Assembly (NCBI RefSeq): GCF_000761485.1
Contig: NZ_JPMX01000004.1
Coordinates: forward strand, 1 to 32,168
From: Modestobacter caceresii
GTDB taxonomy: Bacteria > Actinomycetota > Actinomycetes > Mycobacteriales > Geodermatophilaceae
Direction: 5' to 3'
Length of the DNA: 32,168 nt
Below the pieces are notes generated by a model. It was not told where the DNA came from. It saw only the letters and a program-made list of their open reading frames with translations, and ran no database searches. A program made the translations under genes and the position numbers. Positions 1 to 32,168 of the stretch are shown piece after piece (position 1 is the stretch's first letter; each line of letters starts with the position of its first letter).

Positions 1-154
1 GGGCGGCGGCCTCGCGCAGCCCCGGCTCGGCGGCCCGGCTGTCCAGCGTGGCCAGCCGGACGGGGCCCTCCGGCGCCGGCAGCACCGCGTCGACGGCGGC
101 CAGCAGCTCGTCGGCGGTCGCCCCGGAGCGTGCGCCGATGCCCACCACGATCAC
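1..154 (-). CDS. CobE/CbiG C-terminal-domain protein, partial (runs off left edge)
   Basis: Only the first 51 codons are inside the window. They read [20 protein letters not shown] at the start and continue to a [17 protein letters not shown] segment. This is the typical N-terminal part of the CobE / CbiG C-terminal domain, which acts in corrin ring contraction chemistry around precorrin-3B to -5. The start is a GTG whose last bases form the TGA of cbiO (GTGA, 4-base overlap), so the two are probably translationally coupled. It is the last visible gene of the riboswitch operon. I cannot see whether the missing part fuses to another cobalamin enzyme, as is common in actinobacteria. Confidence 0.75.
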
Positions 155-996
155 GCCGTCACCCCGGGACGGTCGGGGAGCGCGGCGATCAGCGCGTCGG
201 CGTCCCGGGGGAGGGCGCCGTCGGGCAGCAGCCCGAGGGCCTGCAGCCGGGCGCCGACGCTGAGCGCCCACGGGCGGTCCAGCCGGGCGCGGGCCAGCAG
301 CGCGTCATCGCCCAGGACGACGTCCGGGGCGCCCTGCACCACCCCGCCGTCCACCACCACGGCGACCTCGTCGGCCCAGCGCAGCGCCAGGTCGACGTCG
401 TGGGTGCTCATCACGATCGTCGAGTCGGCCTCCTGCAGCCGGGCCAGGGCGGCCAGCGCCTCGCCGACCGCGGTCGGGTCGAGCCCGGCGGTCGGCTCGT
501 CGAGCATCAGCACGCAGGGCCGCATGGCGACCGCACCGGCGATGGCGACCCGCTTCCGTTCGCCGTAGGAGAGCTGGTGCGTCGGGCGGCCGGCCAGGTG
601 CGCCACGGCGAGCAGCTCCAGCGCCTCGGCGACCCGCGCCCGCACCTCGTCCTCGGGCAGGCCCAGGTTCACCGGCCCGAAGGAGACGTCCTGGGCGACC
701 GAGGCGCTGAACAGCTGGTCGTCGGGGTCCTGCAGCACCAGCTGCACCGCCTGCCGGTGGGCGCGCAGGCCCGCGCGGGTGGCGTGCAGCTCGGCGCCGT
801 CCAGGGTGATGCGGCCGCGCACCGGCGCCAGTGCCCCGGACAGGCAGCGCAGCAGCGTCGTCTTGCCCGATCCGTTCGCGCCCAGCAGCGCGAGCCGGCG
901 GCCGGGCGGCACTGTCAGCGAGGCACCGTCCAGCACCCGGGCGCCCCGCTCGTACCCGGCGACCAGGCCCTCGGCCGCCAGCGTCAGGTGGCTCAT
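151..996 (-). CDS. cbiO: Cobalt ECF transporter ATP-binding subunit CbiO
   Basis: 281 residues, a normal length for an ECF-type ATPase. Seen directly: Walker [10 protein letters not shown] (about residues 38-46), Q-loop region [12 protein letters not shown] (typical of ECF ATPases, which often carry DPDDQ/NPDDQ here), ABC signature LSYGERKRV, Walker [14 protein letters not shown] and the switch histidine in STHDVDL. It powers cobalt uptake with CbiQ, CbiM and CbiN, whose genes lie directly upstream in the same operon. Its ATG overlaps the cbiQ stop (ATGA), and its stop overlaps the GTG of the next gene. Only one ATPase gene is visible, so the pump probably uses a CbiO homodimer, as in known CbiMNQO systems. 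Confidence 0.95.
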
Positions 997-1727
997 GCCA
1001 GCACGCTCACGGTGACCAGGGCGGCCAGCCCGACGACGGTGCTCGCGACGAACCGGGGGGAGGAGGGCAGCACCTCCGGCAGCACCCGCAGCCCGGTCTC
1101 CATGCCGCGCCCGGCCAGCCCGTCGGACAGCCGGCGGGCCCGGTCCCAGGAGCGGGTCAGCACCGCGGCGGCCAGCATCCCCGAGGAGCGGTAGGAGTTC
1201 CGGATGCCCGCGTGCCCCATCCGGGCGGCCTGCGCCTCGCGGATGGTGGACAGGCTGGTGAGCAGCACGAACAGCATCCGGTAGGTCACCGAGGCCACCT
1301 CGACCACGGCGTCGGGCACCCGCATCCGGTGCAGCGCAGGCAACAGGTCCGACATAGGCGTCGTCGTCGCCAGCAGCAGCACCGCCGCGCTGCCGGCCAC
1401 CGCGTGCCCGACCAGCCCGCCTGCCCGAGCGGCGGCGTCCGGAGCCCAGCCGAGGCCGCCGTCCCCGACCTGGACCACCGCCGTGACCGCCCCGATCAGG
1501 ATGAACGCCAGCGGCAGCCGCACCGCGCGGCCGAACGTGCGCGCCGGCACCCGGGCCGGGCCCAGCGCCAGGACGACGGCGGCCAGCCCGACCAGCAGGC
1601 TCCCCGGCCAGGCCGGCAGCACCAGCGCGGCGAGCACCAGTCCTCCGCTGAGCAGCAGCTTGTCGGCGGGGGAGCGCAGCCGCCAGGCACTGGCCCAGGC
1701 GGCGTCGTCGATCGCCAGCCCGGTCAC
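993..1727 (-). CDS. cbiQ: Cobalt ECF transporter transmembrane subunit CbiQ
   Basis: 244 residues beginning with GTG ([22 protein letters not shown]). An early Asp/Trp region followed by a long hydrophobic block is usual for CbiQ, the T component that links the ATPase to the membrane metal-binding part. Several membrane helices are evident (around [36 protein letters not shown]). The cytoplasmic coupling region holds the expected Ala-Arg-Gly type motifs ([21 protein letters not shown]). The open frame continues upstream into cbiN, but that extension is Arg-rich and has no family resemblance. I chose the GTG that overlaps the cbiN TGA (GTGA), matching the 4-base overlaps of the rest of the operon. 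Confidence 0.93.
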
Positions 1728-2095
1728 GGCGCCGCGGGGGGCGTGGCTGCCTCCTCCGCCGTCCGGCGCTGTCGCTCCGCCGTCCGGCGCTGTCGCTTCG
1801 CCGTCTGGCGCTGTCGCTCCGCCGTCCGGCGGCCCTTCAGCCGGCCGAGAACGTAGCCCAGCACGCCGCCGCCCAGCGCCGCCTGCATGGCGAACAGGCC
1901 GGACTCGATCTCCGAGGAGCCCGGGGAGAAGACCGACTCGAACCACGGCTCGTAGCCGGCGTCGGAGTCCTCGATCAGCTCGGTGGCCTGGCTGTCCGTG
2001 CCGGCGTACTCGCTGCCGCCGTCGAGCAGCAGCGGGGTGGCGAACAGGGCGATCACGGCCAGCACCAGCAGTGCGGTGACCAGGTGCCGCCTCAT
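1724..2095 (-). CDS. cbiN: Cobalt transporter accessory subunit CbiN with a repetitive basic tail
   Basis: 123 residues. An N-terminal membrane helix ([20 protein letters not shown]) is followed by the extracytoplasmic CbiN signature ([40 protein letters not shown]) and a second helix. CbiN is the small helper that delivers or loads cobalt for CbiM. The family normally ends soon after the second helix. Here about 30 extra residues follow, built from a repeated basic heptad close to RQRRTAE, encoded by a 21-base tandem repeat, and ending in a short Ala/Pro stretch. Start and stop overlap cbiM and cbiQ by 4 bases each. The tail should be cytoplasmic; its role is unknown. Confidence 0.93.
1755..1831. 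repeat. 21-base tandem repeat inside cbiN (about 3.6 units)
   Basis: Units at 1755-1775, 1776-1796 and 1797-1817, then a 14-base partial unit at 1818-1831. The first two units are identical. The third differs at two positions. The unit is seven codons long, so copy number can change without breaking the cbiN frame. Each unit encodes a basic heptad close to RQRRTAE/K. Confidence 0.9.
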
Positions 2096-2808
2096 CGCTC
2101 ACCCCCCGGGGTGGGCTCGGGCACCGGGGCCTGATCGGGCTCCGGGGTGCGGCGGAGGACGCCGAGGCGCTCCAGCTCGGGGCGGGCGTTGACCACCAGC
2201 ACCCGGAACAGCAGGACGCCGAGCAGGCCCTCGCCGATCGCCAGCGGCACCTGGGTGAACGCGAAGACGGACAGGAACTTCGCCGCCGCCCCGGCGAAGC
2301 CGCTGGCTGCGTCGGGGTGCGCCCAGGCCAGCTGCAGCGCCGTCGTCACGTAGGTGGCCAGGTCGGCCACGGCCATCGCGGCGAAGACCCCGGGGAGGAG
2401 TCCACCCCCGCTGCGCCGGACCAGCCGGTAGACGGCGTAGCCGGCCCAGGGACCGACCACCGCCATCGAGAACGCGTTGGCGCCCAGGGTGGTCAGCCCG
2501 CCGTGCGCGAGCAGCAGTGCCTGGAACAGCAGCACCACCGTGCCGAGCAGGGCCATCACCGGTGGTCGGAACAGGACGGCGCCCAGCCCGGTGCCGGTCG
2601 GATGGCTGGAGCTGCCGGTGATCGAGGGCAGCTTGATCGCGCTGAGCACGAACGTGAACGCCCCGGCAGCGCCGAGCAGCAGGGTCGACTCCGGGTTCTC
2701 GCGCACCTCCTTGACCACGGCGCGTGCACCGTGGACGACGAACGGGGCGGCGGCGATCGTCCAGCCGATGGCGTGCGCGGGTGGCAGGAACCCCTCAGCG
2801 ATGTGCAT
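2092..2808 (-). CDS. cbiM: Cobalt ECF transporter substrate-binding membrane subunit CbiM
   Basis: 238 residues starting MHIAEGFLP, the hallmark CbiM N-terminus. In the family His2 sits in the cobalt-binding site together with the amino-terminal nitrogen after methionine removal, so this start is firm. An AGGAGG Shine-Dalgarno lies 6 bases upstream. Multiple hydrophobic helices follow, with the conserved segments [18 protein letters not shown] and [17 protein letters not shown]. The C-terminus carries about 25 residues of Pro/Glu-rich tail. The first 14 bases of the gene overlap the end of cobB. It is the first transporter gene of the cbiMNQO block. Confidence 0.97.
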
Positions 2809-4174
2809 GCCCGACCTCCTGGGGGACCCGCGCGGCAGCGGCGACGAAGCGGGTGGCCATCCCGGGGGAGCCGGCCCAGTTCAGGTGCAGGTAGGAGGCG
2901 TGCACGTTGCCGGTCACGAAGCCCTCCGGCCCGTCGGCGTTCCACTGCCAGGCGGGGGTCGCCCCGGCGGCCGGACCGGCGGTGGTGCGGTGGAACTCGT
3001 GCCCGCGCACCCGGGTGCCGGCCGGGGCCAGCACGCTGTCGGTGAGCGCCACCGCAGCGCGGTAGCCCAGCGTGAGCTTGGGGTGCATCGCCGTCGTCGT
3101 GGGCAGCACGCCGCACATCGGCTCGCCGTCCAGCTCCTGGGAGAGGTACAGCAGCCCGGCGCACTCCGCGGCGATCGGGCCGCCGCGGGCGGCGAGGTCG
3201 GCGATCGCCGTCCGCAGGCCGACGTTGGCGCTGAGCGCGCTGGCGTGCACCTCGGGGAAGCCGCCGCCGACGACCAGCGCCCGGGTGCCCTCGGGGAGTG
3301 CGTCGTCCCGCAGCGGGTCGACGGTCACGACCTCGGCGCCGGCCGCGGTGAGCAGCTCGGCGGTCTCGGCGTAGCCGAAGGTGAACGCCGGGCCGCCGGC
3401 CACCGCGACGACCGGGCGGCCCTCGACCGGGGTCACCTCGGCGGCCGGGTCCCAGGGCTCGCCGGTGAGGTCCGGCGCGGTGCGGGCCAGCCGCAGGACG
3501 GCGTCCAGGTCGATGCTCGACTCCACCACCGCGCCCAGCGCGCGCCCGGTGCGCACCGCCTCCGCCGACCGCTCGGCGGCCGGCACCAGGCCCAGGTGCC
3601 GGGACGGCGTCTGCAGCTCCGCGATCCGGCGGACCGCACCGAGCACCGGCACCCCGGCCGTGCCCAGCGCCTCGCGCAGGATCGCCTCGTGCCGGTCGCT
3701 GCCGACCCGGTTGAGGACGACGCCGCCGATCCGCACCGTCGGGTCGAAGGTGGCGAACCCGTGCACCAGCGCGGCCACGCTGCGGGCCTGCGACGCCGCG
3801 TCCACGACCAGCACCACCGGCGCCTGCAGGTGCGCGGCGACCTGGGCGGTGGAGCCGTAGCCGGGCTCGACGCTGGCGTGCGCGGCGCCGTCGAACAGCC
3901 CCATCACGCCCTCGACCACCGCGACGTCGGCGCCCCGCGAGCCGTGCAGGAACAGCGGGGTGATCCGGTCGTCGCCGACCAGCCACTTGTCCAGGTTGCG
4001 GCCCGGGCGGCCGGCGGCGAGACCGTGGTAGCCCGGGTCGATGTAGTCGGGGCCGACCTTGTGCGGGCTCACGGTGAGCCCGCGGGCGGTCAGCGCGGCG
4101 ATCAGGCCGGTGGTGATCGACGTCTTCCCGGCGTTGGACGACGGCGCGGCCACCACGATCCGCGGCACCCTCAT
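2795..4174 (-). CDS. cobB: Cobyrinate a,c-diamide synthase (CobB/CbiA family)
   Basis: 459 residues. It uses ATP and glutamine to amidate the a and c side chains of the corrin ring. The N-terminal synthetase half has the P-loop-like [10 protein letters not shown], then [12 protein letters not shown] and [11 protein letters not shown]. The C-terminal glutamine amidotransferase half has the nucleophile Cys at about residue 338 in [11 protein letters not shown] and the conserved HEFHRT block. An earlier in-frame ATG exists at 4187-4189 (adds MRGRA). I prefer the ATG at 4172-4174 because family members start close to the [10 protein letters not shown] strand and the earlier ATG abuts a palindromic repeat with no properly spaced ribosome site. 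It could equally be called hydrogenobyrinate a,c-diamide synthase, depending on when cobalt is inserted. Confidence 0.95.
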
Positions 4175-4190
4175 CGCCCGACCCCGCATT

Positions 4191-4214
4191 CCACCAGAAT
4201 GGCCATTTTGGTGG
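4191..4214. repeat. AT-rich 24-base palindrome, copy 1 (one mismatch)
   Basis: Arms of 10 bases (CCACCAGAAT and ATTTTGGTGG) around a GGCC centre. One position breaks the symmetry. It lies in the cobO-cobB gap of the operon and touches the upstream candidate start of cobB. The A/T runs stand out against the surrounding GC-rich DNA. Confidence 0.9.
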
Positions 4215-4220
4215 CCGAGC

Positions 4221-4246
4221 AGGAACGCGCCGGTTCCTCAGGAACC
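4221..4246. repeat. Mutually exclusive small hairpins between the two palindromes
   Basis: AGGAAC (4221-4226), GGTTCCT (4232-4238) and AGGAACC (4240-4246) follow one another. The middle block can pair with either neighbour. This is seen directly; any regulatory effect is inference. Confidence 0.6.
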
Positions 4247-4268
4247 ACCAAAATGGCCATTTTGGTGG
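4245..4268. repeat. AT-rich 24-base palindrome, copy 2 (perfect)
   Basis: Perfect inverted repeat with 10-base arms CCACCAAAAT and ATTTTGGTGG around GGCC, 30 bases from copy 1 and only 9 bases downstream of the cobO stop. There is no T-tract, so it does not look like a classical terminator. Confidence 0.95.
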
Positions 4269-4277
4269 CCGGGTGGG

Positions 4278-4892
4278 TCACCACTCGATCCCCCGTTGGC
4301 CCTTCTGGCCGGCGTCCATCGGGTGTTTGACCTTGGTCATCTCCACGACCAGGTCAGCGGCCTCGATCAGCGCCGGCGGGGCGTTGCGCCCGGTGATGAC
4401 GACGTGCTGGCTGCCCGGCCGGTTCGTCAGCGTCTCGACGACGTCCTCGATGTCGACCCAGCCCCACTTCAGCGGGTAGGTGAACTCGTCGAGCACGTAG
4501 AACCGGTGCGCCTCGGCGGCCAGGTCGCGCTTGATCTGCGCCCAGCCCTCGGCGGCGTCACCGGCGTGGTCGGTCTCGTCGCCGTGCTTGCGCGACCACG
4601 ACCAGCCCGAGCCCATCTTGTGCCAGACCACCGGGCCGCCCTCGCCGGTGGTCTCGTGCACCCGGCCCAGTGCGGTCAGCGCGTTCTCCTCGCCGACCTT
4701 CCACTTGGCGCTCTTGACGAACTGGTAGACCGCGATCGACCAGCCCTGGTTCCACGCCCGCATCGCCATCCCGAAGGCAGCGGTGGACTTGCCCTTCATC
4801 TCGCCCGTGTGCACCGCGAGCAGCGGTCGGTTGCGGCGCTGCCGAGTGGTCAGCCCGTCGACCGGGACCGCGGTCACCTGTCCCTGGGGCAC
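4278..4892 (-). CDS. cobO: Corrinoid (cob(I)alamin) adenosyltransferase, CobO/BtuR family
   Basis: 204 residues, the usual CobO length. It transfers the adenosyl group of ATP to reduced corrinoid. Seen: the P-loop in LLAVHTGEMKGKSTAAFGMA (about residues 24-43), AVYQFVKSAKW, the WSWSRKHGDET region, FYVLDEFTYPLKWGW and the C-terminal MTKVKHPMDAGQKGQRGIEW, which is near-diagnostic for this family. The start is a GTG with a GGAGG site 5 bases upstream. It follows the chelatase gene by 73 bases and precedes cobB by about 100 bases that contain the palindromic repeats. Confidence 0.97.
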   Translation of the reverse strand: MPQGQVTAVPVDGLTTRQRRNRPLLAVHTGEMKGKSTAAFGMAMRAWNQGWSIAVYQFVKSAKWKVGEENALTALGRVHETTGEGGPVVWHKMGSGWSWSRKHGDETDHAGDAAEGWAQIKRDLAAEAHRFYVLDEFTYPLKWGWVDIEDVVETLTNRPGSQHVVITGRNAPPALIEAADLVVEMTKVKHPMDAGQKGQRGIEW

Positions 4893-4946
4893 TGGTCCTC
4901 CTCGCTGGCGCTCGTCGGCCGACTGCCTGGCACTGTGCTCATCGGT

Positions 4947-4960
4947 GAGCTCGCGAGCTC
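4947..4960. repeat. GAGCTCGCGAGCTC palindrome between the chelatase gene and cobO
   Basis: A perfect 14-base palindrome just after the chelatase stop, extended by imperfect GTGAG/CTCAC flanks. It could fold into an RNA hairpin between two operon genes. No T-run follows it. Confidence 0.6.
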
Positions 4961-4965
4961 GCTCA

Positions 4966-7050
4966 CTAGGCCGCCTCTCGCACCGTGCGGACCAGCGACT
5001 CCGCGCCGAGTTCCTCGAGCCGCATCGTCTGCGCGCCCAGCGCCGTGCCCAGCGACGCGGCCAGGCCCAGCCGCACCGGCCCGGACTCGCAGTCGACGAC
5101 GACGCTCGCCGTCCCGGCCGCGGCGAGCAGGCCGGCGGCCCGGCGGGCGTCGGAGAGGTGGTCGCCGCCGCGCGGCCCGGTCGCCCGGCCGTCGGTCACG
5201 ACGACGAGCAGCGGGCGGCGCTGCGGGTCGCGGACCCGCTCCAGCCGCAGCGTCTCGTGCGCCCGGAGCAGCCCGGCGGCGAGCGGGGTGCGCCCGCCGG
5301 TGGGCAGGCTGGTCAGCCGGGCGGCGGCGGCCTCCACCGACCAGGTGGGCGGCAGGGTCAGCTCGGCGTCCGCGCCGCGGAAGGTGATCAGCCCGACCTT
5401 GTCCCGGCGCTGGTAGGCGTCCATCAGCAGCGAGAGGACGGCGCCCTTCACCGCGGCCATCCGGGAGCGGGCGCCCATCGAGCCGCTGGCGTCGACCACG
5501 AAGAGGACGAGGTTGCCCTCGCGGCCCTCCAGCGTGGCCTGGCGCAGGTCCTCGTGCTGCAGGCGCAGCCCGGCGCCGCTGCGGCCGCGGGCCCGCTGGT
5601 GCGGTGCGGCAGCGAGCACGGTGTCGACCAGGTGCAGCTTGGTGACGCTGCCCTCGGGACGCCGGGAGCCGACCACCCGCCCGCGCTCGCTGCGCGCCTT
5701 CGACCGCCGGCCCGACGCGCCCGCACCCATGCCGGGCACCTCCAGCCGCTGCACCAGGAACGCGGCGTCCGGGGCGACGGCGGCCTTCTCCGGTGCGGGC
5801 GCGGCGTCGGTGTGCCCACCGCCCTCACCCCGCGGCGCCGTCGTCGGTGGCTGCTCGTCCGGGGCCCCGCCGTCCTGCGGAGCCGGCGCCGACTCACCCT
5901 CAGCACCACCAAAATGGCCATTCTGGTGGTCGGGGGAGGTGTCGCCCGGGGGAGGGGTGCCGCCGCCGTCGGGGGGAGAGTCCGGGCCGTCGGTGGGGTC
6001 GGTGCCCTCGGGCGGGGTGGGGTCGTCGTCCGGGTCGTCGTCGGGGCGGGAGTCGGCGAGGGCCTGGTCCAGGGTGTCGTCGTCGAGGCCGGGGGCGTCG
6101 AAGGGGTTGCGCCGGCGGCGGTGCGGGAGGGCGAGCCGGGCGGCGACCCGGACGTCGTCCTCGGTGACGTCGGTGCGGCCGCACCAGGCGGCGTGCGCGA
6201 TCGCGGCGCGGGCTGTGACCAGGTCGGCGCGCAGGCCGTCGACGTCGAAGGCGGCGCAGACGCTGGTGACCTGGCGGAGGGCGGCGTCGCTCAGCACCAC
6301 GCTGGGCAGCAGCGCGCGGGCCGCGGCGATCTGGTCCGCCAGCTCACGCTCGGAGACGGCCCAGGCGGCGGCGAAGGCTGCCGGGTCGGCGTCGTAGCCG
6401 AACCGGCGGCGGACCACCTCGGCGCGCAGGTCGGCGTCCCGGGGGGCGGCGACCTCGACGGTGAGCCCGAACCGGTCCAGCAGCTGGGGGCGGAGCTCGC
6501 CCTCCTCCGGGTTCATGGTGCCGACCAGCAGGAAGCGGGCGGCGTGCCGCACCGAGACGCCCTCGCGCTCGACGTAGGCCCGGCCCAGGGCGGCGGCGTC
6601 CAGCAGCAGGTCGACCAGGTGGTCGTGCAGCAGGTTGACCTCGTCGACGTACAGGACGCCGCGGTGCGCACCGGCCAGCAGCCCGGGCTCGAAGGACTTC
6701 ACGCCCTCGGTGAGCGCCCGCTCCAGGTCCAGCGAGCCGACCAGCCGGTCCTCCGAGGCGCCGACCGGCAGCTCGACGAGGCGGGCCGGGCGGGTGACGG
6801 GGCGGTCGTCGGCGGAGTGCGGGCCGTCCGGGCACTCCGGGTCGGGGGCGGCGGGGTCGCAGGCGAAGCGGCAGCCGGCGACGACGTCGACCGGGGGCAG
6901 GACGGCGGCCAGGGCGCGGACCGTCGTCGACTTCGCGGTGCCCTTCTCGCCGCGCACCAGCACTCCACCCACGGCGGGGGAGACGGCGTTGAGCAGCAGC
7001 GCCAGTCGCATGTCGTCCATGCCGACGACGGCGCCGAAGGGATAGGTCAT
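4966..7050 (-). CDS. Fused AAA+ / VWA chelatase subunit (ChlI-ChlD type), probably for cobalt insertion
   Basis: 694 residues. The N-terminal AAA+ ATPase domain (about 1-340) has Walker A in VRGEKGTAKSTTVRAL (about 35-45), VLYVDEVNLLHDHLVDLLL and the sensor segment LLVGTMNPEEGELRPQLLDRFGL. A Pro/Asp/Gly-rich linker (about 345-450) follows. A C-terminal von Willebrand A domain carries the MIDAS motif VVDASGSMG (Asp near residue 520). Such fusions combine the I and D subunits of magnesium chelatase. In a B12 operon next to cobO it is most likely the motor partner of a CobN cobaltochelatase, which is not in this window. I chose the ATG at 7048-7050; the open frame upstream of it is riboswitch sequence. 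A GGGGAGAGG stretch is 15 bases upstream, somewhat far. One palindrome copy lies in the linker coding region. Confidence 0.92.
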   Translation of the reverse strand: MTYPFGAVVGMDDMRLALLLNAVSPAVGGVLVRGEKGTAKSTTVRALAAVLPPVDVVAGCRFACDPAAPDPECPDGPHSADDRPVTRPARLVELPVGASEDRLVGSLDLERALTEGVKSFEPGLLAGAHRGVLYVDEVNLLHDHLVDLLLDAAALGRAYVEREGVSVRHAARFLLVGTMNPEEGELRPQLLDRFGLTVEVAAPRDADLRAEVVRRRFGYDADPAAFAAAWAVSERELADQIAAARALLPSVVLSDAALRQVTSVCAAFDVDGLRADLVTARAAIAHAAWCGRTDVTEDDVRVAARLALPHRRRRNPFDAPGLDDDTLDQALADSRPDDDPDDDPTPPEGTDPTDGPDSPPDGGGTPPPGDTSPDHQNGHFGGAEGESAPAPQDGGAPDEQPPTTAPRGEGGGHTDAAPAPEKAAVAPDAAFLVQRLEVPGMGAGASGRRSKARSERGRVVGSRRPEGSVTKLHLVDTVLAAAPHQRARGRSGAGLRLQHEDLRQATLEGREGNLVLFVVDASGSMGARSRMAAVKGAVLSLLMDAYQRRDKVGLITFRGADAELTLPPTWSVEAAAARLTSLPTGGRTPLAAGLLRAHETLRLERVRDPQRRPLLVVVTDGRATGPRGGDHLSDARRAAGLLAAAGTASVVVDCESGPVRLGLAASLGTALGAQTMRLEELGAESLVRTVREAA
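5906..5929. repeat. AT-rich 24-base palindrome, copy 3, inside coding sequence
   Basis: Arms CCACCAAAAT and ATTCTGGTGG around GGCC, with one mismatch and one further matching base pair outside. It lies inside the chelatase gene and is translated in frame as part of the disordered linker (about residues 374-382, DHQNGHFGG). Confidence 0.9.
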
Positions 7051-7065
7051 CAGCAGACCACAGGT

Positions 7066-7093
7066 CCTCTCCCCGGGTGTCCACGCCCGGAGG
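7066..7093 (-). promoter_or_regulatory. Putative riboswitch expression platform hairpin masking the ribosome site
   Basis: In the minus-strand transcript CCTCCGGG pairs with CCCGGGGAGAGG across a 7-8 base loop. The 3' arm contains the only purine-rich Shine-Dalgarno candidate (GGGGAGAGG) ahead of the chelatase ATG at 7050. This suggests control of translation initiation; the switch mechanism is inferred. Confidence 0.55.
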
Positions 7094-7102
7094 TGGCAGG
7101 AA

Positions 7103-7195
7103 GCGACGGCGGGAGTTCCTGACTCCCCGGTCGGGACCGGGTCACAGTGGCGGGACCGCGCCGGAGTTCCACCGGGCTTCCTCCACTGCCGTCGC
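7103..7195 (-). promoter_or_regulatory. Cobalamin riboswitch (aptamer core)
   Basis: The minus strand shows the conserved blocks in order: GGAAGCCCGGTGGAACTCC, CCCGCCACTGTGA, a CCCGGT/ACCGGG hairpin, then the B12-box-like GAGTCAGGAACTCCCGCC (7125-7108). The outer stem is an 8-base perfect pairing of GCGACGGC (7195-7188) with GCCGTCGC (7110-7103). This is the short form common in actinobacteria. It sits directly ahead of the chelatase-cobO-cobB-cbiMNQO operon, so high adenosylcobalamin should shut the operon down. Exact outer limits are uncertain. Confidence 0.93.
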
Positions 7196-7250
7196 AGTTG
7201 GAGCGTCATTCGACCACGGCGACCCGGGGTGGGGACAGTGGCGTCGTCTC

Positions 7251-7297
7251 TTGACGAGGTGGAAAGTGATGCGGCACTCTTTCCGGCATGGAAAGAG
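7251..7297 (+). promoter_or_regulatory. Promoter and GGAAAG inverted-repeat operator of the small membrane-protein operon
   Basis: TTGACG (7251-7256), an 18-base spacer and CACTCT (7275-7280) give a plausible -35/-10 pair. The ATG follows 7 bases later, so the transcript would be leaderless. Repeated blocks GGAAAG (7261), CTTTCC (7279-7284) and GGAAAG (7290) form a perfect inverted repeat, CTCTTTCC / GGAAAGAG, around the start codon. A wHTH gene in the same operon is the obvious candidate binder. Confidence 0.55.
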
Positions 7298-7734
7298 ACG
7301 GGACCGACCGGGACGACGCCACCGCCCAGCTGGCCGCCCTACAGGCCGACCGTGCGGCGCTGGCCGACCGGGTGGTGCAGCCGTGGTGGTACGACGTGGC
7401 ACTCGGGTTGCTGCTGTTCGGCTTCCTGTCGTCCTACGTCTTCGACTCGCTCTGGGTGACGTTCCCGGCGCTGGTCCTCTTCCTCGCCGGCCTGGGTGTG
7501 CTGGTCCGGACCTACAAGCGGATGACCGGGGTGTGGGTGACCATCGACGGCCGCAGCATGCTGCTGTGGGCCGGCATCTGCCTGGTGGTCCTCGTGCCGG
7601 CGTTCGTGCTCGCCGACGGCTACGACCAGCACTGGGCGATGGTCGTGGCCGGCGCGGTGCTCGGTGTCGCGGTCGCCGTGCTCAGCCGCTGGTGGGGACG
7701 CGCGTGGGCCGCCGAGCTCCGGGGCGAGCGGTGA
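7288..7734 (+). CDS. Small membrane protein, first of two paralogues
   Basis: 148 residues. An N-terminal hydrophilic, probably helical part (TAQLAALQADRAALADRVV) leads to a PWWYDVALGLLLFGFLSSY block and then about four hydrophobic segments (LWVTFPALVLFLAGLGVLV, MLLWAGICLVVLVPAFVLA, MVVAGAVLGVAVAVLS). It ends in a short basic tail. I do not recognise a named family. The next gene is clearly related (same AQLAAL-D--ALADR-VQPWWYDVALGLLLFGF pattern), so this is a tandem duplication. It overlaps that gene by 4 bases and shares the operon with a winged-helix regulator. A role in membrane stress or signalling would be a guess. Confidence 0.85.
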   Translation: MERDGTDRDDATAQLAALQADRAALADRVVQPWWYDVALGLLLFGFLSSYVFDSLWVTFPALVLFLAGLGVLVRTYKRMTGVWVTIDGRSMLLWAGICLVVLVPAFVLADGYDQHWAMVVAGAVLGVAVAVLSRWWGRAWAAELRGER

Positions 7735-8231
7735 CCGGCAACGCTGCAGATCTGGACGGCGGTCAGCCGCCGGCCGACCCGGCCGCGGCCGCCGCCCAGC
7801 TGGCCGCGCTCGATGCAGACCAGACGGCGCTCGCCGATCGCATCGTCCAGCCGTGGTGGTACGACGTCGCCCTGGGGCTGCTCCTCTTCGGGTTCTTCAG
7901 CAGCTACTCGTCCCACAGCATCTGGGTGATCGCCGGAGCACTGGTGCTCTTCCTCGCCGGGACCGCCGGCCTGGTGGCGGCGTACCGGCGGATCACCGGG
8001 GTCTGGTGGGACGCCCGGACAGTCGGGCCGGTGCAGGAGCGCGTCCGGCGGGCCGTCCGCCAGTGGGCGGTCGGCTACTTCCTGTTGTTCGCCCTGGGCG
8101 GCGCAGCCGAGTTCCTGCTCGACCTGCGTGGCGCGATGGTCGTGGTGGGCTCGGTGCTCGGGGCGTCGGCGGGGCTGCTCAGCCGGTGGGTGACCCGGAT
8201 CTACGTCGCAGGGCTGCGGGCCGGGCGGTGA
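7731..8231 (+). CDS. Small membrane protein, second paralogue
   Basis: 166 residues from a GTG overlapping the previous stop (GTGA). It repeats the upstream protein's layout: helical N-terminus (AAQLAALDADQTALADRIV), the PWWYDVALGLLLFGFFSSY signature and about four membrane segments. An extra basic loop (WDARTVGPVQERVRRAVRQWA) lies between segments two and three. The strongest similarity between the paralogues is in the first 65 residues and in the RRITGVW / KRMTGVW segment. Its stop overlaps the GTG of the regulator gene. No function is recognised. Confidence 0.85.
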   Translation: MTGNAADLDGGQPPADPAAAAAQLAALDADQTALADRIVQPWWYDVALGLLLFGFFSSYSSHSIWVIAGALVLFLAGTAGLVAAYRRITGVWWDARTVGPVQERVRRAVRQWAVGYFLLFALGGAAEFLLDLRGAMVVVGSVLGASAGLLSRWVTRIYVAGLRAGR

Positions 8232-8581
8232 CCGCCGTCGAGCCGCGGTTCGACGCCGTCGTCCACGCGCCGCCCCGGCTGCAGATCTGCGGGCTGCTGG
8301 CCGCCGTCGACACGATGGAGTTCGCCGCCGTCCGGGACGCGGTGTCGGTGAGCGACTCGGTGCTCTCCAAGCACGTCAGACAGCTGGAGGAGGCGGGCTA
8401 CGTGCAGGTGCGCAAGGCGACGATCGCCTCGCGCCAGCGCACCAGCCTGGCGCTCACCAAGGCGGGGCGGGCGGCGTTCGACGCCCACGTCGCCGAGCTC
8501 CGCCGGATCGTCGAAGGTCCCCGTCCCACTCCTCCCTCGCCAGCTCGGGCAGAGCCTCTGGACGAGGCCACAGGAGGCTGA
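8228..8581 (+). CDS. Winged helix-turn-helix transcriptional regulator (MarR-like, HTH_34 type)
   Basis: 117 residues from a GTG overlapping the previous stop. The centre reads LQICGLLAAVDTMEFAAVRDAVSVSDSVLSKHVRQLEEAGYVQVRKATIASRQRTSLALTKAGRAAF in consecutive parts, the standard winged-helix layout: helix-turn-helix around SVSDSVLSKHVRQLEEAGYV, a wing with Lys/Arg around RKATIASRQRTSLALT, then a C-terminal helix. No ligand domain is present. It is the third gene of a 4-base-overlap operon with two membrane paralogues, so it probably controls that operon, perhaps through the GGAAAG repeats over the promoter at 7251-7297. Confidence 0.88.
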   Translation: MTAVEPRFDAVVHAPPRLQICGLLAAVDTMEFAAVRDAVSVSDSVLSKHVRQLEEAGYVQVRKATIASRQRTSLALTKAGRAAFDAHVAELRRIVEGPRPTPPSPARAEPLDEATGG

Positions 8582-8595
8582 GGGAGAGTTCCCGC

Positions 8596-9660
8596 GTGGC
8601 GCGGGGGCGATGGCGGCGGGTGCTCGACTGGGCCGCGGTCCTCGTCGTCGGGATCGGCGCGACCCTGGCGCTCGACGTCCTCGCCGTGCCCTCGGCCGCG
8701 TTGTTCGGCGGCCTGGTGGCCGGGCTGGGGCGGGCGCTGCTCGGCACCACGCCGTCGGTGCTCCCGCGGCCGGCCGGCACCGGAGCGCAGGCGGTCATCG
8801 GCGTCTCGATCGGTGCGCTGATCCAGGCCGACACGCTGCGCACGGTCGCCGAGCACTGGCTGCCGGTGCTGCTGATCACCGTCGCCACGCTCGCCGTCAG
8901 CCTGGTCGCCGGGCAGCTGATGCGGCTGCAGCCCGGGATCAGCCCGGTCACCGGTGCGTTCGCGATGATCGCCGGCGGCGCATCCGGCATCACCGCGATG
9001 GCCCGGGACCTGGGCGCGGACGCGCAGGTGGTCGCCGTCCTGCAGTACCTCCGGGTGCTGTTGATCGTGACCGCCATGCCGGTCGTGGCCACCACGGTCT
9101 ACGGCGCCTCGGGCGGTGCGGCGGCGACGACGGCCGACGAGGGCCCCGGCTGGCCCGCCGGGCTGCTGTTCACCGTGGTCTGCGTGGTCGTCGGGGTGCT
9201 GCTCGGCCGGGTGAGCCGGCTGCCGGTGGGTGCGCTGCTGGGGCCGATGGCGGTGGCCGCCGTCCTGGACGTGACCGGGCTGTCGCAGGGGGCCACCGTG
9301 CCGCCGCTGGTGGAGGCGGCCGGCTTCCTGGCGATCGGACTGCAGGTGGGGCTGGGGTTCACCCGGGCGAGCCTGCGGCTGGTCGGCCGGGCGCTGCCCC
9401 TGGCCGTCGTGCTCATCGTCGGCGCGGTCGTCGCCTGTGCCGGGTTGGGGGTGCTGCTGTCCCGCACCGCCGGGGTGAGCGCGCTCGACGGGTACCTGGC
9501 GACCACGCCGGGCGGGCTCTACGCGGTGCTCGCCACGGCCACCGGCAGCGGCGCCGACGCGACCTTCGTGCTCGCGGTCCAGGTGCTGCGGCTGTTCGTG
9601 ATGCTCTTCTCCGCACCGCTGCTCGCCCGCTGGCTGGGTCGGGGACGGCAACCGGGGTAG
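8596..9660 (+). CDS. AbrB family membrane protein (putative permease)
   Basis: 354 residues from a GTG with AGGGAG about 9 bases upstream. It is a multi-helix membrane protein with two related halves. The first has VPSAALFGGLVAGLGRALL and later MIAGGASGITAMARDLGADAQVVAVLQYLRVLLIV. The second has LPVGALLGPMAVAAVLDVTG and TTPGGLYAVLATATGSGADATFVLAVQVLRLFVM. This internal duplication with G-G-as-i--mA-----D---va--q--R motifs marks the family named AbrB / 'putative ammonia monooxygenase' in databases. It is unrelated to the Bacillus AbrB DNA-binding protein. Substrate unknown. It starts 14 bases after the wHTH gene and may be co-transcribed with it. Confidence 0.87.
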   Translation: MARGRWRRVLDWAAVLVVGIGATLALDVLAVPSAALFGGLVAGLGRALLGTTPSVLPRPAGTGAQAVIGVSIGALIQADTLRTVAEHWLPVLLITVATLAVSLVAGQLMRLQPGISPVTGAFAMIAGGASGITAMARDLGADAQVVAVLQYLRVLLIVTAMPVVATTVYGASGGAAATTADEGPGWPAGLLFTVVCVVVGVLLGRVSRLPVGALLGPMAVAAVLDVTGLSQGATVPPLVEAAGFLAIGLQVGLGFTRASLRLVGRALPLAVVLIVGAVVACAGLGVLLSRTAGVSALDGYLATTPGGLYAVLATATGSGADATFVLAVQVLRLFVMLFSAPLLARWLGRGRQPG

Positions 9661-9726
9661 CAGCCGCCCGGCGACGATCCGCGGTCGCCATGTGTCAGGC
9701 GGCGCAGACGTGGCATGTCCTGGTGC

Positions 9727-10791
9727 ATGGCAGCTGAGGAACCCCGATCCGATCTCGATGACCGGACCGCCCCCGCCTGGCTGGTGCGCACCGCCGCCGT
9801 GGGCGGGCGGCTGCTCGTGCTCGCCGTCCTGGTCTGGCTGCTCGCCGGGCTGGCCGTGAAGCTCACCCTGGTGCTCGTCGCCGTGCTGACCGCGCTGCTG
9901 CTCGCCGGGGTGGCCGCACCTGCGGTGCAGTGGGCCAGCAGGCGAGGCGTGCCGCGGTGGGTCTCCGCGGGTGCGGCCGTGCTGCTGCTCCTGGTGGTGC
10001 TGGTCGGCGCGCTGCTCGGCCTGAGCGCCCGGATCGCCTCGCAGCTGCCCCAGCTCCGCGACGCCCTGGACCGGGTCTCCACCCAGCTCTCGGAACGCTT
10101 CGGCATGTCGATGCCCTCGATCGGTGACCTGGGCGGCGGCGGCGGGCAGGGCGGGGCCGGCATCGGCGCGCTGGTCGGGCCGGCGCAGACGCTCCTCGAG
10201 GCCCTCCTCGGCGTCTTCCTCGCCCTGGCACTGGCGTTCCTGTTCCTGACCAGCGGCCCGGGCATGTGGCAGTGGCTGCTCGGCAAGTTCGGCGGCCGGG
10301 TCCGGGAGGACGTCGACGCGGGCGGCCGGGCCGCATGGGGCACGGTGGGCGCCTACGTGCGCGGGCTGACCATCGTGGCCCTGTTCGACGCGGTCGGCAT
10401 CGGGCTCGGTCTGCTGCTGCTCGGCATCCCGCTGGCGCTCACCCTGGCCGCGCTGCAGTTCGTCGCCTCCTACATCCCCACGATCGGTGCCTTCGTCGCC
10501 GGGGCGGTGGCCGTCCTGGTCGCCTACGGCGCCGAGGGCCTCGGCACCGCCGCGCTCGTGCTGGGCCTGGTCGTGGTCGTCCAGCAGCTCGGCAACGACG
10601 TCGTCGAGCCCTACGTGATGAAGAGCCGGCTGCCGATCAACGCGGCCATGGTCCTGATCGCGGTGACGGCCGGTGGACTGCTGTGGGGACTGGCGGGCGC
10701 GCTGCTGTTCGTGCCCCTGCTCGCCGCGGCGTCGGCGGCCGGTCACGAGGTCTGGGCGCGGCACGGATCACGCCCGATCGCCGGGGGTTGA
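9727..10791 (+). CDS. AI-2E family transporter (PF01594-type membrane protein)
   Basis: 354 residues. The hydrophobic N-terminal region with two or three helices is followed by a soluble stretch holding SQLPQLRDALDRVSTQLSERF and a Gly-rich loop (GDLGGGGGQGGAG). Then comes the conserved C-terminal membrane region: GTVGAYVRGLTIVALFDAVGIGLGLLLLGIP, FVASYIPTIGAFVAG and NDVVEPYVMKSRLPINAAMVLI, read as separate diagnostic blocks. The IPxIG and P-v--P----  motifs identify the AI-2E/PerM/YhhT family of probable exporters. The name comes from one member; autoinducer-2 transport here is not implied. An earlier ATG at 9715 adds four residues; neither start has a clear ribosome site. Confidence 0.9.
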   Translation: MAAEEPRSDLDDRTAPAWLVRTAAVGGRLLVLAVLVWLLAGLAVKLTLVLVAVLTALLLAGVAAPAVQWASRRGVPRWVSAGAAVLLLLVVLVGALLGLSARIASQLPQLRDALDRVSTQLSERFGMSMPSIGDLGGGGGQGGAGIGALVGPAQTLLEALLGVFLALALAFLFLTSGPGMWQWLLGKFGGRVREDVDAGGRAAWGTVGAYVRGLTIVALFDAVGIGLGLLLLGIPLALTLAALQFVASYIPTIGAFVAGAVAVLVAYGAEGLGTAALVLGLVVVVQQLGNDVVEPYVMKSRLPINAAMVLIAVTAGGLLWGLAGALLFVPLLAAASAAGHEVWARHGSRPIAGG

Positions 10792-10884
10792 CCGCCGCAG
10801 ATGCGGGACGAGCCGCTCGTCGGTGCCTACCCTGGTCGGGGCCGCCACCCGGCGAGGCACTGGCACCGAGCGAGGAGGACCGCG

Positions 10885-11154
10885 CTGTCCGAGAACGACA
10901 CGGCCGCGACCGGCACGGCCGCCACCGGCACCCCCGAGGACGAGGGCGCCGTGCTGCTGTTCGTCGGTGGCCCGCTCGACGGCCGGGTCGAGGTCCGCGA
11001 GGCCAGGCACGGCGATCCGCTGCCGACGATCACCCACACCCACCTGCACGGCGGGCCGAAGGTGGTGCACCGGTACGACCTGCGGTCGCTGACCGACTCC
11101 GCGGGGGTCTACCACCTGCGGTCCCGCACCCAGCCGGACGACGACGCCGGCTGA
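10885..11154 (+). CDS. Small conserved-looking protein of unknown function, probable CTG start
   Basis: About 89 residues. The core AVLLFVGGPLDGRVEVRE, THTHLHGGPKVVHRYDLR and SAGVYHLR looks like a compact beta-rich domain of a kind often seen in actinobacteria without assigned function. The frame is open back to an ATG at 10801, but that extension has Arg/His-rich, poorly biased codons. A GGAGG at 10874-10878 lies 6 bases before an in-frame CTG (10885), and a TACCCT -10-like element at 10828-10833 lies inside the extension. I therefore favour CTG, though ATG 10801 or GTG 10951 remain possible. A 15-base duplication at 10900-10929 encodes TAATG twice. Confidence 0.65.
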   Translation: MSENDTAATGTAATGTPEDEGAVLLFVGGPLDGRVEVREARHGDPLPTITHTHLHGGPKVVHRYDLRSLTDSAGVYHLRSRTQPDDDAG

Positions 11155-11166
11155 CGGGTCCCTCGG

Positions 11167-11772
11167 TCAGCCGCGCAGCCGGCGCACCTCGACGGCGACC
11201 TGGTCGAACTGGGCCCGGCCCAGCGCCGCGCCCTCGCGCCGGACGTCGCTGGGGTCGATCCGCAGGACCCGGTCGATCCGCGCCTCGCTGGGCCGGCCCT
11301 GCCGATCCCACGCGCCGCTGCCCACGTCGACCCAGTGCCGGCCGTGCCGGGCCTCGTCGGCGGCGTCCCGGTCGTGGTCCTTGCTGGTCAGCATGAGGCC
11401 CAGCAGCGCGTCGCCGTCGCGACCGACGACCAGCACCGGCCGGTCCTTGCCGCGGCCGTCGCCCTCGTCGAAGGGCACCCAGGTCCAGACGACCTCGCCC
11501 GGATCGGGACGGCCGTCGGCCCGCGGCGCGTAGTCCAGCTCCAGCGGTCCGGTGTAGTCGGTCGCCAGGTGCACGCGCCGGGGCGGCCCCGCCGGGGGGA
11601 GCGGTGCCCGGGCGGGGCGCTCGGCACCCGGTGTGGCCCACTCGGGGCGAGCCGGGGAGTGGTCGTCGGGACGCCTGCGCGTGCGGTCGCTCCGCCGGAG
11701 GCTCCGCGCGCCCTCCTGGACGACCACGCCCACCAGTCGCTCGAGTGCTCTCCGCCAGTTGCTGCCCGCCAC
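11167..11772 (-). CDS. PemK/MazF-like domain protein
   Basis: About 201 residues. The C-terminal 110 residues read like the PemK/MazF-like fold: PGEVVWTWVPFDEGDGRGKDRP across two adjacent blocks, VLVVGRDGDALLGLMLTSKDHD, and a closing RAQFDQVAVEVRRLRG helix. The N-terminal region is basic and Pro/Arg-rich. Many actinobacterial genomes hold a similar single-copy protein with this domain. No antitoxin gene precedes it on the same strand, so calling it a toxin is not justified from this window. I chose the GTG at 11770-11772 because TACCGT lies 7 bases upstream, the leaderless pattern seen elsewhere here. An ATG-type start at 11853 is possible. Confidence 0.7.
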   Translation of the reverse strand: MAGSNWRRALERLVGVVVQEGARSLRRSDRTRRRPDDHSPARPEWATPGAERPARAPLPPAGPPRRVHLATDYTGPLELDYAPRADGRPDPGEVVWTWVPFDEGDGRGKDRPVLVVGRDGDALLGLMLTSKDHDRDAADEARHGRHWVDVGSGAWDRQGRPSEARIDRVLRIDPSDVRREGAALGRAQFDQVAVEVRRLRG

Positions 11773-12002
11773 CCTCGGCACGGTAGGCGATGGCTCCCGC
11801 GACGCGCCGGGCGAGGACACGCCGGAGCCGGCCGGCGGTTCAGCCGCGCGCACCGCCGTGCAGAAGACACGCGTGTGACTTCTGTGACAGATGGTGCCCA
11901 GAATGCTGCGAAGTGGTCACGACAACGGTTCGCTCACGGGCTGCCGGGTCACACTCCTGACGGCGACACGATCCGGTCGCCATGGGGGAAGAGGGTCGCG
12001 AG

Positions 12003-12203
12003 ATGGCCATGGTCGAGCCGGTGCACCCGGCGGAGATGCTCGTGCCACCGGCGGTGCGCGCGAGCGCCCTCGCCGCCTGGCAGCTGGTCGAGGACGCCCG
12101 TTACCGGACGCCGGACCGACAGCGCCGCAACGAGCGGCGGCGCCTGCTGGCCCAGCGCGCCGTGGCCGACCGCAAGGCCGAGCGGGAACACCGCACCGAC
12201 TGA
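12003..12203 (+). CDS. Tiny basic protein, unknown function
   Basis: 66 residues from an ATG preceded by GGGGAAGAGGG with good spacing. The sequence begins MAMVEPVHPAEMLVPPAVR, continues SALAAWQLVEDARYRTP and ends in an Arg/Glu-rich helix (RQRRNERRRLLAQRAVADRK). It is probably mostly helical with a charged C-terminal half. No family recognised. It is divergent from the PemK-like gene and followed by convergent VOC and PPOX genes. An in-frame upstream ATG at 11982 would add seven residues. Confidence 0.6.
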   Translation: MAMVEPVHPAEMLVPPAVRASALAAWQLVEDARYRTPDRQRRNERRRLLAQRAVADRKAEREHRTD

Positions 12204-12251
12204 CGGACGGCCCTGTGCTCCCCGTTCCGCGGGCTCAGCAGGGGGCCGCGG

Positions 12252-12677
12252 TCAGGTGAGGCAGAACTCGTTGCCCTCCGGGTCGGCGATCGTCACCCAG
12301 CGGTGGGGACCCTGGTGGCCCTCGTGCAGTACGGTGCCCCCGCGCGCGGTCAGCCGCGCCACCTCGGCGTCCACGGCCTCCGCGCCCACCCGCACGTCGA
12401 GGTGGACCCGGTTCTTCACCGTCTTCGGCTCGGGGACCAGCTGGAACAGCACCCGCGGCGCCCCGCCCGTGGGGTGGTTGATCGCCGCGCCGGCCGTCCA
12501 GACGAGCTGGCCGTCGTACCGCATGGTGTCGGCCTCGGTCGCGTGGCCGGCGTCGACCATGCGGCGGATGAAGGCCTCGTCGGTGGGTTCTCGCTCCCAG
12601 CCCAGCGCATCGGCCCACCAGTCGGCGAGCGGGTGGGGTGCGACCGAGTCGACGGTGACCTGGAAGGTGTGTGCCAT
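12252..12677 (-). CDS. VOC superfamily protein (glyoxalase/bleomycin-resistance-like)
   Basis: 141 residues (MAHTFQVTVDSVAPHPLADW at the start). Typical VOC features are the early FQVTVDS strand, the ADWWADALGWERE helix, RVLFQLVPEPKTVKNRVHLDV with a His/Asp metal-ligand-like pair, and the C-terminal HRWVTIADPEGNEFCLT, which is the standard closing strand. Length fits a single two-module VOC protein (Glyoxalase_6-like). Substrate unknown. Alternative upstream starts (ATG 12686, GTG 12701) would add three or eight residues. No clear ribosome site decides between them. Confidence 0.85.
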   Translation of the reverse strand: MAHTFQVTVDSVAPHPLADWWADALGWEREPTDEAFIRRMVDAGHATEADTMRYDGQLVWTAGAAINHPTGGAPRVLFQLVPEPKTVKNRVHLDVRVGAEAVDAEVARLTARGGTVLHEGHQGPHRWVTIADPEGNEFCLT

Positions 12678-12710
12678 GCCGGGCATGCTGCACCCGGCCA
12701 CCGACAGGAC

Positions 12711-13331
12711 CTAGAGCTCCTGGGCGAGGTCCGCGCGGATCGTCGCGTCGTCGGGCAGCGGGGTCTCCAGCGCGCAGTGGTCCTTGAGCACCTGGCCGAA
12801 CGGCGTCATCGTCGAGCGGTCGACCTGGGCCGAGGGGTCCCACAGCCGCGAGCGCATCAGGGCCTTGCCGCACTGGAAGTAGGCCCGCTCCACCTGCACG
12901 ACCAGCACGGAGCGGGGCTCGCGGCCGAACTCGGTGAAGTCGATGCCCAGGTCGCCGGCGCCGGCGAGAGACGTCGTCCCGTAGACCTTCAGCGTCTCCT
13001 CGCAGCCGGGCACGAAGAACAGCAGCGCCGCCCGCGGGTTGGCGACCAGGTTTCGCAGGCCGTCGACCCGGTTGTTGCCCTGCCGGTCGGGCAGTGCCAG
13101 GCGGTGCTCGTCGAGCACGTGCACGAAGCCCGGCTCACCGCCGCGCGGGGAGACGTCCGGCCACCCCTCGGCGTCGGCGGTCGCCAGCGTGGCGAACGGC
13201 GACCGGCTGATGAAGGCGCGGCAGTGCTCGTCGACCCGGTCGATGACCTTGTCGAGCACCAGCTGGGACGGGGCCCGGTAGCCGGCCAGCACCTCGAGGT
13301 CGGCAGCGGTGGTGTCGGGGGCGGCAGTCAC
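12711..13331 (-). CDS. Pyridoxamine 5'-phosphate oxidase family flavoprotein (MSMEG_1061-like)
   Basis: 206 residues. The split-barrel flavin-binding fold is indicated by FISRSPFATLATADAEGWPDVSPRG, FVHVLDEHRLALPDRQGNNRVDGLRNLVANPRAALLFFVPG (two adjoining blocks) and VERAYFQCGKALMRSRLW. These patterns match the FMN-dependent PPOX proteins typed by MSMEG_1061 in mycobacteria. The RQGNNR segment is a usual flavin-phosphate contact region. Substrate is unknown. The start is a GTG with TACCGT (13339-13344) exactly 7 bases upstream, so the mRNA is probably leaderless. It diverges from the thioesterase gene across only 53 bases. Confidence 0.9.
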   Translation of the reverse strand: MTAAPDTTAADLEVLAGYRAPSQLVLDKVIDRVDEHCRAFISRSPFATLATADAEGWPDVSPRGGEPGFVHVLDEHRLALPDRQGNNRVDGLRNLVANPRAALLFFVPGCEETLKVYGTTSLAGAGDLGIDFTEFGREPRSVLVVQVERAYFQCGKALMRSRLWDPSAQVDRSTMTPFGQVLKDHCALETPLPDDATIRADLAQEL

Positions 13332-13338
13332 GGCTCCG

Positions 13339-13376
13339 ACGGTAACGGCCGGGCCTCCGGAGGTGGTCGGTAACCT
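13339..13376. promoter_or_regulatory. Divergent leaderless promoters between the PPOX and thioesterase genes
   Basis: Minus strand: TACCGT at 13339-13344 followed after 7 bases by GTG 13331. Plus strand: TAACCT at 13371-13376 followed after 8 bases by GTG 13385. Neither gene has a ribosome site. Both fit actinobacterial leaderless promoters. Confidence 0.6.
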
Positions 13377-13384
13377 GCCGCCTC

Positions 13385-13774
13385 GTGCCTGCGGTGTGGA
13401 GTGCTCCGGTCCGGTTCGTCGAGTGCGACCAGCAGGGCGTCGTCTTCAACGCCCACTACCTGATCTGGGCCGACGAGACGGTCACCGCCTGGTGGGGCAC
13501 GGTCGGGGTCCCGCACGGGGTGCTGGACGCCTGGGGCGTCGAGTACCTCGTCAAGGCCACCGCGCTGGACTGGAGCTCCTCGGCCCGGTACGGCGACACG
13601 GTCGCCGTCGACGCCGAGCTGACGAAGCTGGGCCGCACCAGCCTGACGCTCCTGCTCACCGTGCGGGTGGGCGAGCGGGTCTGTTGCACCGTGCAGACCA
13701 CCTACGTGGCGACCGCCGACGGTCGGCCGGTGCCGTGGCCCGACGAGGTGCGGGCCCGGGTCAGCGCGGGCTGA
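13385..13774 (+). CDS. Acyl-CoA thioesterase (4HBT, hot-dog fold)
   Basis: 129 residues from a leaderless-type GTG. The block [23 protein letters not shown] is the catalytic signature of 4-hydroxybenzoyl-CoA thioesterase-type (YbgC-like) proteins, with the Asp of the D[10 protein letters not shown] motif near residue 15. The rest ([40 protein letters not shown]) fits the hot-dog beta-sheet. It hydrolyses an acyl-CoA; the acyl group is not evident. Its last 14 bases overlap the end of convergent cobQ. Confidence 0.88.
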
Positions 13775-15299
13775 GCCCGCTGGCCAGCACCGGCAGCCCG
13801 GCCGGTGGCCCGGTCTCGATCAGCCGCCACAGGGCGTCGGTGTCGGCGTGCTCGGCGATCAGGTCGCCGAGTGCGTCGAGCCGGGCCTCGCGTTGGTGCG
13901 CGAAGTCCGTGTCGGGGGCCACGGTGAACCGCCGGCCGGCGATCCTGGCGACCTCGGTCAGGAAGGCCCGGCGGAAGCCGTCGGACTCCAGGGCGCCGTG
14001 CCACGTCGTCCCGAAGACCGAGCCGGCGCGGGCGCCGTCCAGGAACGGCTCGGCACCGTCGTCCAGGCGCACCACGCCGTGGTGGATCTCGTACCCGCGG
14101 ACCGGCTGACCCAGGGCGGACCCGGAGGGCCGGCCCAGCGTCTTCTCCCGGGCGAAGGTCACGTCGGCGGGCAGCAGCCCGAGCCCGGGGACGACGCCGG
14201 CCCGGGACTCGACGTCGTCGCTGATCGTGCGGGCCAGCATCTGGTGGCCGCCGCAGATGCCCAGCACCGGGCGGCCCTCGGCGGCCCGCTGGGCGACGGC
14301 GTCGGCCAGCCCGGCCTCCCGCAGCCACTGCAGGTCGGCGACGGTGGACCTGGTCCCGGGCAGCACCACCAGGTCGGCGTCGGCCAGCTCCTCGGGCCGG
14401 GTGGCGTAGCGCAGCAGCACGCCGGGCTCGGTGGCGAGCGCATCCAGGTCGGTGAAGTTGGACAGCCGGGGCAGCCGGGCGACCGACACCCGCAGCACGT
14501 CCGCCCCGTGGGGTGGGCCGGCGGGGGCGCGGACGGCGTCGACGCCCAGGGAGTCCTCGACGTCCATCTCCAGCCCGCTGCGCCAGGGGAGCACCCCCAG
14601 CGTCGGCCGGCCGGTGAGCGCGGTGAGCTGGTCCAGACCCGGGGCCAGCAGCCGGACGTCGCCGCGGAACTTGTTGACCAGGAAGCCGGCGACCAGCGCC
14701 TGGTCGGCCGGGGGCATCAGCGCGACGGTGCCGTAGAGGGCGGCGAACACCCCGCCCCGGTCGATGTCGCCGACCACCACCACGGGCAGCCCGGCGGCGG
14801 TGGCCAGGCCCATGTTGGCGATGTCGTCGGCGCGCAGGTTGATCTCGGTGGGGGAGCCGGCGCCCTCGCAGACCACCACGTCGAACCGGGAGCGCAGGTC
14901 GGCCAGGCAGGCCAGCGCCTGCTCCAGCAGCGCGGCCTTCATCGGCCGGTAGGACAGCGCCGTGACGTCGGCGACGGGCTTGCCGAGGACGACGACCTGG
15001 CTGGCGTTCTCCCCGCCCGGCTTGAGCAGCACCGGGTTCATCGCGGCCTCGGGTTCCACCCGGGCAGCCGCGGCCTGCATCACCTGGGCGCGGCCGATCT
15101 CGGCGCCGTCGGCGGTGACCATGGAGTTGTTGCTCATGTTCTGCGCCTTGAACGGCGCGACCGACACCCCCTGGCGCACCAGCCAGCGGCAGATGCCAGC
15201 GGTGACCACGGACTTGCCGGCGTCGGAGGTCGTGCCCGCGACGAGCAGCGCACCGTTCCCGGGGTCGCTCCGCGACCAGCCGTCCCGGCCGACGCTCAT
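13761..15299 (-). CDS. cobQ: Cobyric acid synthase CobQ
   Basis: 512 residues, the normal CobQ length. It amidates the b, d, e and g side chains of adenosylcobyrinate a,c-diamide using ATP and glutamine. The N-terminal synthetase half shows [44 protein letters not shown] and [14 protein letters not shown]. The C-terminal amidotransferase half has the nucleophile Cys (about residue 349) in [10 protein letters not shown] and RGYEIHHG. It stands alone, not in the riboswitch operon, with no riboswitch seen upstream. A 10-base inverted repeat lies between it and the PlsC gene. The ATG has no strong ribosome site. Confidence 0.96.
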
Positions 15300-15313
15300 C
15301 GCCGGCTCGCGTC

Positions 15314-15370
15314 GATCATCGGCGAACGGTCGCCGACACGCCGGTGGGGCGCGACCGGATGCCGATGATC
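15314..15370. repeat. 10-base inverted repeat upstream of cobQ
   Basis: GATCATCGGC (15314-15323) and GCCGATGATC (15361-15370) are perfect complements 37 bases apart, with a smaller GGCGA/TCGCC hairpin at 15321-15334. It fills most of the plsC-cobQ gap and could be a hairpin or a two-site operator. Confidence 0.55.
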
Positions 15371-15396
15371 ATCACGGTGGGTGGTGCGGCGGGGGG

Positions 15397-16041
15397 TCAC
15401 CAGCCGGCCTTCTCCTGGCCGGAGAGCTCCGCGATCGCCTCCATCACGCGGTCGGTGACCTCGCGCCGCGCCCTGCCCTTGCCCGCCAGGCCCCGGTGCT
15501 CGGGGAAGCTCAGCGGCTCCCCGAAGGTGACCCGCACCCGGTGCGGGCGCGGCCACTTCGCGCCGATCGGCTGCACCTCGTCGGTGCCGTGCACCGCGAC
15601 CGGCACCACGGGGCAGTCGGCGGTCAGCGCGAGCCAGGCCACGCCGGTCTTGCCGCGGCCGAGCCGGCCGTCGCGGGACCGGGTGCCCTCGGGGTAGACC
15701 CCGAACGCCTCCCCGGCCTGCAGCACCCCGAGCGCGGTGTCCAGCGTCGCCTGGGCGGCCCGGGCCTCCTGTCGCTCGACCGGCAGCGCGCCCAGCGCGG
15801 TGAACAGCGTGCGTGTGAGCCAGCCACCGATGCCTGGGCCGTGCCAGTACTCGGACTTGGCCAGGTAGCCGACCTTGCGCGGCGCCATCAACGGGATGGC
15901 GAAGCTGTCGATGAAGGAGAGGTGGTTGCTGGCCAGGATCACCGGGCCGGTGAGGGGGACGTTGGCCCGGCCGGTGACCTTGGGCCGGAAGGCGAGGACG
16001 AACAGCGGCCGGAGCACGAACCGGACGAGCAGGTAGAACAC
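15397..16041 (-). CDS. 1-acyl-sn-glycerol-3-phosphate acyltransferase (PlsC family)
   Basis: 214 residues from a GTG with an AAGGGGG site about 8 bases upstream. The acyltransferase motifs are present in order: ASNHLSFIDSF (the HX4D catalytic motif, here H-LSFI-D), GWLTRTLFTALGALPVER, YPEGTRSRDGRLGRGKTGVAWLAL (glycerophosphate-binding EGT) and CPVVPVAVHGTDEVQP. A hydrophobic N-terminus (FYLLVRFVLRPLFVLAF) suggests membrane association. It transfers a fatty acyl chain to lysophosphatidate or a related acceptor in phospholipid synthesis. Actinobacteria carry several paralogues, so the exact acceptor is uncertain. Confidence 0.92.
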   Translation of the reverse strand: MFYLLVRFVLRPLFVLAFRPKVTGRANVPLTGPVILASNHLSFIDSFAIPLMAPRKVGYLAKSEYWHGPGIGGWLTRTLFTALGALPVERQEARAAQATLDTALGVLQAGEAFGVYPEGTRSRDGRLGRGKTGVAWLALTADCPVVPVAVHGTDEVQPIGAKWPRPHRVRVTFGEPLSFPEHRGLAGKGRARREVTDRVMEAIAELSGQEKAGW

Positions 16042-16130
16042 GCCGCAGTCCCCCTTCCTCGTCCCGGCCTGCGTGACGCGGGTCCCGGCATCTTCTCCGA
16101 CGACCGCCGGGCCGGGACGGGCGGGTGCGC

Positions 16131-16853
16131 TCAGACGGAGCGGCCGGGCGGGGACGCGTCGTGCAGGATCTCCCGGACGTCGTCGGGCAGCGGGTGGCGG
16201 CCGCTGGCCGAGTCGACGATCGCGACGGCCACGTCGCGCACCTTGCGGTGGGTGTGGCTGGAGATGTGCGCCAGCAGGTCGAAGGCGACCTGGTCGCCGC
16301 AGCTCATGAGCAGCATCAGGACGCCCTTGGCCTGCTCGATGGCCGCTCGGCTGGCCATCGCGCTGCGCAGCTGCTCGACCTCGGTCTCCAGCTGGTGCAC
16401 GTGCTCGTCGGCGGGCTGGGGCGGGCGGCCCTCGGTGATGTCGACGACGAGGCCGGCCAGGGCGACCACCGCGCCGGACGCGTCGGTCTCCGGCTCGCAG
16501 ACGAGCACGACCGTCCGCTGTTCGCCGTCGGCGCGCACCACGCGGTGCTCGCGGGTGACGGCGGCGCCGGTGGTGCAGGCGACGGCGAGGGCCTCCTGGA
16601 CGGCGGGGCGGTCGGCCGGGTGCACGTGGGCGAGGAGGAGCTGGGCACCGGGCTGGGTGGAGCCGTCCGGCATGCCGTAGAGGGCGTGCAGCTCCGGCGA
16701 CCACCACCACCGCTCGGTGGTCAGGTCACCACGGAAGCGGCCGGTCGGTCGGGCGACGTCGGAGTCGACCGCGTGGAGCGCGCGGTGGACCCGGCCGGTC
16801 GCCCCGCTCGCGGTCGAGGGGGCGGGGTGGCGGTGGAGGGCGGAGGGCGACAT
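16131..16853 (-). CDS. PAS-ANTAR domain regulator (putative RNA-binding antiterminator)
   Basis: 240 residues. A PAS-like sensor (about 50-145) shows RFRGDLTTERWWWSPELHALYGMP, HVHPADRPAVQEAL and REHRVVRADGEQRTVVLVC. A short coiled-coil (DEHVHQLETEVEQLRSAM) leads to the ANTAR domain with the classic ASRAAIEQAKGVLMLLM helix and FDLLAHISSHTHRKVRDVA. ANTAR proteins bind dual-hairpin RNA leaders and prevent termination. No kinase or receiver domain is present, so a small ligand or cofactor sensed by PAS is more likely than phosphorylation. The start is uncertain: ATG 16853 was chosen; ATG 16934 would add 27 Gly/Ala-rich residues. About 206 bases upstream hold no gene. Confidence 0.85.
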   Translation of the reverse strand: MSPSALHRHPAPSTASGATGRVHRALHAVDSDVARPTGRFRGDLTTERWWWSPELHALYGMPDGSTQPGAQLLLAHVHPADRPAVQEALAVACTTGAAVTREHRVVRADGEQRTVVLVCEPETDASGAVVALAGLVVDITEGRPPQPADEHVHQLETEVEQLRSAMASRAAIEQAKGVLMLLMSCGDQVAFDLLAHISSHTHRKVRDVAVAIVDSASGRHPLPDDVREILHDASPPGRSV

Positions 16854-17059
16854 GGCATCAGCCGGTTTCTCTGCTGGCGCACCGGTTGCCCCGGTGGAGG
16901 TCGCCGAGCCGTTGGCTGGACCCGGGCGACCCATCGGGCCCGCAGGCCCGACCGCTCCAGTGCCCGAGAAGTTACCGCTCGTGTGCACGTCGTGCGCGCC
17001 TGCCCCCGCCCGTCGGAAGAGCCACGGGCCGGTCTGACCTGGGGTGACGGCCTGATCAC

Positions 17060-18523
17060 TCAGATGACGGTGGACGCCGGAGTCGTCGGGTGACCGCCCG
17101 CCAGGCTGAGGGTCCCGGCGAGGGACGCGAGCACGTCGACCGCGGCCCGGAGCTCGTCGGCCGGCCGGGTGAACGGCAGCCGCAGGTGGTCGTCGAAGGC
17201 GTGCCCGGTGCCGAAGACCCGCCCCTCGGCCAGCAGGACGCCCTGGGTGGCCGCCCCCGCGGTGAGCGCGGCCGAGCTCAGCCCCGGCGGCAGGGCGCAC
17301 CACAGGGAGAGCCCGCCCGACGGCGGGTGCACCCGCCACTGCGGCAGTCGGGCGGCCAGTGCGGCGAGCAGGGCGTCCCGCTGGGTCCGAAGCTGCTCGC
17401 GGCGCCAGGTCAGCACGGCGTCGAGGTCCTGCACGAGGGTGGTCGCCGCGAGCTGGTCCAGCAGGCCGACGGAGAGCTGACGCCGCCCCAGCACCGCACC
17501 CAGTCGAGCGGCCAGGGCGGCGTCGGCGCGCAGCCAGCCGATCCGCAGCCCGCCCCAGACCGGCTTGGCCAGCCCGCCGACGGTCACCGTCGCGGTGTCG
17601 GGCAGCCCGGCGGCGTACGGCGGCCGCGGGCCGCCGTCCGGGCCCTCGTCCAGGTACAGCTCGGCGCACGACTCGTCCACCAGTGTCAGCACGCCCTGCT
17701 GCCAGAGGGTCGCGGCCAGTCGGCGGCGCCCGGCGGCGGACAGCCTGGCACCGGTCGGGTTGGTGAAGTCGGGGATGAGCACGGCCATTCGTGGGCCGCT
17801 CTGCCGGGCGGCGAGGTGCGCCGCCTCCACGAGGTCGTCGGGACGGCGCTCGTCGACCGGGACCGGCACCAGCCGGGCGCCCACGCTCTCCACCAGACGC
17901 AGGGCGCCGGGGTAGCTGGGGTGTTCCACCAGCACCCGGTCGCCCGGCTCGAGCAGGGCCTCGGCGACCACCGCGGAGGCATCGCCGACGCCGGAGGTGA
18001 CGACGACCTGGTCGGGGTCGGTCGGCAGACCGCGCGCGGTGAACCGGCCGGCGATCGCGGCGCGCAGCTCCGGCAGGCCACCGGGGGCGTACCCGTGACC
18101 GGCGGTGTAGGCCGGGAGCCGGCGCATCGCCTGCTCGTAGGCCGGCTCCAGCTGGGGTGCGGCCGACGGCGCCGCATGCGCCAGGTCGATCAGGCCGGGG
18201 ACGTCCCGGGGCAGCCAGCCGGCCGAGGTCGAGGCGCCGCTGGGCACCTCGACCACCGTGCCCGAGCCCTGCCGGGTGCGCGCCCAGCCGTCCTCCCGCA
18301 GTACCCGGTAGGCCGAGGCGATGGTGACCCGGCTGGTGTCCAGGGCCGCGGCGAGGTCGCGCTCGGCGGGCAGCCGGGTGCCCGCGGGGAGCTGGCCGGC
18401 CAGCACCAGCTCGCGGACCCGCCGGGCCAGCCCGGCGTACCGGGGACCCGGCAGGGCCGTGACCGGCCCGATGAGCGCGGCGACCTCGTGGGTCGAACTG
18501 GCCTGGTGGACGTCGACTGGCAT
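17060..18523 (-). CDS. MocR-type transcriptional regulator (GntR DNA-binding plus aminotransferase fold)
   Basis: 487 residues. The N-terminal GntR winged helix (about 25-95) reads YAGLARRVRELVLAGQLPAG, LPAERDLAAALDTSRVTIASAYRVLREDGW and RQGSGTVVE. The C-terminal part is a class I aminotransferase-like domain: HGYAPGGLPELRAAIA, VVTSGVGDASAVVAEALLEPGD, IPDFTNPTGARL and the PLP-lysine candidate K320 in VGGLAKPVWGGLRIGWLRA. MocR proteins sense PLP-linked metabolites (PdxR, GabR, TauR are examples) and often control a divergent gene. The chosen ATG overlaps an inverted repeat (GGACCA/TGGTCC) that could be its own operator. Confidence 0.93.
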   Translation of the reverse strand: MPVDVHQASSTHEVAALIGPVTALPGPRYAGLARRVRELVLAGQLPAGTRLPAERDLAAALDTSRVTIASAYRVLREDGWARTRQGSGTVVEVPSGASTSAGWLPRDVPGLIDLAHAAPSAAPQLEPAYEQAMRRLPAYTAGHGYAPGGLPELRAAIAGRFTARGLPTDPDQVVVTSGVGDASAVVAEALLEPGDRVLVEHPSYPGALRLVESVGARLVPVPVDERRPDDLVEAAHLAARQSGPRMAVLIPDFTNPTGARLSAAGRRRLAATLWQQGVLTLVDESCAELYLDEGPDGGPRPPYAAGLPDTATVTVGGLAKPVWGGLRIGWLRADAALAARLGAVLGRRQLSVGLLDQLAATTLVQDLDAVLTWRREQLRTQRDALLAALAARLPQWRVHPPSGGLSLWCALPPGLSSAALTAGAATQGVLLAEGRVFGTGHAFDDHLRLPFTRPADELRAAVDVLASLAGTLSLAGGHPTTPASTVI

Positions 18524-18524
18524 G

Positions 18525-18547
18525 GGACCACTGTGCCGGATTGGTCC
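18525..18547. promoter_or_regulatory. Candidate MocR operator overlapping its own start
   Basis: GGACCA (18525-18530) and TGGTCC (18542-18547) form an inverted repeat with an 11-base spacer, one base from the MocR ATG. On the minus strand a CACAGT -10-like element ends 6 bases before the ATG. Placement suggests autorepression; this is inferred. Confidence 0.5.
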
Positions 18548-18583
18548 GCTTCGCGGGACCTCCGCCGATGCCAGTGTCGGTGG

Positions 18584-18905
18584 TATGCCTCCCGGAAGTG
18601 GTCTCGTCGTCCTGATCGGCCTGCTCGTGATCGCGGGTGCCCTCGCCGGTGCCACGCTGCTGGTGACCCTGCGCGGCGGTCTGGGTCCGGCCGACCCGCC
18701 GGCCAGTCACCCGCGCACCGACCCGGCCGGCTTCCCCACGCCGTCCGAGCCCCGGGGTGCGCTGCGGCGCCGCCCGAGGGTGCCCCGTCAGGCGGAGCGG
18801 CCCCGACGGCCCACTCGGCTCAGCCCCGCAAGGGCGGCGGCCGCCGTCCACACCGCTCGGGAGAGCCGGACGGCCCGGCGGATGTCGCCGCGCACGGGGG
18901 GCTGA
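18584..18905 (+). CDS. Possible small single-span membrane protein, divergent from the MocR gene
   Basis: About 107 residues. It starts MPPGSG and has one strong hydrophobic helix (LVVLIGLLVIAGALAGATLL), then a Pro-rich hydrophilic part (PADPPASHPRTDPAGFPTPSEP). The last third overlaps the end of cobD on the other strand and looks like an Arg-rich shadow. Without it the 264 bases between the MocR gene and cobD would be empty. MocR regulators often control the divergent gene, which slightly favours reality. No ribosome site is evident. Confidence 0.35.
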
Positions 18906-19741
18906 CCGTCGCCCAGCGTGGGCCGCTCCTCCACCCGGGTGCCGTAGACGTTGCGGCCGCCCAGTCGCAGCCCCAGGGCACCGGCCAGCGCGGCCTCGCA
19001 CCGGCCGGCGTTCGGGCTCGGGTGGGCGGCGCCGTCCCGGTGCCAGGCCCGCCAGGCGTCGGCGGGCGACCCCCCGGTCAGCGGCGCGACGGCCACGGTC
19101 AGCAGGGCGGTCAGCCGGGCCGGCAACCAGTTCAGGACGTCGTCGAAGCGGGCCGCGGCCCAGCCGAAGCGGGCGTACCGCGCCGACCGGTACCCGACCA
19201 TCGCGTCCAGGGTGTTGGCCGCGCGGTAGCCGAGCAGCCCGGGCAGGCCGGCGACCGCACCCCAGAAGAGCGGGGCGACGGCGGCGTCCGAGGTGTTCTC
19301 CGCGACCGACTCCACGGTGGCCCGCACCAGCTCCGCCTCGCCGAGGCCGCTGGGGTCACGGCCGGCCAGGGTGGACAGGTGCGCCCGGGCGGCCGGCAGG
19401 TCCCCGGCTTCCAGGTGCCCCGCCATGGTGTCCGCCGCCCGGCCCAGCGAGGTGCCACCGAGCACGGCCCAGGTGGCTCCGGCCGTCACCAGGGTCCGGG
19501 CGCCCGGCCGGTCGGCGGTCGCCCGGTGCAGGACGGCGCCCAGCGCGGTCGCCGTCCCGACGCAGACGGTGGTGTAGCCGGCCCCTGCGGCCCGCGAGTC
19601 GCGCCAGACCCGGCGCTCCAGCGCGGCGGCCGCCCGGCCGAAACCGGCCACCGGGTGCCCGCGGCGCGGGTCGGCGAGCAGCAGGTCGGCGAGGGCGCCG
19701 AGGGCGAGCCCGGCGGCGGTCGGAGCGGGCCGGGTGCGCAT
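18788..19741 (-). CDS. cobD: Adenosylcobinamide-phosphate synthase (CobD/CbiB)
   Basis: 317 residues. It joins aminopropanol (or its phosphate) to adenosylcobyric acid at the membrane. Diagnostic segments are LADLLLADPRRGHPVAGFGRAA, VRATVESVAENTSDAAVAPLF, YRAANTLDAMVGYRSARYARFGW, SPNAGRCEAALAGALGLRLGG and the C-terminal ERPTLGDGQPP. Several hydrophobic helices agree with a membrane enzyme. An in-frame GTG at 19750 adds three residues. I chose the ATG at 19739-19741 because TACAGT (19749-19754) stands 7 bases upstream, fitting a leaderless start. It diverges from def-cobL-cobM. Confidence 0.95.
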   Translation of the reverse strand: MRTRPAPTAAGLALGALADLLLADPRRGHPVAGFGRAAAALERRVWRDSRAAGAGYTTVCVGTATALGAVLHRATADRPGARTLVTAGATWAVLGGTSLGRAADTMAGHLEAGDLPAARAHLSTLAGRDPSGLGEAELVRATVESVAENTSDAAVAPLFWGAVAGLPGLLGYRAANTLDAMVGYRSARYARFGWAAARFDDVLNWLPARLTALLTVAVAPLTGGSPADAWRAWHRDGAAHPSPNAGRCEAALAGALGLRLGGRNVYGTRVEERPTLGDGQPPVRGDIRRAVRLSRAVWTAAAALAGLSRVGRRGRSA

Positions 19742-19748
19742 CGCGGTC

Positions 19749-19777
19749 ACTGTAGGCAGCGGGGCACTCCCTAGGAT
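19749..19777. promoter_or_regulatory. Divergent leaderless promoters of cobD and def-cobL-cobM
   Basis: Minus strand TACAGT (19749-19754) ends 7 bases before the cobD ATG. Plus strand TAGGAT (19772-19777) ends 8 bases before the def ATG. The 44-base gap leaves no room for a long leader or riboswitch. Confidence 0.65.
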
Positions 19778-19785
19778 CGACGGTC

Positions 19786-20343
19786 ATGCGCCTGCCCGGC
19801 CGTTACGACGGCGTCGCCCGGCCGATCGTCACCTACGGCAGCAACCCGGTGCTGCACCGGCCGTGTGCCCCGGTGACCGAGTTCGACCGGGGGCTGCGGC
19901 ACCTGGTCCTGGACATGTTCGCCAGCATGACCGCCGCCGACGGGGTCGGGCTGGCCGCCAACCAGATCGGCGTCGACGCACGGGTGTTCGTCATCGACTG
20001 CCCGGACGCCGACGGCGAGGACGTCATCGGCTACGTGGTCAACCCCGTGCTCACCGTGCTCGACCCGGTCGGGGACGAGCCGCCGGTCGAGCTGACCGAG
20101 GAGGGCTGCCTCTCGGTGCCGGGTCCCTACGCCGAGCTGGAGCGCGCCTTCCGGGCCCGGGTCGACGGGGTCGACCTGCAGGGGGAGCCCATCGCGATCG
20201 AGGCGACCGGCATGGCCGCGCGCTGCCTCCAGCACGAGGTCGACCACCTCGACGGGACCGTCTACGTCGACCGGCTGCCCGCCGACCTGCGGGAGCGACT
20301 GCTGGCCGAGGCCGCCGGCCCCGAGGGCGACCTGCCCGCATGA
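19786..20343 (+). CDS. def: Peptide deformylase
   Basis: 185 residues. It removes the formyl group from new proteins' N-terminal methionine. All three family motifs are intact: GVGLAANQIG (about 46-55), EGCLS with the metal ligand Cys108, and QHEVDHLDG with His150, Glu151 and His154. The start is a leaderless-type ATG. Its stop overlaps the cobL ATG (ATGA), so a housekeeping enzyme leads a cobalamin operon. Actinobacteria usually have more than one def gene; whether this is the main copy cannot be told. Confidence 0.96.
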   Translation: MRLPGRYDGVARPIVTYGSNPVLHRPCAPVTEFDRGLRHLVLDMFASMTAADGVGLAANQIGVDARVFVIDCPDADGEDVIGYVVNPVLTVLDPVGDEPPVELTEEGCLSVPGPYAELERAFRARVDGVDLQGEPIAIEATGMAARCLQHEVDHLDGTVYVDRLPADLRERLLAEAAGPEGDLPA

Positions 20344-21551
20344 GCGGGTTCTCCGTCACGGTCGTCGGCGTGGGGGCAGACGGCTGGGACGGGCTCTCCC
20401 CGGCCGCCCGTCAGGCGATCTCGGCGGCGGAGGTGCTGCGGGGGAGCGCCCGTCAGCTGGGGCTGGTGCCCCCGGACGTCGTCGCCGAGCGGGTGCCCTG
20501 GCCCTCGCCGATGGGTCCCGCCCTGGCCGACCTGCCCGCGGCCCACCCGGGGCGCCACGTCGTCGTGCTCGCCAGCGGTGACCCGATGCTCTCCGGCGTC
20601 GGCACCTCGCTGGTCCGGCTGTTCGGCGCCGACGCCGTCGAGGTGGTGCCGCACCCGTCGTCGGTGACGCTGGCCTGCGCCCGGCTGGGCTGGGCGGTGG
20701 AGGAGACGACGGTGGTCTCCGTCGTCGGCCGGCCGGTCTCGCTCGTCCTGCCGCACGCCACTCCGGGCCGGCGGCTGCTGGTGCTGGGCTCGGACACCCG
20801 GACGCCGGCCGACGTCGCCGCCCTGCTCGCCGGGTCCGGCTCCGGCGCCAGCCGGCTCACCGCACTGGCCCAGCTCGGCGGTCCTGCCGAGCGCCGGTTC
20901 ACCGGCACCGCCGCCGGGTGGCCGCACCCGGAGACCGACCCGCTGGTGCTCACCGCCGTCGAGGTGGTCGCCGACCCGGGCAGCGTGCCGCTGCCGACCG
21001 TCCCGGGCCTGCCCGACGACGCCTACTCCTCCGACGGGCAGCTGACCAAGCGCGACGTCCGGGCCGTGACGCTCTCCCGGCTCGGCCCGCTGCCCGGGCA
21101 GCTGCTCTGGGACGTCGGGGCGGGAGCCGGCTCGATCGGCATCGAGTGGATGCGGGTGCACCCCTCGTGCCGGGCGGTCGCCGTGGAGTCCGACCCGGTC
21201 CGCGTCCAGCGGATCGGCCGGAACGCCGAGCGGCTCGGCGTCCCCGACCTGCAGGTGGTCGAGGGGGAGGCGCCCGGCGCGCTGCTCGGGCTGCCGCAGC
21301 CGGACGCCGTCTTCGTCGGGGGCGGCGCGACGACACCGCTGCTGCTGGACACCGTCTGGGAGGTCCTCGCCCCGGGCGGTCGGCTGGTGGTGAACGCGGT
21401 GACGGTGGAGAGCGAGGCGGTGCTCGCCGAGTGGCACGGCCGCTGCGGTGGCTCGTTGACCCGGCTGTCGGTCGCCCGGGCCGAGCCGGTCGGCGGCTTC
21501 ACCGGCTGGAAGCCCGCGATGCCCGTGACGATCTGGAGCGTGACCCGATGA
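20340..21551 (+). CDS. cobL: Precorrin-6Y C5,15-methyltransferase (decarboxylating) CobL
   Basis: 403 residues, a fusion of CbiE-like and CbiT-like domains as in CobL. The N-terminal tetrapyrrole methylase (about 1-200) shows VTVVGVGADGWDGLSPAAR, VVVLASGDPMLSGVGTSL and VVPHPSSVTLACARLGW. The C-terminal SAM methyltransferase (about 210-400) shows DGQLTKRDVRAVTLSRL, LWDVGAGAGSIGIEWMR and DAVFVGGGATTPLL. It methylates C5 and C15 and decarboxylates the C12 acetate. Translation is probably coupled to def upstream and cobM downstream by 4-base overlaps. Confidence 0.97.
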   Translation: MSGFSVTVVGVGADGWDGLSPAARQAISAAEVLRGSARQLGLVPPDVVAERVPWPSPMGPALADLPAAHPGRHVVVLASGDPMLSGVGTSLVRLFGADAVEVVPHPSSVTLACARLGWAVEETTVVSVVGRPVSLVLPHATPGRRLLVLGSDTRTPADVAALLAGSGSGASRLTALAQLGGPAERRFTGTAAGWPHPETDPLVLTAVEVVADPGSVPLPTVPGLPDDAYSSDGQLTKRDVRAVTLSRLGPLPGQLLWDVGAGAGSIGIEWMRVHPSCRAVAVESDPVRVQRIGRNAERLGVPDLQVVEGEAPGALLGLPQPDAVFVGGGATTPLLLDTVWEVLAPGGRLVVNAVTVESEAVLAEWHGRCGGSLTRLSVARAEPVGGFTGWKPAMPVTIWSVTR

Positions 21552-22288
21552 CCGTCCACTTCATCGGGGCGGGGCCGGGGGCCGCCGATCTGGTCACCGT
21601 GCGGGCCGCGCGGCTGATCGCGTCGTCCCCGGTCTGCCTCTACGCCGGTGCACTGGTGCCCCGCGAACTGCTGGACACCGCCCCGGCGGGTGCCCGGCTG
21701 GTGGACACCGCCGACCTGGACCTCGACCAGATCACCGCGGAGCTGGTCGCCGCGCACGAGGCCGGGCTGGACGTCGCCCGGCTGCACTCCGGTGACCCCT
21801 CGGTCTACAGCGCGATGGCCGAGCAGATGCGCCGGCTCGACGCGGCGGGCTTGCCCTACGACGTCGTCCCCGGCGTGCCCGCGTTCGCCGCGGCGGCCGC
21901 GTCGCTGAAGCGCGAGCTGACCGTGCCCGGGGTGGGGCAGACCGTCGTCCTCACCCGGACGTCGGCGCGGTCGACGCCGATGCCGCCGGGGGAGACGCTC
22001 GCCGCCTACGCGGCCACCGGCGCGACGCTGGTGCTGCACCTGGCCGTGCAGCGGATGGACGCCCTCGCCCCGGAGCTGGCCGCGCACTACGGCGCCGACT
22101 GCCCGGTGGCGGTGGTCGCCAAGGCGAGCCGGGACGACGAGCTGGTGCTGCGCGGCACGCTCGCCGACATCGCCGCGCAGGTGGCCGACGCCGGGGTGCG
22201 CCGGACGGCGGTGGTGATCGTCGGCCGGGTGCTCGCCGCCGAGCAGTTCCTGGACAGCCACCTCTACTCGACGACGCGATGCCGCTGA
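21548..22288 (+). CDS. cobM: Precorrin-4 C11-methyltransferase CobM
   Basis: 246 residues, the usual length. MTVHFIGAGPGAADLVTVRAARLI is the standard CobM/CbiF start, followed by CLYAGALVPRELL, ARLHSGDPSVYSAMAEQM, DVVPGVPAFAAAAASLKRELTVPGVGQTVVLTR in adjoining blocks, and the C-terminal YSTTRCR (family members end H-Y-----R-R). It uses S-adenosylmethionine to methylate C11. It ends 2 bases before the convergent end of cbiD. Confidence 0.97.
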   Translation: MTVHFIGAGPGAADLVTVRAARLIASSPVCLYAGALVPRELLDTAPAGARLVDTADLDLDQITAELVAAHEAGLDVARLHSGDPSVYSAMAEQMRRLDAAGLPYDVVPGVPAFAAAAASLKRELTVPGVGQTVVLTRTSARSTPMPPGETLAAYAATGATLVLHLAVQRMDALAPELAAHYGADCPVAVVAKASRDDELVLRGTLADIAAQVADAGVRRTAVVIVGRVLAAEQFLDSHLYSTTRCR

Positions 22289-22290
22289 GG

Positions 22291-23373
22291 TCAGCCGCGG
22301 CCGACGATGGTGCCGGCGCGGTCGATCACCACGACGTCGACCTCGACCGGGGCGCCGAGCAGCACCCCCTCGGCGGTGCGGCGGGCGCCGGCGGCGACCA
22401 GGTCGCCCAGCGGGAAGCCGGCGGCGGCGCACTGCTGCAGGGCGTCCAGCGCGGTGTTCGCCTGCCGTACGCCCTCGACCAGGGCCGGCCCGCCGCCGGC
22501 CTCGGCCACGAGCTGGGCGAGTGCGGCGAACGACACCTGCGAGCGGGCCGAGTGCAGGTCCAGGTGCCCCTCGGCGAGCTTGGCCAGCTTGCCGATGCCA
22601 CCGGCCACGGTCAGCCGCGGCACCGGGTGCCGGCGCAGGTACTTCAGCACCGCGCCGGCGAAGTCGCCCATGTCCAGCAGTGCGTCCTCGGGCAGGCCGT
22701 ACAGCTCCTGGGCCACCCGTTCGCTGGTCGAGCCGGTGCACCCGGCGACGTGCTCCCGCCCGGCGGCGCGGGCCACGTCGATGCCGCGGCGGATCGAGTC
22801 GATCCAGGACGAGCACGAGTAGGGGACGACGACGCCCGTCGTCCCGAGGATCGACAGGCCGCCGAGGATGCCCAGCCGTGGGTTCCAGGTCCTGCGGGCC
22901 AGCTCCGCGCCACCGGCCACGGACACCTCGACGACGACGTCCCCGCTCCCGCCGTGTCGCTGGGCGACGGCGGTCACGTGCTCGGTCATCAGCCGGCGCG
23001 GCACCGGGTTGATCGCCGGCTCGCCCACCGCCAGCGGCAGGCCGGGCTTGGTCACCGTGCCCACGCCCTCGCCGGCCCGGAAGACCACGCCGCTGCCCGG
23101 GTCGCCGCGGGTCACGCGGGCGGAGACCAGCGCGCCGTGGGTGACGTCGGGGTCGTCGCCGGCGTCCTTGACGATGCCCGCCGAGGCGCCGTCCCGGTCC
23201 ATGGACTCACGCGCCAGGGCGAAGGACGGGTGCCTGTCGTTGGGCAGGTCGATCGAGACCGGGTCGGGGAACTCGCCGGTCAGCAGCGCGGTGTAGGCGG
23301 CGGTGGTGGCCGCGGTCGCGCAGGCGCCCGTCGTCCAGCCGTGCCGCAGCCCGCTGCTGCCGTCCCTGCTCAC
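22291..23373 (-). CDS. cbiD: Cobalt-precorrin-5B C1-methyltransferase CbiD
   Basis: 360 residues from a GTG (SRDGSSGLRHGWTTGACATAA follows). The R-GwTTGaCAtAA motif is the CbiD hallmark. Other conserved blocks are LPNDRHPSF, GVGTVTKPGLPLAVGEPAINPVPR, TWNPRLGILGGLSILGTTGVVVPYS and VAGGIGKLAKLAEGHLDLHS, with SARSQVSFAALA after it. CbiD methylates C1 and belongs by name to the anaerobic route, while its neighbours CobL, CobM and CobK carry aerobic names. Family members are nonetheless found in many actinobacteria lacking CobF. The frame extends 26 codons upstream, but that part is Arg-rich with no conserved features. Confidence 0.95.
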   Translation of the reverse strand: MSRDGSSGLRHGWTTGACATAATTAAYTALLTGEFPDPVSIDLPNDRHPSFALARESMDRDGASAGIVKDAGDDPDVTHGALVSARVTRGDPGSGVVFRAGEGVGTVTKPGLPLAVGEPAINPVPRRLMTEHVTAVAQRHGGSGDVVVEVSVAGGAELARRTWNPRLGILGGLSILGTTGVVVPYSCSSWIDSIRRGIDVARAAGREHVAGCTGSTSERVAQELYGLPEDALLDMGDFAGAVLKYLRRHPVPRLTVAGGIGKLAKLAEGHLDLHSARSQVSFAALAQLVAEAGGGPALVEGVRQANTALDALQQCAAAGFPLGDLVAAGARRTAEGVLLGAPVEVDVVVIDRAGTIVGRG

Positions 23374-23501
23374 GGGACCATCGTGCCTGGCCCGGGCCGA
23401 ACGCCGGTGCCGACCTCGATCACATCGAGTGGCGGGCTGTCGACGCCTCACCGGCCGGCAGACGTGGACGACTCGACACTCGAGGGTGACGGAGGCCCGG
23501 G

Positions 23502-24284
23502 ATGACCGGTCAGGTGCTGGTGCTCGGCGGCACCGGGGAGGCCCGGCGGCTGGCTGCCGAGCTGGTCGCCGCGGGCGTCGACGTCCTCTCCTCGCTGGCC
23601 GGGCGGGTGGCCGACCCGGTGCTGCCCGCGGGGGAGGTGCGGATCGGCGGCTTCGGCGGCGCCGACGGGCTGGCCGCGTGGCTGGCCGAGCACCGGCCGC
23701 GGGCGGTCGTCGACGCCACCCACCCCTTCGCCGCGCAGATCACCGCCGCGGCGGCCACCGCCGCGGCCGCGCAGGGCACGCCGCTGCTGCGGTTGCAGCG
23801 CCCGGGCTGGACGCCGCAGCCGGGGGACACCTGGCGACATGTCGACTCGCTGGCCGCGGCGGCCGAGGCGGTGGCCGGGTACCGCAGCGTCTTCCTCACC
23901 ACCGGCCGGCAGGGCGTCGGGGCCTTCGCCGCGTTGCCGGGGCGGGTGCTGGTGCGTTCGGTCGACCCGCCGGACGAGCCGCTGCCGGCCGGGGCGACCC
24001 TGCTGCTGGACCGCGGGCCGTTCAGCGTCGCCGACGAGCTGGCGTTGCTGCGTGAGCACGCGGTGGAGGTCGTGGTCACCAAGGACTCCGGCGGGCACAT
24101 GACCGAGGCGAAGCTGATCGCCGCCCGGGAACTGCGGGTGCCGGTCGTGCTCGTCCGCCGGCCGTCGCTGCCGGACGGCGTCGTGCTGGTGTCGACGGTC
24201 GAGGACGCGCTGGCCTGGCTCGCGGGCCTGCTCGGGTGGCCGAGGGCCGAGGGGACACCAGGAGCCGGCCCGTCCTCACGGTGA
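23502..24284 (+). CDS. cobK: Precorrin-6A reductase CobK
   Basis: 260 residues, with GGAGG 6 bases before the ATG. It reduces the ring of precorrin-6A with NADPH. The N-terminus VLVLGGTGEARRLAAEL is the usual dinucleotide-binding start of CobK/CbiJ. Further blocks are SSLAGRV, VVDATHPFAAQIT, LLRLQRPGW, FLTTGRQGVGAF and EVVVTKDSGGHMTEAKLIAARELRVPVVLVRRP in adjoining pieces. It is transcribed away from cbiD across a 128-base gap. The C-terminal 20 residues (WPRAEGTPGAGPSSR) are probably disordered. Confidence 0.95.
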   Translation: MTGQVLVLGGTGEARRLAAELVAAGVDVLSSLAGRVADPVLPAGEVRIGGFGGADGLAAWLAEHRPRAVVDATHPFAAQITAAAATAAAAQGTPLLRLQRPGWTPQPGDTWRHVDSLAAAAEAVAGYRSVFLTTGRQGVGAFAALPGRVLVRSVDPPDEPLPAGATLLLDRGPFSVADELALLREHAVEVVVTKDSGGHMTEAKLIAARELRVPVVLVRRPSLPDGVVLVSTVEDALAWLAGLLGWPRAEGTPGAGPSSR

Positions 24285-24320
24285 GCACGAAGGGCGATTG
24301 AGCGCCACACGCACAGCGAC

Positions 24321-24353
24321 TTGCATCGTTGTAAAGAAGTGAGCAGACTCACT
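24321..24353 (+). promoter_or_regulatory. Candidate promoter with inverted repeat ahead of the GH43 gene
   Basis: TTGCAT (24321-24326), a 17-base spacer and CAGACT (24344-24349) could be -35 and -10. The perfect inverted repeat AGTGAG-CAGA-CTCACT (24338-24353) covers the -10, a likely operator for a sugar-responsive repressor. The gap is less GC-rich than its surroundings. Confidence 0.4.
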
Positions 24354-24423
24354 GTCGCGCCGCGCAGCTCCGGTGCCCCAGCGTCCCCGACGGGGTGGAC
24401 GCCCGCCTGAAGAGAGTCAGCCC

Positions 24424-26343
24424 ATGACGCGTTCCCTCCTCCGCCGGGCGTGGGTGCCCGCGCTCACGGCGGCCCTGCTGGTCGGCTCAGCAGCGCTCAC
24501 CGCCCCGGCCGCCGCCGCACCGACGCCCGCCGCCCCACCGCTCGTCGCCGGAGCCGACCGTCCCGCGGACCCGATCGCGCACGACCCGACGCTGGTCGAG
24601 GAGGGGGGCTGGTTCTACCTCGCCATCACCGGCGACGCCGCCACCGGCAGCGACTACATCCCGATGAAGCGGTCGAAGGACCTCCGTACCTGGGACGAGC
24701 TGCCGCCGGTCTTCACCGAGCTGCCCGCCGGCGTCCTGGCCGCCATCGGCGCGACCCCGGCCGACGCCCCGCAGGACGCCTGGGCCCCGGACCTCAGCTG
24801 GTCCGGCAGCGAGTGGCGGCTGTACTACTCGGCCTCCCGCTTCGGCACGACCAACTCCGTGACCGCGCTGGCGACCACCAAGTCGCTGGACCCGGCCAGC
24901 CCCGACCACGGCTGGGTCGACCGGGGCCCGGTGCTGGAGAGCGAGCCGGGCAGCGACGAGTACAACGCGATCGACGCCAACCACGTCACCGACGCCCAGG
25001 GCGGCGAGTGGCTGACCTTCGGATCCTTCTTCGGCGGCCTGAAGATCGTCGCGCTCGACCCGGCGACCGGGAAGCTCGCCGCCGGCGCCCCGGTGCTCCC
25101 CCTCGTCGACCGGCAGATCCAGTACAACCCCGTCGAGGGGCCCTCGATCATCCGCCACGGCGACCACTACTACCTGTTCGCGTCCTTCGACTACTGCTGC
25201 CGTGGCGCGGAGAGCGACTACCGGGTGGTCGTCGGCCGGTCGACGTCCATCACCGGCCCGTACCTGGACCGGGACGGCGTCTCCCTGCTGGAGGGCGGCG
25301 GCACCGAGGTGCTGCGCGGCTACAACGAGTTCCAGGGCACCGGCCACCCGGACGTGTACTCCGCCGGCGGTGTCGACTACTTCGTGAACCACTACTACGA
25401 CGCACTGTCCGACGGCACGCCGCGGCTGAACGTGCGCACCCTATCCTGGTCCGACGGCTGGCCGACGGTCAGCGACCCGGTCAACCCCAGCCGTTCGGCC
25501 GGTCACGGCTCGGCCTACGTGCAGGTGGTCCCCCGGGACGGTGCCGCGGTCGTGTCCAACGCGACCTGCGGCTACGCCGGGGCCAACGTGGCCCTGGCCG
25601 CCGCCTCGCCGGCCGACACCTGCCAGCAGTGGCAGATCGACGCACGGGACGCCGCCCAGGTCACCGACGGCAGTGAGACGGGTTCGCGGTTCCAGAACCG
25701 GAAGAGCAACATGGCCGCCGACTTCCCCGGCTGCGCGGAGGCGCAGAGCAGCGGCAACGTCGGCCAGTTCGACTGGTTGGGCAACTTCTTCTACAACGTC
25801 TGCCAGCGCTGGCTCTTCTCGCCGGCGTCCGACGGCTACACGACGATCTCCTCCATCGCGGGGCGCAACCTCGTGTGGACCGCCGAGGGGCGGACGCCGG
25901 GCGCCAACCTGGGCGTGGCGACACCGACGGGTGCGGCGAACCAGCAGTTCCGGTTCCAGCCGGTCGGTGAGGTCCTGCTGGGGAGCGCCACCGACCAGAC
26001 CCAGACCCTGGGTGTGGCCGGGTGCAAGGCGGCCAAGGGCAACGGCAACAAGGTGCGGATGGAGACCCGGGTCGCCGGCTCCTGCCAGACCTGGACGGTG
26101 ACCTCCACCGGCGGTGCCGGCTACACGGTCACCAACGCCGCCACCGGCTCGGTGCTCGCCTCGACGTCCTGCACCACCGGCAGTGCCCCGGCCCGGCTCC
26201 GGCTGCTCCCGGCGGACGAGGCAGGCAAGGCGGGCAAGGCGGGCAAGGCGTGCAGCACCTGGACGCTCGTCCCGGGCGACGACGGCACGTGGTCGCTGGC
26301 CACCGCCGGGAACACCCAGACGGTCCGGCTGCTCATCCCCTGA
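24424..26343 (+). CDS. Secreted glycoside hydrolase family 43 enzyme with C-terminal ricin-like region
   Basis: 639 residues. A Tat/Sec-like signal peptide (SLLRRAWVPALTAALLVGSA, ending near AAAAP) indicates export. The five-bladed GH43 domain (about 45-370) contains the three expected acidic residues: Asp54 in AHDPTLVEEGGWFY, Asp184 in YNAIDANHVT and Glu238 in NPVEGPSIIRHGDHYYLFASF. The pattern is nearest to arabinan endo-1,5-alpha-L-arabinanases, though arabinofuranosidase or xylosidase activity is possible. The last 250 residues carry QxW-type repeats (CQQWQID, CQRWLFS, CQTWTVT, CSTWTLV) of a ricin-type beta-trefoil, probably sugar-binding. A Gly-Lys-Ala triplet repeat (AGKAGKAGKA) interrupts this part. 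It stands alone between cobK and a strong terminator. Confidence 0.9.
   Translation: MTRSLLRRAWVPALTAALLVGSAALTAPAAAAPTPAAPPLVAGADRPADPIAHDPTLVEEGGWFYLAITGDAATGSDYIPMKRSKDLRTWDELPPVFTELPAGVLAAIGATPADAPQDAWAPDLSWSGSEWRLYYSASRFGTTNSVTALATTKSLDPASPDHGWVDRGPVLESEPGSDEYNAIDANHVTDAQGGEWLTFGSFFGGLKIVALDPATGKLAAGAPVLPLVDRQIQYNPVEGPSIIRHGDHYYLFASFDYCCRGAESDYRVVVGRSTSITGPYLDRDGVSLLEGGGTEVLRGYNEFQGTGHPDVYSAGGVDYFVNHYYDALSDGTPRLNVRTLSWSDGWPTVSDPVNPSRSAGHGSAYVQVVPRDGAAVVSNATCGYAGANVALAAASPADTCQQWQIDARDAAQVTDGSETGSRFQNRKSNMAADFPGCAEAQSSGNVGQFDWLGNFFYNVCQRWLFSPASDGYTTISSIAGRNLVWTAEGRTPGANLGVATPTGAANQQFRFQPVGEVLLGSATDQTQTLGVAGCKAAKGNGNKVRMETRVAGSCQTWTVTSTGGAGYTVTNAATGSVLASTSCTTGSAPARLRLLPADEAGKAGKAGKACSTWTLVPGDDGTWSLATAGNTQTVRLLIP
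26224..26250. repeat. Three 9-base tandem units (GGCAAGGCG) in the GH43 gene
   Basis: Units at 26224-26232, 26233-26241 and 26242-26250 are identical and in frame, encoding (Gly-Lys-Ala)x3 inside the lectin-like region. Such repeats can gain or lose units by slippage without a frameshift. Confidence 0.9.
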
Positions 26344-26362
26344 CCGGCCCCGCAGCACCGTC

Positions 26363-26399
26363 CGACGGCCGGCGTCCCCTCACGGGACGCCGGCCGTCG
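26363..26399 (+). terminator. Strong hairpin terminator after the GH43 gene
   Basis: CGACGGCCGGCGTCCC (26363-26378) pairs perfectly with GGGACGCCGGCCGTCG (26384-26399) across the 5-base loop CTCAC, 20 bases after the stop. There is no T-tract, which is normal for GC-rich actinobacterial terminators. Confidence 0.85.
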
Positions 26400-26471
26400 T
26401 CGTCACGCTGCCTCCGGTGCCCGGACTGTCGCACCCTCGGTGCACAGTGGGTGCGACGGAGGTGGTGCGCA

Positions 26472-26933
26472 GTGCTGGGAGAACCGCAGGCGGTCGACCT
26501 CGACCCGCTGAGCCTGGAGAGCGCCCTGCTGCGGGCGGCGGTCGGTGACTACGCGGCCGAGGCGGCGGTGCTGCTGCTGGCCGAGTCCGGCCACTGGCTG
26601 CCCCGGCTGCAGGCCGCCGGCCTGATCGCCATCGCGCTCGACGCCGACGCCATCGACGGCGGACCGTGGGCCGCCGTCCAGTGGGCCGACCTGGACGGCG
26701 CGCTCCGCACCGGGGTGATCGGCGGCAGCGGCGGGCAGCTGCGGCTGTTGCGGGCGGCGGCGAGCCTGGCCGAGGGGCAGCCGGTCGACCTGGCCGACCT
26801 GACCGCCGGCCTGGACCGCGACGAGCTGGTCCTGCTGCTGGCCGCGGTGGCCCACGCGGCCGGCAGTCACGAGCACGACGACGGCGCAGGGGCGTCGGTC
26901 GGCCCGGTCGTGCCCTGGCCGCGGCGCGACTGA
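26472..26933 (+). CDS. Unrecognised 153-residue protein
   Basis: Starts at a GTG with GGAGG about 9 bases upstream. The protein is Ala/Leu-rich and probably all helical: LESALLRAAVGDYAAEAAVLLLAES, HWLPRLQAAGLIAIALDADA, a less regular WAAVQWADLDGALRTGVIGGSGGQ, then LRLLRAAASLAEGQPVDLADL and RDELVLLLAAVAHAAG. It ends with an acidic/His tail (SHEHDDG). There is no membrane-length hydrophobic run. I recognise no family. Codon use matches its neighbours. It lies between the GH43 terminator and a padR operon. Confidence 0.75.
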   Translation: MLGEPQAVDLDPLSLESALLRAAVGDYAAEAAVLLLAESGHWLPRLQAAGLIAIALDADAIDGGPWAAVQWADLDGALRTGVIGGSGGQLRLLRAAASLAEGQPVDLADLTAGLDRDELVLLLAAVAHAAGSHEHDDGAGASVGPVVPWPRRD

Positions 26934-26965
26934 GGCGGACACCCGGGGCCGACGTCTGGACAGCA

Positions 26966-26986
26966 ACTAGTAACTGAGTGCATAGT
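26966..26986 (+). promoter_or_regulatory. Promoter and possible PadR operator
   Basis: CATAGT (26981-26986) ends 6 bases before the padR ATG, a leaderless arrangement. The AT-richer stretch just upstream has the palindrome ACTAGT (26966-26971) followed by AACT and AGT blocks, a plausible autoregulatory site. Function is inferred. Confidence 0.45.
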
Positions 26987-26992
26987 CTGCGC

Positions 26993-27529
26993 ATGGCGCT
27001 CGGGCACGTCCTCCTCGGCCTCCTCGCGCGGGGTGGACGGCACGGGTACGACCTCAAGCGGCAGTACGACGCACGGTTCCCGATGGCCAAGCCGATCGCG
27101 CCCGCGCAGGTGTACGCCACGTTGGAGCGACTGCTGCGGGACGGGCTGGTCGCCCCCGGGGGCACCGATCGGGGCGGCGGTCCCGACCGCACGTCGTACG
27201 AGATGACCCCGGCCGGGCGGCTGGAGCTCGACGCCTGGCTGGCCGAGGTCGAGGCGCCGACCCCCTTCGTCAGCAACCCGCTGGCGGTGAAGGTGACCCT
27301 CGCGCTGCTGGTCGCCGGGGACGACGCCGCGGCCGACTACCTGCAACGGCAGCGCGCTGCCCACCGGGAACGGATGCGCGAGTACACCCGCGTCAAGACC
27401 GACCCCGACACCTCCCTGGCCGGTGTGCTCGCGGCCGACTACGCCCTCAACCACCTCGATGCCGACCTGCGGTGGATCGACACCGCCCTGGCCCGCGTCG
27501 CCTCCCTCTCCGAGGAGCTCCGACCATGA
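26993..27529 (+). CDS. PadR family transcriptional regulator
   Basis: 178 residues. The PadR winged helix opens MALGHVLLGLLARGGRHGYDL, the usual start, then QVYATLERLLRDGLVAPGGT and TSYEMTPAGRLELDAWL. The C-terminal Vir-like helical dimerisation part is LAVKVTLALLVAGDD through RERMREYTRVK. PadR regulators are usually repressors of adjacent transport or stress genes. The stop overlaps the ABC ATPase ATG, so it most likely regulates its own operon in response to a compound moved by that transporter. An in-frame GTG at 26978 adds five residues but lies over the -10. Confidence 0.93.
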   Translation: MALGHVLLGLLARGGRHGYDLKRQYDARFPMAKPIAPAQVYATLERLLRDGLVAPGGTDRGGGPDRTSYEMTPAGRLELDAWLAEVEAPTPFVSNPLAVKVTLALLVAGDDAAADYLQRQRAAHRERMREYTRVKTDPDTSLAGVLAADYALNHLDADLRWIDTALARVASLSEELRP

Positions 27530-28272
27530 CCTCTCCACCCGACGACACCGGCACCGACGAGGGCCTGCTGCTCGCCGGCCGTGCGCTGGTGCGCTCCTAC
27601 GGCCACTCCCCGGCGCTGCGCGGGATCAGCGTGGGCACGCGGCGCGGCGAGATCCTGGCGATCACCGGCCCGTCGGGGTCGGGCAAGTCGACGCTGCTGC
27701 TGTGCCTGGCGGGCATCCTGCGCCCGGACGCCGGCGAGGTCCGGTTCGACGGGCGCCGGATCGACACCGACAGCGAGGCCGAGCGGTCCCGGCTGCGGCG
27801 CACCCGGTTCGGCGTGCTCTTCCAGTTCGGCCAGCTGGTGCCCGAGCTGACGGCGGCGGAGAACGTGGCGATGCCGCTTCTGCTGGCCGGCGTCAAGCGA
27901 CGTCCCGCCCTGACCGCCGCCGGCACCTGGCTCGAGCGCTTCGAGGTGGCCGACCTGGCGACGCACCGGCCGACCGAGATGTCCGGCGGCCAGGCCCAGC
28001 GGGTGGCGATGGCCCGGGCGCTGGTGACCGAGCCGGAGGTGCTGTTCGCCGACGAGCCGACCGGCGCCCTCGACACCCTGGCCGGGGAGCAGGTGCTCAC
28101 CGAACTGGTCCGGGTCACCCGGCAGGCCGGCATGACCGTGCTGATGGTCACCCACGACGCGAAGGTCGCCGCCTACGCCGACCGGGAGATCGTGATCCGG
28201 GACGGCATGGCCGACGACGGCGCCCCGACCTCGGCCCTGCGCGGCGCGCTGGGCCGGGCAGGCGCCCGGTGA
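27526..28272 (+). CDS. ABC transporter ATP-binding protein (MacB/LolD-like)
   Basis: 248 residues. Walker A GPSGSGKSTLL (about 49-59), the Q-loop at GVLFQFGQLVPELTAAENVAMPLLL, signature MSGGQAQRVAMARALV, Walker B VLFADEPTGALD and H-loop MVTHDAK are all intact. The A-P-T-GALD and ENV--PLL patterns place it with the ATPases that partner FtsX/MacB-type permeases. It overlaps padR upstream and the permease downstream by 4 bases each. Expected role: drug or peptide efflux, or lipoprotein-related work, driven with the permease. Confidence 0.95.
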   Translation: MTSPPDDTGTDEGLLLAGRALVRSYGHSPALRGISVGTRRGEILAITGPSGSGKSTLLLCLAGILRPDAGEVRFDGRRIDTDSEAERSRLRRTRFGVLFQFGQLVPELTAAENVAMPLLLAGVKRRPALTAAGTWLERFEVADLATHRPTEMSGGQAQRVAMARALVTEPEVLFADEPTGALDTLAGEQVLTELVRVTRQAGMTVLMVTHDAKVAAYADREIVIRDGMADDGAPTSALRGALGRAGAR

Positions 28273-29759
28273 GCGGCTCGGCGGACGTCGGGGCGATGCG
28301 CTGGTCGACCCTGCTGTGGCTGGCCACCGCCGGCGGCCGGGCCGACCGCACCCGGATCGCGCTGACCGCGGTCGGCGCCGCCGCAGGGGTGCTGGCGCTG
28401 CTCGCCGCCGCCACGGTCGCGGCCACCGGTGAGGACGACGGGCCCTACACCAGTCAGCTGCTCAACGAGACCGGGCTGCACATCGGCATCGTGATCGCCC
28501 TGGTGCTGCTCTGCGTGCCGGTGCTGGCGTTCACCGGCCAGTGCGCCCGGATCGGCGCGCCGGCGCGCGACCGGCGGCTGGCCGCGCTCCGGCTCACCGG
28601 CGCAACCCCCGCGGACGTCGCCCGGGTGGCCGCCGTCGAGACCGGGTTGGCGGCGGCCCTGGGATCACTGATCGGCCTGGGGGTGTACCTGCTCGGGCGG
28701 GTGCTGCTCGGGGACCCGGTGACGGCCACCTACGAGCGCAGCACCGAGATCTCCTCGAACGGCTACCTCATCGAGGACGTCACCGGTCCGGCGCTGCGGC
28801 TGCCGACCGACGTCCTGCCGCCGGTCTGGCTGATCGCCCTCCTGGTCCTCGCCGTGCCGATCGCGGCCACGGTCTTCGCGCTGGCCGCGCTGCGCCGGGT
28901 GACCACGACACCGTTCGGGGTGGTGCGCAGCCAGCGGGTGCGGCCGGTGCAGGTGGTCCCGGCGGCCCTGTTCGTCCTCGGGGCCGGGGGCATGGCGCTG
29001 TTCGCGGGGCTGGTCCGGTTGACCGGCATCGACGGGGGTGTCGGCCGGGTGCCCGCGCTGGTGTTCCTGCTGCTGTTCCTCTGCACGGCGATCGGCATCG
29101 TGCTCGGGACGGCGGCCGTCTCCGCGCGGGTGGGGGAGTTCCTGGCCCGGCGCACCGGGCGGCCGGCGCTGCTCATCGCCGGCCGGCGGTTGGTCGCCGC
29201 GCCCTTCGCCGCCAGCCGGAGCCACTCGGCCCTGCTGGTCGTCGTCCTGCTCGCCGCGGCCATCCAGGGCTTCCGGTCCCACACCCTGCTGTCGCAGCGG
29301 CAGAGCGGCAACGAGTTCTACGCGCGGGCCCTGGACACGGTCGACCTGGCCCTGGTCGTCGCCGGTGCGATCGCCGTGGCCGGTCTGCTGGTCGGCACCA
29401 TCGAGGGCGTGCTGAGCCGGCGGCGGGCGGCGGCCGCGCTCGTAGCCGCCGGGGTGCCGCGGGGCGTGCTCGGCCGGGCCCTGCTGCTGGAGGTGCTGGT
29501 GCCGGTCGTCCCGGCGACCCTGCTGGCGACGGCCGCCGGCATCCTCGCCGCGCGTGGGGTGATGGGCACCACCGTGCAGGAGAGCAGCTACTCCGCCACC
29601 GGGCGGGTGCTCCGGGTGGTGGAGACCGCCGTGCCCGTGCCCTGGACGGCGCTGGCGGTCATCGCCGGTGGGACGACGCTGGCCACGGCCGCCCTCACGC
29701 TGATCGCTCTGCCGATCCTGCGCCGCAGCGCCGACCCGGGGGAGCTGCGCACCGCCTGA
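28269..29759 (+). CDS. FtsX-like permease of an ABC transporter
   Basis: 496 residues from a GTG overlapping the ATPase stop. An N-terminal helix (IALTAVGAAAGVLALLAAATV) and about nine further membrane segments are visible. The FtsX-type block RDRRLAALRLTGATPADVARVAAVETGL occurs in the first half and a related RRAAAALVAAGVPRGVLGRALLLEVL in the second, so it looks like a duplicated permease in one chain. The absence of a large extracytoplasmic MacB-type domain and the double core resemble bacitracin/antimicrobial-peptide type or actinobacterial FtsX efflux permeases. The substrate is unknown. Confidence 0.9.
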   Translation: MSGSADVGAMRWSTLLWLATAGGRADRTRIALTAVGAAAGVLALLAAATVAATGEDDGPYTSQLLNETGLHIGIVIALVLLCVPVLAFTGQCARIGAPARDRRLAALRLTGATPADVARVAAVETGLAAALGSLIGLGVYLLGRVLLGDPVTATYERSTEISSNGYLIEDVTGPALRLPTDVLPPVWLIALLVLAVPIAATVFALAALRRVTTTPFGVVRSQRVRPVQVVPAALFVLGAGGMALFAGLVRLTGIDGGVGRVPALVFLLLFLCTAIGIVLGTAAVSARVGEFLARRTGRPALLIAGRRLVAAPFAASRSHSALLVVVLLAAAIQGFRSHTLLSQRQSGNEFYARALDTVDLALVVAGAIAVAGLLVGTIEGVLSRRRAAAALVAAGVPRGVLGRALLLEVLVPVVPATLLATAAGILAARGVMGTTVQESSYSATGRVLRVVETAVPVPWTALAVIAGGTTLATAALTLIALPILRRSADPGELRTA

Positions 29760-29818
29760 GCGGGTGCCCGGGGGCAGGCGAGGGGTTCGCGGTCGGCGTC
29801 CCGGGCAAGATCCCGGGC

Positions 29819-31519
29819 ATGACCACCCCGCCCGGGCTGCCCGACGCCCTGCAGCACCTGCGCGATCGGGTCGCCTCGGCACCGCTCGGCCTGGCCACCC
29901 CCGGCCGGGACGCCGCCGCCCGCACCGCCCGCTCGGTCGTCGACCAGGTCGACGACTACCTGCTGCCGCGGCTCCGCGACCTGGACGCACCGCTGCTCAC
30001 CGTGGTCGGCGGCTCGACCGGCGCCGGCAAGTCCACGCTGGTCAACAGCCTGCTGGGCGCCCGGGTCACCACCCCCGGCGTGCTCCGCCCGACGACCCGC
30101 GCTCCGGTCCTGGTCTGCGCTCCGGCCGACCGGGCCGCGTTCGCCGGCGACCGGGTGCTGCCCGGGCTGGCCCGCACCACCGGCGGGGAGGCCGGCCCCG
30201 GCGGTCTGCAGCTCGTGGTGTCCGAGGCGCTGCCGGCCGGGCTCGCCCTCGTCGACGCCCCGGACGTCGACTCGGTGGTCGAGGCCAACCGCGACCTGGC
30301 CGGTCAGCTGCTGGCCGCCGCCGACCTGTGGGTCTTCGTGACGACGGCGGCCCGCTACGCCGACGCCGTCCCGTGGGACCTGCTGCGCACCGCCCAGGAG
30401 CGGGGGACCGCGCTGGCCGTCGTGCTGGACCGGGTGCCGCCCGAGGCGGTGGCGGAGGTGGCCGACGACCTGGCCGGGATGCTGCGCCGAGCCCGGCTGG
30501 ACAGCGCCCGGCTGTTCGTGATCGAGGAGCGGCCGCTGGCCGACGGCTTCCTGCCCGACGAGCAGGTCGCCCCGCTGCGCGGCTGGCTGCACGCGCTCGC
30601 CGCCGACCAGGAACAGCGCGCCGCCGTCGTCCGGCAGACCCTCGCCGGGGCGCTGGGCAGCCTGCACGACCGGGTCGACGTCGTCGTCGCCGGCGTCGCC
30701 GAGCAGGCGGCCGCCGCGGAGGCGCTGCAGGCCGCCACGGACGCCTCCTACGCCCGGGCGCGGGCGGCGATCGACGAGGGCGTCGGCAACGGCAGCCTGT
30801 TGCGCGGGGAGGTGCTCGCCCGCTGGCAGGAGTTCGTCGGCACCGGCGAGTGGATGCGCAGCCTGCAGGGCCACGTCGGCCGGTTGCGCGACCGGGTCAC
30901 CGCCGCGTTCACCGGCCGCAGCAACCCCGCCGACGACCTGGCCGGCGCGCTGGAGTCCGGGGTCGAGCTGCTGCTCCGGGCCGAGGCCGACCGCGCCGCG
31001 GAGAAGACCGTCACCAGCTGGCGGACCCTGCCCGGCGGGATCGCCCTGCTCGACGGCCGGGAGACCGAGCTGGACGGCGTCTCGCCGTCGTTCGCCGGCG
31101 CCTCCGCCGACGAGGTGCGGGACTGGCAGGGCACGGTGTTGGAGCTGGTGCGCAGCGAGGGCGCGGGCAAGCGGTCGCGGGCCCGGCTGATGTCCTGGGG
31201 GGTCAACGGCGCGGGTGCGGTGGTGATGGTCGCCGTCTTCGCCTCCACCGCCGGGCTGTCCGGCGCCGAGGTGGCCATCGCCGGCGGCACCACCGCGGTG
31301 GGTCAGCGGGTGCTCGAGGCGGTGTTCGGGGACGCGGCGGTGCGCGAGCTGGCCGCCCGGGCCCGGGCCGACCTGGACGCCCGCGCCGCGCGGCTGCTGC
31401 GCGCCGAGCAGCACCGCTTCGACGTGCTGCTGGAGGACGTCGCCCCGGCACCGGGCGCGGACGTCGAGCTGCGGTCGGCGGCGCAGGCGCTGGCTGCTGC
31501 CCACGGGGTCGGCGCGTGA
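29819..31519 (+). CDS. Dynamin-like / YfjP-type GTPase, first of a pair
   Basis: 566 residues. The G domain holds G1 GGSTGAGKST (about 64-73), a T-rich switch region PGVLRPTTRAPVLV and G3 DAPDVDS, while the G4 position reads VLDRVP rather than N/TKxD. Long helical regions with many Ala/Arg follow (AAEALQAATDASYARARAAI, VGRLRDRVTAAFTGR), and a hydrophobic segment near 465-495 (GAVVMVAVFASTAGLSG, EVAIAGGTTAVG) could contact membrane. This matches the bacterial dynamin-like pair layout, as with DynA/DynB of Streptomyces, which help sporulation septation. A CAAGAT element 7 bases before the ATG suggests a leaderless start. It overlaps the second GTPase by 4 bases. Confidence 0.85.
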   Translation: MTTPPGLPDALQHLRDRVASAPLGLATPGRDAAARTARSVVDQVDDYLLPRLRDLDAPLLTVVGGSTGAGKSTLVNSLLGARVTTPGVLRPTTRAPVLVCAPADRAAFAGDRVLPGLARTTGGEAGPGGLQLVVSEALPAGLALVDAPDVDSVVEANRDLAGQLLAAADLWVFVTTAARYADAVPWDLLRTAQERGTALAVVLDRVPPEAVAEVADDLAGMLRRARLDSARLFVIEERPLADGFLPDEQVAPLRGWLHALAADQEQRAAVVRQTLAGALGSLHDRVDVVVAGVAEQAAAAEALQAATDASYARARAAIDEGVGNGSLLRGEVLARWQEFVGTGEWMRSLQGHVGRLRDRVTAAFTGRSNPADDLAGALESGVELLLRAEADRAAEKTVTSWRTLPGGIALLDGRETELDGVSPSFAGASADEVRDWQGTVLELVRSEGAGKRSRARLMSWGVNGAGAVVMVAVFASTAGLSGAEVAIAGGTTAVGQRVLEAVFGDAAVRELAARARADLDARAARLLRAEQHRFDVLLEDVAPAPGADVELRSAAQALAAAHGVGA

Positions 31520-32168
31520 GGCTCGGGAGGCGCGGCGAGCTGTCCCTGACCGACCGGCTGGCCGCCCTGCGCGAGGCGGTGGAGGTCGCCGAGGGGCGGC
31601 TGGAGGTGCCGGAGGTCGCCAGTGCCCGTGCCCTGCTGGCCAAGGCCGGTGCACGCGAGGCGCTCGGCGACGCCACCGTGGTCGCGCTGGCCGGGGCCAC
31701 TGGGAGCGGGAAGTCCACGCTGTTCAACGCGCTCAGCGGCAGCGAGGTGAGCACCCCCGGGGTGCGCCGGCCGACCACCGGCGTCGCGCACGCCAGCGTG
31801 TGGGGGGAGCACGGGTCCGACCGGCTGCTGGACTGGCTGCAGGTGCCCAGGCGGCACCGGGTGGAGTCGGGTGACCCGGCCCTGGACGGGCTGGTGCTGC
31901 TCGACCTGCCCGACCACGACAGCGTCCGGCTGGAGAACCGGCTGGAGGTCGACCGGCTGGTGGAGCTGGTGGACGTGCTGGTGTGGGTGCTCGACCCGCA
32001 GAAGTACGCCGACGCCGCGGTGCACTCGCAGTACCTGGCGCCGCTGGCCGGGCACTCGGGGGTGCTGGTCGTCGTCCTCAACCAGGTCGACCGGCTGGAC
32101 GAGCCGGCCGCCCGCGCCTGCCTGGCCGACCTGCGCGGGCTGCTGGACCGGGAGGGCCTCGCGGCGAC
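31516..32168 (+). CDS. Dynamin-like / YfjP-type GTPase, second of a pair (partial, runs off right edge)
   Basis: The first 217 codons are present, from a GTG overlapping the previous stop. The G domain is complete in its visible motifs: G1 GATGSGKST (about 60-68), the PGVRRPTTGVAHASVW switch, G3 DLPDHDS and G4 NQVDRLD. The first 50 residues are helical (SLTDRLAALREAVEVAEGRL). It resembles the upstream protein in layout (GKST, TPGV-RPTT, D-PD-DS), so the two are ancient paralogues likely to act as a heteromeric pair. The C-terminal membrane part is outside the window. Confidence 0.88.
   Translation, partial: MRLGRRGELSLTDRLAALREAVEVAEGRLEVPEVASARALLAKAGAREALGDATVVALAGATGSGKSTLFNALSGSEVSTPGVRRPTTGVAHASVWGEHGSDRLLDWLQVPRRHRVESGDPALDGLVLLDLPDHDSVRLENRLEVDRLVELVDVLVWVLDPQKYADAAVHSQYLAPLAGHSGVLVVVLNQVDRLDEPAARACLADLRGLLDREGLAA

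What the first reader, a model, noticed from the sequence alone, without database searches (positions are those of the whole stretch)
4191..5929. A dispersed AT-rich 24-base palindrome, with one copy inside a coding sequence
Three copies (4191-4214, 4245-4268, 5906-5929) share 10-base arms CCACCAAAAT around GGCC; one is perfect and two have one mismatch. Such A/T runs are striking in this GC-rich DNA. Two copies sit as a close pair in the cobO-cobB gap; the third is in frame within the disordered linker of the chelatase gene. Near-identity across intergenic and coding sites suggests either a mobile or amplifying palindromic element, or a conserved protein-binding site selected at DNA level. 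In RNA each would fold into a 10-base-pair stem with a GGCC tetraloop.
Basis: partly seen in the sequence, partly recalled or inferred. Interest (0 to 1): 0.72.

Follow-up and report, generated by a model that had tools for sequence, protein, structure and literature searches.

The report
Nuclease-paired palindromes swapping at gene ends
The three short mirror-image DNA repeats belong to a large, fast-changing set scattered at gene ends in these soil bacteria, and each version of the repeat tends to flank, and to change together with, its own copy of an unstudied DNA-cutting enzyme, which suggests a previously unrecognised kind of mobile DNA.

Summary
Observation confirmed: three 24-bp palindromes, none expected by chance. 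They belong to a 48-copy family in this Modestobacter genome, concentrated just behind stop codons and between convergent genes. Three other tested palindrome patterns are dispersed in relatives, and orthologous sites exchange types: of 72 intervals 24 keep this type, 27 hold another, 21 neither.
The REP transposase domain is absent (0 of 23 genomes). Instead the repeats flank a gene for an AbiEi-like domain fused to a DUF559 (Vsr-like) nuclease. 53 of 66 tested genus loci share a repeat on both sides, against 15 of 368 control genes, three of those being the same family. Outside the genus 19 of 27 do, against 2 of 300 mismatched pairs. Repeat version tracks the nuclease, not the species (partial r 0.58, p 1e-4). 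At one locus, in four genomes, flanks are 91-96% identical but the nuclease 72-80%, with another repeat version.
Best reading: a REP/RAYT-like pair built on an unrelated nuclease. Association is shown; that the nuclease spreads the repeats, and a terminator-like use, are inferred.

The parts
4191..4214 (.). 24-bp palindrome, type A (CCACCAGAATGGCCATTTTGGTGG), first of a pair, between the genes called cobO and cobB
   Evidence: intergenic
4245..4268 (.). 24-bp perfect palindrome, type A, second of the pair (54 bp start to start)
   Evidence: spacing class
4191..4268 (.). gene-end slot holding the palindrome pair; the orthologous gap matches repeats that flank DUF559 nuclease genes in 17 of 19 genomes, and is short and empty in the other 2
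5906..5929 (.). 24-bp palindrome, type A, one changed base, inside a minus-strand reading frame; read as (P)DHQNGHFGG
   Evidence: the linker matches a nuclease-flanking repeat better than controls in 12 of 18 genomes
   Evidence: gene prediction by my script
   Evidence: gene prediction by my script
   Evidence: gene prediction by my script; linker alignment

Best explanation
The palindromes are one version ('type A') of a class of dispersed palindromic repeats that live together with a dedicated nuclease gene. The protein (about 287 aa) joins an N-terminal AbiEi-like domain, a kind of domain known to bind DNA (recalled), to a C-terminal DUF559 domain of the PD-(D/E)XK/Vsr-like nuclease type (fold recalled). 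Most such nuclease genes are flanked on both sides by copies of one repeat, and in the close branch that repeat is also scattered over the genome. Proposed mechanism: the nuclease recognises its own palindrome and, acting in trans, drives its copying into, or replacement at, accepted places, mostly just behind stop codons, sometimes in frame in linkers or protein tails. When the nuclease allele is replaced, a new palindrome version spreads through the same slots, so that orthologous slots hold different versions in sister species. At gene ends the repeats would fold as hairpins and probably help end or protect transcripts. Shown here: dispersal, gene-end placement, slot exchange, linkage and co-variation with the nuclease. 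Inferred: that the nuclease binds and moves the palindromes, and the hairpin function.
For: Dispersed family: 48 copies, control 0. Placement of the 48: 15 in convergent gaps (4.4 expected), 4 in divergent gaps (15.3), 21 in tandem gaps (20.4), 8 in reading frames or at a contig edge; 18 of 21 tandem copies within 25 nt of the stop, reached by none of 20,000 random placements. Slot exchange. Nuclease link: the same protein family lies between paired palindromes in different gene neighbourhoods. 53 of 66 genus loci share a repeat on both sides against 15 of 368 control genes, three of which are nuclease homologues. 19 of 27 loci outside the genus against 2 of 300 mismatched flank pairs. In the 16 genomes with a close nuclease, the version at its flanks has at least 8 copies by the nearest tested pattern (with 69, 75); three nearly complete genomes whose best match is under 60% identical (G003, G009, G022) have at most 7 copies of any tested pattern. 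Co-variation: Mantel r 0.55, p 1e-4, n 16; partial r given species 0.58, p 1e-4, n 14. Replacement as a unit at one locus: G000 against G016, flanks 95.5% and 93.2% identical, nuclease 72%, version A against D. D222, E233 and G236 kept in 63 of 63 aligned paralogues. Closest solved chain by sequence: 'Mobile intron protein', 3r3p, E 2.6e-4. The cobO-cobB gap matches nuclease-flanking repeats in 17 of 19 genomes at E 3.4e-7 or better, best control 0.002.
Against: No insertion or excision was observed and no target-site duplication found. G021 carries 84 copies of version C but its close nuclease is flanked by version A', and none of its four other fetched paralogues shares C on both sides. 13 of 66 genus loci and 8 of 27 outside lack a detectable shared repeat. 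Old versions persist in number beside new ones (G005: 25 A against 24 D; G018: 22 A with an A nuclease against 28 B). Repeats of the more distant paralogues are few in the stretches held (0-3 copies, flanking ones included). Two linker palindrome types (GGATCC-centred and GGTTCC-like) match no nuclease flank better than controls. Position-specific conservation could mean binding without mobilisation.
Confidence: 0.6

Rival explanations
1. The palindromes are transcription terminators (hairpins without a U-run) kept by selection at gene ends. The nuclease gene merely sits between two such ends, and similar hairpins arise or are exchanged by recombination.
For: Gene-end placement. Outer stems beyond the 24-mer differ between sites but pair: mean run of complementary pairs 2.40 against 0.74 for re-paired flanks, maximum 1.40 in 5,000. 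70 nt after the stop fold better than shuffles: with type A z -2.43 (n 44), without -1.11 (n 120), 5' regions -0.18 (n 95).
Against: Does not explain shared repeats at 53 of 66 nuclease loci, co-variation with the nuclease, the same 24-mer at many sites, or copies inside reading frames, six of seven of which have an outer run of 0-2 pairs.
Confidence: 0.2
2. The palindromes are operator sites of the AbiEi-like domain: the protein is a regulator with a genome-wide regulon, not a mobiliser.
For: Symmetric site with invariant blocks about one helical turn apart (my reading) and only three loose arm positions. AbiEi matches E 1.3e-11 at best. Version tracks the protein.
Against: Sites avoid divergent gaps, where promoters lie (4 against 15.3 expected); they flank the gene on both sides; the nuclease core is kept in 63 of 63 aligned paralogues.
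Confidence: 0.12
3. REP/REPIN elements mobilised by a RAYT (HUH, Y1) transposase.
For: Size, gene-end placement, several types per genome, doublets and intragenic copies resemble REPs (PMC3733652: abstract, passages and first part of the Discussion read).
Against: Y1_Tnp found in 0 of 23 genomes while the same search rang in 5 of 14 control genomes; within 6 nt of 48 copies GTAG 0, CGTC 3.
Confidence: 0.03
4. Uptake-sequence-like dialects, as in Neisseriaceae, kept by natural transformation.
For: Lineage-specific versions and gene-end hairpins recall DUS dialects (PMC3630211, passages read).
Against: Half-sites never occur outside the palindromes in 714 kb (0 of 43-44 hits for each of four half-site words); tens of copies, not thousands.
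Confidence: 0.02

Closest known systems
REP / REPIN elements with RAYT transposases
   Same: 20-40 bp palindromes, many copies, behind genes, several types per genome, doublets, intragenic copies, nuclease gene flanked by its own repeats, switches of type (PMC3733652: abstract, passages, first part of Discussion; PMC3116915 and PMC3686654: passages)
   Different: No Y1/HUH domain in 23 genomes; no GTAG tag; perfect symmetry without loop; the linked enzyme is DUF559/Vsr-like; fixed slots exchange types between species
Vsr-like homing endonuclease (PDB 3r3p, 'Mobile intron protein'; Vsr-like is recalled)
   Same: Sequence similarity of the nuclease domain, E 2.6e-4; PADLOC HEase E 3.3e-5 for one of three proteins
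   Different: No intron or intein seen; AbiEi-like N-terminal domain; the linked DNA is a dispersed palindrome
AbiE (AbiEi antitoxin)
   Same: N-terminal region matches AbiEi models
   Different: Fused to a nuclease domain; an AbiEii partner was not looked for
Double-hairpin elements of organelle DNA
   Same: Paired hairpins in mobile-looking repeats (search listing and abstract openings only)
   Different: Bacterial chromosome, nuclease-linked, single copies common
Rickettsia palindromic elements
   Same: In-frame copies in coding regions (recalled)
   Different: 24 bp against about 100 bp or more (recalled); mostly intergenic here

Membership tests
REP (GTAG/CGTC super-families) | unpaired GTAG or CGTC tag at one end | tested here: not met
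   within 6 nt of 48 copies: GTAG 0, CGTC 3
REP (broad sense) | 20-40 bp palindrome, repeated, mostly behind coding regions | tested here: met
REPIN/RAYT | cognate Y1 (RAYT) transposase in the genome | tested here: not met
   PF01797 in 0 of 23 genomes; the same search rings in 5 of 14 control genomes
REPIN/RAYT | doublets at fixed spacing as the main unit | tested here: inconclusive
   52-55 bp doublets recur in several types, but among the 48 copies of this genome only one pair has that spacing
REPIN/RAYT (architecture) | nuclease gene flanked by its own repeats | tested here: met
   with an unrelated nuclease: 53 of 66 loci
DNA uptake sequences | motif common also outside inverted pairs, very many copies | tested here: not met
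   0 half-sites outside palindromes in 714 kb
Vsr-like / DUF559 nucleases | DUF559 profile and conserved acidic core | tested here: met
   PF04480 above the cut-off in 4 of 4 proteins; D222 and E233 in 63 of 63
Vsr-like / DUF559 nucleases | fold and cleavage activity | tested here: inconclusive
   single-sequence model, mean pLDDT 35, unusable; activity needs the bench
intrinsic terminator | hairpin followed by a U-run | tested here: not met
   flanks G-rich without a T-run, by inspection of the 48 rows
insertion sequence / MITE | target-site duplication and clean empty site | tested here: inconclusive
   sites without the palindrome occur but gene-end gaps differ too much to define the borders

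The most novel reading that the evidence does not exclude
An unrecognised, class-wide mobile system in actinobacteria: AbiEi-DUF559 nucleases each propagate their own palindrome, colonise fixed gene-end slots and rewrite them when the nuclease allele changes. Many of the lineage-specific gene-end hairpins in these GC-rich genomes would then be the footprints of this nuclease family.
Probability: 0.55. Interest if true: 0.93.

Novelty: categorically new. Interest (0 to 1): 0.82.

Why it matters
Short palindromic repeats are common in bacteria, but the only dedicated enzyme partner known to me is the HUH-type RAYT. A non-homologous pairing with a Vsr-like nuclease, whose relatives are found in 70 of 118 sampled genomes of the class (own genome included), would give an uncharacterised protein family (DUF559) a candidate role. 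It would also explain why gene-end hairpins in these genomes change sequence between sister species while their positions persist. The matched pairs of nuclease and palindrome version are ready-made material for measuring how a nuclease changes specificity.

Tried and rejected
RAYT/REP: rejected by the Y1_Tnp search and missing tags. DNA-uptake sequence: rejected, no half-sites outside palindromes. Phage origin: 0 matches of the degenerate 24-mer in viral contigs; five stretches there matched one of six peptide patterns of the nuclease, none encoded a relative. Simple compensatory RNA stem inside the 24-mer: weak, alike changes in both arms 7 against 3.9 expected; sense-strand mismatches G.U 13, A.C 7, other 6, not decisive. 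Inheritance of the slot occupant: on the local gene tree the occupant changes 12 times in the gap (18 genomes; shuffled mean 12.6) and 10 times in the linker (16 genomes; 10.8), so no phylogenetic signal; states were assigned by eye. Structure prediction from one sequence failed, pLDDT 35, so no fold search was made. A census of inverted repeats in samples of four relatives (400, 400, 200 and 200 kb) was too thin to find the families. A ~917-bp palindrome pair in G004, first noted as a lead, flanks a gene that looks like pyrK (recalled), not the nuclease. NCBIfam gave nothing above a cut-off. PHROGs gave only weak matches, best E 3.5e-4.

How the counts were made. Slots: 25 of the 48 copies were used. 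G016 and G018 intervals (22 and 20, no interval for 3 and 5) were sorted by script: A 19, other 15, none 8, two of the eight being loss of one of a close pair at L089. G021 and G015 intervals (17 and 13) were sorted by eye: G021 A-like 5, other 9, none 3; G015 0, 3, 10. Nuclease loci: 70 of the 114 matches were fetched; L338 gave no hit, and L315, L322 and L346 had under 100 nt on one side, leaving 66. The 368 control genes come from stretches of four relatives, G005, G009, G003 and G007. Type labels A-K, and the 12-base arms, were set by me. One search covered 22 genomes; G012 was not among them. G011 and G013 (70-72% complete) had no match; G002 has a partial match and a fragment, with 36 copies of C.
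Full report
1. The window contains three copies of CCACCAAAATGGCCATTTTGGTGG at the stated places with 1, 0 and 1 mismatches; 100 shuffles give none. The own genome (G000, 4.95 Mb, 139 contigs) holds 48 copies with up to 3 mismatches, 12 perfect; the reversed control pattern gives 0. Within the genus 9 of 23 genomes carry this version with up to 2 mismatches; a looser core pattern is found in 29 of 112 genomes of the family, 5 of 12 genera, control 0 in the rows listed.

2. Where the copies lie. All 48 copies were read with predictions from my own simple gene finder: 40 in gaps between genes, 7 in predicted reading frames, 1 at a contig edge. By gap class: convergent 15 (4.4 expected from available positions), tandem 21 (20.4), divergent 4 (15.3). 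In tandem gaps 18 of 21 lie within 25 nt of the upstream stop; none of 20,000 random placements within the same gaps did as well. The 24-mer has no stop in any frame (by inspection). Six of the seven coding copies are read in the same phase, giving a hydrophilic peptide like DHQNGHFGG.

3. What is conserved. Over 96 arms, 54 of 57 changes fall at arm positions 6, 7 and 8; each of the other nine positions is unchanged in 95 or 96 of 96. Alike changes in both arms are 7 against 3.9 expected, so there is little compensation inside the 24-mer. Outside it, the flanks pair although their sequences differ: mean run of complementary pairs 2.40 against 0.74 for re-paired flanks (maximum 1.40 in 5,000); six of the seven coding copies have runs of 0-2, one has 5. 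Gene ends in this genome are structured in general, and more so with type A: mean z -2.43 (n 44), without type A -1.11 (n 120), upstream regions -0.18 (n 95).

4. The same places hold other palindromes in other species. In the cobO-cobB gap of 19 genomes I read eight palindrome or hairpin types beside two short, empty gaps; the chelatase linker of 18 genomes shows the same pattern with partly different types. Main types, first halves: A CCACCAAAATGG, B GGGGCCAAARTCG, C GGCCATGTTGG, D GGCAGAAATGG, E GGCGAAAGTGG. Three patterns for these were counted genus-wide and are dispersed: B in 12 of 23 genomes, C in 13 of 23, the D/E pattern in 15 of 23, with up to 37, 84 and 34 copies. The other types were not counted genome-wide. 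Flanks of 25 type-A sites were searched in four relatives. G016 and G018: 42 orthologous intervals, 19 with A, 15 with another type, 8 with none. G021 and G015 (sorted by eye): 30 intervals, 5 with an A-like type, 12 with another, 13 with none. Together 72: 24, 27, 21. As a rough yardstick, the tested types occupy about 50-90 places per genome (sums over) and I extrapolate about 2,000 tandem and convergent gaps from 294 in 714 kb, so 2-5% would be expected by chance, against 27 of the 48 intervals without A. At the six coding sites 11 of 12 length differences and 10 of 11 are multiples of three; the two exceptions are at the C-terminal site L107. On the local gene tree the occupant changes about as often as shuffled labels do: the slot lasts, the occupant does not.

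5. The enzyme. No genome of the genus has the Y1 transposase domain of REP-mobilising RAYTs (0 of 23; the same search rang in 5 of 14 control genomes). Pairs of palindromes 917-951 bp apart recur in several genomes. In G000, G007, G033 and the VKM Ac-2984 record the gene between them is one protein family, in different neighbourhoods (G000 and VKM Ac-2984 share theirs); in G004 such a pair flanks another gene. Pfam gives DUF559 above its cut-off in 4 of 4 proteins; PADLOC gives AbiEi for the N-terminal half (E 1.3e-11 at best) and weaker homing-endonuclease and methyl-directed restriction-enzyme matches for the C-terminal part. The nearest solved chain is 3r3p, 'Mobile intron protein', E 2.6e-4 over profile positions 224-280. 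Among 63 aligned paralogues D222, E233, G236, R251 and W260 are invariant. That DUF559 has the PD-(D/E)XK/Vsr fold is recalled; the structure attempt failed.

6. The link between enzyme and repeat. 20 of 22 searched genomes of the genus have the protein, 3-8 matches each, 114 in all. I fetched 70 of the 114. Of 66 loci with a hit and at least 100 nt on both sides, 53 share a repeat upstream and downstream at E below 1e-4; of 368 control genes of similar length 15 do, and three of those are nuclease homologues (identified by their positions). Close nucleases carry the palindromes named above: A in G000 and G018, A' (CCGCC) in G021, G004 and G014 (G004 with A on one side, G014 found on one side only), B in G017, G019 and G010, C in G001 and G008, a C-like type in G006, D in G005, G016 and G020, E in G015, GGCGRAAATGG in G007. 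Other paralogue branches carry other repeats, and branches of the nuclease tree share repeats (labels by eye). Outside the genus, 70 of 118 genomes of the class, own genome included, have a homologue; of 29 further loci 27 had both flanks and 19 share a repeat, against 2 of 300 mismatched flank pairs.

7. Co-variation. Across 16 close nucleases, protein distance correlates with palindrome-arm distance (r 0.55, p 1e-4). For the 14 with a species yardstick the partial correlation given species distance is 0.58 (p 1e-4), while arm and species distance correlate at 0.095. At the glpK-pgm locus (gene names recalled from the sequences) the flanks of G000 are 95.5/93.2% identical to G016, 94.8/96.0% to G019, 93.4/93.4% to G017 and 93.3/91.4% to G005, but the nucleases are 72, 80, 78 and 73% identical and carry versions D, B, B and D instead of A; G018, with version A, has a 96% identical nuclease. 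Nuclease and repeat therefore change as a unit.

8. Back to the window. The cobO-cobB gap matches nuclease-flanking repeats in 17 of 19 genomes (E 3.4e-7 or better; best control 0.002); the two exceptions are the empty gaps. The chelatase linker matches in 12 of 18 (E 3.3e-6 or better; best control 1.4e-4). No such nuclease was found in the window; G000's own type-A nuclease lies on another contig, C6:12397-13230.

9. Mechanism. Supported: the repeat is dispersed; it favours gene ends; its slots persist while its type is exchanged; versions follow nuclease branches. Inferred: the AbiEi-like domain binds the palindrome, the nuclease domain cuts at or near it, and repair or copying spreads or replaces it. 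A homing-type relation of the nuclease domain makes cut-and-repair plausible but does not show it. The invariant blocks of the palindrome, roughly one helical turn apart, fit recognition of duplex DNA by a dimer; the paired outer stems fit a hairpin function at transcript ends. Both may be true.

10. Known or new. It works like REP/RAYT: in PMC3733652 (abstract, passages and first part of the Discussion read) REPs lie behind genes, come in several types per genome and occur inside genes; PMC3686654 (passages) describes 'orthoswitches' of REP type at orthologous RAYT genes. It is not a member: no RAYT, no tag. Searches of the held library for DUF559 with palindromes, for DUF559/Vsr with mobile repeats (15 of 376 listed), for Modestobacter with palindromes and for Geodermatophilaceae with repetitive listed nothing on this by title or abstract opening; most subscription papers are not in that library.

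11. What speaks against. G021 has 84 C copies but an A'-flanked nuclease. 13 of 66 genus loci and 8 of 27 outside show no shared repeat. In G018 version B outnumbers that of its close nuclease (28 against 22). No movement was seen. Type labels were set by me, and gene predictions come from my own script.

Noticed in passing
window 4891-4980: Another dispersed repeat of about 80 bp (...GTCCTCCTCGCTGGCGCTCGTCGG...GTGAGCTCGCGAGCTCGCTCACTA...) in the gap between the cobO and chelatase genes; many copies across the genus, present at this site in 10 of 18 genomes and absent in 8. No match to nuclease flanks at E 1e-3.
   Followed up: partly
intervals of G018, G016, G015 and G021: A GC-rich long hairpin repeat (like GGCCCCGCTGCAGGGGCCCG...TGCGAG...GGGGTCCTTC) occupies some of the same gene-end slots; partner unknown.
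   Followed up: no
window 4191-4268 and L195, L198, L199, L200, L204, L209, L211, L212: Palindrome pairs with centre spacing 53-55 bp in these loci (52 in L196), in types A, B, C, D and E with unrelated spacers, several of which seem to hold a small hairpin of their own.
   Followed up: partly
window 7771-7808 and 15314-15371: Weak matches (E 3.3e-4) to repeats flanking other DUF559 paralogues.
   Followed up: no
window 8504-8569: A 66-bp stretch matches the region upstream of an ordinary predicted gene in G003 (L157), E 7e-11; not explained.
   Followed up: no
G021 genome: 84 copies of type C but no C-flanked nuclease among its five matches.
   Followed up: partly
L199:3656-4630: A type-B palindrome lies at the start of a predicted reading frame and is read as GQSRDFGP.
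   Followed up: no
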